Notes under the pieces: model-generated | The model's input: the letters and a program-made list of their open reading frames with translations, nothing else | Told to the model about the DNA's origin: nothing | The model's database searches: none | Position numbers and translations under genes: made by a program | Assembly: GCA_026645935.1 (NCBI GenBank) | Contig: JAPKMP010000004.1 | Span: 1 to 44,046 of the forward strand | Length of the DNA: 44,046 bases | Source of the DNA: Candidatus Villigracilaceae bacterium | Lineage (GTDB): Bacteria; Chloroflexota; Anaerolineae; Anaerolineales; Villigracilaceae | Reading direction: 5' to 3' | In this document: one piece after another, positions 1-44,046 of the stretch | How the letters are laid out: every line of letters begins with the position of its first letter | Numbering within the stretch: position 1 is the stretch's first letter

Positions 1-31
1 AAATCAAAAAACCGGATTTCGCGAAACCAGT

Positions 32-40
32 TGGTAGAAT
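32..40 (+). promoter_or_regulatory. Extended -10 promoter of the PHP gene
   Basis: TGG followed by TAGAAT matches an extended -10 element (TGn plus a -10 hexamer). The hexamer ends at 40 and the gene's ATG is at 47, the distance at which transcription normally starts. No Shine-Dalgarno sequence lies in between, so the message is probably leaderless. No good -35 is visible, as is usual for extended -10 promoters. This rests on spacing only. Confidence 0.45.
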
Positions 41-46
41 TGCGCC

Positions 47-691
47 ATGCCAACCCTTGAATTCCACTGCCATACGAACGCTTCGAAAGATTCCCTGACG
101 ACCCCGGCTTATCTGGTCCATGCGGCGCGGAGGAAGGGATTGGACCGGGTCGTGGTCACCGACCATAATTCGATTGCGGGAGCGAGGGCGGCTCAGGCTC
201 TGGACCCGGAGTTGGTCATCGTGGGTGAAGAGATCATGACAACCAAAGGGGAGATTCTCGCCGCGTACGTGACAGAAGAAATCCCTGCCGGGTTGACCCC
301 GATGGAGACGATTCAGCGACTAAAAGAACAGGGTGCTTTCATCAGCGTGTCGCATCCGTTCGATGCGTGGAGGAAGGGTGGATGGAAGGAAGCCGACCTG
401 CTGGAGATCATCCCATATGTGGATGCCATTGAAATTTTCAACTCGCGCTGTATGGATCCGGGATTCAATCACAGGGCGAAGGCGTTTGCCGAGAAACATA
501 ACCTCGCCGGGACGGTCGGCTCGGATGCGCATGGAGTCATCGAACTTGGAAAAGCTGTCATGATGCTCGAGCCGTTCACCGGTCCGGATGAGATGCGGAA
601 TGTTATCCGGGGGGCAAAGTTCAAAACGAAGTTATCCTCCTTTTGGGTGCATTTCATCTCGCGCTATGCGTCGATGCGAAAGAGGTTTTAA
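47..691 (+). CDS. PHP-domain metal-dependent phosphoesterase
   Basis: A 214-residue protein of the PHP (polymerase and histidinol phosphatase) family, stand-alone in size. Metal-ligand motifs are visible in order: HCH (residues 7-9), DHNS (39-42), GEE (60-62), SHPFD (102-106) and SDAH (159-162). Members hydrolyse phosphoester bonds in nucleotides or small phosphates using two or three metal ions, and some relatives (TrpH/RNase AM type) act on short oligonucleotides or bisphosphates. The substrate cannot be told from sequence. The start is the ATG placed directly behind an extended -10 box, with no ribosome binding site. It converges with the small minus-strand membrane gene and shows no operon link to the purine island. 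Confidence 0.85.
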   Translation: MPTLEFHCHTNASKDSLTTPAYLVHAARRKGLDRVVVTDHNSIAGARAAQALDPELVIVGEEIMTTKGEILAAYVTEEIPAGLTPMETIQRLKEQGAFISVSHPFDAWRKGGWKEADLLEIIPYVDAIEIFNSRCMDPGFNHRAKAFAEKHNLAGTVGSDAHGVIELGKAVMMLEPFTGPDEMRNVIRGAKFKTKLSSFWVHFISRYASMRKRF

Positions 692-713
692 GCACGAAAG
701 ACACGAAGGGGAG

Positions 714-1067
714 TCATGAATCTCCCGCAATCCCCAGCACGGAGGTGAAGCCGTGTAAAAAGAAACTTCCGCCCACGAGCATCACCGTATTCTTCGGGTC
801 GCCGCTGACGACCGACCAATGAATCCCATATGCGACGATGGATACCCCGGCGATGACGAGCAATAGACCGTAGAGAATCATCCTGCGCTGGGCGACGGGT
901 TGTGCGCTGTCTTTGAAGGTGAGGATGCCAAATGCCACACCCATGATCCCCAGGGCGGTCTTCCATGCGACCCAGGCTAGGGTTTCATCCGACGAGATGC
1001 AGGAAAGGACAAGCAGGATCCCTGCGAGAAAATTGATCAATGCGAGAAAGATCGAAACGACTTTCAT
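714..1067 (-). CDS. Small four-helix membrane protein, function unknown
   Basis: A 117-residue protein made almost entirely of hydrophobic segments (about residues 4-22, 32-50, 62-82 and 92-112), so probably four membrane helices. I do not recognise the family. The start is the ATG at 1067 because AAGGAGG lies seven bases before it; an in-frame start 16 codons earlier has no ribosome binding site and adds an Arg-rich piece. It lies on the same strand as the zinc-ribbon gene, 82 bases downstream of it, and may be cotranscribed with it. Confidence 0.65.
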   Translation of the reverse strand: MKVVSIFLALINFLAGILLVLSCISSDETLAWVAWKTALGIMGVAFGILTFKDSAQPVAQRRMILYGLLLVIAGVSIVAYGIHWSVVSGDPKNTVMLVGGSFFLHGFTSVLGIAGDS

Positions 1068-1149
1068 GCCGCGCCTCCTTGTGATGTTTTCAGGATACAG
1101 GGCGGCGGCTGGCAAAGTCTATAGAGAGTCTCTCAAAGGCTGTAAGTAT

Positions 1150-1407
1150 TTATCTGGCTTTGAATCCCTTTTTGCGCCCTTCGTTTAAAGCCTGGTAACG
1201 AATGGCATAAAATTCTGTATACCCACAGGCGCCGCAAACATAAGCAGTAAATTGGCTTTGTTCGCCTTTTGGCATCCATACGAAGGGACGATTTGGCGGC
1301 TCCGGTTCGAGGATGCTGATATAAGGGGGGATGCTGTCGCTGCCGCGCAGTGGGGCTTCGCTGATGATCTCGTTCGATCCGCATTTGGGACAGGTTCCGT
1401 TTTTCAT
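1150..1407 (-). CDS. Small zinc-ribbon protein
   Basis: An 85-residue soluble protein with two Cys pairs, CPKC near the start (residues 5-8) and CGAC near position 60, which form a typical zinc ribbon around a Pro-rich middle. Such proteins are common and mostly uncharacterised; nucleic acid or protein contact is possible. The start at 1407 is preceded by AAAGGAG at good spacing. A longer in-frame version begins 16 codons upstream but lacks a ribosome binding site and adds a polar tail unlike the rest. It is divergent from the purine island. Confidence 0.7.
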   Translation of the reverse strand: MKNGTCPKCGSNEIISEAPLRGSDSIPPYISILEPEPPNRPFVWMPKGEQSQFTAYVCGACGYTEFYAIRYQALNEGRKKGFKAR

Positions 1408-1501
1408 TGGCGACTCCTTTTGGAACATCGTATCCGTTTCGTTGCCTTTCCCCAATCACCCAATGGGTGCAATTTGGTTAATTCGAGACTTTCATCTCTA
1501 A

Positions 1502-1530
1502 TTGACATCCTCCCCCTCTTCTGCTAAACT
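1502..1530 (+). promoter_or_regulatory. Sigma-70-type promoter of the purine island
   Basis: TTGACA at 1502-1507 and TAAACT at 1525-1530 are separated by exactly 17 bases, the best match to a housekeeping promoter in the window. Transcription would start near 1537, giving a leader of about 74 bases before the amidohydrolase ATG at 1611. A palindrome lies directly over the predicted start site. Confidence 0.7.
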
Positions 1531-1535
1531 AGAAG

Positions 1536-1546
1536 TTGTCAGACAA
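1536..1546. promoter_or_regulatory. Candidate operator over the transcription start
   Basis: TTGTCAGACAA is a perfect 5-1-5 palindrome centred on the predicted transcription start. A related copy occurs 23 bases downstream: GTTGTCAGACAAATT at 1535-1549 and GTCGTCAGGCAAATT at 1558-1572 match at 13 of 15 positions. Palindromes of this kind are typical binding sites of GntR-class repressors, and two such regulators are encoded in the island. Which one binds is unknown, and the copies may partly reflect the word repeats in this leader. Confidence 0.4.
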
Positions 1547-1548
1547 AT

Positions 1549-1606
1549 TTTAGTCTAGTCGTCAGGCAAATTCCCGACCACCCGACTACCGAACCACACG
1601 ACTAAA
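1549..1606. repeat. Inverted GTC/GAC word array in the deaminase leader
   Basis: After a GTC-rich stretch (TTTAGTC at 1549-1555, TAGTCG at 1556-1561) come four eight-base units at 1575-1606 built on CGACYACC (CGACCACC, CGACTACC and two degenerate copies). The halves can pair, TTTAGTC with GACTAAA (1600-1606) and TAGTCG with CGACTA (1583-1588), so the leader RNA could fold. No Shine-Dalgarno sequence precedes the ATG; the last four bases are CCCC. Confidence 0.55.
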
Positions 1607-1610
1607 CCCC

Positions 1611-3014
1611 ATGACAACCCTTCTCATCAAAAACGCTTATATCGTCACCATGGACGACCATCAGCGGGAAATTCCCGAGGGTGGTCTTTTTATTCGCGAC
1701 GGCTTCATCGAGCAGGTTGGAGCGACGAGCGAACTCCCCGCCACCGCCGATGAAGTGCTCGACCTTAAAGGGCATGTCATCCTGCCGGGCTTGGTCAATA
1801 CCCATCATCACTTCTACCAAACCCTGACGCGCGCTGTCCCAGCCGCGCAGGATGCCAACCTCTTCAACTGGCTCAAGACCCTCTATCCCATTTGGGCGCG
1901 TCTGCAACCCGACGATATTTTTGTTTCGACTCAAACCGCCCTGGCGGAACTTGCCCTCTCGGGCTGTACCACAGCCTCAGACCATCTCTATCTCTACCCG
2001 AACGGCTCGAAACTCGACGATGAGATTGCCGCAGCCCTCGAACTTGGACTACGCCTTCACGCTTCCCGCGGCTCGATGTCGCTCGGCGAATCCCAGGGCG
2101 GGCTCCCCCCCGACAGCGTGGTGGACACCGAAGAGAACATCCTCAAAGACTCGCAGCGCCTCATAGAAAAATATCACGACGCCAAACCCGGCTCGATGAC
2201 TCAAGTTGTGCTTGCGCCCTGCTCGCCGTTCAGCGTCACATCGGATCTAATGAAACAATCCGCCAAACTTGCGCGACAATATGGTGTCCATCTCCACACC
2301 CATTTAGCTGAAACCGAAGACGAAGAACAATTCTGTATGCAGATGTTCGGTCATCGTCCTGTTGGGTACATGCAGGAAGTGGACTGGGTCGGCGATGATG
2401 TCTGGTTTGCGCACGCGGTCTGGGTGAATGACGAAGAGATTCAAGTCTTTGCCAAACATAACTGCGGCGTGGCGCACTGTCCCACCTCGAACATGCGGTT
2501 GGCTTCAGGCATCGCTCCGGTCAAGGAATATCGCAAAGCAGGCGTCAACGTCGGCTTGGGTGTGGACGGCTCCGCTTCCAACGACGGCTCGCATCTCCTT
2601 GCAGAAGTGCGAAATGCCATGCTCGTCTCCCGTGTCAAGGAAGGACTGACGGGCTATTCCCTCACCTCTAACCCCTCTCCCTCGGGGAGAGGGGAAGGGG
2701 TGAGGGAATTGATGACAGCGCGTGAAGCGTTGCATTTGGGCACGCGCGGCGGTGCTGCTGTTTTAGGACGTAATGACATTGGTTCCCTTGAGCCGGGCAA
2801 ATGTGCCGACTTCTTTGCTGTGAACTTAAACAAACTTGGTTATGCCGGCATGCACGACCCCGTTTCGGCAATTGTCTTTGGTCAATCCTTCAACGTGGAA
2901 TACACCTTCGTCGGCGGCAAAGCCGTCGTCAAAGAAGGGCAACTCGCGACGGTGGATCAACATAAATTGATCGAGAAGCATAACAAAGCGGCAAAACGCC
3001 TGCTGGCTGGATGA
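1611..3014 (+). CDS. 8-oxoguanine/guanine deaminase-like amidohydrolase
   Basis: A 467-residue amidohydrolase-superfamily enzyme of the branch containing 8-oxoguanine deaminase, hydroxyatrazine hydrolases and the E. coli SsnA protein. Metal and catalytic motifs are NTHHH (about residues 63-67), HTHLAE (about 228), FAHAVW (about 264) and GVDGSASND (about 318). GLVNTHHHFYQ is characteristic of the 8-oxoguanine deaminase group, which converts the base to urate; activity on guanine or another aminopurine is equally possible. Its position at the head of a purine island supports a purine substrate. Residues about 349-366 are a foreign-looking insertion encoded by a 52-base palindrome, just before the conserved MTAREAL segment. 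There is no ribosome binding site. The stop overlaps the next start by four bases (ATGA). Confidence 0.8.
   Translation: MTTLLIKNAYIVTMDDHQREIPEGGLFIRDGFIEQVGATSELPATADEVLDLKGHVILPGLVNTHHHFYQTLTRAVPAAQDANLFNWLKTLYPIWARLQPDDIFVSTQTALAELALSGCTTASDHLYLYPNGSKLDDEIAAALELGLRLHASRGSMSLGESQGGLPPDSVVDTEENILKDSQRLIEKYHDAKPGSMTQVVLAPCSPFSVTSDLMKQSAKLARQYGVHLHTHLAETEDEEQFCMQMFGHRPVGYMQEVDWVGDDVWFAHAVWVNDEEIQVFAKHNCGVAHCPTSNMRLASGIAPVKEYRKAGVNVGLGVDGSASNDGSHLLAEVRNAMLVSRVKEGLTGYSLTSNPSPSGRGEGVRELMTAREALHLGTRGGAAVLGRNDIGSLEPGKCADFFAVNLNKLGYAGMHDPVSAIVFGQSFNVEYTFVGGKAVVKEGQLATVDQHKLIEKHNKAAKRLLAG
2657..2708. repeat. Palindromic element inserted in frame in the deaminase gene
   Basis: Outer arms TTCCCTCACC (2657-2666) and GGTGAGGGAA (2699-2708) pair perfectly. 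Inner arms CCCCTCTCCC (2672-2681) and GGGAGAGGGG (2685-2694) also pair perfectly around a three-base loop. It is translated as a Ser/Pro/Gly/Arg-rich stretch without breaking the frame. A related element lies inside the P-type ATPase gene (34724-34778) and shares CCTCACC, five variable bases, then CCCCTCT. This is the layout of a mobile palindromic repeat able to land inside genes. Confidence 0.75.
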
Positions 3015-3322
3015 TGGGTATTTTGATCCCCTTATTGTTTTGGCTGTCCATCCCGCTCTCGTTGATCTTATCCATTATTGGCGTGTTGAAGGATAAATTC
3101 TGGTTTGTGTTGCTTGGAGCCGTTCTGTTCATTCCGATAGCCTACTATTTGAACGGTTCGCCATCTTTGAACGGATTTGCCATCCTCCTTCCGCTCTTTC
3201 AAGTCGCTGCTGCTGCGGCGTTGCGGGAAGGATATAAAAGATGGGCATGGATCTTGTTGACACCCGCGATCCTGTCCGTTCTCTGGTTCGTGATTGTCAT
3301 CCTGTTTTATCAACTGTCCTGA
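3011..3322 (+). CDS. Small membrane protein, function unknown
   Basis: A 103-residue protein with three or four predicted membrane helices (about residues 3-23, 29-47, 53-72 and 80-101) and almost no polar loops. I do not recognise the family. Its start overlaps the deaminase stop as ATGA and its end lies 10 bases before the adenine deaminase start, so it is almost certainly translated within the same operon. The context would allow a transport or accessory role, but nothing in the sequence shows this. Confidence 0.65.
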   Translation: MMGILIPLLFWLSIPLSLILSIIGVLKDKFWFVLLGAVLFIPIAYYLNGSPSLNGFAILLPLFQVAAAAALREGYKRWAWILLTPAILSVLWFVIVILFYQLS

Positions 3323-3332
3323 CGGAGCACTT

Positions 3333-5123
3333 ATGTCATCATCCACCAAACTGACCGCCGCCCTCGTCGATGTTGCCATGGGACGCGCCCACGCCGATCT
3401 CGTTGTCAAAAGCGGAAAATGGGTGAGCGTGCAATCCGGCGAGATCATCCCGAACATCGACATTGCCGTTGTTCAGGGACATATCGCTTATGTCGGGCGC
3501 GATGCGGGTCATACCATCGGCAAAAAAACCAAAGTCATCGATGCGAAAGGGAAGTATCTCGTCCCCGGCTTGCTCGATGGACATATGCACGTCGAATCGG
3601 GCATGGTCACTGTGACGGAGTTCGTCCGCGCGGTGGCTGTGCGCGGCACCACTGGAATGTTCATCGACCCGCATGAGATCGCAAACGTCTTCGGTCTCAA
3701 AGGCGTCAAGTTGATGGTGGATGAAGCTCAGAAGCAGCCCATTCATGTCTGGGTGCAGATGCCGTCCTGTGTTCCGTCCGCGCCGGGACTTGAGACCCCC
3801 GGTTCTTCCATCGGTCCCAAAGAGGTCACCATCGCGATGAAGTGGAAAGGCCTCATCGGCTTGGGCGAAATGATGAACTTCCCCGGCGTCTTCATGAGCG
3901 ACAAGAAGATGCTCGATGAAATGTCCGCGACCCATGCAGCGGGGAAAACCATCGGCGGACATTATGCTTCGCCCGATCTCGGCCTGCCCTTCCATGGCTA
4001 CGTCGCGGGCGGCGCGGAGGATGACCACGAAGGCACACGCATGGAGGACGCCATTGCGCGCGTCCGCCAGGGGATGAAGGCGATGCTTCGCTACGGTTCG
4101 GCATGGTTCGATGTCGCGGCGCAGGTCAAAGCCATCACCGAGAAGAAACTGGATTCACGACACTTCCTGCTTGTTACGGATGACTCACACGCCGCCACCC
4201 TGACCGAAGAGGGCCACATGGACCGGGTCCTTCGCCACGCTGTCAGCGAGGGATTGAATCCAATGACGGCGATCCAAATGATGACCATCAACACCGCCGA
4301 GCATTTCGGCCTGAGCAAAGAGATGGGTATGATCGCTCCCGGCAGGTGGGCCGATATCGTGCTCGTCGAAGATCTGATGAACTTCAAAGCCGATATGGTC
4401 ATTGCGAAAGGTCAGGTCATTGCCGAGACCGGCGAATGGCAGGTCAAGCTGCCGGTGACGAAATATCCCAAAACGGTCACCAACTCGGTTCATCTCAAGC
4501 GAAAGCTCACAGCGGAAGATTTTGTCCTTCGGACAAGAGCCGCTCACGGCGCGGAGGTCGAGGCGCATGTCATCGGGGTGATCGAGAACCAGGCGCCGAC
4601 CCGTCATCTGAAGATGAAAGTAAAAGCTGTGGATGGCGAAGTCAAAGCGGATTTGAGAAACGACCTGGCGAAGATCGCATTGGTGGAGCGACATCGCGGC
4701 ACGGGCAGGGTCGTCGTGGGTCTGACCAGCGGTTTTGGTTTTTCTAGAAAATGCGCCATCGGTTCGACGGTTGCGCATGACAGCCATCACATGATCGTGG
4801 TCGGTACGGATGAAGAAAGCATGGCGATCGCCGCAAATGAACTGGCAAAATGCGGCGGCGGTCAGATCGTGGTGTTGGACGGCAAGGTGATCGGGAAGGT
4901 CGAATTCCCCATCGCTGGCTTGATGTCAAACGAGCGCGCGGATATTGTCGCGAAAAAGGCCGCCAGCGTGCTCGATGGTTTCAAGATGTGCGGCAGTGAG
5001 TTGAACAACCCGAACATGCAATTAAGTTTGCTGGGATTGGTCGTCATCCCTGAGTTGAGAATTTCCGACAAAGGGCTTGTGGATGTGACCCGCTTCGATT
5101 TCGTGCCGGTGCTGGAAGATTGA
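3333..5123 (+). CDS. ade: Adenine deaminase
   Basis: A 596-residue enzyme converting adenine to hypoxanthine and ammonia; the length matches bacterial adenine deaminase (about 580-600). Visible motifs are PGLLDGHMHVES (about 78-89, metal ligands H84 and H86), DPHEIANVFG (about 112-121), LVTDDSHA (D283, D284, H286) and the family-specific C-terminal domain with AHDSHHMIVVGT. The start at 3333 has GGAG upstream; a longer frame reading back to 3294 overlaps the preceding gene and adds an unconserved piece. It supplies hypoxanthine, the usual substrate of the molybdenum hydroxylase encoded at the end of the island. The family uses Mn or Fe, so it may depend on the metal importer further downstream. 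Confidence 0.92.
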   Translation: MSSSTKLTAALVDVAMGRAHADLVVKSGKWVSVQSGEIIPNIDIAVVQGHIAYVGRDAGHTIGKKTKVIDAKGKYLVPGLLDGHMHVESGMVTVTEFVRAVAVRGTTGMFIDPHEIANVFGLKGVKLMVDEAQKQPIHVWVQMPSCVPSAPGLETPGSSIGPKEVTIAMKWKGLIGLGEMMNFPGVFMSDKKMLDEMSATHAAGKTIGGHYASPDLGLPFHGYVAGGAEDDHEGTRMEDAIARVRQGMKAMLRYGSAWFDVAAQVKAITEKKLDSRHFLLVTDDSHAATLTEEGHMDRVLRHAVSEGLNPMTAIQMMTINTAEHFGLSKEMGMIAPGRWADIVLVEDLMNFKADMVIAKGQVIAETGEWQVKLPVTKYPKTVTNSVHLKRKLTAEDFVLRTRAAHGAEVEAHVIGVIENQAPTRHLKMKVKAVDGEVKADLRNDLAKIALVERHRGTGRVVVGLTSGFGFSRKCAIGSTVAHDSHHMIVVGTDEESMAIAANELAKCGGGQIVVLDGKVIGKVEFPIAGLMSNERADIVAKKAASVLDGFKMCGSELNNPNMQLSLLGLVVIPELRISDKGLVDVTRFDFVPVLED

Positions 5124-5127
5124 TGGC

Positions 5128-5193
5128 GATCCGCAGATTTTACGTTTCGAGTTATGAATTTTTTTCTGCGAATATCTGCGCCACGTGCGGATC
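5128..5193. repeat. Inverted repeat before the first GntR gene
   Basis: GATCCGCA (5128-5135) and TGCGGATC (5186-5193) face each other across 50 bases, with GCAGAT and ATCTGC pairing inside. The region between adenine deaminase and the regulator is AT-rich and holds no clear promoter. It could be a degenerate intergenic repeat or a regulator site; the evidence is weak. Confidence 0.3.
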
Positions 5194-5210
5194 AGAAATG
5201 AGAATTTTTC

Positions 5211-5927
5211 ATGGCTAACTTTCCATTTCAACGCTTGCAGGCAGATCTTGCAACGTTGATTCACAAAACCCCGGCGGGTCAACGCCTGCCCTCCGAGCCG
5301 GATCTTGCAAAACAACTCGGCGTTTCGCGCGCGACCTTACGCGAGGCGATGCGTTCCTTCGAAACACAGGGATTGATTCGCCGCAGGCAGGGCTCGGGCA
5401 CTTTTGTGGTCGGCAAAGTCCAGGCGCTCGACAGCGGGTTGGAAGTGCTGGAGAGTCTCGATACGATGGCGCAGCGCAAGAATTTGCAGACGACGATCAG
5501 CGATCTGCATGTGGATCAAGCGGATGCGGACGGAGAATCCGCCGCGGGGCTTGGAATTCCGGAAGGGAGCCGCCTCACCCGCATCCGACGCGTGATCCGC
5601 GCGGAAAATCGTCCGGTCGCTTATTTGATCGACACGCTCCCGGCAGACCTGCTCAAGCCAAGCGATCTTCCGGGTGGATTCAACGGCTCGGTTCTCGATT
5701 TCATGCTGGAGCGCGGCGATAAGTTGACCGTTTCCCGCGCCGCCATCACTGCCACAAACGCGACGGCCGAGGTGGCAAAAGCTCTTGAGATCCAGCGCGG
5801 TGATGTGTTGCTTCATTTCATTTCGCAACTTTACCTGGACAGCGGGAGGATCGTGGACCACACGCTGAGCTATTTCATTCCCGGTTATTTCAATTTTCAT
5901 GTAGTGAGAAAAATCGGCGGTAATTAA
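5211..5927 (+). CDS. GntR-family regulator, HutC subfamily (UTRA domain)
   Basis: A 238-residue DNA-binding repressor. The N-terminal winged helix (about residues 5-70) contains the GntR signature RLPSEPDLAKQLGVSRATLREAM and ends in the QGSGTFVV wing. The C-terminal part (about 90-235) is a UTRA ligand-binding domain, recognisable by RIRRVIRAENRPVAYLIDTLP and a final strand with HTLSYFIPGYF. Family members are released from DNA by a pathway metabolite. Its place inside the catabolic operon, 30 bases before the YgeY-like gene, suggests it controls this operon in response to a purine breakdown product. The palindrome at the island promoter is a candidate site. Confidence 0.88.
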   Translation: MANFPFQRLQADLATLIHKTPAGQRLPSEPDLAKQLGVSRATLREAMRSFETQGLIRRRQGSGTFVVGKVQALDSGLEVLESLDTMAQRKNLQTTISDLHVDQADADGESAAGLGIPEGSRLTRIRRVIRAENRPVAYLIDTLPADLLKPSDLPGGFNGSVLDFMLERGDKLTVSRAAITATNATAEVAKALEIQRGDVLLHFISQLYLDSGRIVDHTLSYFIPGYFNFHVVRKIGGN

Positions 5928-5957
5928 TGCCGCAAACGAAAATTTCGGAGGATTGGC

Positions 5958-7175
5958 ATGTCGGATGTTGTAAAGGAAATTCAAAAGAAGGTCGAAGGGC
6001 AGCGGGAAAAAATCGTGAATTTTATGCGCGAGATCGTTGCCATCCCTTCGATGGAGTGCAAGATCGGCCCGGTCGGCGAACGCATTCAGTCGGAGATGAG
6101 GAAACTCGGCTATGACGAGGTTCGTTTCGACAGGATGGGGAATACGATCGGCAGGATCGGGCACGGCCCCAAGGTGATCATCTACGACTCGCACATCGAT
6201 ACCGTTGGTGTGGGCAACCCGGATGAATGGGATTGGGACCCGTTCCATGGCAAGGTGGAGAATGGACTCTTGTATGCGCGTGGCGCGTGCGACGAAAAAG
6301 GCTCCACGCCGGGTATGGTCTATGGACTTGCCATGGCGCGCGATCTCGGCCTGCTCGACGGCTACACCGCGTATTACTTCGGGAACATGGAGGAGGAATG
6401 TGACGGCATAGCCCCGAACACCTTCGTCGAAGTGGACCCGAAGGTGCGTCCCGATTTCGTCGTGATCGGCGAACCGACCAAAATGCGCATCTATCGCGGG
6501 CATAAGGGTCGCATCGAACTGAAGATCACTGCGCACGGCAAATCGGCGCATGCGGCTTCACATTATCTCGGTGATAACGCCGTGTACAAAATGATGGCGA
6601 CCATCATGGATATCCGCGAACTTGACCGCCGCCTGCGCCTCGGCATGGGCCACCATCCTGTGCAAGGAGTTCCCTCGATCGCCGTCACCGATGTCTCGGC
6701 ACGGACAGCATCGCTGAATGCGGTGCCGGATCAATTCATGATCTATCTCGACCGCCGCATCACATCGAACGAGCCGCGCGATGAAGTCATCGAGCAGATC
6801 AAGGGACTGATCCCCGAATACCTGCGGGAGGAAATCCACGTCGAAGAGTTGTTTTACGATACGCCGTCCTATACCGGTTTCGTTTTTCCGGTGTCGAAAT
6901 ACTATCCGGCATGGATTTTGGAGGACGCTCATCCCCTTGTGCATGCAGGCTCAGACACCATCGAAGCATTGTGGGGCGAGAAGCGTCCGCTCGGAACGTG
7001 GGATTTTTCGACGAACGGCACGTACTGGGCCGGCAAGGCGGGCATCCCATCCATCGGTTTCGGTCCCGGCGATGAGAAGACTGCCCACATGCGCGACGAG
7101 AACGTGCCGCTCGATGAGGTGGTCGCAGCGACGGCGTTCTATGCGTTATTGCCGAAGATGTTGAAAGAGAGATGA
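5958..7175 (+). CDS. YgeY-like M20-family metallohydrolase
   Basis: A 405-residue zinc hydrolase of peptidase family M20, closest by eye to the YgeY group that occurs beside molybdenum-hydroxylase and selenium-linked gene sets. Metal-site motifs are DSHIDTV (H79, D81), GACDEKG (D112 region), MEEECDG (E145/E146) and the late KTAHMRDE. The dimerisation domain carries GKSAHA. M20 enzymes cleave amide bonds; in E. coli ygeY lies in the region linked to anaerobic purine breakdown, and a ureido- or carbamoyl-amino acid substrate is plausible. GGAGG lies upstream (GGAGGATTGGC then ATG). The M20 and YgeY-type assignments are firm, the substrate is not. Confidence 0.82.
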   Translation: MSDVVKEIQKKVEGQREKIVNFMREIVAIPSMECKIGPVGERIQSEMRKLGYDEVRFDRMGNTIGRIGHGPKVIIYDSHIDTVGVGNPDEWDWDPFHGKVENGLLYARGACDEKGSTPGMVYGLAMARDLGLLDGYTAYYFGNMEEECDGIAPNTFVEVDPKVRPDFVVIGEPTKMRIYRGHKGRIELKITAHGKSAHAASHYLGDNAVYKMMATIMDIRELDRRLRLGMGHHPVQGVPSIAVTDVSARTASLNAVPDQFMIYLDRRITSNEPRDEVIEQIKGLIPEYLREEIHVEELFYDTPSYTGFVFPVSKYYPAWILEDAHPLVHAGSDTIEALWGEKRPLGTWDFSTNGTYWAGKAGIPSIGFGPGDEKTAHMRDENVPLDEVVAATAFYALLPKMLKER

Positions 7176-7222
7176 TCTAGATTTCTGCGAAATGAGAAGA
7201 AACCGCCAAAGAAGGAGATTCC

Positions 7223-7270
7223 ATGAAGCAAAGGAGAAATTGCAACCGCCCTAAATCTTTCCCTAATTGA
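7223..7270 (+). CDS. 15-codon leader ORF with strong ribosome binding site
   Basis: AAGGAG (7212-7217), five bases, then ATG open a short frame encoding MKQRRNCNRPKSFPN and ending in TGA at 7270. The next gene's AGGAGG begins three bases later. The signal is as good as that of any full gene here, so translation is likely. The peptide is basic and has no membrane or known-family character. It could couple or attenuate translation of the carbamoyltransferase, or be a remnant of a decayed gene. Confidence 0.45.
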   Translation: MKQRRNCNRPKSFPN

Positions 7271-7283
7271 ATAGGAGGCTCAA

Positions 7284-8237
7284 ATGCGTAGTTTTGCCGG
7301 TCGAGATGTTCTTTCACTCAAGGAATTCGAACGGAATGAATTCTTCCACGTGTTCGATGTGGCTCAAAAGATGGAACCCATCGCCAGGTCGAGGAAGAAC
7401 GTGGATTTGCTCAAGGAAAAAACCCTGGTAACCGCCTTTTACCAGCCCTCGACGCGGACCCGTCTGGCACACGAAGCCGCCATGCACCGCCTCGGCGGCC
7501 ACGTGACGGGATTTTCCGACGCCAAGATGACCCGCGCCGGTGACTTCTATCAGGAGTCGATCAAGGATACGGTGAAGATGCTGGAGTTCTACGGCGATGT
7601 GATCGTGATGCGTCACTTCCAGCAGGGTGCGCCTCACGAAGCCGCGAAGTGGGCAAGCGTGCCGATCATCAATGGCGGCGACGGCTGGGGTGAACATCCC
7701 ACGCAGATCCTCACCGACTTGTACACCGTCCTGAGGGAGAAGGGCCGCATCGACGGGTTGAAGTGGCTGGCCGTCGGCGATATGCGCATGCGAACGATGC
7801 ACTCGCTCGGTTACGCCTTGAGCCAGTTCGATTGTCCGATCACATTCGTTGCCCCGCCGGATATGAATCTTACAGATGAGTTCAAATCCGAGCTCAGGCA
7901 GTTCAGCGTAAACTTCAAGGAAGCGGACCACGTTGAAAAGGCGATCGGCGAAGCGGATGTGATTTTGGTAGAACCTGTGGTCCAGCCTGATTACACCAAG
8001 TCACGTGATGAGCGCACCGGTGAACTCAATCTGACACCGGCCAATTATAGAATCACGCGCGAACTGCTCGAGAAGAAGGCAAAGCCGGATGCGATCCTGC
8101 TTCATTCCCTGCCCCGAATGGACGAAATTCCCACCGACGTGGATATCACACGCTGGTCGCGTTACTGGCAGGAAGCCTTCAACGGAGTGGTCATGCGCAT
8201 GACTTTGCTGGCGCTTGTCCTGGGTGCCATGGAATAA
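7284..8237 (+). CDS. Aspartate-carbamoyltransferase-like enzyme
   Basis: A 317-residue carbamoyltransferase whose frame and ending follow aspartate carbamoyltransferase (PyrB). It has YQPSTRTR (53-60) for carbamoyl phosphate, HPTQILTDLYTV (138-149) and an LPRMDEIPTDVD segment near 276. The loop that in PyrB supplies the active-site lysine is altered (SDAKMTRAGDFYQES, about 78-92). Inside a catabolic operon with a second carbamoyltransferase and carbamate kinase, it may run in the phosphorolytic direction on a carbamoylated intermediate instead of making carbamoyl aspartate. A true pyrimidine-pathway role remains possible because no other pyr gene is visible. AGGAGG gives a strong start. Confidence 0.8.
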   Translation: MRSFAGRDVLSLKEFERNEFFHVFDVAQKMEPIARSRKNVDLLKEKTLVTAFYQPSTRTRLAHEAAMHRLGGHVTGFSDAKMTRAGDFYQESIKDTVKMLEFYGDVIVMRHFQQGAPHEAAKWASVPIINGGDGWGEHPTQILTDLYTVLREKGRIDGLKWLAVGDMRMRTMHSLGYALSQFDCPITFVAPPDMNLTDEFKSELRQFSVNFKEADHVEKAIGEADVILVEPVVQPDYTKSRDERTGELNLTPANYRITRELLEKKAKPDAILLHSLPRMDEIPTDVDITRWSRYWQEAFNGVVMRMTLLALVLGAME

Positions 8238-8326
8238 CCGATCTGACAGACGAACAGAGATGTTTGGAAAACAAGCCGCATCAGGCTTGAGTTGAAAATT
8301 ACTTTTAAAGGTTGATCATTTATCGT

Positions 8327-8854
8327 ATGAAAATCATCGAAATTCGCCGTCACTCGATCCGTTCGTCCGGCGGGGACCATTTGAACCGGCAGGGGGTTGC
8401 GTTGGCGCGCAAGGTCGGTAATGGTATCGGTCCCTTTGATTTTGTGGCGACTTCTGCGCTTCCGCGCGCCTTCGAAACCGCCATCGCTATGGGCTTTGCT
8501 GTGGACGAGCAGAACGAACTGATGAATAGCTACGGAGGCGCCGTGGAACGGGAAGCGCCCTGGCCCTTGCCGTTCTTCAACTACGCCGAAATCGTCAAAC
8601 AGGACGGTGCGGCGGGCGATTATGCCCACCGGTTGATGGACTATTACACCGCCATCCTTGACCGCCTCCCGCAGACTGGATCGGCTCTCATCGTCAATCA
8701 CGGCGGCGTGGTGGAATTGGGTGTGGTGGCTTGCCTGCCCGATGCGGATTATGACGCCTGGGGCGATTCGGTGGATTACTGCGAAGGCGCGCGCCTCTTT
8801 TGGGAGGACGGTCGTTTCGTGCGCGGAGAGGTTTTGCGCGTAACAAAGAAATAA
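8327..8854 (+). CDS. Small histidine-phosphatase-family protein
   Basis: A 175-residue protein of the phosphoglycerate-mutase/histidine-phosphatase fold. The N-terminal RRHS motif (residues 7-10) takes the place of the usual RHG, and VNHGG (about 129-133) supplies the second histidine, so the catalytic pair seems present. The usual Arg after RHG is harder to place. Substrates range from sugar phosphates to nucleotides and cannot be predicted. The start is the ATG at 8327; a TTG five codons earlier sits too close to AAAGG. It lies between the two carbamoyltransferase genes, so a role in removing a phosphorylated intermediate is possible but unproven. Upstream, CAAGCC and GGCTTG (8272-8289) form a small hairpin. 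Confidence 0.65.
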   Translation: MKIIEIRRHSIRSSGGDHLNRQGVALARKVGNGIGPFDFVATSALPRAFETAIAMGFAVDEQNELMNSYGGAVEREAPWPLPFFNYAEIVKQDGAAGDYAHRLMDYYTAILDRLPQTGSALIVNHGGVVELGVVACLPDADYDAWGDSVDYCEGARLFWEDGRFVRGEVLRVTKK

Positions 8855-8882
8855 GCATGTCATTGACTCGTTCAATGAATGC
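8855..8882. repeat. Small hairpin between phosphatase and YgeW-like genes
   Basis: CATTGA (8861-8866) and TCAATG (8872-8877) pair around a five-base loop, flanked by GCAT and ATGC that can extend the stem with one bulge. No T-run follows, so it is not a standard terminator. It may stabilise or separate the messages of the flanking genes. Confidence 0.35.
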
Positions 8883-8913
8883 ATAATGAAAGAAAAAAAC
8901 AAGGAGATATAGT

Positions 8914-9903
8914 ATGCAAACTAATTTTCGCGGTCGTGATTTCATCGGCGACCTCGACTTCACGAAAGAGGAAGTCGAAACCGTTCTGGACGTGGCCTGG
9001 GATCTGAAACGAAAACGCGCCCTCGGCGAACCCCATGCCTACCTGCGCGACAAGGTGCTGGCGATGTTGTTCTTCTTTTCGTCCACACGCACACGCGGCT
9101 CGTTCGAAGCGGGCATGGCTCAATTGGGCGGGCACGGCGCCTTCATTGATTCGAATACGACCCAGATCTCTCATGGCGATACGCCCGTCGAGATCGGCGA
9201 GATATTCGGTCGTTATTTCGACGGCATTGCCATCCGCCACTGCGATTTCGGCGATGGGAACAAATACTTGAACGATGTCGCCAAATCCAGTCGCGCTCCG
9301 GTCCTCAACATGCAGTGCGATATCTATCACCCCTTCCAATGCCTGGCCGATCTGATGACCATCATGGAAAAGAAGGGCCGCGACCTGCGCAAGAAAAAGA
9401 TCGTCGTCTCGTGGGCGTACGCCGCGTCATATCTAAAGCCGATTTCCGTTCCCCAATCGCTCATCCTTCAAATGCCGCGCTTCGGCATGGATGTAACTCT
9501 CGCCTACCCGCCCGGATTCCAACTCATGCCCGATATCGTCGAACAGGCAAGGGAACAGGCAAAGATCGCCGGTACCGGTTTCGAAATCATCGACGATGCG
9601 GACGGCATGGCCAAAGCCTGCAAGGATGCGGACGTGATCTATGCCAAGTCCTGGGGTCCTCTGTTGACAACCAATGACAAGACGGAAGGCAAGAAGCTTC
9701 AGGATTCCTTCAAGAACTGGATCATGGATGATGCGAAGCTTAAGGTCGCTCGCAAGGATGCCATTTACATGCATCCGCTTCCCGCTGACCGCGACATCGA
9801 AGTGACCAGCGCCGTGCTGGACGGCCCGAATTCCGTCGTGTTCGACGAAGCCGAAAACCGACTGCATGCTCAAAAAGCGGTCATGGCTTTGACGATGAGT
9901 TAG
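8914..9903 (+). CDS. YgeW-like carbamoyltransferase
   Basis: A 329-residue carbamoyltransferase of the knotted type, most like E. coli YgeW. SSTRTR (56-61) binds carbamoyl phosphate. LNMQCDIYHPFQ (about 131-142) and SWAYAASYLKPISVPQS mirror the YgeW signature (QCDIDHP and WAYSPSYGKPLSVPQ). HPLPADRDIE near 286 replaces the HCLP segment of ornithine carbamoyltransferases. YgeW proteins occur beside YgeY and carbamate kinase in gene sets linked to anaerobic purine use. The likely role is transfer of a carbamoyl group from a purine-derived ureido compound to phosphate. It is shorter than E. coli YgeW (about 396 residues), which carries extra inserts. AAGGAG precedes the start. Confidence 0.85.
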   Translation: MQTNFRGRDFIGDLDFTKEEVETVLDVAWDLKRKRALGEPHAYLRDKVLAMLFFFSSTRTRGSFEAGMAQLGGHGAFIDSNTTQISHGDTPVEIGEIFGRYFDGIAIRHCDFGDGNKYLNDVAKSSRAPVLNMQCDIYHPFQCLADLMTIMEKKGRDLRKKKIVVSWAYAASYLKPISVPQSLILQMPRFGMDVTLAYPPGFQLMPDIVEQAREQAKIAGTGFEIIDDADGMAKACKDADVIYAKSWGPLLTTNDKTEGKKLQDSFKNWIMDDAKLKVARKDAIYMHPLPADRDIEVTSAVLDGPNSVVFDEAENRLHAQKAVMALTMS

Positions 9904-9955
9904 TGGATGGCCGCTCAAGTTGGTCGACCATCACACCAAAAGACCAGGAGACTCC

Positions 9956-10912
9956 ATGACTACTTCTAAAATCGCCGTCGTCGCCGTGGGCGGGAATGCT
10001 CTGATCAAAGACGATAAAAATGTCACAGTCGAGGATCAAGTGCTTGCATTGCGCGAGACGTCTGTACATCTTACCGACATGATCGAAGCGGGCTGGAATC
10101 TGGCCATCGGCCATGGCAACGGACCGCAGGTGGGTTTCGTTCTGCGCCGCTCGGAGATCGCCGCCAAGTTCGAGGGAATGCACGAAGTCCCGCTGGATGT
10201 CTGCGGGGCGGATACGCAGGGCGCGATCGGATATGAATTCCAGCAGGCGCTTCGCAATGAATTTTTCAAACGCGGGATCGACCGCAAGGCTGCCACCATC
10301 GTCACTCAAATGCTGGTGGATAAGGACGACCCGGCTTTTAAGAAACCCACCAAGCCCATCGGCTCCTTCATGGATGAGGCGGATGCAAAACGCCGGGAGA
10401 AAGAAATGAAATGGACCGTTGTGGAGGATGCCGGCCGCGGTTGGAGGCGGGTGGTCGCATCGCCAATGCCGAAAGAGATCGTGGAGTTCGCTTCGGTCAA
10501 GACCCTGGTCGACGCGGGCCACATCGTCATCACCGTGGGAGGAGGCGGGATTCCTGTCATCGATCGCGGCGATGGCGAACTCATCGGGACGGCGGCGGTC
10601 ATCGACAAGGATTATGCTTCCTCGCTCCTCGCGCAGGCTCTGAAAGCGGATCTGTTCCTGATCGCGACGGCGGTCGAGAAGGTTGCGATCCACTTCGGCA
10701 AGCCCGAACAGAAATGGCTGGATAAAATGACCGTCCCCGAAGCCAAAGCTTATCTGGATGAAGGAATCCACTTTGCGAAGGGTTCAATGGCGCCAAAGAT
10801 CCAGGCCGCCATTTGGTATCTTGAAAACGGCGGCAAAGAAGCGCTCATTACCAATCCAGAAAGCATCGGGCGCGCCCTGAAAGGCGAAACCGGGACGCGG
10901 ATCGTTCCGTAA
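9956..10912 (+). CDS. Carbamate kinase
   Basis: A 318-residue amino-acid-kinase-fold enzyme that makes ATP from carbamoyl phosphate and ADP, releasing carbamate (ammonia and CO2). Motifs are VAVGGNAL (9-16), GHGNGPQVG (about 55-63), CGADTQGAIGYEFQQ (about 83-97), TVGGGGIPV and the C-terminal FAKGSMAPKIQAA. Length and motifs fit ArcC/YqeA throughout. The start is the ATG behind AGGAG (9946-9950); an earlier in-frame TTG is rejected. No arginine deiminase is present, so the carbamoyl phosphate probably comes from the adjacent carbamoyltransferases. This would be the energy-yielding end of the pathway. Confidence 0.92.
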   Translation: MTTSKIAVVAVGGNALIKDDKNVTVEDQVLALRETSVHLTDMIEAGWNLAIGHGNGPQVGFVLRRSEIAAKFEGMHEVPLDVCGADTQGAIGYEFQQALRNEFFKRGIDRKAATIVTQMLVDKDDPAFKKPTKPIGSFMDEADAKRREKEMKWTVVEDAGRGWRRVVASPMPKEIVEFASVKTLVDAGHIVITVGGGGIPVIDRGDGELIGTAAVIDKDYASSLLAQALKADLFLIATAVEKVAIHFGKPEQKWLDKMTVPEAKAYLDEGIHFAKGSMAPKIQAAIWYLENGGKEALITNPESIGRALKGETGTRIVP

Positions 10913-10916
10913 ACAA

Positions 10917-10961
10917 GCAGGTCACGCTTCGATCCCGTTCCGGGTACAAGGCGTGACCTGC
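10917..10961. promoter_or_regulatory. Long hairpin after carbamate kinase
   Basis: GCAGGTCACGC (10917-10927) and GCGTGACCTGC (10951-10961) form a perfect 11-base-pair stem, and CCCG/CGGG can form a small inner stem. It starts four bases after the stop codon. It is followed by seven A bases, not T bases, so it is not a textbook terminator for the plus strand. It may act as a message 3' end, processing site or weak terminator before the membrane glycosyltransferase gene. Confidence 0.55.
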
Positions 10962-10971
10962 AAAAAAATTG

Positions 10972-12984
10972 ATGAAAAAGATCGCCGACCGTTTCAACAC
11001 CATCACTTTCACGCCGCGTAGTACGGTCTGGTTCCTGTTATTAATCGCCGCGCTGACCTACGGACTCTTCTTCTGGCAGCGCGGTTTCTATTGGGATGAG
11101 TTTCCCTGGGCATGGATCTATTATCGCCTCGGTCCAGCCATGCTTACAAAAACATTCACCACCAGCCGCCCGTTCTGGGGGATGATCTATCAGCTAACCC
11201 TGCCGGCCATCGGACCCAATCCATGGATATGGCAGCTGTTCGCCATCTTCCTGCGCTGGGTAACGGCGGTATTGCTCTGGAAAATTCTGCGCGCGCTTTA
11301 TCCTGCCCATCCCAGACCTGCCTTGTGGGCAAGTCTTTTCTTTTTAGTCTACCCCGGCATGGGACAGCATTTCATCGCCATGATGTACAGCCATTTTTAC
11401 ATCGTACTGGCTGCATTCCTGCTCTCGCTTTACCTATCCATTCTTGCGATACAAGACGCAAGCCGTCGCTGGTTTTATTTTATTGTGTCGTATGCGCTTG
11501 CCGCTGTCAATCTGTTGACGATGGAATATTTTTATTTCATGGAATTTGCGCGGTTGTTCATTTTTCTGCAACTGCTTTCGGGCGGGATCAAGGAACGCGC
11601 GAAAAGGACCATTATTTATTACCTGCCTTATCTTGCCATCTTCCTTGGGATCACGATCTGGCGCGCCTTCTTTTTTGAATTTCAGAACGCAAGTTACCCC
11701 TACGTCCTCCTGGATGAATTTAAGGAAAACGTTTTCACCGGGACGCTTTACTTCCTGGATCAAATCCTGGTCAGTTTCTGGCGCACAGTGTTTGAATCAT
11801 GGCTGATGCCTTTCCTCAACATCGGCACAAGCGGATTGGGTCCGCTCACGCTTTCTTTGATGCTGGTCCTGTTATTCTCGAGTATCCTCATCGCCGGGAT
11901 TTATCTCTTCGCGTTCACAGCAGAGGGTTCGGACGGCATCGAGTTTGCAAAGCAGGCTGGCTGGATCGGTTTGATTTTCTGGGCCTTTTCAGGCGGTTCG
12001 GTCTGGTTGATCGGCAATCTTCCGCAGTTCAATTTTTCGCTCGACCGTTTCATGCTTCCATTTATGCTGGGTTCCAGCATATTGCTTTCTTGCCTGATTG
12101 CATTGATTAAGAACGCGCGATCCCAGATGATATTCGTCGCTCTGCTCGTTGGTTTTGCGGGGAGCCGTCATTTCAGGCTGGAGGAAATCTACCGCAGCGA
12201 CTGGCTGACCCAGCAGGAAATGTTCACACAAATGAGCGAGCGCATTCCCGGCTTGAAGAAGGGGACCATCATCCTTGCCAATGACATTCCAGTAACGTAT
12301 TACTCTGACAATTCGTTGACGGGTCCCCTGAACTGGATCTACAGTCCGCCCGGCGAGATGTATGCGATGCTGTATTTTGCATCCATCCGTGTGGGGAAGA
12401 CTTTGCCGAGCGTCGAGCCGGGACAGCCGCACGAGTTGTATTACATCGGACCCACATTCAATGGGAACACCGATAACATCCTTGTCGTGAATTTCGAGCC
12501 GCCGGGCTGTTTCCGTGTGATCGACCCGGAGGTGGAGGCGAACAACCGTTTGCTTCCGCCCGCGGTCCGCGACGTTGCGCGTTATTCGAATCAGAGTGTG
12601 ATTCTGTTCGAAAAATCGAACCAGCTTCCCCGTCAGTTTTACCGAGGCGTTGAATCCGATTGGTGCATCTATTTTGCCCAGGCGGAGTTGGCGCGCCAGA
12701 AAGGGGATTGGGGGGAGGTTGTCCGGATCGCGGAACTGGCATTTGCCTTGAACGACACGCCCAATGACCCGGCCGAGCGTTTTGTTTATATCGAAGGGTA
12801 TGCCCAAACGGGCGATTGGCAAAAGGCGGTAGAATTATCGAAGGCATCCTATAAAGTATCGAAGAGTTATGTCGGTCCGTTATTATGCAAGTTATGGGAT
12901 CGCATCGGGAGGGAGACGGCGAATAGCCCGGAGCGGGCAACCGCTTTGGACGAGGCGCGAAACGAGTTTGAATGCCCACATTAG
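10972..12984 (+). CDS. GT-C-like multi-helix membrane protein
   Basis: A 670-residue protein with about eleven membrane helices in the first 410 residues and a soluble C-terminal part. An early acidic motif in the first external loop (FYWDEFPW, about residues 34-41) is typical of GT-C-fold glycosyltransferases, which use polyprenyl-phosphate sugars at the membrane. Residues about 560-650 look helical and repeat-like (AQAELARQKGDWGEVVRIAE), possibly TPR-type. No link to purine use is evident, so the gene may be a passenger. The start is the ATG at 10972, directly behind the A-run of the upstream hairpin; no ribosome binding site is visible. Confidence 0.6.
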   Translation: MKKIADRFNTITFTPRSTVWFLLLIAALTYGLFFWQRGFYWDEFPWAWIYYRLGPAMLTKTFTTSRPFWGMIYQLTLPAIGPNPWIWQLFAIFLRWVTAVLLWKILRALYPAHPRPALWASLFFLVYPGMGQHFIAMMYSHFYIVLAAFLLSLYLSILAIQDASRRWFYFIVSYALAAVNLLTMEYFYFMEFARLFIFLQLLSGGIKERAKRTIIYYLPYLAIFLGITIWRAFFFEFQNASYPYVLLDEFKENVFTGTLYFLDQILVSFWRTVFESWLMPFLNIGTSGLGPLTLSLMLVLLFSSILIAGIYLFAFTAEGSDGIEFAKQAGWIGLIFWAFSGGSVWLIGNLPQFNFSLDRFMLPFMLGSSILLSCLIALIKNARSQMIFVALLVGFAGSRHFRLEEIYRSDWLTQQEMFTQMSERIPGLKKGTIILANDIPVTYYSDNSLTGPLNWIYSPPGEMYAMLYFASIRVGKTLPSVEPGQPHELYYIGPTFNGNTDNILVVNFEPPGCFRVIDPEVEANNRLLPPAVRDVARYSNQSVILFEKSNQLPRQFYRGVESDWCIYFAQAELARQKGDWGEVVRIAELAFALNDTPNDPAERFVYIEGYAQTGDWQKAVELSKASYKVSKSYVGPLLCKLWDRIGRETANSPERATALDEARNEFECPH

Positions 12985-13020
12985 AGGTAGATTGTTATTT
13001 TCTCCACTGTTTGTATGGTT

Positions 13021-13029
13021 TGGTAAAAT
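13021..13029 (+). promoter_or_regulatory. Extended -10 promoter of the first ABC operon
   Basis: TGG followed by TAAAAT gives an extended -10 element, about 75 bases before the binding-protein start. GTTTGTAT (13009-13016) just upstream also occurs at the promoter of the second GntR gene (18100-18107), so it may be a shared half-site. A perfect AAAGGAGG (13041-13048) lies in the leader with no start codon at the right distance. Confidence 0.4.
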
Positions 13030-13111
13030 CGTCACATATGAAAGGAGGTTCGCCGCCAACTTTCTCTATCTGTATCCTCGATAATTAACTTTCAAAAATA
13101 GGAGAAGAAGT

Positions 13112-14383
13112 ATGCGTACATATCTCGCACGCCTCGCCATGCTGGCGATGGCACTCATGCTCGTCCTGTCTGCCTGTGGCGGACAACCTGCGGCAACCGA
13201 AGAAGCGCCTGCCGCGACCGAAGAAGCCCCCGCCGCCACTGAAGAAGCGCCTGCGGCCACGGAAGAAGCCCCTGCTGAACCGTTCGTTTTCGGCATGCTC
13301 CTTGTGGGTCCGTACAACGACAACGGCTGGAGCCAGGCTCATTATGAAGCTGGTCTTTACGTTGAAGAAAAATTCAACGCCAAGATGATCTATCTCGACA
13401 AGGTCAACCCCGCCGACCGACCCGGAACCACCCCCGACCAACTGGCCGAGGAATTGGTGGCGCAGGGCGCGAAATTGGTCATCTTCAACTCGGATGACAT
13501 GAAAGATGCTTCCACAACCTTCGCGAAGGCCAACCCCGATGTCTACGTCATCATGGCATCCGGTGATCAGGTATGGGAAGACGGCAAGGTCTACGAGCCG
13601 ATCCCCAACCTTACGAATATCATGGGACGCATGGAATATGGCAAGATGATCGGTGGCTGTGCTGCCGCGCTCTCCACCGAGACCGGTAAGATTGGTTACC
13701 TCGGACCGTTGATCAACGATGAAACCCGCCGCCTTGCCGCTTCGGCTTATCTCGGCGCGAAGCATTGTTGGGAACAGGCTGGCAACGATCCCGCTGCCCT
13801 CGAATTCAAAGTGACCTGGATCGGCTTCTGGTTCCACATCCCCGGTTTCACCACCGACCCTGTGGATGTTTCCAAGGATTTTTACTCCACCGGCTTTGAT
13901 GTCGTCATCTCAGGCATCGACAACCCTGTCAACCTAGCGGAAGCGCAGAAGTTCACTGCTGAGGGAACTCCCTCGACTGGCGTCGCTTATGACTATGTGG
14001 CTGCCTGCAGCGCTGCCCCGGATGTCTGCCTCGGTGTGCCGTACTTCAACTGGGGTCCCGATTATCTCACCGCCATCATGTCCGCTGCGGATGGCACGTG
14101 GGAATCGCAGTTCATCTTCTCTGGTCCCGATTGGAGCGATATCAACAACCACGATACCTCCGCGATCGGGTTCGTGAAAGGTGATGCGTTGAGCGATGAA
14201 AATGCCGCCGCGCTGGACGCCTTCATCGCCGACCTTGCCGGCGGACTCAACTTGTGGACAGGTCCGATCAACCTGCAGGATGGCACTGCCTATCTCGCCG
14301 ACGGCGAAGAAGCAACCGATCAGCAGGTTTGGTACCTGCCGCAATTGCTTGAGGGCATGCAGGGCTTGAGCGCCTCCGAATAA
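13112..14383 (+). CDS. BMP-family substrate-binding lipoprotein (importer 1)
   Basis: A 423-residue lipoprotein with a signal peptide (residues 1-21), lipobox LSAC and lipidated Cys22, then a linker of four identical seven-residue repeats (26-53), then a BMP/PnrA-type binding domain. The domain starts with FGMLLVGPYNDNGWSQAHYEAG, and the NGW motif is typical of the family, whose members bind purine nucleosides or related ligands. It would present substrate to the permeases encoded downstream. AGGAG precedes the start. A perfect hairpin separates it from the ATPase gene, which would allow the binding protein to be made in excess. The exact ligand cannot be read from the sequence. Confidence 0.88.
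   Translation: MRTYLARLAMLAMALMLVLSACGGQPAATEEAPAATEEAPAATEEAPAATEEAPAEPFVFGMLLVGPYNDNGWSQAHYEAGLYVEEKFNAKMIYLDKVNPADRPGTTPDQLAEELVAQGAKLVIFNSDDMKDASTTFAKANPDVYVIMASGDQVWEDGKVYEPIPNLTNIMGRMEYGKMIGGCAAALSTETGKIGYLGPLINDETRRLAASAYLGAKHCWEQAGNDPAALEFKVTWIGFWFHIPGFTTDPVDVSKDFYSTGFDVVISGIDNPVNLAEAQKFTAEGTPSTGVAYDYVAACSAAPDVCLGVPYFNWGPDYLTAIMSAADGTWESQFIFSGPDWSDINNHDTSAIGFVKGDALSDENAAALDAFIADLAGGLNLWTGPINLQDGTAYLADGEEATDQQVWYLPQLLEGMQGLSASE
13187..13270 (+). repeat. Four 21-base tandem repeats coding the lipoprotein linker
   Basis: Four 21-base units each encode PAATEEA. They differ only at third codon positions, which suggests an old duplication kept for its protein sequence. The linker probably spaces the binding domain from the membrane anchor. 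A similar Ala/Pro/Thr/Glu-rich but non-identical linker exists in the second binding protein (21081-22142). Confidence 0.85.
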
Positions 14384-14400
14384 ACTGATTTCACCTCTAA

Positions 14401-14430
14401 AAAGGGGCGCAGAATTTTCTGCGCCCCTTT
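14401..14430 (+). promoter_or_regulatory. Perfect hairpin between binding-protein and ATPase genes
   Basis: AAAGGGGCGCAGAA (14401-14414) and TTCTGCGCCCCTTT (14417-14430) pair over 14 positions with a two-base gap at the loop. Only three T bases close the stem, so it may end part of the transcripts and protect the 3' end of the binding-protein message. The second importer has a hairpin in the same place (22163-22186). Confidence 0.8.
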
Positions 14431-14465
14431 CCTCAACCTGTACGCCTCATGGAGACAAAACGTCC

Positions 14466-15959
14466 ATGAACGTAGAACTTAAGAATATTCACAAACACTT
14501 TGGCAGTGTTCATGCCAATAAAGGCATAAATCTTAACATTCCCACAGGGACGATTCAGGGGATTTTGGGGGAAAACGGCGCCGGGAAAAGCACCTTGATG
14601 AAGATCCTTTCAGGGTTTATTCAACCTGATTCTGGCAGTGAAGTTTTTTTGGACGGCAAACCGGTTGTGATGCATTCCCCCGCCGATGCGATCAAGTACG
14701 GCGTCGGCATGCTTCATCAGGATCCCTTGGATTTTCCGCCCATGAAGCTGCTCGATAATTTTTTACTCGGGTTGCCGGGCGGGATATTCCCCAACCGCAA
14801 GGAAGCCACGCAGGATTTCAGCCTGCTTGCCCGGGAATATGGCTTTACCTTCGACCCCGAGAATTATGTGGATTCTCTCACGGTGGGCGAACGCCAGCAG
14901 TTGGAGATTATGCGTCTGTTGTTTTTGGGCGCTCGCGTTTTCATTTTGGATGAACCAACCACCGGTATCAGCGCCGGGCAGAAGGAAAAATTATTCGCCA
15001 CTCTCAAAAAGTTTCCCGAGCAGGCGATGACGGTGATTTTCGTTTCCCATAAATTGGAGGATGTGGAAAGTTTATGTGACCGGGTTGCGGTCTTGCGCGG
15101 GGGAGAGCTGGTCGGCGAGACCCAGCCGCCTTATGTCACTTCCAAACTGGTGGAGATGATGTTCGGCAAGGAGATCACGCTCGGTGAACGTCAGCCTGTC
15201 CAAACCGGCGGGGTTGTTCTTTCCATGAAAAACGTTTCACTTGAAGATGTGCGTATGAAGGTCAAAAATGTCAGCCTGGACGTCCGCGCAGGCGAGGTGA
15301 TCGGCTTGGCGGGTATGGAAGGTTCCGGGCAGGGAATGTTCATCCGCGCTTGTTCAGGGTTGATGAGACCCGTCGGCGGCAGGATCGAGCTCAAAGATAA
15401 GGATTTGACCGGCAAGTCCTATCATACCTTCAAGCGTGCAGGTGTGAATTTTCTTCCCGCCGCAAGGCTGGAGGAGGGCTTGGTGCCCGGTCTAAATCTC
15501 ACCGAGCATTTTATTCTGGCGGAAGAGCCGAAGGGGCTTTTCATCGACCGCATGATGGGGCAGCAGCTTGCGGAAGAGCGTATCAAATCCTTTAACATTC
15601 GCGGCAAACCGCACAGCACAGTAGAGTCGCTTTCGGGTGGGAATCAACAGCGCGCTGAACTCGCGTTATTGCAATCACCGCTTTCGCTGGTTCTATTGGA
15701 ACACCCCACCCGCGGACTGGATATCGAGTCTGTTATTTATATCTGGAGCAAACTCAAAGACCGCTGCAAGACCGATGGCGCGGCGATCATTTTCATCTCA
15801 TCGGACCTTGAGGAAATTTTGCAGTACAGTGACCGGGTTCTGGTGTTCTTCAACGGCAAGGTGTCTGCACCGCTGGATGCGGGAAAAACCACGGTTGAGG
15901 AGCTGGGTCAATTGATCGGTGGCAAGGGGTGGGCAGATAAAGGAGAAGCGCATGATTAA
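14466..15959 (+). CDS. ABC importer ATPase, two-domain (importer 1)
   Basis: A 497-residue fused ATPase of the nucleoside/sugar importer class. The first domain has GENGAGKST (35-43), signature LTVGERQQLE and FILDEPTTG. The second has the usual degenerate Walker A (GMEGSGQG), LSGGNQQRAE and LLEHPTRGLD, where Glu-His stands in for the more common Gln. Weak catalysis in the second site is normal for this class. It powers the two permeases encoded next. It is preceded by GGAG and overlaps the permease start by eight bases. Confidence 0.9.
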   Translation: MNVELKNIHKHFGSVHANKGINLNIPTGTIQGILGENGAGKSTLMKILSGFIQPDSGSEVFLDGKPVVMHSPADAIKYGVGMLHQDPLDFPPMKLLDNFLLGLPGGIFPNRKEATQDFSLLAREYGFTFDPENYVDSLTVGERQQLEIMRLLFLGARVFILDEPTTGISAGQKEKLFATLKKFPEQAMTVIFVSHKLEDVESLCDRVAVLRGGELVGETQPPYVTSKLVEMMFGKEITLGERQPVQTGGVVLSMKNVSLEDVRMKVKNVSLDVRAGEVIGLAGMEGSGQGMFIRACSGLMRPVGGRIELKDKDLTGKSYHTFKRAGVNFLPAARLEEGLVPGLNLTEHFILAEEPKGLFIDRMMGQQLAEERIKSFNIRGKPHSTVESLSGGNQQRAELALLQSPLSLVLLEHPTRGLDIESVIYIWSKLKDRCKTDGAAIIFISSDLEEILQYSDRVLVFFNGKVSAPLDAGKTTVEELGQLIGGKGWADKGEAHD

Positions 15960-16992
15960 GGATCGTTTTGGCAACCTGGCGTATCAACTAGCGGCTCTTT
16001 TGCTTGCGTTCGGGGTTGTTTCGCTCATTTTGATCTCAGTGGACGCTTCACCCTCGGAAACCTATAAAAATATTTTCAAAGGTTCGTTTGGCGAAATGCG
16101 GAAGTTCGCCGAAGTGCTGGTTGCTTTTGTTCCACTACTTCTGGTAACAGCGGGCCTGTTGGTAACCTTTTCCTCCGGCTTGTGGAACATTGGGGTGGAG
16201 GGTCAGGTGGTGCTGGGAGCGATAGCGACCACATGGGTATACCGTTTATTACTCGAAAGCGGCCTGCCGCCTGGGTTGATCATCGCGCTTGCCATCCTTG
16301 GTGGAATGGTTGGCGGCGCAATTTGGGCGGCGCTGGCGGGCATCCTCAAGGTGTTTGGCGGTGTGAACGAGATTTTCGGCGGGCTGGGTTTGAATTTTGT
16401 CTCAACCGCGCTGACGATCTACCTCATCTTCGGTCCGTGGAAACGCCCGGGCGTTGCCTCCATGAGCGGGACGGTGCCATTCCCGGATGAGTTTTCCCTG
16501 CCCCTCCTGGCAAACCTGCGCATCAGCCCATGGGCTTTGGTGATTGCGTTTGTTGGGATCGTGGTGATCTATTTTCTGTTGCAAGGCACGTATTTCGGTC
16601 TGCGCCTAAAAGCAGTGGGGAAGAACTTCCGCGCGGCGTATTTGTTGGGCATTCCCACCTGGCAATACGCTATGTACTCCTTCCTTATCTGCGGCGCATT
16701 GGCGGGTGCGGCCGGCGCCGTGCAGGTGGCGGCGGTTTACCACCGTCTTATCCCCTCCATTTCCAGTGGATATGGATATTTAGGGCTCATGGTTGCCATG
16801 TTGATCAATTATCAGGCGCTATGGGCGGTGCCGGTGGCGCTTTTCTTTGCCGCGTTGAATATTGGCAGCATTCAACTTCCCATCGTCATGAAACTCGACT
16901 CGTCGCTTTCCGGGGTATTACAAGGTGTGCTGGTCCTGTTCGTGTTGCTTGCGGCGGGCGTGCGCCAGAAATTTGGGAGAAAGGCTCAATAA
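15952..16992 (+). CDS. ABC permease of BMP-type importer 1 (first)
   Basis: A 346-residue inner-membrane permease of the branched-chain/nucleoside family, with about ten hydrophobic segments. The conserved FSSGLWNIGVEGQVVLGA (about 76-93) and the KAVGKNFRAAYLLGI loop (about 220) identify the YufP-like half of a BMP importer. The start at 15952 uses AAAGGAG inside the ATPase gene; an earlier in-frame start lies deep in the ATPase and is rejected. It would pair with the next gene product to form the membrane channel. Confidence 0.88.
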   Translation: MIKDRFGNLAYQLAALLLAFGVVSLILISVDASPSETYKNIFKGSFGEMRKFAEVLVAFVPLLLVTAGLLVTFSSGLWNIGVEGQVVLGAIATTWVYRLLLESGLPPGLIIALAILGGMVGGAIWAALAGILKVFGGVNEIFGGLGLNFVSTALTIYLIFGPWKRPGVASMSGTVPFPDEFSLPLLANLRISPWALVIAFVGIVVIYFLLQGTYFGLRLKAVGKNFRAAYLLGIPTWQYAMYSFLICGALAGAAGAVQVAAVYHRLIPSISSGYGYLGLMVAMLINYQALWAVPVALFFAALNIGSIQLPIVMKLDSSLSGVLQGVLVLFVLLAAGVRQKFGRKAQ

Positions 16993-17990
16993 TGTCACAG
17001 GAAACGATCCTTATTGGCTTGGCAGGCGTGCTTGCCTCTGCCTCTCCCTTGATCTTTGCCGTCATCGGCGAAACGCTTTCTGAACGCGCGGGCGTCATCA
17101 ATCTCTCCATGAACGGAACGATTTTGCTTGCCGCCATGGGCGGGTTTGCTGTTGCCTATACCACAGATAATATTGTGCTTGGTTTTTTGGGGGGCATGTT
17201 GATCGGCGCGCTTGTGGCGTTGGTCGTAGCGTTTGCAAGCATCACACTTCAACAGTCGCAAGTGGCGGTGGGTTTCGTCCTGGCGCTCACCTGCCGTGAC
17301 CTGTCCTACTTCCTTGGCAACCCCTACATGGGACTGCCCGGTCCCCGATTGCAAGCCTTGCCGATTCCCGTGCTTAGCGATATTCCAGTCATTGGGCAAT
17401 TGTTCTTTCGCCATGATGTCATAACCTACATCAGCTTTATCGCCATTTTCCTTGCATGGCTGTGGATTTTCCGAACCCGCCCGGGGTTGATGTTGCAAGG
17501 CATAGGCGAGAAACCAGCCGCGGCATACATCCGAGGCGCGAACGTCAACGTGATGCGCTACGTCTATACCATTATTGGCGGGGCATTGATCGGGTTGGCG
17601 GGTCCTGCTTTCTCGCTAGCGACCCGCGCCGGCTGGATGGGAACGATTTCTGGACTGGATGGTTTCGGCTGGATTGCCCTCTCCATCACCATCTTTGGCG
17701 GTTGGAACCCGGTGCGCGGCGCGCTGGGCGCATACCTTTTTGCCTTCCTGCAATGGTTGGGTCTGGTGCTTCAACCCGTATTGACCCAGGTACCTTCACA
17801 GGTATTACAGGTTGCGCCGTTCCCTTTGATGATCCTAACGCTTCTGCTCGTCAACATCGGCAATGCCGAATGGGTCGAGCGGACCCTGGCTGCCATGCCT
17901 GAATCTGCCCGGAAGATATTTTCCAAAATCCTGCGTGCCATGCGGACATCTCCGCCCGCAGCGTTGGGCGTGCCATTCGAACGGGATTAA
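16992..17990 (+). CDS. ABC permease of BMP-type importer 1 (second)
   Basis: A 332-residue permease, YufQ-like partner of the previous gene. ASASPLIFAVIGETLSERAGVINLSMNG (about 12-39) is the family's signature region, and GIGEKPAAAYIRGANVNVMRY marks the cytoplasmic coupling loop. The start codon overlaps the previous stop (TAATG). An open frame running back to 16530 exists but lies within the first permease gene. A strong terminator 33 bases downstream ends the importer 1 operon. Confidence 0.88.
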   Translation: MSQETILIGLAGVLASASPLIFAVIGETLSERAGVINLSMNGTILLAAMGGFAVAYTTDNIVLGFLGGMLIGALVALVVAFASITLQQSQVAVGFVLALTCRDLSYFLGNPYMGLPGPRLQALPIPVLSDIPVIGQLFFRHDVITYISFIAIFLAWLWIFRTRPGLMLQGIGEKPAAAYIRGANVNVMRYVYTIIGGALIGLAGPAFSLATRAGWMGTISGLDGFGWIALSITIFGGWNPVRGALGAYLFAFLQWLGLVLQPVLTQVPSQVLQVAPFPLMILTLLLVNIGNAEWVERTLAAMPESARKIFSKILRAMRTSPPAALGVPFERD

Positions 17991-18023
17991 AAACCCCAGC
18001 CTCTTTCGACGTTTTGCCTATAC

Positions 18024-18060
18024 AACACCCCAAATGCTCCTGCCTTTTGGGGTGTTTTTC
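18024..18060 (+). terminator. Rho-independent terminator of importer 1 operon
   Basis: AACACCCCAAA (18024-18034) and TTTGGGGTGTT (18046-18056) make a perfect 11-base-pair stem with an 11-base loop, and the T-run continues to 18059. It is the clearest plus-strand terminator in the island and separates importer 1 from the regulator and importer 2. Confidence 0.9.
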
Positions 18061-18099
18061 TTAAATCATGCAGGTAGGTGATGAATGTCACTTGAAGGC

Positions 18100-18131
18100 G
18101 TTTGTATAATATTGTACAAAAAAGGTCAGAC
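18100..18131 (+). promoter_or_regulatory. Promoter and candidate operator of second GntR gene
   Basis: TATAAT (18105-18110) is a perfect -10 hexamer, though the -35 is weak. The palindrome TTGTACAA (18112-18119) covers the expected transcription start, and TTTGTA/TACAAA form a wider inverted repeat. GTCAGAC (18125-18131) is also the core of the palindrome at the island promoter (1536-1546). This suggests autoregulation by the GntR protein. Confidence 0.5.
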
Positions 18132-18147
18132 GACTATCCTCCTACCA

Positions 18148-18879
18148 ATGAACCTCATTCAAACGCGGTCAGTATCCAATGCAGTCGATGAGATCCTTCT
18201 GGAACGTATTCGGGATGGAACGTACGCGCCCGGGAGTCGAATCCCATCGGAGAGTGAATTGTCGGATGAACTGGGGGTGAGCCGCGCCACGGTGCGGACA
18301 GCGCTTGCAAAACTCGCAGCGAATGGTTTGATCCTGCGAATCCAGGGTAATGGCACCTTCGTCAATGCCCGCATAAAGCAGGCGAGCGTACAACCCGGCA
18401 ATTTATGGGACTTGGTCCAATTAATTGAAGGCAATGGATTCAAATCTTCCATACGCCTGTTAGCCATGAAGCGAAAGCCCGCCAGCGAAAAGGAGGCGCA
18501 CGTGCTTGCCTTGGAGCCCGGCGACGAAGTGATCCATTTTCAACGGGTCTTCCAAGCGGATGAGCGTCCCGTCATCCTGGCAGATAATGCCGTGCCAGCC
18601 GCTCTGCTGCGTGAACCCTTGGAGAACATGGATGGGGGAATTCATATTCGCGATATTTTCAAAAATTACTTCCATCAAAAGATTGCCTTTGCCATAACGG
18701 ACATTCATTCTGTTTTGATCGCGGAGGAAACCTGCGAGGTTCTGGGCGGCGATGCGGGCAGGGCGATTTTGCAGTTGAATGTGACGTTTTACGGGAGGAA
18801 TAATCTTCCGCTTGCTTACGGTGTGAACTATTTCGACGATTCCGTCCTTCGTTTGACCCTTGTTCAAACCTGGAGTTGA
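18148..18879 (+). CDS. GntR-family regulator, HutC subfamily (between importers)
   Basis: A 243-residue repressor with an N-terminal winged helix (about residues 8-75, SRIPSESELSDELGVSRATVRTAL and QGNGTFV) and a UTRA ligand domain (about 90-240). It is only distantly similar to the other GntR protein of the island, so the two may sense different ligands. The ATG at 18148 gives the usual short N-terminus. An earlier start at 18085 has a better ribosome site but would put the promoter and palindrome inside the gene. Its place between the two importer operons suggests control of nucleoside or purine uptake. Confidence 0.85.
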   Translation: MNLIQTRSVSNAVDEILLERIRDGTYAPGSRIPSESELSDELGVSRATVRTALAKLAANGLILRIQGNGTFVNARIKQASVQPGNLWDLVQLIEGNGFKSSIRLLAMKRKPASEKEAHVLALEPGDEVIHFQRVFQADERPVILADNAVPAALLREPLENMDGGIHIRDIFKNYFHQKIAFAITDIHSVLIAEETCEVLGGDAGRAILQLNVTFYGRNNLPLAYGVNYFDDSVLRLTLVQTWS

Positions 18880-18933
18880 TTTTTCCATGACGGTTTTATT
18901 TTCCGATATCGGCGCCTGAGAGGAATTATTCTG

Positions 18934-20067
18934 ATGCGACAACGACTTGAGACTCTATTCGATGCGTTGCTTCCCGTGATCGCCACCCTTGCCGCGCTGG
19001 CAGTCGGGGCGGTCATGCTCCTGTTCTTGAAAGTCAATCCGCTCGAAGCCTATGCGGCGCTTCTGAAGGGCGCGTTCGGCAGTTTTAACTCGTTTGCAGA
19101 AACGCTGGTCAAAGCCACGCCATTGCTTTTGGTTGCTCTGGGAATTTGCATCTCCTTCCGCGGAGACGTCATCAATATCGGCGGCGAGGGGCAGATGATC
19201 GTCGGCGCGATCTTGGCGACTTGGATCGGCCTGACATTTACCGATGCCCCCGGCTGGTTGATCATTACATTGGCTCTGCTCGCCGGTTTTTTGGGCGGCG
19301 CAGTCTGGGGTGGCATCCCTGGCGCGCTCAAAGCGTATTTCAATGTGAATGAGATACTCAGCACGGTGATGATGAACGCCATTGCGGTGCAATTAATGAA
19401 CTTCCTCCTGCGCGGACCCATGATCGATCCGTCGCAGGCTGAGGTGGCTTCAAAAATTCCGCAGACCGCCCGCCTGCTCGACGCCTTTCAACTTGAGCGC
19501 CTAGCGCCGACACGTTTGCATATGGGCGCTTTGATCGCAGTCGTCCTCGCCGTCCTTGTTTACATCCTGCTTTGGCGGACGACGCTCGGCTATCGAATCC
19601 GTGCGGTTGGACAGAACCCGCATGCTTCACGCTATGCGGGTATTAAAGTGCCGCGATATGTGGTGACGGCTCTCCTGCTCAGCGGAGCGTTTGCCGGGCT
19701 GGCGGGCGCGATTCAAGTTTATGGTGTGAACTACCGCATGATTACAGACGGCTCCGCCTCCGGGTTTACGGGATCGGCTGGCTTCAACGGGATTGTGGCG
19801 GCGTTGTTCGGGCAATTGCATCCTTTGTGGTCCATTCCCGCGTCGGTGCTGTTTGGCGCGCTATTGGTGGGCGCAAACAGTATGCAGAGAATGGTACAGG
19901 TGCCCTCGGCGTTGATTACTGTCTTGAATGGTTTGGTCGTGATCTTTGTCGTCAGCAGTGAGATTTGGCGGCGGCGCAGGCAGAGGCGCAGGCTGGTCGT
20001 CGGCGAAGAAGAAGCTCCACCAAAGCCGGACAAGTCCCAGGTCCAGACGGGAGAGGCGCAGAAATGA
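18934..20067 (+). CDS. ABC permease of BMP-type importer 2 (first)
   Basis: A 377-residue permease with about ten membrane segments. GICISFRGDVINIGGEGQMIVGA (about 70-92) and RAVGQNPHASRYAGIKV identify the YufP-like half. The last 40 residues are a basic then acidic soluble tail (EIWRRRRQRRR onward) that permease 1 of the other importer lacks. GAGAGG precedes the start. It follows the regulator by 54 bases, so both may share a transcript. The stop overlaps the next start as ATGA. Confidence 0.88.
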   Translation: MRQRLETLFDALLPVIATLAALAVGAVMLLFLKVNPLEAYAALLKGAFGSFNSFAETLVKATPLLLVALGICISFRGDVINIGGEGQMIVGAILATWIGLTFTDAPGWLIITLALLAGFLGGAVWGGIPGALKAYFNVNEILSTVMMNAIAVQLMNFLLRGPMIDPSQAEVASKIPQTARLLDAFQLERLAPTRLHMGALIAVVLAVLVYILLWRTTLGYRIRAVGQNPHASRYAGIKVPRYVVTALLLSGAFAGLAGAIQVYGVNYRMITDGSASGFTGSAGFNGIVAALFGQLHPLWSIPASVLFGALLVGANSMQRMVQVPSALITVLNGLVVIFVVSSEIWRRRRQRRRLVVGEEEAPPKPDKSQVQTGEAQK

Positions 20068-20996
20068 TCACGGACCTCTTTTCAACCACGGTCCTTATCG
20101 GCATCCTTGCATCCGGCATCCGCCTTGCTACTCCCTATTTGTATGCGGCGATAGGTGAAACTTTCAGCCAGAAGAGTGGGGTGCTCAACCTCGGCGTGGA
20201 GGGACAGATGCTGATCGGTTCGTTTGCGGCGTTCTATGTGGCCTTCACGACCGGGAACCTCTGGCTGGGCTTGCTGGTTGCGATGATCGTTGGCGCATTG
20301 ATGGGGCTGGTGATGGCGTTTGTGACCGTGAACCTGCACGCGCAGCAGGGTATCAGCGGCATTGGGTTTTACCTTTTCGGGCTGGGCTTGAGCGACCTGC
20401 TCTTCCAGCGCCTGATTGGAAACGTGGAAACGATCAAGGGGTTCGAGAAGATCTATATTCCGGGCTTGAGCGATATTCCGGGCATCGGTCAGATTTTATT
20501 CAACCAGAATATTTTGGTGTATGGCGCGTATTTGCTGGTGCCGCTTGCCTGGTTCGTCCTCAACAAGACGACGCTTGGGTTGAAGATCCGCGCCGTGGGC
20601 GAAAACCCGGATGCGGCCGATTCTTTGGGCGTGAGCGTGGCGCGGGTGCGATATTTCACCATTGTCCTGGGCGGCGCGCTTTCGGGAATTGCAGGCGCCT
20701 CGCTTTCGATTGCGCTGCTGAACGTCTTCCAGCAAAATATGACCAGCGGGCTTGGCTTCATTGCCGTGGCGCTGGTTTATTTCGGCGCGTGGAAGCCCGT
20801 GGGGGTGCTGGGCGGCGCGCTGCTCTTCAGCATGGTCAATTCGTTGCAATTGTGGATCCAGGTGTTGGGCATTCCGATTCCTTCGGATATTGCCGTGATG
20901 ATGCCGTACGTGCTGACGATCCTTGTTCTGGTGGCGACGGTGTCGCGCGTCCGTGCACCGTCCGCTTTGACGAAGCCCTTTGAAAGGGATGAATAA
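20064..20996 (+). CDS. ABC permease of BMP-type importer 2 (second)
   Basis: A 310-residue YufQ-like permease. Signature region RLATPYLYAAIGETFSQKSGVLNLGVEGQ (about 17-45) and RAVGENPDAADSLGVSVARVRY (about 180) are present, with about nine hydrophobic segments. The start at 20064 overlaps the previous stop; a reading back to 19965 lies inside the first permease. It forms the channel with the previous product and belongs with the binding protein and ATPase that follow. Confidence 0.88.
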   Translation: MITDLFSTTVLIGILASGIRLATPYLYAAIGETFSQKSGVLNLGVEGQMLIGSFAAFYVAFTTGNLWLGLLVAMIVGALMGLVMAFVTVNLHAQQGISGIGFYLFGLGLSDLLFQRLIGNVETIKGFEKIYIPGLSDIPGIGQILFNQNILVYGAYLLVPLAWFVLNKTTLGLKIRAVGENPDAADSLGVSVARVRYFTIVLGGALSGIAGASLSIALLNVFQQNMTSGLGFIAVALVYFGAWKPVGVLGGALLFSMVNSLQLWIQVLGIPIPSDIAVMMPYVLTILVLVATVSRVRAPSALTKPFERDE

Positions 20997-21080
20997 GTTA
21001 ATAAGGAGGTACACATCGAGAGTATGTTCCCTTTTGAGTTCGTTCGACCAAAAAACCAAAATCCTGATATGGAGAAGAAG

Positions 21081-22142
21081 ATGAAAAAGATTTCCCTGTT
21101 CGTAACGTTCATACTTGCCCTGGCATTGGCGTTGAGCGCATGCGGCGCTCCTGCCGAGCCCGCCGTGGAAGAACCCGCCGCCACCGAAGCTCCTGCCGAA
21201 GCGACCGAAGCTGCCGCTACCGAAGCGGCTCCGGCGGAACCGTTCCGAGTGGCTGTTGTCATGCCCAGCACGATCAATGACCTGGCGTTCGGTCAGTCCA
21301 TGTACGATGCGCTTGTGCGCGTTCAAGAAGAAATGGGCGGACCTGATGCCTTCGAATTCGTCTACTCTGAAAGCATGTTCGTTGTGGACGATGCGGCTGC
21401 TGCGATCCGCGACTATGCCACCCAGGACTTCGACCTGATCATTGCCCACGGTTCGCAGTACGGCTCCTCATTGCAGGAGATCGCCCCGGACTTCCCGGAC
21501 ACCAGCTTTGCCTGGGGCACCACGGTGGATACCTTCGGGCTTCCCAACGTCTTTGCCTATGAAGCCGCCTCACATGAAGGCGGATACGTCAACGGTGTGA
21601 TCGCCGCCTCCCTCTCGAAGAGTAATGTGATCGGCGTTGTCGGTCCTATCGAGACCGGCGATGCAAAATTGTACGTGGACGGTTTCAAAGCCGGCGTTAC
21701 CGCAACCAACCCTGATATCACCGTGAACGTCAACTATATCGGTTCGTTCTCCGACGTGGCGCTTGCCTCTGAAGCTGCGACCACTCACATCGCCGCCGGC
21801 GCCGACGTGTTGACCGGCTCGGCGCAGATGGTGACAGGCGCGATCGGTAAGGCTGATGAAGCCGGTGTCCTCTGGCTCGGCACCCAGTCCAGCCAGGCGT
21901 CTCTTGCTCCTTCCATCGTGGTTGCCACACAGGTCTTCCACTGGGAGGTTGTCCTCATGGAGATCATTGCCCTCGTGAATGAAGGCACCCTCGGTGGGCA
22001 GTCCTTTGAGATCAACCTTGAGAATGGCGGCGAGGTCATCGAATTCAACGATGGATACGCCCTGCCCGATGAAGTCAAGACTCTGGCGGAAACAACCGTT
22101 CAGGGAATCATCGACGGCTCCGTCACCTTCACCCTGCCTTAA
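21081..22142 (+). CDS. BMP-family substrate-binding lipoprotein (importer 2)
   Basis: A 353-residue lipoprotein: signal peptide, lipobox LSAC with Cys about 22, an Ala/Pro/Thr/Glu linker to about residue 52, then a BMP domain starting FRVAVVMPSTINDLAFGQSMYDAL. It is more like the purine-associated BMP proteins than the first one, which is larger. The start at 21081 follows GGAG at good spacing. In-frame upstream starts (21024, 21069) would put charged residues before the signal peptide. A perfect AAGGAGG at 21003-21009 is too far from any of them. A GCAA-loop hairpin follows the gene. Confidence 0.87.
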   Translation: MKKISLFVTFILALALALSACGAPAEPAVEEPAATEAPAEATEAAATEAAPAEPFRVAVVMPSTINDLAFGQSMYDALVRVQEEMGGPDAFEFVYSESMFVVDDAAAAIRDYATQDFDLIIAHGSQYGSSLQEIAPDFPDTSFAWGTTVDTFGLPNVFAYEAASHEGGYVNGVIAASLSKSNVIGVVGPIETGDAKLYVDGFKAGVTATNPDITVNVNYIGSFSDVALASEAATTHIAAGADVLTGSAQMVTGAIGKADEAGVLWLGTQSSQASLAPSIVVATQVFHWEVVLMEIIALVNEGTLGGQSFEINLENGGEVIEFNDGYALPDEVKTLAETTVQGIIDGSVTFTLP

Positions 22143-22162
22143 ACCGATTCAGATTTTGCACC

Positions 22163-22186
22163 GGGAGTCTCCGCAAGGAGACTCCC
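22163..22186 (+). promoter_or_regulatory. GNRA-loop hairpin between binding-protein and ATPase genes
   Basis: GGGAGTCTCC (22163-22172), loop GCAA, and GGAGACTCCC (22177-22186) form a perfect 10-base-pair stem with a stable GNRA-type tetraloop. No T-run follows, so it more likely protects or processes the upstream message than ends transcription. It is the counterpart of the hairpin at 14401-14430 in importer 1, with unrelated sequence. Confidence 0.8.
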
Positions 22187-22202
22187 ACCAGAGGATGGCG
22201 CA

Positions 22203-23771
22203 ATGACCGAATCAAACAAACTCCCCTCCGGGCAGACACGCATCGACAGCCTGGAAATGCTCAACATCACCAAACGCTTCCCCGGCGTGCTTGCCAGCGA
22301 CCACGTCAACTTCGACGTGAAGAGCGGCGAAGTCCATGCTTTGCTGGGCGAAAACGGCGCGGGCAAAAGCACCTTGATGAAGATTCTCTACGGCTTGTAT
22401 CACCCGGATGAAGGCGAAATCCTATTGAATGACAAGCCTGTCAGCATTGCATCCCCCAACGATTCGATCGGCCTTGGCATCGGCATGATCCATCAGCATT
22501 TCATGCTTGTACCCACGCTGACGGTTGCTGAAAATGTCGCTCTCGGGTTGCCATCCACCCGCGGATTCATGACCGACCTCGACCAGGTTTCGAAGCGCAT
22601 TCTTGAATTGGCAAAGATATACAGCTTGAAGATCGATCCGGACGCCTACATCTGGCAGTTGTCGGTGGGGCAGCAGCAGCGCGTGGAGATCATCAAAGCC
22701 CTGTATCGTGGCGCGGCGTTGCTCATCCTCGACGAGCCGACAGCTGTCCTCACCCCGCAGGAAGTGGACGAGTTGTTCGTCATCATGCGGCAAATGGTGA
22801 AGGACGGGCATGGACTTATTTTCATTTCTCATAAACTGCACGAAGTGGTCGAGATCAGCAACCGCGTCACCGTGCTGCGCGACGGACGAAAGATCGGCAC
22901 GCGGCCAACATCCGAAGTCACCAAACAGGACCTCGCCAACTGGATGGTCGGACGCGAGGTGGGGTTTATTCCCGACCGAGGCGTTGTCGATCGCGGTGAA
23001 GCGCGCCTCGAACTCAATAACATTTCCTGCAGTAGTGACCGCGGCACCCCCGGCTTGCGGGGCGTCACTCTGGAAGTTTGCTCCGGCGAGATTTTGGGAA
23101 TAGCGGGTGTTTCGGGAAACGGTCAGCGCGAACTCGCCGAGGTCATTGCCGGTTTGCGGAAAGCCGCCAGCGGGCAGGTTGTTCTCGAAGGGCAGGATGT
23201 TACAGGCTTGCCCCCTGCCGCACGCGCAGACCGGATGCTTTCCTACATTCCGGAGGAGCGGATGCGTGACGGCGTGATCAGGGAATTCACCGTCGCCGAA
23301 AATATGGTGCTGCGCGAACATGAAAAACGTCCTTACTCGCGGGCGGGCTTTCTCAACCTTGGCAAAATTTCCCGCCATGCCGATGAGTTGATAAAAAGAT
23401 TCCATGTCAAGACCCCCTCGCGCGACACGCTCGCAAAGAATCTTTCCGGCGGAAATATCCAAAAAGTGGTGCTGGCACGCGAAATCAGCCGCGCGCCGCG
23501 CGTTGTTATCGCCGCCCAGCCCACACGCGGACTTGACATTGGCGCAACGGAATACGTCCGCGAACAATTGCTCGAACAACGCCGCAACGGTGTTGCCATC
23601 ATGCTCATCTCGGAAGACCTCGATGAGATCCTCGCACTCTCTGACCGCATCGCAGTGTTATACGAAGGACGAGTAATGGATATCGTTCCGCGCGAACACG
23701 CCACGCCCGAAAAACTCGGCTTGTTGATGGCGGGCGTCCATCTTGAAGAGAGTGTTTCTGTTGTAAAATAA
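22203..23771 (+). CDS. ABC importer ATPase, two-domain (importer 2)
   Basis: A 522-residue fused ATPase. Domain 1 has GENGAGKST (about 50-58), MIHQHFMLVPTLTVAENV (a hallmark of BMP-type ATPases), LSVGQQQRVEI and LILDEPTAVLTPQE. Domain 2 has GVSGNGQRE, YIPEERMRDG, LSGGNIQKVVLAREI and VIAAQPTRGLD. It is a closer match to the standard YufO-type ATPase than the importer 1 ATPase, which lacks the HQHFMLVP element (it has HQDPLDFPPM). It completes importer 2. Confidence 0.92.
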   Translation: MTESNKLPSGQTRIDSLEMLNITKRFPGVLASDHVNFDVKSGEVHALLGENGAGKSTLMKILYGLYHPDEGEILLNDKPVSIASPNDSIGLGIGMIHQHFMLVPTLTVAENVALGLPSTRGFMTDLDQVSKRILELAKIYSLKIDPDAYIWQLSVGQQQRVEIIKALYRGAALLILDEPTAVLTPQEVDELFVIMRQMVKDGHGLIFISHKLHEVVEISNRVTVLRDGRKIGTRPTSEVTKQDLANWMVGREVGFIPDRGVVDRGEARLELNNISCSSDRGTPGLRGVTLEVCSGEILGIAGVSGNGQRELAEVIAGLRKAASGQVVLEGQDVTGLPPAARADRMLSYIPEERMRDGVIREFTVAENMVLREHEKRPYSRAGFLNLGKISRHADELIKRFHVKTPSRDTLAKNLSGGNIQKVVLAREISRAPRVVIAAQPTRGLDIGATEYVREQLLEQRRNGVAIMLISEDLDEILALSDRIAVLYEGRVMDIVPREHATPEKLGLLMAGVHLEESVSVVK

Positions 23772-23900
23772 CGAAACAATTTATCCATTGGTTCGGTGGT
23801 CGTGGCAAGGTAGTCGAAGATCCCGCACAGCAGGACCCACGGCGTTGGGCGTTCAAGCCCATCGAAAAGCGCCGCCGTTCATTTTGAAAGGACACCACCC

Positions 23901-24770
23901 ATGAACCTTTGGCAGGAATACAAACGTCCCGTCTCCGTCCCGGAGGCTGTCCAGGCGCTTGCATCGGCAGCCGGCCCCGCGTTGCCTGTTGCGGGCGGCA
24001 CGGATTTGTTGCTCGATCTGAAACAGGGACGTCACACCCCCGTTCATACTTTAGTCGACCTTACTTTCATTCCCGAGATGTCTGCGCTCGAGGCAAGAGG
24101 GGATTCGCTTTTTATCGGCGCCGCCGTTCCGGTCAATCGCGTCGCGCTGGACCCGCTGACTGCGGCGCACGCCCAGGCATTGGTCGAAGCCTGTAACTTG
24201 ATCGCCGGTCCGCAAGTGCGCAATACCGCCACCCTGGGTGGAAATGTTGCTCATGCCCTCCCCGCTGCAGATGGGACCATCGCGCTTACAGCATTGAACG
24301 CCGAAACCGAAGTTGCAAGCGTAACCGGCACAAGACGGATGCCTTTCACTTCACTGTTTGCCGGACCCGGCAAATCCGTCATCGACAAAACAAAAGAAAT
24401 AATCGTTGGCTTCTACCTGCCGCTTTCCACTCCCCATAGTGCTTCATGTTTTAAACGTATCATGCGTCCGCAGGGAGTTGCCCTTCCCATTTTGAATTGC
24501 GCCGTCTGGCTCGAGCGGGATGGCGATATCGTTGGCGATATCCGCATTGCGGTCGGGCCGGGCGGTTCCACTCCCTTCCGCGCCAACGACGCCGAAGGTA
24601 CCTTAGAAGGGAAAACCCTTACTGAAGAGACATTCAATCTTACATTGGATGCCCTGCTCGCCCAAGCCAAATTCCGTGACTCCGCCCGCCGCGCCAGCGC
24701 AGAATACCGCCGTCACATCGTCGGCGGCTTGTTCAAGGATGTACTTTACACCGCGTGGGGAAGAACGTAA
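23901..24770 (+). CDS. Molybdenum hydroxylase FAD subunit (YgfM/XdhB-like)
   Basis: A 289-residue FAD-binding subunit of the xanthine dehydrogenase/CO dehydrogenase family. The FAD site is shown by PVAGGTDLLLDLK (about 29-41) and NTATLGGNVAHALPAADG (about 111-128). The C-terminal domain ends about where the family does. It passes electrons from the iron-sulfur clusters to NAD or another acceptor. AAAGGA precedes the start. The 129-base gap after the importer ATPase holds short GC-rich inverted repeats (GGGC/GCCC near 23850) but no clear terminator or promoter. Confidence 0.88.
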   Translation: MNLWQEYKRPVSVPEAVQALASAAGPALPVAGGTDLLLDLKQGRHTPVHTLVDLTFIPEMSALEARGDSLFIGAAVPVNRVALDPLTAAHAQALVEACNLIAGPQVRNTATLGGNVAHALPAADGTIALTALNAETEVASVTGTRRMPFTSLFAGPGKSVIDKTKEIIVGFYLPLSTPHSASCFKRIMRPQGVALPILNCAVWLERDGDIVGDIRIAVGPGGSTPFRANDAEGTLEGKTLTEETFNLTLDALLAQAKFRDSARRASAEYRRHIVGGLFKDVLYTAWGRT

Positions 24771-24776
24771 TTATTC

Positions 24777-24842
24777 GTAGGGCGGGTTTTCAACCCGCCA
24801 ACTCTGGATGTGCAAGAATGTCAGGCTAAAAGCCTGACCTAC
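24777..24842. repeat. Two-hairpin repeat element between hydroxylase genes
   Basis: A 66-base unit bounded by GTAGG (24777-24781) and CCTAC (24838-24842). It holds two perfect hairpins, GGCGGGTT/AACCCGCC (24781-24799) and GTCAGGCT/AGCCTGAC (24820-24838), each with a three-base loop. The terminal inverted repeats and internal symmetry suggest a small non-coding mobile element within the operon. Confidence 0.65.
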
Positions 24843-24857
24843 ACAGGAATTAAAACC

Positions 24858-27662
24858 ATGACCAATCAAATCTCACTTACAGTTAACAGCAAACCCTACA
24901 CCGTGGACGCAGTTCCCAGCGAAACCTTGTCCACACTGCTGCGCGAGCGGCTGAGGCTGACCGGCACCAAGATCGGCTGTGAAGAAGCCGAGTGCGGAGC
25001 CTGCACTGTCCTCGTGGATGGCGAGCCGATGATGTCCTGCGTCTACCCGGCGGAACGGGCAAATGGCAAAACTGTCACAACCATAGAAGGACTTGCCGAG
25101 CGTGTTCACGAAGAGATGAAATTACATCCGTTACAGGAAGCGTTTGTTGAGCATGGGGCCGTTCAATGCGGATTCTGCATCCCGGGGCAGATCATGACCG
25201 CCTATGCCCTGCTCAAGCGTAATCCGAATCCCAACAGCGCTGACATCCGTTTTGCGCTGAAAGATACGCTTTGCCGTTGCGCGGGTTATCCGTCGATTGA
25301 GAATGCCATCATTGCCGCGGCAGAAGCGTTGAGAACCGGCGAACCTGTCAAATTGCCGACCCATATCCCCGATTCGGTCCACGAACATAAAACGGTCGGA
25401 CGCAAACACCTGCGCCCCGAAGCCGTGGAAAAAGTGACCGGCGAAGCCATCTATACCGATGACCTGAAGTTCGACGGCATGTTGTACGCCAAAGCCAAAC
25501 GCGCCATGATCCCGCACGGCTTTTTGAAGAAGCTCGATGTTTCCAAAGCCAAAGCCCTTAAAGGTGTAGTGGCGGTTTTAACCGCCACCGACGTCCCCGC
25601 CGAAAAGAATCACGGACTGGTCATCTACGACTGGCCCGTCATGGTGAGGATCGGCGAACGTGTGCGCTACGTCGGCGATGCTCTTGCCATCGTGGCCGCA
25701 CAAAGCGAGGAGATCGCCGAACAGGCTGCGGCGTTGATCGAGGCGGAGTTCGACCTCCAGCCCGTCATCACGAATCCGGTCATGGCTCGTCAGGCGGATG
25801 TTCCACAGATCCATGAAAAGGGGAATCTGTTGAAACATATCAAAGTTCGTAAAGGAGATATGGAGAAGGGCTTTGCCTCGGCGGATGTGATCCTCGAACA
25901 CACATTCCATACGCAAACGACCGACCATGCTTTCATCGAACCTGAGTGCAGTATCGCCGTGCCTCTCGCGGACGGCCGCATGGAAATTTACGTCGGTTCG
26001 CAGATCCCATATCAAGACCGCACGCAGGTCGCGCGGGTAATGGGGTGGGATGAGGAACGCGTAAGGATCGTCGGTCAGTTGATGGGCGGCGGTTTTGGCG
26101 GCAAGGAAGATGTGATGGGGCAGATCCATGTCGCCATGCTTGCGGCGGCGACAAAACGTCCGGTGAAGCTCCTCTTTGACAGGCATGAAAGTTTGCTTGT
26201 CCATCCGAAGCGGCACGCCACGCAGATCCGCGTCAAGATCGGCGCAAAGAAAGATGGAAGACTCGTCGCCTGCGAAACGGAACTGTACGGCGATACCGGC
26301 GCGTATGCCTCGCTTGGCGAAAAAGTGATGACCCGCGCCACAACTCATTCAGCAGGACCATACGATATCGAACACGTCCGCGCCGATTGTTTTGCCATGT
26401 ACACCAATAACCCGCCTTCAGGCGCGTTCCGCGGTTTCGGTGTGACCCAATCCGCTTTTGCGGTCGAGTCCATGATGGATAAACTTGCTGAATCTTTGAA
26501 CATCGATCCGGTTGAATTGCGTCGTATCAATGCCTTGCATGTCGGGAGCATCACCAATACCGGGCAGGAATTGAAAGAGTCCGTCGGCTTGATGGAATGC
26601 ATCGATCGCGTGGATGCCGAGATGCGAAAACATGACCCGCATCCTTTCGCGCCGAAAGTTGACCCTTCCAATCCGGACATTGTCCGCGCCTGGGGTTTTG
26701 CCGCCGCTTATAAGAACACCGGTTTGGGCGGAGGCGCGCCCGATATTTCGGGCGCGGATGTTGAACTCTATGCGGATGGAACGTTTCAGGTCCGCAGTTC
26801 AGCCGCCGAGTTGGGACAGGGACTCGTCACGGTCATGCGCCTGACCGTTGCTGAAGAAATGGGCGTCGAGCCGGATCAAGTCCGCGTGCTGGTGATGGAT
26901 ACGGATTTGACTCCCAATGGCGGACCCACCACCGCGTCGCGCCAGACCTTCGTGACAGGCAACGCCTCGCGCTATGCTGCAAAAACCCTGCGTGACGAGA
27001 TCGCTGCTTCCATGGCGGAGAAATTCGACATCCGTCCTGAAAAGATTCGCTTTGAAGGGGGCGTGGTACATGTCAACGGACACTCGATGACCTATGCCGA
27101 GATTTATAAAGAAATGACCGCAATGGGACAACATCCGCGCGTGCGCTATGAATACGAAGCGCCCAAGACACAACCCCTCGGCACGGGCGGAGATATGCAC
27201 TTCGCATTTTCCTTCGGCGTTCAAGCCGCTGAAGTGGAGGTGAATAAACTCACCGGCGAAGTGAGCGTCTTAAAGGTCATCTCCGCGAATGACGTGGGCA
27301 TGGCGATCAACCCGCTCGGCTTGCAGGGGCAGGTCGAAGGCGGCGTGATGATGGGACTCGGCAATTGCATCACAGAGGAATTTATTGTTGATAATGGAAA
27401 CGTCGTCACAGACCGCCTTGCGCGTTACCGCATGCCGGGAATCATGCTCACCCCGGAGATCACCTCCATCATCGTCGAGCATCCCATCGCGGCGGGACCG
27501 TACGGGGCGAAAGGCGTGGGCGAAATTTCATCTATTCCCACTACGCCTGCCATCACGAACGCGATCTACAATGCAGTCGGAGTCCGTGTGGATAAATTGC
27601 CCGTAGACCAGGAGATGATCGCGAGAGAATTGTGGATGCGCGAGAGTGCGGCGAGTTCGTGA
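24858..27662 (+). CDS. Molybdenum hydroxylase, fused 2Fe-2S and Mo subunit (XdhD-like)
   Basis: A 934-residue fusion. Residues about 1-160 hold both 2Fe-2S clusters: GCEEAECGAC with a later Cys, then QCGFCIPGQ and LCRCAGYPS. Residues about 175-934 are the molybdopterin-binding domains, with QLMGGGFGGKED, GAFRGFGVTQS, RQTFVTGNA and the catalytic-glutamate segment GAKGVGEIS near the end. The family includes xanthine dehydrogenase, and the fused arrangement beside a separate FAD subunit resembles E. coli YgfM-XdhD. Hypoxanthine or xanthine is the likely substrate given adenine deaminase upstream, but related hydroxylases take other heterocycles. The start at 24858 has AGGA upstream; a start at 24810 would lie in the repeat. 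No cofactor-insertion gene (XdhC-like) is in the window. Confidence 0.88.
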   Translation: MTNQISLTVNSKPYTVDAVPSETLSTLLRERLRLTGTKIGCEEAECGACTVLVDGEPMMSCVYPAERANGKTVTTIEGLAERVHEEMKLHPLQEAFVEHGAVQCGFCIPGQIMTAYALLKRNPNPNSADIRFALKDTLCRCAGYPSIENAIIAAAEALRTGEPVKLPTHIPDSVHEHKTVGRKHLRPEAVEKVTGEAIYTDDLKFDGMLYAKAKRAMIPHGFLKKLDVSKAKALKGVVAVLTATDVPAEKNHGLVIYDWPVMVRIGERVRYVGDALAIVAAQSEEIAEQAAALIEAEFDLQPVITNPVMARQADVPQIHEKGNLLKHIKVRKGDMEKGFASADVILEHTFHTQTTDHAFIEPECSIAVPLADGRMEIYVGSQIPYQDRTQVARVMGWDEERVRIVGQLMGGGFGGKEDVMGQIHVAMLAAATKRPVKLLFDRHESLLVHPKRHATQIRVKIGAKKDGRLVACETELYGDTGAYASLGEKVMTRATTHSAGPYDIEHVRADCFAMYTNNPPSGAFRGFGVTQSAFAVESMMDKLAESLNIDPVELRRINALHVGSITNTGQELKESVGLMECIDRVDAEMRKHDPHPFAPKVDPSNPDIVRAWGFAAAYKNTGLGGGAPDISGADVELYADGTFQVRSSAAELGQGLVTVMRLTVAEEMGVEPDQVRVLVMDTDLTPNGGPTTASRQTFVTGNASRYAAKTLRDEIAASMAEKFDIRPEKIRFEGGVVHVNGHSMTYAEIYKEMTAMGQHPRVRYEYEAPKTQPLGTGGDMHFAFSFGVQAAEVEVNKLTGEVSVLKVISANDVGMAINPLGLQGQVEGGVMMGLGNCITEEFIVDNGNVVTDRLARYRMPGIMLTPEITSIIVEHPIAAGPYGAKGVGEISSIPTTPAITNAIYNAVGVRVDKLPVDQEMIARELWMRESAASS

Positions 27663-27708
27663 TTTGTATAAGCGGGATGACTATTAATACGAAAGTTGGA
27701 TGGTTCTT

Positions 27709-28830
27709 TCATCCCCCGGCAAGTACCACTTTATCTTTGCCCGTCTGTTTCCCTTTTTTCAAAGCGCCTTCCGCAATCTCCACCAGCGCATCGGCGCTCG
27801 TTCCGTGAATTGGATATGAAGCGATCCCAATGGTGATGCTCGTCGGGTATTGCCAGGTTTTCGAAGCCTCCCGTATCGCCCCGCAGACGCGGTTTCCCAC
27901 AACCTCGGCTGCCGCAATGGGTGTACCGGGCAAGATTGCCAGGAACTCATCCCCTGTGCGCCAGCGGGCGACGAAGTCGCCGGGTCGCAATTTCTCGCTC
28001 AGGATCGCGCTGATTCTTTGGATCATCTCGTCCCCCGCCGCATAACTGATGTTGTTGTAGCGGGTCAGACCGTCGCCATCCATGAGCATGATAGAAAATA
28101 GGGTTTTCTCTGAGAGTTGTTGTTCGATCTTTAGCAGGGCGGCGCGCATATTCGGCAGACCCGAGATCGGATCAAGGTAGGATGCCTTCTGCCAGACATC
28201 GATAACCTGTCCCATCTGGATCACGCGGTAGATCGCCTGGTTCGCGATGTGCCGGAGGACGCTTACCGAACGACGGGCTTTTTCCTGGCTCTGTTCTTTC
28301 AATTGCCCCGTGGCTCTGATCAAATTTCCCGCCGAAAAGATATTGATCGTCCTGTCCTTGCTGCTTTTCACATCCAGAATGGCTTCCCAAAGATGGAACA
28401 TGACATCGTTTGGGGTCAACTCTCTGGCTGAGTCGAAATGGATCAGCGCCATACCGGCGGGCGGCGAAGGGATCCCAAGTTGTTCGCCCTCGCGGTTCAG
28501 GCGGTTGAACAACCTGTTCAGCTGTCGTTCGTATTCTGTATGTGTGCCTCCGGTTAGAATCACTGCAAAGTCATCGCCGCCGGTCCGGAAGACGGGTGAG
28601 GCGCATTCTTCGCGCAGGGCAATCCCCGCCCAATGGATGACAGTGTCGCCATAGGCGTGTCCCTTTTGCTCGTTCAGAAGAGCCAGAAAGTTCAGGTCCA
28701 CATACAGGATTGAAAACGGCTGACGCCCCTTCTGTGTCGATAATTGGTCGAGGGTTTCGATAAAGCTGAGGAAATTATGACACCCGGTCAGAGGATCTAG
28801 GCGATATATATCAGAGGTCAATGTCTTCAT
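27709..28830 (-). CDS. Tandem GGDEF-domain protein
   Basis: A 373-residue protein with two GGDEF-type domains and no sensor domain. The first (about residues 10-135) has LDPLTGCHNF and RTGGDDF; the second (about 215-370) has LDPISGLPNM and WRTGDEF, where the first glycine of the active loop is replaced by threonine. Active diguanylate cyclases make cyclic di-GMP. The first domain could be active (GGDDF), the second is probably regulatory or degenerate. The start at 28830 follows GGGAG; a longer frame to 28986 overlaps the promoter region of the divergent gene and has a basic unconserved N-terminus. Confidence 0.78.
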   Translation of the reverse strand: MKTLTSDIYRLDPLTGCHNFLSFIETLDQLSTQKGRQPFSILYVDLNFLALLNEQKGHAYGDTVIHWAGIALREECASPVFRTGGDDFAVILTGGTHTEYERQLNRLFNRLNREGEQLGIPSPPAGMALIHFDSARELTPNDVMFHLWEAILDVKSSKDRTINIFSAGNLIRATGQLKEQSQEKARRSVSVLRHIANQAIYRVIQMGQVIDVWQKASYLDPISGLPNMRAALLKIEQQLSEKTLFSIMLMDGDGLTRYNNISYAAGDEMIQRISAILSEKLRPGDFVARWRTGDEFLAILPGTPIAAAEVVGNRVCGAIREASKTWQYPTSITIGIASYPIHGTSADALVEIAEGALKKGKQTGKDKVVLAGG

Positions 28831-28997
28831 TGGCTTACTCCCATTACATGCATCTTTACAAAGTATAGCGGTTTTTCTTCGAAATTCAACCCGGGTTATC
28901 AAAATTGAAATCGACATTCGCGCAAAGATGGCTCGAACGATGTGAAAGCGTACCCATCGCCCACATCGGGTAAAATAACGCAACAAAGAGGAATATC

Positions 28998-30266
28998 ATG
29001 AGCAAATTCAACGGTTATCGCTGCTCGATCTGCGGCGCCGAGTACCTTCCCGGCCAGGTCACCTATACCTGCCCGAAGGATGGCGGCAATCTGGATGTCG
29101 TTCTCGATACAGAATCAATCCGCAAAAAATTCCAGCCCGAAGATATCACCTCCCGGACGGAAGCCTCGCTTTGGAGGTACCTGCCCCTTCTGCCGGTCAA
29201 TGAACCCGGGGGGGATTCCACGCCCTTGCACGCCTCCGGCTGGACCCCGGTCTTTGCCCTGCCGCGACTGGCTGAAAAACTTCACCTCAAACATCTCTGG
29301 CTCAAGGACGAATCTCGTAACCCAACCGCATCCTTCAAGGACAGGGCAAGCGCTGTGGTTGTGACCCGCGCTCAGGAGATCAAATCCGAGGTTGTCGTCA
29401 CGGCTTCGACGGGGAACGCTGGCGCGGCCTTGGCAGGCATGGCGGCTGCGGTGGGACAGAAAGCGGTCATTTTTGCTCCTAAGAACGCCCCACAGGCGAA
29501 GGTGGCGCAATTGCTCGTCTTTGGCGCAAAGGTCATACTTGTGGACGGTACTTACGATGACGCCTTTGATCTCACGATAAAAGCCGCAAATGAGTTTGGC
29601 TGGTATTGTCGCAACACTGGCTATAATCCGTTCACCCTCGAAGGGAAGAAGACCGCGGCCTTCGAGATCTGGGAATGGTGGATCGCAGCCCATCGCGACT
29701 GGCACAAGAAAGACAGCGCTTTGGACAATCATCCGCCTTTGACTGTCCTGGTTTCGGTGGGTGATGGAAACATCATCTCCGGCATCCATAAGGGATTCAA
29801 AGATCTGCTCGCGCTGGGATGGATTCCCAACATGCCGCGCATCATCGGCGTGCAGGCGGAAGGTTCAGCGGCGATTGCCAACGCCTTTAAAGCCGGGACT
29901 GAGACCATCACCCCGGTTTCCGCCAATACGCTTGCCGACAGCATTTCAGTGGACCTGCCGAGGGATGGTGTGCGGGCGGTACGCGCCGCTCAACACACGA
30001 ATGGGACGTACATCACTGTCCCGGACGATGAGATCATCAAAGCCATCGCGGAACTCGGCACGATGGGGGTCTTTGCCGAACCGGCCGGGGCGACAGCATA
30101 TGCCGGATTGGTGAAGGCGACAAGCCAGGGCGTGGTCGGAGGCGACGATCCCGTCGTGGTGATGAACACCGGCAGCGGCTTGAAAGACGTCCGCGCGGCA
30201 TTGCAGGCGGTGACATCCGCTCCCGTGATCGAGCCAACCCTTGAAGCGGTGAAAAAATTACTATGA
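28998..30266 (+). CDS. thrC: Threonine synthase (PLP-dependent)
   Basis: A 422-residue fold-type II PLP enzyme converting phosphohomoserine to threonine. It has an N-terminal zinc-ribbon-like segment (CSICG at 9-13 and CPKDG at about 30), the PLP lysine in NPTASFKDRA (about 112-121), the STGNAGAALAG loop and a GDGN loop. All match long bacterial and archaeal threonine synthases. A TAAAAT at 28971-28976 may be its -10 box; GAGG lies before the start. It begins an operon in which each stop overlaps the next start. A related PLP lyase role in the purine pathway is not suggested by the motifs. Confidence 0.82.
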   Translation: MSKFNGYRCSICGAEYLPGQVTYTCPKDGGNLDVVLDTESIRKKFQPEDITSRTEASLWRYLPLLPVNEPGGDSTPLHASGWTPVFALPRLAEKLHLKHLWLKDESRNPTASFKDRASAVVVTRAQEIKSEVVVTASTGNAGAALAGMAAAVGQKAVIFAPKNAPQAKVAQLLVFGAKVILVDGTYDDAFDLTIKAANEFGWYCRNTGYNPFTLEGKKTAAFEIWEWWIAAHRDWHKKDSALDNHPPLTVLVSVGDGNIISGIHKGFKDLLALGWIPNMPRIIGVQAEGSAAIANAFKAGTETITPVSANTLADSISVDLPRDGVRAVRAAQHTNGTYITVPDDEIIKAIAELGTMGVFAEPAGATAYAGLVKATSQGVVGGDDPVVVMNTGSGLKDVRAALQAVTSAPVIEPTLEAVKKLL

Positions 30267-31447
30267 GGAAACGAACCGATCAATGGAGCATGCCCTTCCG
30301 TTATACGATGGGGGTCATTATCTTCATATGTATTGCGGCGTTCCTGATCTATGCGGGGGAGGCGGTAAAGATGTTTGTGATCGCCGCTTTCGCCGCGTAT
30401 TTGATCAGCCCGGCGGTGACCTTCCTGATGGAACGCACCCGCCTCTCCCGCACAGCCGCGGTCAACATTGTTTATTTTTCCGCGTTGATCCTGCTGGTCG
30501 GCATCCCCGCCACGCTGACCCCGATTTTCTTCGACGAGATTCAACTGGTCGCGCAGGACGTCCTCGAACTTTCGGCAGAACTCAGTGGATTCCTCTCCAG
30601 TCCGATCCAGATGGGCGGGCTCGTTTTACATCTCGAACAGGTGGGCGAAAGTCTGGCGCATATCAAGGACAATATCCTGACGCCGATTCCCGAAGAAGCG
30701 CTCAAACTTCTTGAAACCACTTCCATCAATGTGTTGTGGTTTTTGATCATTCTCGTCACCGTGCATCTTTTGATGTCGGAATGGCCCCGCATTCGCAACT
30801 GGCTTATCCAACTCGCGCCCGAGGAGTACCAGGATGAGATGGGTGAGTTGTACGGCCGCCTGCGCTATGTTTGGATGGCCTACCTGCGCGGACAGATCGT
30901 GTTGATGGTCGTGGTGGGTGTTGTCTTTACGATCGCCTGGGCGGCGATCGGCATTCCCGGCGCGTTGGTGCTCGGTGTGATCGCCGGGCTTTTTACCCTG
31001 GTTCCGGATGTCGGTCCGACCTTGGCGGCCGCAATTGCCATCGGCGTTGCCTTGCTGGAAGGTTCGACCTGGATTCACATCTCTCCCGACCCCACGGTGA
31101 ACAAACTTTTTGTGGGCGGCATTACCTTCGTGACGTATCTTATCCTGATCAACGCCAAAAATTTCTTTGTGCGCCCCATCATTTACGGGCGCAGTCTGCA
31201 TATGAACGAAGCGTTGATCTTCATCGCGATTCTTTCCGCCACAATTTTGTGGGGCATCATGGGAGCGCTTTTGATCGTTCCGCTTATGGCGTCGATAGCG
31301 GTGATCATGGAATACTTGCGCCGCCGCATTCTAGGGATACCGCCGTTCGTCGATTCCGGAGAAACGCAGTTTCAGGCTCCGCCGGAGAAGTTTCAAAATA
31401 AGGCTCTCTTCCCGCGCAAAGGCAGACAGAAAAAAGATAACCCATGA
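30263..31447 (+). CDS. AI-2E-family (PerM-like) membrane protein
   Basis: A 394-residue membrane protein of the AI-2E/PerM family, with about eight hydrophobic segments. The family's middle soluble region (about 85-150) and the closing [26 protein letters not shown] are visible, as is [20 protein letters not shown]. Members export or exchange small solutes; the name from autoinducer-2 does not mean that is the substrate. It overlaps threonine synthase by four bases and the next gene by four bases, so the three are cotranslated. The last 40 residues are polar and basic. Confidence 0.85.
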
Positions 31448-32373
31448 ATATCACCTATTCGATCATCGCACCTATCTTCAATGAGATCGACAACCTTCCC
31501 GAACTATACCGCCGGGTAAAAGAAGTGATGGATTCCAACGGGGAGCCCTGGGAATTCATTCTTGTAGATGACGGTTCGAGTGACGGCTCCACTGATAAGA
31601 TTCGCGAACTGGCGGCGAAGGACAAAACGATCCGCCCGGTCATCTTCGCGCGCAACTTCGGTCATCAGGTGGCCATCACAGCCGGGTGGGATTATGCGCG
31701 CGGTAACGCCATAATCATCATCGACGCGGACCTGCAGGACCCGCCGGAGGTCATCCTTGACCTTGCGAAGAAATGGAAGGAGGGATACGAGGTTGTCTAT
31801 GCGGTGCGGGGCGAACGCGAAGGTGAATCCATCTTCAAGCTGTGGACCGCATCCATCTTTTACCGTTTGATTTACCGCATCACCGATGTGAAGATTCCCG
31901 TCGACACCGGCGACTTCCGCCTGATGGACAGGAAAGTGGTCAATGTGCTGAAAAAGATGAAAGAGCGCCACCGCTTCCCGCGCGGCATGTCGGCATGGGT
32001 TGGCTTCAAACAGATCGGTGTCAGTTACAAACGCGCCGCCCGCCACGCCGGTGTGACGAAATATCCTTTCCGCAAGATGCTCAAACTTGCGGTCAATGCC
32101 ATCACGGGGTTTTCCTATTTACCCCTGCAAGTGGCGACGTTCTTCGGTTTCATTTCGGCAGGCATCGCCATCCTTGCCATCCCCATCGTGGTTTACATGC
32201 GTATTGCCGGTTCCCAGGCGTTCTTCGGTCAGGCCACAACCCTTATCGCCGTCCTTTTCCTCGGCGGCGTACAGTTGATCTCGCTCGGCATCCTGGGTGA
32301 ATACATCGGGCGGCTTTACGATGAAGCGAAGGGAAGACCGCTTTATATCGTCCGCGAAGCGCCGGAGGATTAA
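31444..32373 (+). CDS. GT2-family glycosyltransferase (polyprenyl-phosphate type)
   Basis: A 309-residue family-2 glycosyltransferase with a GtrB/DPM1-like layout. The nucleotide-sugar domain (about 5-225) has [24 protein letters not shown], the metal-binding DADLQDPPE and a late [13 protein letters not shown]. Two C-terminal membrane helices (about 228-255 and 263-290) anchor it. Such enzymes load a sugar onto undecaprenyl phosphate, which GT-C enzymes then use. The GT-C-like protein at 10972-12984 could use such a donor, but the genes are far apart. A terminator follows at 32399. Confidence 0.88.
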
Positions 32374-32398
32374 TTGAGTCGTTTGTGATCCAAGATCG

Positions 32399-32435
32399 GT
32401 CGTTGGACGTTTAGTTTGCGTTCAACGACTTTTTT
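32399..32435 (+). terminator. Terminator of the thrC operon
   Basis: GTCGTTGGACG (32399-32409) and CGTTCAACGAC (32419-32429) form an 11-pair stem with one G-T wobble, and six T bases follow (32430-32435). It lies 26 bases after the glycosyltransferase stop and ends the three-gene operon. Confidence 0.88.
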
Positions 32436-32449
32436 ATCCCGCCAATCCA

Positions 32450-32476
32450 AACCTTCAATCCATAACCTTCAACCAT
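32450..32476 (+). repeat. Short tandem words before the MATE gene
   Basis: AACCTTCAATCCAT (32450-32463) is followed directly by AACCTTCAACCAT (32464-32476), then CCCC and the ATG. No ribosome binding site is present. The placement resembles the leader of the amidohydrolase gene, which also ends in word repeats and CCCC before its ATG. Confidence 0.5.
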
Positions 32477-32480
32477 CCCC

Positions 32481-33839
32481 ATGTCCCTTTCCTTTCTCAA
32501 AGACCGCGCCTTTCTGCGCGAGATGCTCACGATTGCATTGCCCATCTCATTCCAACAATTGATCAACGCATCGCTCAACATGATCGATGTCATCATGGTG
32601 GGGCAGTTGGGCGAGACTTCCATCGCCGCGCTCGGATTATCCAACCAGGTCTTTTTCGTTTTTATCCTGTTGCTTTTCGGTCTCACCAGCGGCATGGCGA
32701 TCTTTACCGCCCAATTTTGGGGGAAACAGGAGGTCGAACCGATTCGCAAAGTCCTTGGGATGAGCGTTCTTGCCGCATCCATAATCGGAATATTCTTTAC
32801 GCTTGCCGCGGTTCTTGCCCCGCGCTTTGTGCTTGGTTTATATACGAACGACACTGAAGTCATTGAGATCGGTGCATCCTATCTCCGCATTGTCGGGCTT
32901 TCCTACATCCCGGTCGCCATCGCCACTTCGTATATCGCCGTTTTGCGCAGCATCCACCTCGTGAAACTGGCCGTCATTGCCACCATCTCGGCTTTGATAT
33001 TCAAAACGATCCTCGGATACCTCCTGATCTTCGGGATCGGCGGATTGCCCGCCCTCGGCGTGCGCGGAGCCGCAATCGGCACCGCCTCCGGCTGGACCTT
33101 GGAACTGATTCTCCTAATCGTACTTATCTACACTCATAAGACCCTCCTCGCCGCCAACCCGCTTACGTTTTTCACCTTCGACCTTTCATTCTTTGCCCGC
33201 GTTCTCAAGACGACCCTGCCTGCCCTCGCCAACGAAATGTTCTGGTCGCTCGGCATCACCACATACAACGCCATCTTTGCCCATATCGGTACAGATTCCA
33301 TCGCCGCGATCAACATTAACGCCACGATTGAAGAACTTGCCTTTGTCGTATTCATGGGGCTTGGCAATGCCTGCGCCGTCATGGTCGGCAACCGCATCGG
33401 TGCGGGAAAAATGGATGAAGCCTATGAAACTGTTCGGCGCGTCGTCATTCTCAGCGTCATTTCCGCCTGGATGGTCGGCTTGGCTGTCATTCTTATCCGC
33501 AATCTTGTTGTTGGGTTATACGATCTCTCCCCAAGCGGCGAAGCTAACGTCCGCATGTTGATGCTGGTAATGGGCCTGGCGCTGTGGGTTCGTATATTCA
33601 ATTTTGTCACTTTCATTGGCGCATTGCGCGCGGGAGGCGACACCCGCTTCGCTCTGATCATGGAAATCTGCTCGATCTGGCTTATTGGTGTGCCTGCTGC
33701 ATATGCCGGCGCATTTGTCCTGAAACTACCTGTTTATTACGTTTACCTAATGGTGGTTTTGGAGGAACTCGTAAAGGTTTTCATCAGCGCATGGCGGATC
33801 CGGTCGCGCAAGTGGATTCACGACCTGGTAAATGGATAG
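32481..33839 (+). CDS. MATE-family efflux transporter
   Basis: A 452-residue transporter with twelve hydrophobic segments in two similar halves. The first half begins IALPISFQQLINASLNMIDVIMVGQLGETSIAALGLSNQ, typical of NorM/DinF-type MATE proteins, and the second repeats the pattern near TLPALANEMFWSLGITTYNAIFAHIG. These proteins expel cationic compounds in exchange for sodium or protons. It has no ribosome binding site and an odd pyrimidine-rich leader. It is separated from the upstream operon by a terminator and converges with the metal ATPase gene 27 bases away. Confidence 0.88.
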   Translation: MSLSFLKDRAFLREMLTIALPISFQQLINASLNMIDVIMVGQLGETSIAALGLSNQVFFVFILLLFGLTSGMAIFTAQFWGKQEVEPIRKVLGMSVLAASIIGIFFTLAAVLAPRFVLGLYTNDTEVIEIGASYLRIVGLSYIPVAIATSYIAVLRSIHLVKLAVIATISALIFKTILGYLLIFGIGGLPALGVRGAAIGTASGWTLELILLIVLIYTHKTLLAANPLTFFTFDLSFFARVLKTTLPALANEMFWSLGITTYNAIFAHIGTDSIAAININATIEELAFVVFMGLGNACAVMVGNRIGAGKMDEAYETVRRVVILSVISAWMVGLAVILIRNLVVGLYDLSPSGEANVRMLMLVMGLALWVRIFNFVTFIGALRAGGDTRFALIMEICSIWLIGVPAAYAGAFVLKLPVYYVYLMVVLEELVKVFISAWRIRSRKWIHDLVNG

Positions 33840-33866
33840 TAAAATCAATGCCCGTATCAGAATATC

Positions 33867-36020
33867 TCAAAATCTATGGTTTGTACCCGAGCCTTCTAAT
33901 AACCTTGCTGAATTTCCCAGAATCCCCAGATCGGGGATGGATTGCAGCGCAGCCGCGAGCATGGGCGGTAGAAAACCGAAGGCGGCGAGTGTAAGCCCAA
34001 TGAGGTTGTACGCAGCGGTAAAACCGAGATTGCCCTTTACCACACGCATTGTCCGTTGGGCGGCGGCGATGACTTGAGGAATCAACATCCAATCTTCGCG
34101 CAGGAGGGTGATGTGGGCGGCTTCGATGGCGACGTCGCTGCCTGCTTTCATGGCGATGCCTACGTCCGCTTGGGCGAGCGCGGGCGCATCGTTGATGCCA
34201 TCACCTGCCATGACGACGATATGTCCCTGTGATTGATATTCTTTGACGATGCGGATTTTATCTTCGGGTAAAAGATTTGCTTGGAAGGATATGCCCAACG
34301 CTTCGGCTACAGATGAAGCAACAATGTCATTGTCTCCAGTCAGCAGTTCTATTTTTTTGATGCCAAGAAAAAGCGCTTTTTGTAAAGCATCAGGTACTTC
34401 ACTTCGTAAAGTATCTGATGCGGCGATCAGCCCAGCAATCGTATTGTTAATGAAGATAAAGAAAACAGTTTTTCCTTGCCATTCGAGAGTATCAACTTGG
34501 GGCGGCATTGCGAAATCTTTTATCAATGACCGCTTACCTAAGGTGATCGTTTTACCGTCCACGGTTGCGCGGACGCCCATACCTGTCAGCGATTCGAAGT
34601 TGGTGATCTCGCGCAAGGCTATGCCGCGTTCCTGCGCGGAGCGGCGCAAGGCGTCGGCGAGGGGATGCTCGGAGTAACGGTCAGCAGATGCGGCGTAGGA
34701 AAGAAGCGTGTTCTCGTCCATGACCTCACCCCCAGCCCCTCTACCCATACGGGCACTCGTCCTAAAAGGCGAGGGAAGCAAAATCACATCCGTCACAATT
34801 GGCTTGCCAAGCGTCAGCGTCCCCGTTTTGTCGATCAACAATACATCGGCGCGGGCGAGCGTTTCAAGATATTTGCCGCCTTTGATGAGCACGCCGCGTT
34901 TTGCGTTCGAGCCAATCGTTGCGAGCATGGCGATGGGTGTGGCGAGCGCGATGGTGCATGAACATGCCACTAGCAAAACCGCCGCGGTGGAAAGCGGATT
35001 GCGTGTGAATAAAAACGTAAGCGCAGCGATGCCCGCCACAACCGGCAGATAATACGCGCTGAACTTATCGGCGAACTGCTGCACATCGGCGCGGTGGGCT
35101 TCGGCTTCTTCGACCATTTTGATGATCCGCCCGAACATGGACTGTGCCCCAACGGCTTGGGTGCGCACTTTGAGCGTGCCCTGCTTGAGGATGGTCGCGC
35201 CTCGCACCTGCGACCCGACGTCTGCTTCCACAGGCATCGACTCGCCCGTCACCGATGATTGATCCACTGCCGCGTGACCCGCGACGACTTCTCCATCCAC
35301 AGGAATCGTTTCGCCAGGGCGGACGATCACAACGTCGTTAATTTCGACTTCTGCAATGGGAATTTCTTTTTCTTCACCAACTCGTTCCACCCGCGCAATT
35401 TGCGGAGCCATCGCCGTCAGGTCTTTGACAGCGCGGCGGGCACCTTCGGCAGTGAGGCGTTCGGTGTAGCCGCCGATGTGCATGAAGAAGATGACAACCA
35501 TGGCAGTCGTCCATTCGCCAACGAAGAGCGCAGCAAAGGCGCCGATGCTCATCAGCGTATGCGCGATAATCTGTCGATTCAATGCGGCGCGGATGACATT
35601 GAAAAAAATTGAGGCGCCGCTCAGCAGGACGAGAATCAACCCGATGGGGAAGGGGATGAGTTGCGTCAGCCCATCGAGTACCCCCAACCATTCACCGAGA
35701 ACGACGATAATGATGACCGCGCCAAAGGCAAGTCCGAACGCGGTGAACATGCGGCGCGAAAAATCTGCAAGGGCAGCGTTTGGTGATTTTGCCTCTCCAT
35801 CTTTTGAAGCAACGGAATACCCAGCATTTTTCACGGCGGTGCGGATTTCATCCATTTTTGCAATGGATGGGTTCAACTGAACGATGGCTTTTTCAGACGA
35901 TAAAAAGACATCCACCTTTTTGACGCCTTCCACGCCGGAGATGGCGTGTTGGACGTGCTGGGTGCATTCGGTACAGTCCATGCCGGCGATTGGGATTTCG
36001 ATGGTTTGAATTTGTTCCAT
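33867..36020 (-). CDS. P1B-type heavy-metal ATPase with CSC motif
   Basis: A 717-residue metal-exporting P-type ATPase. An N-terminal HMA domain carries GMDCTEC (about 13-19). The membrane metal site reads ACSCTIALATP where most relatives have CPC, as described for a small P1B subgroup of unsettled metal preference. Catalytic motifs are DKTGTLTLG, SEHPLADAL, GDGINDAPALAQADVGIAM and GNSARLL near the end. Residues about 414-433 (LPSPFRTSARMGRGAGGEV) are an insertion encoded by a palindromic element related to one in the deaminase gene. It is the last gene of the ArsR-CDF-ATPase unit, eight bases after the CDF gene. Confidence 0.88.
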   Translation of the reverse strand: MEQIQTIEIPIAGMDCTECTQHVQHAISGVEGVKKVDVFLSSEKAIVQLNPSIAKMDEIRTAVKNAGYSVASKDGEAKSPNAALADFSRRMFTAFGLAFGAVIIIVVLGEWLGVLDGLTQLIPFPIGLILVLLSGASIFFNVIRAALNRQIIAHTLMSIGAFAALFVGEWTTAMVVIFFMHIGGYTERLTAEGARRAVKDLTAMAPQIARVERVGEEKEIPIAEVEINDVVIVRPGETIPVDGEVVAGHAAVDQSSVTGESMPVEADVGSQVRGATILKQGTLKVRTQAVGAQSMFGRIIKMVEEAEAHRADVQQFADKFSAYYLPVVAGIAALTFLFTRNPLSTAAVLLVACSCTIALATPIAMLATIGSNAKRGVLIKGGKYLETLARADVLLIDKTGTLTLGKPIVTDVILLPSPFRTSARMGRGAGGEVMDENTLLSYAASADRYSEHPLADALRRSAQERGIALREITNFESLTGMGVRATVDGKTITLGKRSLIKDFAMPPQVDTLEWQGKTVFFIFINNTIAGLIAASDTLRSEVPDALQKALFLGIKKIELLTGDNDIVASSVAEALGISFQANLLPEDKIRIVKEYQSQGHIVVMAGDGINDAPALAQADVGIAMKAGSDVAIEAAHITLLREDWMLIPQVIAAAQRTMRVVKGNLGFTAAYNLIGLTLAAFGFLPPMLAAALQSIPDLGILGNSARLLEGSGTNHRF
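34724..34778. repeat. Palindromic element inserted in frame in the ATPase gene
   Basis: CCTCACC (34724-34730) and GGCGAGG (34769-34775) pair at six of seven positions. The arm runs CCTCACC, five bases, CCCCTCT, as in the element at 2657-2708. The middle is longer and more degenerate (CTCGTCCT/AGGCGAG). It is read in frame between the phosphorylation motif and the HP motif of the ATPase without a stop, and in the opposite strand sense to the first copy. Confidence 0.6.
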
Positions 36021-36028
36021 TAGAAGCC

Positions 36029-36973
36029 TTACGCGTGCTCGTGCTGGTTTTCGCGAATCTCACAGTAGAGCAACCCGTTGCCGCAGCATTCACATTCCAT
36101 TTGCAGGGTGGCGTGCTGTATATTGTAGGTATGAGCGAGTAGTTCATTTATATTATGTTGAATCGACACGCCTTCGCCGATGGAGATATTGTCGATGACC
36201 ACATGGGCGGAGAGCATGCGTAAATTCTCGCTGATGCTCCACACGTGCAGGTCGTGAATGTCTTTCACGCCGTCTAGTTTGCGGATGTCCGTGACCATCT
36301 CGGTCATATCAATGTTTTCGGGAGTGCTTTCTAGCAGGATGTGGATGGTCTGCCGCAGAATGCTCCAGGCGTTGTATAAAATGAATGCGCCGATCAGCAC
36401 GCTGACGAATGGGTCGAGCCAATTCCAATTTGTGAAGGCGATGATGATGCCTGCCATGACCGCTCCAAGCGTGGACATGACATCTCCCATCAAATGGAGA
36501 AAGGCGCTGCGCAGGTTAAGGTCGTGTTCGCTGCCTTTTTTGACCATCATGGCGGTGACGAGGTTGATGATAAAAGCTACAGCGCCGACTCCGATCAAGA
36601 TGGTCGAGTCAACTTCGGGCGGGGTGATGAAGCGTTTGTAGGCTTCGAAGAAAATCCCAAACGCAATCAGAATCAAAGTTGTGGAATTTATCAGGGCGAC
36701 GAGAATCCCCACCCGATGATAGCCGAAGGTTTTGCCGGAGTTGGCGGGTTTGGCGGCGATGCGCAGAGCGTACCAGCTTAGACCGAGCGCGATGACATCG
36801 GTGAAGTTATGGGCGGCGTCGGTCAGCAGGGCGAGGCTGTTGCCAAATATGCCCGCAGCGATTTCAACGATAACGAATGCGGCAGTGAGAATCAGTGAAA
36901 GGGTGAGGCGTTTGGTGGTTTGCATTGCAAGGTCGCCAAAGTGGGAATGTGAATGGTTGTGCATGTTAACCAT
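36029..36973 (-). CDS. Cation-diffusion-facilitator zinc exporter
   Basis: A 314-residue CDF transporter with six membrane helices and a cytoplasmic C-terminal domain. The transport site has HNFTD (H-x3-D) and HLMGD (H-x3-D), the arrangement typical of zinc/cadmium CDF proteins. The His-rich start (MHNHSHSH) and a Cys/His-rich end (ECECCGNG, QHEHA) may gather metal. The start at 36973 overlaps the ArsR stop by eight bases; a start at 36964 is the alternative. It shares the operon with the sensor and the P-type ATPase and probably removes excess zinc. Confidence 0.88.
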   Translation of the reverse strand: MVNMHNHSHSHFGDLAMQTTKRLTLSLILTAAFVIVEIAAGIFGNSLALLTDAAHNFTDVIALGLSWYALRIAAKPANSGKTFGYHRVGILVALINSTTLILIAFGIFFEAYKRFITPPEVDSTILIGVGAVAFIINLVTAMMVKKGSEHDLNLRSAFLHLMGDVMSTLGAVMAGIIIAFTNWNWLDPFVSVLIGAFILYNAWSILRQTIHILLESTPENIDMTEMVTDIRKLDGVKDIHDLHVWSISENLRMLSAHVVIDNISIGEGVSIQHNINELLAHTYNIQHATLQMECECCGNGLLYCEIRENQHEHA

Positions 36974-37256
36974 GTTGGACGTGATCGAGCCCCAATGTGA
37001 ACAAACGCGAGACGTGGTCGTCATCGAGCGAATAAAAGACCTGCCTGCCCGATTTACGCGTGCGGACGAGGTGCATTTGTCGCAGTCCGCGCAGTTGGTG
37101 GGAGACGGCGGATTCGGTCATGCCGAGTCCATCCGCAAGGGCACGGACGCTCTTTTCGCCTTCCAGGAGCAGGGAGATGAGGCGGATGCGGCTGGCGTCG
37201 CTGAGTGCGCTGAAGAGTTCAGCAAGTTTGATGGCTTTAAGTTCGTTTAGTTTCAT
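36966..37256 (-). CDS. ArsR/SmtB-family zinc-sensing repressor
   Basis: A 96-residue winged-helix repressor: MTESAVSHQLRGLRQMHLVRTRKSGRQVFYSL is the recognition region. The last helix contains D-D-H, ten residues, then H-x2-H (DDHVSRLFTLGLDHVQH), exactly the spacing of the alpha-5 zinc site of CzrA/SmtB. No Cys is needed for this site. When zinc binds, the protein leaves its operator and the exporter genes are expressed. The ATG at 37256 is chosen over a TTG at 37274 that lies inside the operator. Confidence 0.9.
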   Translation of the reverse strand: MKLNELKAIKLAELFSALSDASRIRLISLLLEGEKSVRALADGLGMTESAVSHQLRGLRQMHLVRTRKSGRQVFYSLDDDHVSRLFTLGLDHVQHG

Positions 37257-37264
37257 CGTTGAAT

Positions 37265-37284
37265 ATATGAACAAGTATTCATAT
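37265..37284. promoter_or_regulatory. ArsR-type operator
   Basis: ATATGAA (37265-37271) and TTCATAT (37278-37284) form a 7-6-7 palindrome, nine bases before the repressor start. The half-site TGAA...TTCA with six bases between is the classical binding pattern of the SmtB/CzrA group. Its position predicts autoregulation of the three-gene export unit. Confidence 0.85.
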
Positions 37285-37293
37285 GTTACTGTG

Positions 37294-37333
37294 AAAAATA
37301 AAACCTGTCAATGTGACGTTTGGCAGGTTTTAT
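37294..37333 (-). terminator. Terminator of the metal importer operon
   Basis: Read on the minus strand, a ten-base stem (ATAAAACCTG at 37324-37333 and CAGGTTTTAT at 37298-37307) is followed by five T bases (37298-37294). It lies just after the last permease gene and before the ArsR promoter. Confidence 0.8.
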
Positions 37334-37345
37334 GCGTGATTGGAG

Positions 37346-38452
37346 CTAGTTATTGAATTCCTGGCTTGCCCTTCTTAATCCACTTTCTGTGAGGGTGAGT
37401 ACACCGTTCCTCTGGGTCACCAGGTCGTTGCGTTCTGCAATGCCGACCACTTCCATGGCAAATTGCGGCGTCCACTTGAGATGTTCGTTGAGGTGAACAA
37501 CTTCATTTTCGATCTCGGCTTCCTGCGCGGCGGTGTGATTGGCGATGTGCATCGTGAGCATGGTGAGAGCAAATTCGATGCGCTGGTTTTGGCGGCGCCG
37601 GGCTTGGGCTAGGAGTCCGCGCTCGGGGGCGAACAGGTACGAGATTAAGAAAGAGGCGCCGGTCATCGTCGCCATGGAGCCCGCGATGGATGCATCCAGA
37701 AAATAGGCGAGCCAATATCCGCTCACAGCAGAGAAGACTCCGATGAGTGCGGAATAGACCAACATGCGCGAGAGGCGGTCAGTGAGCAGGTATGCGGCAG
37801 CGGGCGGCGCGATCATGAAGGCGACCACAAGCACCGAGCCGACGGCGTCGAACGAACCGACGGCGGTGAGTGAAACGAGTGTCATCAACGCGTAGTGAAT
37901 GACGGTGGGCAGAAAACCAAGCGCGGCGGCGAGGGCGGGGTCAAAGGTGGCGAGTTTGAGTTCTTTATAAAAAACGATCACAAAGATCAGGTTGAGCGCG
38001 AGAATGCCGCCGGTGGTGTAAAGCGCTTCGGGACCAAAATCAAGCCCGAACAATTTGAAGCGATTGAACGGCGCAAAGGCAAGCTCGCCAAGTAGAACGG
38101 CATCTGTGTCGAGATGCACATCACCCGCGAAACGCGAAATGAGAATGACCGCGACGCTGAAAATGGCGGGGAAGACCAACCCAATGGCGGCATCTTCACG
38201 CACGAGTCGTGTGCGGTTGAGCAGTTCCACAAGGCTGACCGTGATGACGCCCATCAGCGCCGCGCCCACAAGCAGCAACGGCGACGTGAGACTTTTGGTA
38301 ATGAAGAACGCGATGACGATCCCAAGCAGCACGGTATGGCTGATGGCGTCACTCATCATTGCCATGCGGCGCAGCACGAGGAAGACGCCCGGCAATGTGC
38401 ATGCTACAGCGACGATGGATGCGATCAACATGATTTCAATTTGTGCGGACAT
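37346..38452 (-). CDS. Mn/Zn-type ABC permease with soluble C-terminal tail (second)
   Basis: A 368-residue permease of the TroC/MntB/ZnuB family, with about eight or nine helices in the first 285 residues (LRRMAMMSDAISHTVLLGIV near 27-46 is the family hallmark). Residues about 290-368 are soluble and resemble a small winged helix (LNEHLKWTPQFAMEVVGIAERNDLVTQRNGVLTLTESGLRRA). Typical ZnuB or MntB proteins are about 270-290 residues, so the tail is extra. It starts one base after the previous gene's stop. Function is import of manganese or a similar metal together with the genes upstream. Confidence 0.88.
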   Translation of the reverse strand: MSAQIEIMLIASIVAVACTLPGVFLVLRRMAMMSDAISHTVLLGIVIAFFITKSLTSPLLLVGAALMGVITVSLVELLNRTRLVREDAAIGLVFPAIFSVAVILISRFAGDVHLDTDAVLLGELAFAPFNRFKLFGLDFGPEALYTTGGILALNLIFVIVFYKELKLATFDPALAAALGFLPTVIHYALMTLVSLTAVGSFDAVGSVLVVAFMIAPPAAAYLLTDRLSRMLVYSALIGVFSAVSGYWLAYFLDASIAGSMATMTGASFLISYLFAPERGLLAQARRRQNQRIEFALTMLTMHIANHTAAQEAEIENEVVHLNEHLKWTPQFAMEVVGIAERNDLVTQRNGVLTLTESGLRRASQEFNN

Positions 38453-38453
38453 G

Positions 38454-39581
38454 CTACGCCTCCTTCTCTTCGTTTTTGCCTGCTTCGTCCAACCCGGCCT
38501 GGGTCAACGCCCAGGCATCTTTCGATAACTCTTGAGCATAGCCTTGTTCCTTGAGTTGACTCAACGCCAGCGAAACGCCTTCGGGGTTGGTGCTCATCGC
38601 CCGCAGCACTGCGGAGGAATGTCCGCGCTCTTGGTTGGGATGCTGCATGGCGAGCGTGTTGAGGTCGCCCAACACCGCCTGCGCCCGCAGTTGACGTCGG
38701 TTCTGCAAATTGCGAAACCAGTTCCAGACCAGTCCGCGATTGGTTGCGAACAGCATCGAGAAGAGGACGATGACGCTCATGCACAAAACAATGACGGGAC
38801 CTGTAGGCAGTTTCTCTGCCGAGCCGCTGATGAGCGTTCCGCTCACACCAGCCAGGGCGCCAAACAAACCGCCGAGGATGATCATGTTCTTGAGCTTGTC
38901 CGTCCACTGGCGGGCTGCCGCGGCGGGCGCCACGATCATCGCAGACATGAGCACTACGCCCACGGTCTGCAAGCCGATGACGATGGCAATGACCAGCAAT
39001 GTAGTGAGCAACACATCGAGAAAGCGGACAGGGTAGCCAAGGCTTGCCGCATACTCCGGGTCGAAGGTGATGAGTTTGAATTCTTTCCAGAAGGTCATCA
39101 GCAAAACAATTGCAAGTGTACCGATGACCGCCATTGTAACTACGTCACTTTGCAAAAGCGTTGCGGCTTGACCAAAGAGGAATTTATCTAAACCGGCTTG
39201 TGTGGCGTCGGGCAGTTTTTGGGTGAACGTCAGCAGCATCAGCCCCATTCCGAAGAAGACCGAGAGCACCAAACCCAAGGCACTATCGTCCTTGATGCGC
39301 GTGGTGCGGATGACGTTCAGCATGAAGAGCGTCGCGAGCCAGCCCGCGATCAATGCGCCCAACATCAGCACAGCAGGTTCGCGGCTGCGGGTGAGGAGAA
39401 AGGCGATCACAATGCCGGGCAATGCCGCATGCGAGATCGCATCCCCGAGTAGACTTTGCTTACGCAGCACCGCGAACGACCCAAGCGCTCCGCTGACGAT
39501 TCCCAAAATAGCGGAACCTAAAGCAACTGTGCGTAAGGTGTAGTCAAAGAAGAGGTCGTAAAAGAGTTGAGAAATATCCAT
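38454..39581 (-). CDS. Mn/Zn-type ABC permease with soluble C-terminal tail (first)
   Basis: A 375-residue permease of the same family as the next gene, with LRKQSLLGDAISHAALPGIV as hallmark. After the last helix (near residue 285) comes a tail of about 85 residues with an HTH-like pattern (LRAMSTNPEGVSLALSQLKEQGYAQELSKDAWALTQAGLDEA). Both permeases of this importer thus carry comparable tails. The ATG at 39581 is preferred: a GTG at 39626 would translate the word repeats of the leader into a Trp/Ser-rich segment unlike the family. No clear ribosome binding site is visible. Confidence 0.85.
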   Translation of the reverse strand: MDISQLFYDLFFDYTLRTVALGSAILGIVSGALGSFAVLRKQSLLGDAISHAALPGIVIAFLLTRSREPAVLMLGALIAGWLATLFMLNVIRTTRIKDDSALGLVLSVFFGMGLMLLTFTQKLPDATQAGLDKFLFGQAATLLQSDVVTMAVIGTLAIVLLMTFWKEFKLITFDPEYAASLGYPVRFLDVLLTTLLVIAIVIGLQTVGVVLMSAMIVAPAAAARQWTDKLKNMIILGGLFGALAGVSGTLISGSAEKLPTGPVIVLCMSVIVLFSMLFATNRGLVWNWFRNLQNRRQLRAQAVLGDLNTLAMQHPNQERGHSSAVLRAMSTNPEGVSLALSQLKEQGYAQELSKDAWALTQAGLDEAGKNEEKEA

Positions 39582-39588
39582 AAGAAGA

Positions 39589-39652
39589 GACCATTGACTA
39601 TGGACGATGGACCATTGATTTTCCACGGTCTATCGTCTTTCGTCCGTCGTCA
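39589..39652. repeat. Inverted heptamer arrays in a permease leader
   Basis: On the plus strand four consecutive seven-base units begin with GAC (39589-39616; GACCATT, GACTATG and two more). After 11 bases, three seven-base units begin with GTC (39628-39648), ending in another GTC. GTC is the complement of GAC, so the two arrays face each other. The region fills the 75-base gap between the ATPase and permease genes and is the same kind of array as at 1549-1606. Confidence 0.65.
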
Positions 39653-39656
39653 AGAA

Positions 39657-40412
39657 CTAATGCTTTCCATTTTCTGCGCTCAAGAAGGCGACCTTGCCGC
39701 CGTATGCCTTGCGCAGATTGTTGTCGGTGAAGACTTCGCTCACCGGTCCGCAGGCGATGCGGCGCACATTGAGCATGGTGACCCAGTCGAAATATTCGGG
39801 CACGGTCTGCAAGTCATGATGAACGACGACCACGGTCTTGCCAGCCGAGCGGAGTTCTTGCAGCAAGGTCACGATCGCGCGTTCGGTGGTGGCGTCCACG
39901 CCCTGGAAGGGTTCATCCATGAAATAGAGTTGGGCATCCTGCACGAGTGCGCGCGCCAAAAAGACACGCTGCTGCTGCCCGCCGGAGAGCTGGCTGATCT
40001 GCCGCTCTGCAAAGGATTTCATCCCAACTTTATCGAGGGCATCCAACGCTGCGACGCGTTCTGAAGCGCCGGGTCGTTTGAGCCAGCCGAGTGCGCCGTA
40101 ACGTCCCATCATCACCACATCCAACACACTGGTGGGGAAATCCCAATCCACGCTGCCGCGCTGGGGTACATAGCCGACCAGGTGACGCTGCTCCGCATAC
40201 GGTTTGCCATACACGAGCACTTGTCCTGCCGCGGGTTTGATCAACCCCAAAATGGATTTGATCATGGTCGTCTTGCCCGCGCCATTCGGTCCGACGATCG
40301 CCATCAACGTGCCCGATGGTACTTCCATGTCCACGTCCCACAACACGGGTTTGTCTTTGTAGGCAATGGTCAAGTCGGTTACATCAATTGCATTGACTGC
40401 CATGTCATTCAC
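39657..40412 (-). CDS. Mn/Zn-type ABC importer ATPase
   Basis: A 251-residue ATPase of the MntA/ZnuC/TroB family: GPNGAGKTT (about 38-46), [27 protein letters not shown] (family-specific Q-loop region), [21 protein letters not shown] and VVVHHD. It overlaps the binding-protein gene by eight bases and supplies energy to the two permeases. The WDFP Q-loop wording is common in Mn-type importers. Confidence 0.92.
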
Positions 40413-41331
40413 CTTTCAACGCGGCAACGATGGTGTCGATGTTGTGCCGCACCATGCCGATGTATGTCCCTTCGGGCGTGCCTTCACTGCCCATCGCATC
40501 CGAGAACAGCGAGCCGCCGATTTGCACGTCGAAGCCTTGCGCTTGCACCGCTGCCTGCACCGCTTCCACGTTGCGCTGCGGCACCGATGACTCAACAAAG
40601 ATGGCGGGGATCTGTCGCTCCACGATGAAGTTTGTCAGGTCTTGCACGTCTGCGGTACCCGCCTGCGCCTCGGTGCTGATGCCTTGCAAGCCGCGCACTT
40701 CAAAACCATACGCCTTGCCGAAATAATTGAAGGCATCATGCGCCGTGATGATGACGCGCTTATCAGCCGGGATCGTTTCTGCCTGGCTCAAAACATACTG
40801 ATGCAATTCTTCGAGCTGAGCGAGATACGCTACCGCGTTCGCCTCATACTCGGACTTGTGGCTGGGGTCAATTTCAGACAGAGTTTCCTGCACCTGTTCC
40901 ACTGCCTTCATCCACATGGTCACATCGAACCAGACGTGCGGGTCGTATTGATCAGGGTACTGCGGATTTGCCAGTAACGTGGCGCGGTCGATCTTGTCTG
41001 TCACGGCAACGGTCTTGATGCGAAAGTCGTTCATTTTCTCCAGCACTTCGCCCATCTGCGCTTCAAGGTGCAGACCGCTGTAAAAGATCAGGTCAGCTTC
41101 CTGCAAACGGCGCACATCGCCCTCACTGGCTTTGTAAAGGTGCGGATCCACCCCTGCGCCCATCAGAGCGATCACTTCAACGTATTCACCGCCGACATTT
41201 TTGGAGATGTCCGCGATCATGCCGGTCGTGGTGACGATATTCAACTTACCGTCCGTGTTTCCGCCCGTCTCCGTGGCGCAGGCGCTCAGGAGCAGGGATA
41301 ATGCAAGTACAACTAAAATTATTTTCTTCAT
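40405..41331 (-). CDS. Mn/Zn-type ABC binding lipoprotein (cluster A-I)
   Basis: A 308-residue lipoprotein with lipobox LSAC (Cys18) and a TroA-like domain. The four metal ligands are visible in DPHLYK, DPHVWFD, FVESSVP and LFSDAMG (His, His, Glu, Asp), the pattern of PsaA/MntC/TroA. The His-rich loop typical of strict zinc proteins (ZnuA) is missing, which favours manganese (or iron). GGAGA precedes the start. It is the first of four importer genes and follows the methyltransferase-like genes by 14 bases. Confidence 0.9.
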
Positions 41332-41345
41332 TCGTATCTCTCCGA

Positions 41346-41972
41346 TTATCCAAGTTTGGGAAGCAGGCTTCCCGAGTGTTTCATGTAGGTTTGATATTGT
41401 TCGCCGAATTGCTCGATGAGCATTTTCTCTTCTTCCGGCACGCGAATGGCGATCACAGAAATGATGATGGCAATCCCGCAGAAACCGATGAGCCAGTTCG
41501 AGGTTAGGAAAAGAACCGCGATCTGCATCATGAGGAACGCAAGGTAGATCGGGTGTCGCATCCGCGCATAGGGACCTTCTGTCACCAATGCCGGGACCTT
41601 CAGCAAGCGCATGGCGGGGTCAAAGTCTGCGCCGAGTTTTTGGCTGAGGGTTTTGTGACTCCATGCATTAAGGATGATCGCGAAGATTCCCAGACCAAGC
41701 CCTGTCCAACGAACCCAGGCAGGGAAGGGGATGGCAGACCACGCCATGAATCTTGGTGCGAACGTCCACACGAGGACGCCGAGATAAAAGGGAATCCCAA
41801 AAATGGTGCGAAGTTTCAACAAAAGCGGAACTTCGTTTTCGTTGTGCATTTTCATGCGAGCGGCTTTGTCCTCTTTGCCAGCCTTTGCCTTTTTTGAGTA
41901 AGCAGTCATCACATAGGCAAAGCTGAAGAAGACAACAAAGAATGCGATTTTGAAAAAGATTTCGAGGGTCAT
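41346..41972 (-). CDS. Isoprenylcysteine-methyltransferase-family membrane protein (second)
   Basis: A 208-residue membrane protein with about five helices. The C-terminal part has GPYARMRHPIYLAF (about 131-144) and RVPEEEKMLIEQFGEQYQTYM (about 177-197), the S-adenosylmethionine-binding pattern of the ICMT/PEMT family. Bacterial members mostly have unknown substrates such as lipids or small molecules. It is similar in layout to the gene upstream (42029-42622), suggesting an old duplication. AGGAG precedes the start, just downstream of a 31-base palindrome. Confidence 0.8.
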   Translation of the reverse strand: MTLEIFFKIAFFVVFFSFAYVMTAYSKKAKAGKEDKAARMKMHNENEVPLLLKLRTIFGIPFYLGVLVWTFAPRFMAWSAIPFPAWVRWTGLGLGIFAIILNAWSHKTLSQKLGADFDPAMRLLKVPALVTEGPYARMRHPIYLAFLMMQIAVLFLTSNWLIGFCGIAIIISVIAIRVPEEEKMLIEQFGEQYQTYMKHSGSLLPKLG

Positions 41973-41988
41973 TGTTTTCTCTCCTGAA

Positions 41989-42019
41989 GTTGACAGTCAC
42001 TTTAAAAGTGACCGTCAAC
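41989..42019. repeat. 31-base near-perfect palindrome in the leader
   Basis: Arms GTTGACAGTCACTTT (41989-42003) and AAAGTGACCGTCAAC (42005-42019) pair at 14 of 15 positions around one base. It lies between the two methyltransferase-like genes, 17 bases before the start of the second. It could be an operator for the MntR-like regulator or another factor, or an RNA hairpin. No T-run follows in either direction. Confidence 0.6.
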
Positions 42020-42028
42020 TCTTAGTAG

Positions 42029-42622
42029 TTAGAATAACTTTGGCAGGAAACGCCCCGTCCGCTTCATATATTCGCGGTATTCGTCGCCGAATTTTTCGAT
42101 GAGATTAGCTTCTTCTTTCGGCGTGCGGATCGCCACAGCAATGAATGCAAGAATTCCAAGCAGGGCGATGAACCAGTTATCCGCCATCATGCCAAAGGAG
42201 ATGAACAAGGACGATCCAAAGGTATAAAGCGGGTGACGGATGTACTTGTAGATCCCATTCGTGATCAGTTTATGTTCCCTGCGTGTGGCGCTGGTTGGTG
42301 TGATGCCGCTGCCGATACTGCTGAACAGCCAGTAGACTCCAATTACGCAAATGACTCCAAGCCCAACGCCGAGCCAGCGCACCCAATCGGGCAAACCGAC
42401 CTTCGCCCATGCCATCCATTGCGGATTGACCAGATAAACCAGCGGGCTGAGCCAGATGATCAGTCCGCCGATCACAAGGAGCAGCATCATGGGCGTGCCG
42501 TCCACTTTGCGGGAGACGGTTTCGCCTGAATTCTTATCTGCCTTGCGGCGGGAGTAGGATGAAATGCCGATCGCTGTGAAAAAGATCACGGCGGATAAAA
42601 TACGGTAAATGTTTTCGTTCAT
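42029..42622 (-). CDS. Isoprenylcysteine-methyltransferase-family membrane protein (first)
   Basis: A 197-residue membrane protein of the ICMT/PEMT type with about five helices. It contains NGIYKYIRHPLYTFGSSL (about 121-138) and RTPKEEANLIEKFGDEYREYMKRTGRFLPKL at the end, closely parallel to the neighbouring gene. The substrate is unknown. AAAGG precedes the start. It follows the ATC-hydrolase-like gene by 18 bases and is likely cotranscribed with it. Confidence 0.8.
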   Translation of the reverse strand: MNENIYRILSAVIFFTAIGISSYSRRKADKNSGETVSRKVDGTPMMLLLVIGGLIIWLSPLVYLVNPQWMAWAKVGLPDWVRWLGVGLGVICVIGVYWLFSSIGSGITPTSATRREHKLITNGIYKYIRHPLYTFGSSLFISFGMMADNWFIALLGILAFIAVAIRTPKEEANLIEKFGDEYREYMKRTGRFLPKLF

Positions 42623-42640
42623 TTTGAAATACCTTTCTAT

Positions 42641-43312
42641 TTATAAAGTTACTTTCCTGCTAAATCGAAAGTCACAATGCGAGCAGCCCTGCCCGATCGT
42701 GCCTGTCCGTTTCAGATCAATGCCCATGCCGGGGAAGAGGATGGAATCCACATAGCACATGTATGGCGTGAATTCATCCGCGCCCTGCTGGTGAAAGAAT
42801 TTTGCGATGGCGCATTCAAGGTAATTGATGCCCCATTCGTATTCACCCTGCTTTCCCGGCACAACTTCAAAAACAAAATTCCCGGGATATATTTTCTTCT
42901 GCGAGATCGATGCTTTTTTCATCGTGCGTTTGCGCCAGAACTTCGACATATACAACCTGCCCAACAAACTTCGCAACAGGCGCGGCATCGACTCCACTTT
43001 CTTGTCCGCAATACGATGGACTAACTCGCCGATCTCTGCGGTGGATTTGCCTTCTTCTTTGAGCACAAAATACAACGCCAGCATACTTCCGACCTGGGTC
43101 AATGTATCGGTCAGGGAATTGTCCCAGCCGCCGATGTAGGGCATCTCCGCCAGCAGCGCCTCATAGCGGACCTCAGACCTGCGGATGACATCCCCCGCCT
43201 TTTCCACGCCGAAACGGGACTCCATGAGTCCGCGCCCGAGCCGCATTATCTCGCGATGTTGTTTCAGGAAAGTCCTTTTATTTCTAAAGTAAAAGTCGCT
43301 TTTCGTGTTCAT
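42641..43312 (-). CDS. L-2-amino-thiazoline-4-carboxylate-hydrolase-family protein
   Basis: A 223-residue protein that I place in the ATC hydrolase family because of its overall layout and the closing GCSHCDFRFSRK, a typical end with two cysteines. The named enzyme opens a thiazoline ring on the way to cysteine, but most members are uncharacterised and may have other roles. No signal peptide or membrane helix is seen. Its start overlaps the MntR-like stop (TAATG), so it is tightly linked to a metal-dependent regulator. The Cys pair could bind metal. Confidence 0.7.
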   Translation of the reverse strand: MNTKSDFYFRNKRTFLKQHREIMRLGRGLMESRFGVEKAGDVIRRSEVRYEALLAEMPYIGGWDNSLTDTLTQVGSMLALYFVLKEEGKSTAEIGELVHRIADKKVESMPRLLRSLLGRLYMSKFWRKRTMKKASISQKKIYPGNFVFEVVPGKQGEYEWGINYLECAIAKFFHQQGADEFTPYMCYVDSILFPGMGIDLKRTGTIGQGCSHCDFRFSRKVTL

Positions 43313-43974
43313 TACTTGATCTCTACAAAAATCTTTGTTGTGATATTCAATCCAAGCACAATGATCTTCTGCCCGGCTTTCACGGTGAGATTATTGTCAA
43401 AGGAGGAATACTCCATGACTTCGATCTGAATGCCCGGGGTGAGCCCCAAACCTACAAGGTGGCGGAGCAGGTTCGGGTCTTGGGCGTTAACCCGTTGTAT
43501 TGTGGCGAATTGGTTGGGGCGCAATGCCGAGAGCGGCGTGGAGTCATCCACCGGCATTTTCAAATCTGCGGTGGGGATGAGCTCACCATGCGGGTCACGA
43601 GTCGGGTGTCCAAGCGCGGCAGCGATGCGTCGCTCGAAATCCTCCGAGATCACATGCTCCAATCGTTCTGCTTCTTCGTGAACTTCATCCCATGAGTAAC
43701 CAAGCGTTTGCACCAGCCAGACTTCCAGCAGGCGGTGATGGCGAATCACTTCCAATGCTGCCTTTTTGCCAATCGGCGTCAACATCACTCCCTGATGCTT
43801 TTGGTATTCGACCAGGGCAGGTTTCTCCGCTGCAAGTTTTTGGATCATGCCGGTCACGGATGGCGCGCTGATGTTCAGTTCTCGCGCAAGGTCATTGGTG
43901 CTGGCCGGCGAGCCGTCTTCGGTCAACTCGTAGATACGCTTGAGATAATCCTGAATGGAAGTGGATTGTTTCAT
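43312..43974 (-). CDS. DtxR/MntR-family metal-dependent regulator
   Basis: A 220-residue repressor: winged helix (about 1-65, NDLARELNISAPSVTGMIQKL), dimerisation and metal domain (about 70-140) and a C-terminal FeoA/SH3-like domain (about 150-220). Metal ligands appear in RHHRLLE and DEVHEEAERLEH. The position of DtxR Cys102 is Glu here (AERLEH), as in manganese-sensing MntR. It probably represses the adjacent importer when manganese is plentiful. The ATG at 43974 gives the usual start; a longer frame adds 18 unconserved residues. The 72 bases from here to the window end hold no other gene I can support. Confidence 0.9.
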   Translation of the reverse strand: MKQSTSIQDYLKRIYELTEDGSPASTNDLARELNISAPSVTGMIQKLAAEKPALVEYQKHQGVMLTPIGKKAALEVIRHHRLLEVWLVQTLGYSWDEVHEEAERLEHVISEDFERRIAAALGHPTRDPHGELIPTADLKMPVDDSTPLSALRPNQFATIQRVNAQDPNLLRHLVGLGLTPGIQIEVMEYSSFDNNLTVKAGQKIIVLGLNITTKIFVEIK

Positions 43975-44046
43975 TCGATTATTTCCAGAGTGAAGTGGTT
44001 GTGCAGGCAAAGAACGCCATGTATGCAATGTTAAATCCTGCGCCTT

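Follow-up and report, generated by a model that had tools for sequence, protein, structure and literature searches.

Near the start of the window (the whole stretch of DNA analysed, 44,046 nucleotides, from a draft genome, here called G000, that comprises 4.33 Mb in 70 contigs) lies an open reading frame of 467 amino acids that matches NF006055/PRK08203.1 of NCBIfam, 8-oxoguanine deaminase, over residues 2-466 (E 5e-204, 678 bits against a cut-off of 532). Its best named matches are in metagenome-assembled genomes of Anaerolineales and other Chloroflexi. An adenine deaminase (TIGR01178) follows at positions 3333-5123 of the window, making this a purine-deaminase neighbourhood. The first of the two genes contains a palindrome (Table 1) with the layout TTCCCTCACC-TCTAA-CCCCTCTCCC-TCG-GGGAGAGGGG-AAGG-GGTGAGGGAA, that is, two nested perfect 10-bp stems with a three-base loop, which is translated in frame and supplies about residues 350-366 of the protein. 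An earlier note on this DNA had described a double-stem palindrome read through in frame by the deaminase; the description is accurate, and the RNA fold of positions 2640-2730 is predicted at -54.3 kcal/mol against -31.75 +/- 3.33 for shuffled sequences (z -6.77, none of 200 shuffles as low). In an AlphaFold2 model of the deaminase (mean pLDDT 91.3) the only segment below 50 comprises residues 354-362, which belong to the loop joining helix 329-346 to helix 370-385; the loop that holds the element is modelled as disordered.

Table 1. Features of the deaminase gene and its palindrome (positions in the window)
Feature	Position	Strand	Basis
8-oxoguanine deaminase gene, 467 aa, host of the element	1611..3014	+	match to NF006055/PRK08203.1
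Entire double-stem palindrome, including TT/AA ends	2657..2708	.	sequence; fold z -6.77
48-base element, delimited against empty orthologues; relatives have 24 native bases there	2659..2706	.	DNA alignment with 15 relatives; site compared in 11 genomes
Left outer arm TTCCCTCACC, tag side	2657..2666	+	pairs with 2699-2708
Left inner arm CCCCTCTCCC	2672..2681	+	
Loop TCG; varies among genomic copies	2682..2684	+	
Right inner arm GGGAGAGGGG	2685..2694	+	
Right outer arm GGTGAGGGAA	2699..2708	+	

An alignment of 44 deaminases from G000 and related genomes, 34 of them from the same genus, divides at this site. Five sequences, all among the 34, have the insert, and in the remaining 39 its place is taken by SLSNDPNRKL-like residues or by other forms seen in outgroups; the segment is likewise missing from 3hpa and 7ww2, relatives of solved structure. 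The expectation of the earlier note that homologues would be without the insertion is thus borne out. Two carriers have an element of identical type (peptide SLTSNPSPSGRGEGVREL in G000 and G001), while three have a diverged element at the same site (SASPSPSGGGQGGG in G033 and G034, SATPSPSGSPKGVLREGQGEGE in G012). A second set, of 80 named deaminase loci, which may overlap with these genomes and one of which (L193) ends at the site, were judged on protein: L152 has a similar Pro/Ser/Gly-rich insert and L184 one of another kind. In a single-gene tree, G000 pairs with G032 (0.76), G001 with G031 (0.96) and G034 with G020 (0.99); none of these three sisters has the insert. With the carriers scattered in this way, several gains or losses are required. 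The elements of G000 and G001 agree at 47 of 48 bases, against 94 and 86 in the 120-base flanks and 732 in the 900 bases upstream (binomial p about 2e-5 at the pooled flank rate and 6e-4 at the upstream rate). Since the elements are more alike than the DNA adjoining them, both were probably acquired recently, either independently or through a very short transfer.

At the base level, 48 bases (2659-2706) replace 24 native bases of the SLSNDPNRKL region. The earlier note had put the addition at about 17 residues; about 17 are indeed encoded by the element, but with 24 native bases gone the net gain is eight. At the left edge of the site the native TTCCCT is the same as the element's own arm, and no target-site duplication is visible at this junction.

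The element is one of many. A search of the whole G000 genome for the core CCCCTCTCCC-N0-30-GGGAGAGGGG finds it in 15 places, the arms being constant by construction of the search and the loops varying, and a reversed control pattern in none. R1, a covariance model built from 15 copies, gives 119 matches on both strands of G000 at E<=1 among the best 150 of 994 candidates scored, and these merge into 60 places at E<=1 and 54 at E<=0.01. Copies are built on a hairpin that bears, on one or both sides, a CCCTCACCCC-like tag; composite dimers also occur, and the elements of the family are CT-rich and 48 to roughly 95 bp long. Over 61 genomes (G000 and relatives), with both strands searched and the best 93 candidates taken per genome, R1 matches at E<=0.001 were obtained in 47, and counts range between 0 and 96 per genome. 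That the segment in the deaminase might instead be a native, vertically inherited loop, palindromic by chance or for an RNA function, would suit the stable hairpin, but it is scarcely credible given the absence of the segment from 39 of the 44 aligned sequences and the recurrence of the palindrome in about 60 places of the genome; nor does any Rfam family reach its gathering score in the window.

All 54 places at E<=0.01 are contained in 53 loci of G000. Profile scans covered 30 open reading frames from these loci together with the deaminase and GlyS, and at 21 of the 53 loci profile matches or orthologues on either side place the element in frame within a gene; the remaining 32 are probable, intergenic or undecided. 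At 14 of the 21, one profile runs across the element: in the deaminase, SecA, AlaRS, GatB, an amidohydrolase, a GFO/IDH/MocA oxidoreductase, an alpha-amylase, Elp3, 4-hydroxyproline epimerase, RlmD, an R2-like oxidase, RlmN and two mannosyltransferases. Domains of one reading frame lie on either side of it at six more (UvrD, an ABC transporter, an SHMT-GcvT frame, the methionine synthase MetH, a second UvrD-like helicase and a heparinase-like protein), and in GlyS the frame is evident from an alignment of orthologues. The SHMT-GcvT frame, 1063 amino acids long (L104, G000:C55:48865-52918), has a palindrome copy between its two parts and is possibly a fusion made by the element. The likening, in the earlier note, of the palindrome to protein-coding palindromic elements therefore stands, as does its forecast of further genomic copies: this is a dispersed repeat, in frame in unrelated genes at no fewer than 21 loci, and with both in-frame copies and empty orthologues found, the family belongs, as a functional kind, among the protein-coding palindromic elements. 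Replacement of native bases and the link to a nuclease, described below, had escaped that otherwise supported interpretation.

One of the copies in G000 led to a nuclease domain embedded in MetH. The methionine synthase of this genome is a frame of 1330 amino acids with DUF559 (PF04480) at residues 698-803, in the order pterin domain, palindrome, DUF559, double palindrome, B12 domain, all in frame and with no stop codon in the nuclease domain. At E<=0.1 a single solved relative was found, the endonuclease-like protein 3hrl (E 6.5e-22). Among 31 aligned MetH sequences the unit is present in six, which were picked because they carry DUF559: G000, G011, G033, G034, G012 and, from another family, G042. 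The other 25 have short linkers or other small inserts, palindrome-like and without nuclease in G008 and G047. A seventh carrier, G097, has MetH domains on both sides of DUF559. Palindrome-peptide-flanked DUF559 also shares a reading frame with PIG-L (L276), an APH-family domain (L280) and DUF1156 (L343, L345), the host-domain profiles matching on the N-terminal side only. An intein was considered for the MetH unit and rejected: Pfam scans of two of the MetH frames (eight families each, E<=1e-5) contain no splicing (Hint) domain.

The MetH nucleases form one clade (0.87) in a tree built without 18 of the loci, and a later DUF559 tree places L276 and L280 in one group with them (84), the order within it being open. 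The nuclease of G012 shares 86% identity with its counterparts in G033 and G034, against 82.5 and 83.7% for the MetH flanks. Of MetH and DUF559, MetH is the better conserved in 13 of 15 pairs, so only two pairs suggest that the unit passed from one lineage to another. DUF559 units also lie in or beside genes of DNA methyltransferase type (DUF1156, BREX PglX) at L343 and L345 and at L367 and L368, on plasmids of Synechocystis sp. B12, and such genes may be favoured hosts. Two loci have clusters of DUF559 matches, many of them fragments: five at L304 (G000:C14:12500-20500) and a dozen or more at L305 (G017:C1:962000-981000). The clusters span 4-15 kb, with a modest 0.75 and 0.58 palindromes per kb, and resemble a graveyard or an array.

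Certain loops are occupied repeatedly. In GlyS, palindrome-like peptides (judged by residues) are found at one loop in 4 of 30 aligned sequences, others carrying different insertions there, and the alignment of 31 MetH sequences shows two linkers that have been occupied more than once. Around MetH residue 115 the peptides of G034, G012 and G042 are palindrome-like, and other sequences have repeat peptides of unrelated kinds. G000 also holds a second, partial metH (L399, G000:C48:1-3168), a paralogue or the product of strain mixture, whose protein is about 91-92% identical to the first; in the linker where the first has the nuclease unit it carries palindromes encoding PVGTGLAPVQ peptides. From the REP literature, we take these repeats to be GTAG-like. 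Target-site specificity as the cause of repeated hits was dropped, since GTAG-like repeats use the MetH linker too and repeated hits on one loop can be due to tolerance alone.

In the loci sampled, the palindromes are physically linked to DUF559 genes. PF04480 is present in 48 of the 61 relatives and in 56 of 121 genomes drawn from the phylum. Only loci with full flanks were counted, 25 of 33 among the relatives and 23 of 27 in the phylum sample, where a few are of the same family. Among the relatives, 24 of the 25 loci have stems of at least 10 within 300 bp of DUF559, compared with 183 of 1120 control pseudo-loci; for the phylum sample the figure is 20 of 23. Their density is 2.93 per kb near DUF559 and 0.20 far from it (3.48 and 0.20 in the phylum sample). 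With classes of CT-rich palindrome that were named after looking at DUF559 flanks, one lies within 400 bp at 69 of 71 DUF559 loci and at 2 of 58 control gene flanks (29 deaminase and 29 GlyS loci, carriers included). The 71 are mostly one best match per genome, with the fragments L286-L289 of G000 and the duplicate L363 left out and five loci in MetH added; being the best-scoring ones, they are mostly intact genes. Palindromes flank 38 of them on both sides, and 31 have the CTCTCC type of the window.

R1 offers a comparison free of hindsight, because the model was built before DUF559 was noticed. Counting matches of about 20 bits or more anywhere in a locus, for DUF559 and control loci alike, and leaving out L351 and L363, R1 matches 36 of 65 DUF559 loci (11 of 33 and 25 of 32) and 3 of 58 controls (p 5e-10). 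These controls are 53 gene loci and five Y1 loci, with the known carriers L073, L075, L086, L223, L228, L245 and L249 omitted; if all seven are counted as matches, the controls become 10 of 65 and p is 3e-6. Flanked DUF559 units occur across Chloroflexota and on plasmids of Cyanobacteria, Alphaproteobacteria and Deinococcota, seven plasmid loci being among the 71 (two in Synechocystis, two in Azospirillum and one each in Deinococcus, Sphingobium and Sphingomonas), all of them flanked.

The type of palindrome follows the nuclease tree. On the DUF559 tree the four types CTCTCC, CCCCA, CTTCCC and CTCCCC require 20 changes, against 38.8 when shuffled (0 of 200 shuffles as low); taken singly, CTCTCC, CCCCA and CTTCCC cluster (0 of 500 shuffles each) and CTCCCC does not clearly do so (88 of 500), in tests that are inflated by near-copies and on a tree with many forks unresolved. 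The CTTCCC group spans several families on long branches. In G016, nine CCCCA-type palindromes were found by pattern; two lie no more than 160 bp from the two DUF559 matches of this genome, and the other seven are on other contigs or far off. Copy number also goes with the nuclease. Over 61 genomes the DUF559 and R1 counts are correlated (Spearman 0.52, p 2e-5; 0.42, p 0.009 within the same genus), and the six MetH-nuclease carriers have a median of 77 R1 matches against nine in the other 55 (p 2e-4; p 9e-4 within the genus), p-values that are optimistic because the genomes are related. G033 has a single DUF559 match, in MetH, and 94 R1 matches. R1 matches are present in 42 of 48 genomes with DUF559 and in 5 of 13 without, and this last group implies that copies outlive the nuclease or do without it, or that the drafts miss it.

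Those five genomes are also what one would expect if the palindromes were an independent mobile repeat on which DUF559 genes land or which they gather, the nuclease not being the mover. The low palindrome density of the clusters of DUF559 fragments (0.58-0.75 per kb) agrees with this, as does the fact that the solo palindromes of G000, at 60 places, far exceed its eight DUF559 matches. Hitch-hiking of this kind has less to say about why palindrome type tracks nuclease clade, why the MetH-nuclease carriers hold far more copies and why flanked units recur in several phyla, and we consider it unlikely, if far from negligible.

A different enzyme could also be at work. REPs moved by a Y1 transposase (RAYT, or IS200-like) are likewise small tagged hairpins with dimers and intragenic copies, as a survey describes them (PMC3733652). 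There are five Y1_Tnp matches in G000, one of which is separated by 323 bp from a palindrome copy within a uvrD-like gene (L042, G000:C22). However, a CT-rich palindrome is found within 400 bp of only one of the five Y1 genes, and there on one side, the other four having none; the 15 aligned copies have CCCTCACCCC/GGGGTGAGGG-like tags and no GTAG or CGTC; and the strings CCCTC and GAGGG are absent from the main text, figures aside, of the REP survey (PMC3733652). We regard a Y1-driven origin as very improbable.

A second junction bears on how the elements enter DNA. In the DUF1156 pair L345 and L343, whose longest aligned stretch is 91.5% identical, an 89-base double palindrome in L345 stands for 56 bases in L343, again with no target-site duplication; two junctions have been read in all. 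Break repair accounts more readily than a DDE transposase for replacement without duplication, and a MITE of a DDE transposon was rejected as a candidate on the same grounds, the duplication being lacking at both the deaminase and the L345/L343 junctions. Spread with no dedicated enzyme, through template switching, microhomology-based illegitimate recombination or gene conversion between short G/C-rich palindromes, would equally replace native bases without duplicating the target, and the native TTCCCT that matches the element's arm at the left edge is in keeping with it. Such spread leaves the DUF559 flanks and their clade-specific types unexplained, which makes it quite improbable in our estimation.

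With dispersed copies in frame in genes, orthologues both occupied and empty, and native bases replaced (24 and 56), we put at about 0.6 the probability that the palindrome in the deaminase is a non-autonomous member of a nuclease-linked family of CT-rich palindromes which the nuclease presumably moves. The autonomous form would be a gene for a DUF559 nuclease (Vsr-like, PD-(D/E)XK) between palindromes of the same kind. We infer that the nuclease cuts DNA and that, during repair, DNA of the element is copied or captured into the break, a homing-like process with a short deletion of the target. Survivors would be only those insertions that preserve the frame and lie in tolerant loops, which, we propose, is why the same loops are hit repeatedly. 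In G000 the likeliest source of activity would be the nuclease embedded in MetH, whose flanks are of the CTCTCC type of the window.

A broader proposal, to which we give an even chance, is that DUF559 is the engine of a widespread and undescribed kind of prokaryotic mobile DNA. It would consist of palindrome-nuclease-palindrome units and far commoner solo palindromes, which would propagate through cutting and repair, enter essential genes in frame and sometimes persist as a permanent domain of a host enzyme, for instance methionine synthase. In-frame palindromic elements are best known from Rickettsia and, as intragenic REPs, from scattered species, as far as excerpts of the two sources tell (PMC10969869, PMC3733652). 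The family described here has the same lifestyle in Chloroflexota and supplies a candidate enzyme, the repeat type agreeing with the enzyme's clade, so that how such elements move becomes directly testable. If the proposal is true, it provides a role for DUF559, which Pfam lists as a family without known function, it explains the Ser/Pro/Gly/Arg-rich insertions (PSPSGRGEG-like) in the proteins studied here, and it means that essential enzymes carry an entire nuclease domain brought by mobile DNA.

In open-licence papers of PubMed Central, the corpus searched, with subscription papers and preprints outside it, we found no description of a link between DUF559 and palindromes. Judged by titles and the beginnings of abstracts, none of the DUF559 papers there concerns palindromes or mobility; the element's peptide strings have no occurrence among the matches listed, whose titles are on other subjects; and searches combining Vsr, homing and palindromes, or on in-frame palindromic repeats, or on very short patch repair with repeats, brought up no such element among the matches listed. 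The Caulobacter protein VsrA (CCNA_02930) has the same Pfam domain as the nuclease here, DUF559, and is described, in excerpts of one paper, as Vsr-like, as tied to the DNA damage response in cells without a cytosine methyltransferase and as proposed for mismatch repair linked to methylation (PMC12907096). The word 'homing' does not occur in the searched text of that paper, and 'mobile' occurs three times, the one occurrence checked being in another context (PMC12907096).

Several known systems resemble the family in part. Rickettsia palindromic elements (RPEs), about 150 bp long and found in Rickettsia (PMC10969869), are, according to excerpts of the sources, also palindromic repeats that lie in frame in unrelated genes and add a peptide to the product (PMC10969869, PMC3733652). 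Compared with RPEs as described, the elements here are shorter (48 to about 95 bp), CT-rich, found in Anaerolineales, substituted for native bases and accompanied by a form that encodes a nuclease. We know of no autonomous partner or engine for RPEs. The GC clusters and double-hairpin elements of fungal mitochondrial DNA are short, G/C-rich hairpins that spread and in some cases lie in frame in genes (VAR1); they differ in being mitochondrial, and to our knowledge they have no DUF559 partner.

Homing endonucleases include Vsr-related ones (the I-Bth0305I family). With homing endonuclease elements and inteins the MetH unit shares a nuclease gene in frame in a conserved gene and a patchy distribution; it differs from them in having no splicing domain among the Pfam matches, its nuclease staying in the host frame, and in having palindromic ends and dispersed solo palindromes. 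Features in common with REPs and REPINs with their RAYTs, as the survey presents them, are these: small hairpins, single or as dimers, of many types, together with a flanked enzyme gene that matches them in type, and sometimes within genes (PMC3733652). REPs inside genes are indeed known from that survey, including a GTAG family of Chloroflexi, with UvrD/REP helicase among the targets (PMC3733652). What sets the present family apart from REPs and REPINs is the absence of a GTAG or CGTC tag from the 15 aligned copies and the identity of its partner, a PD-(D/E)XK Vsr-like nuclease in place of a Y1 transposase.
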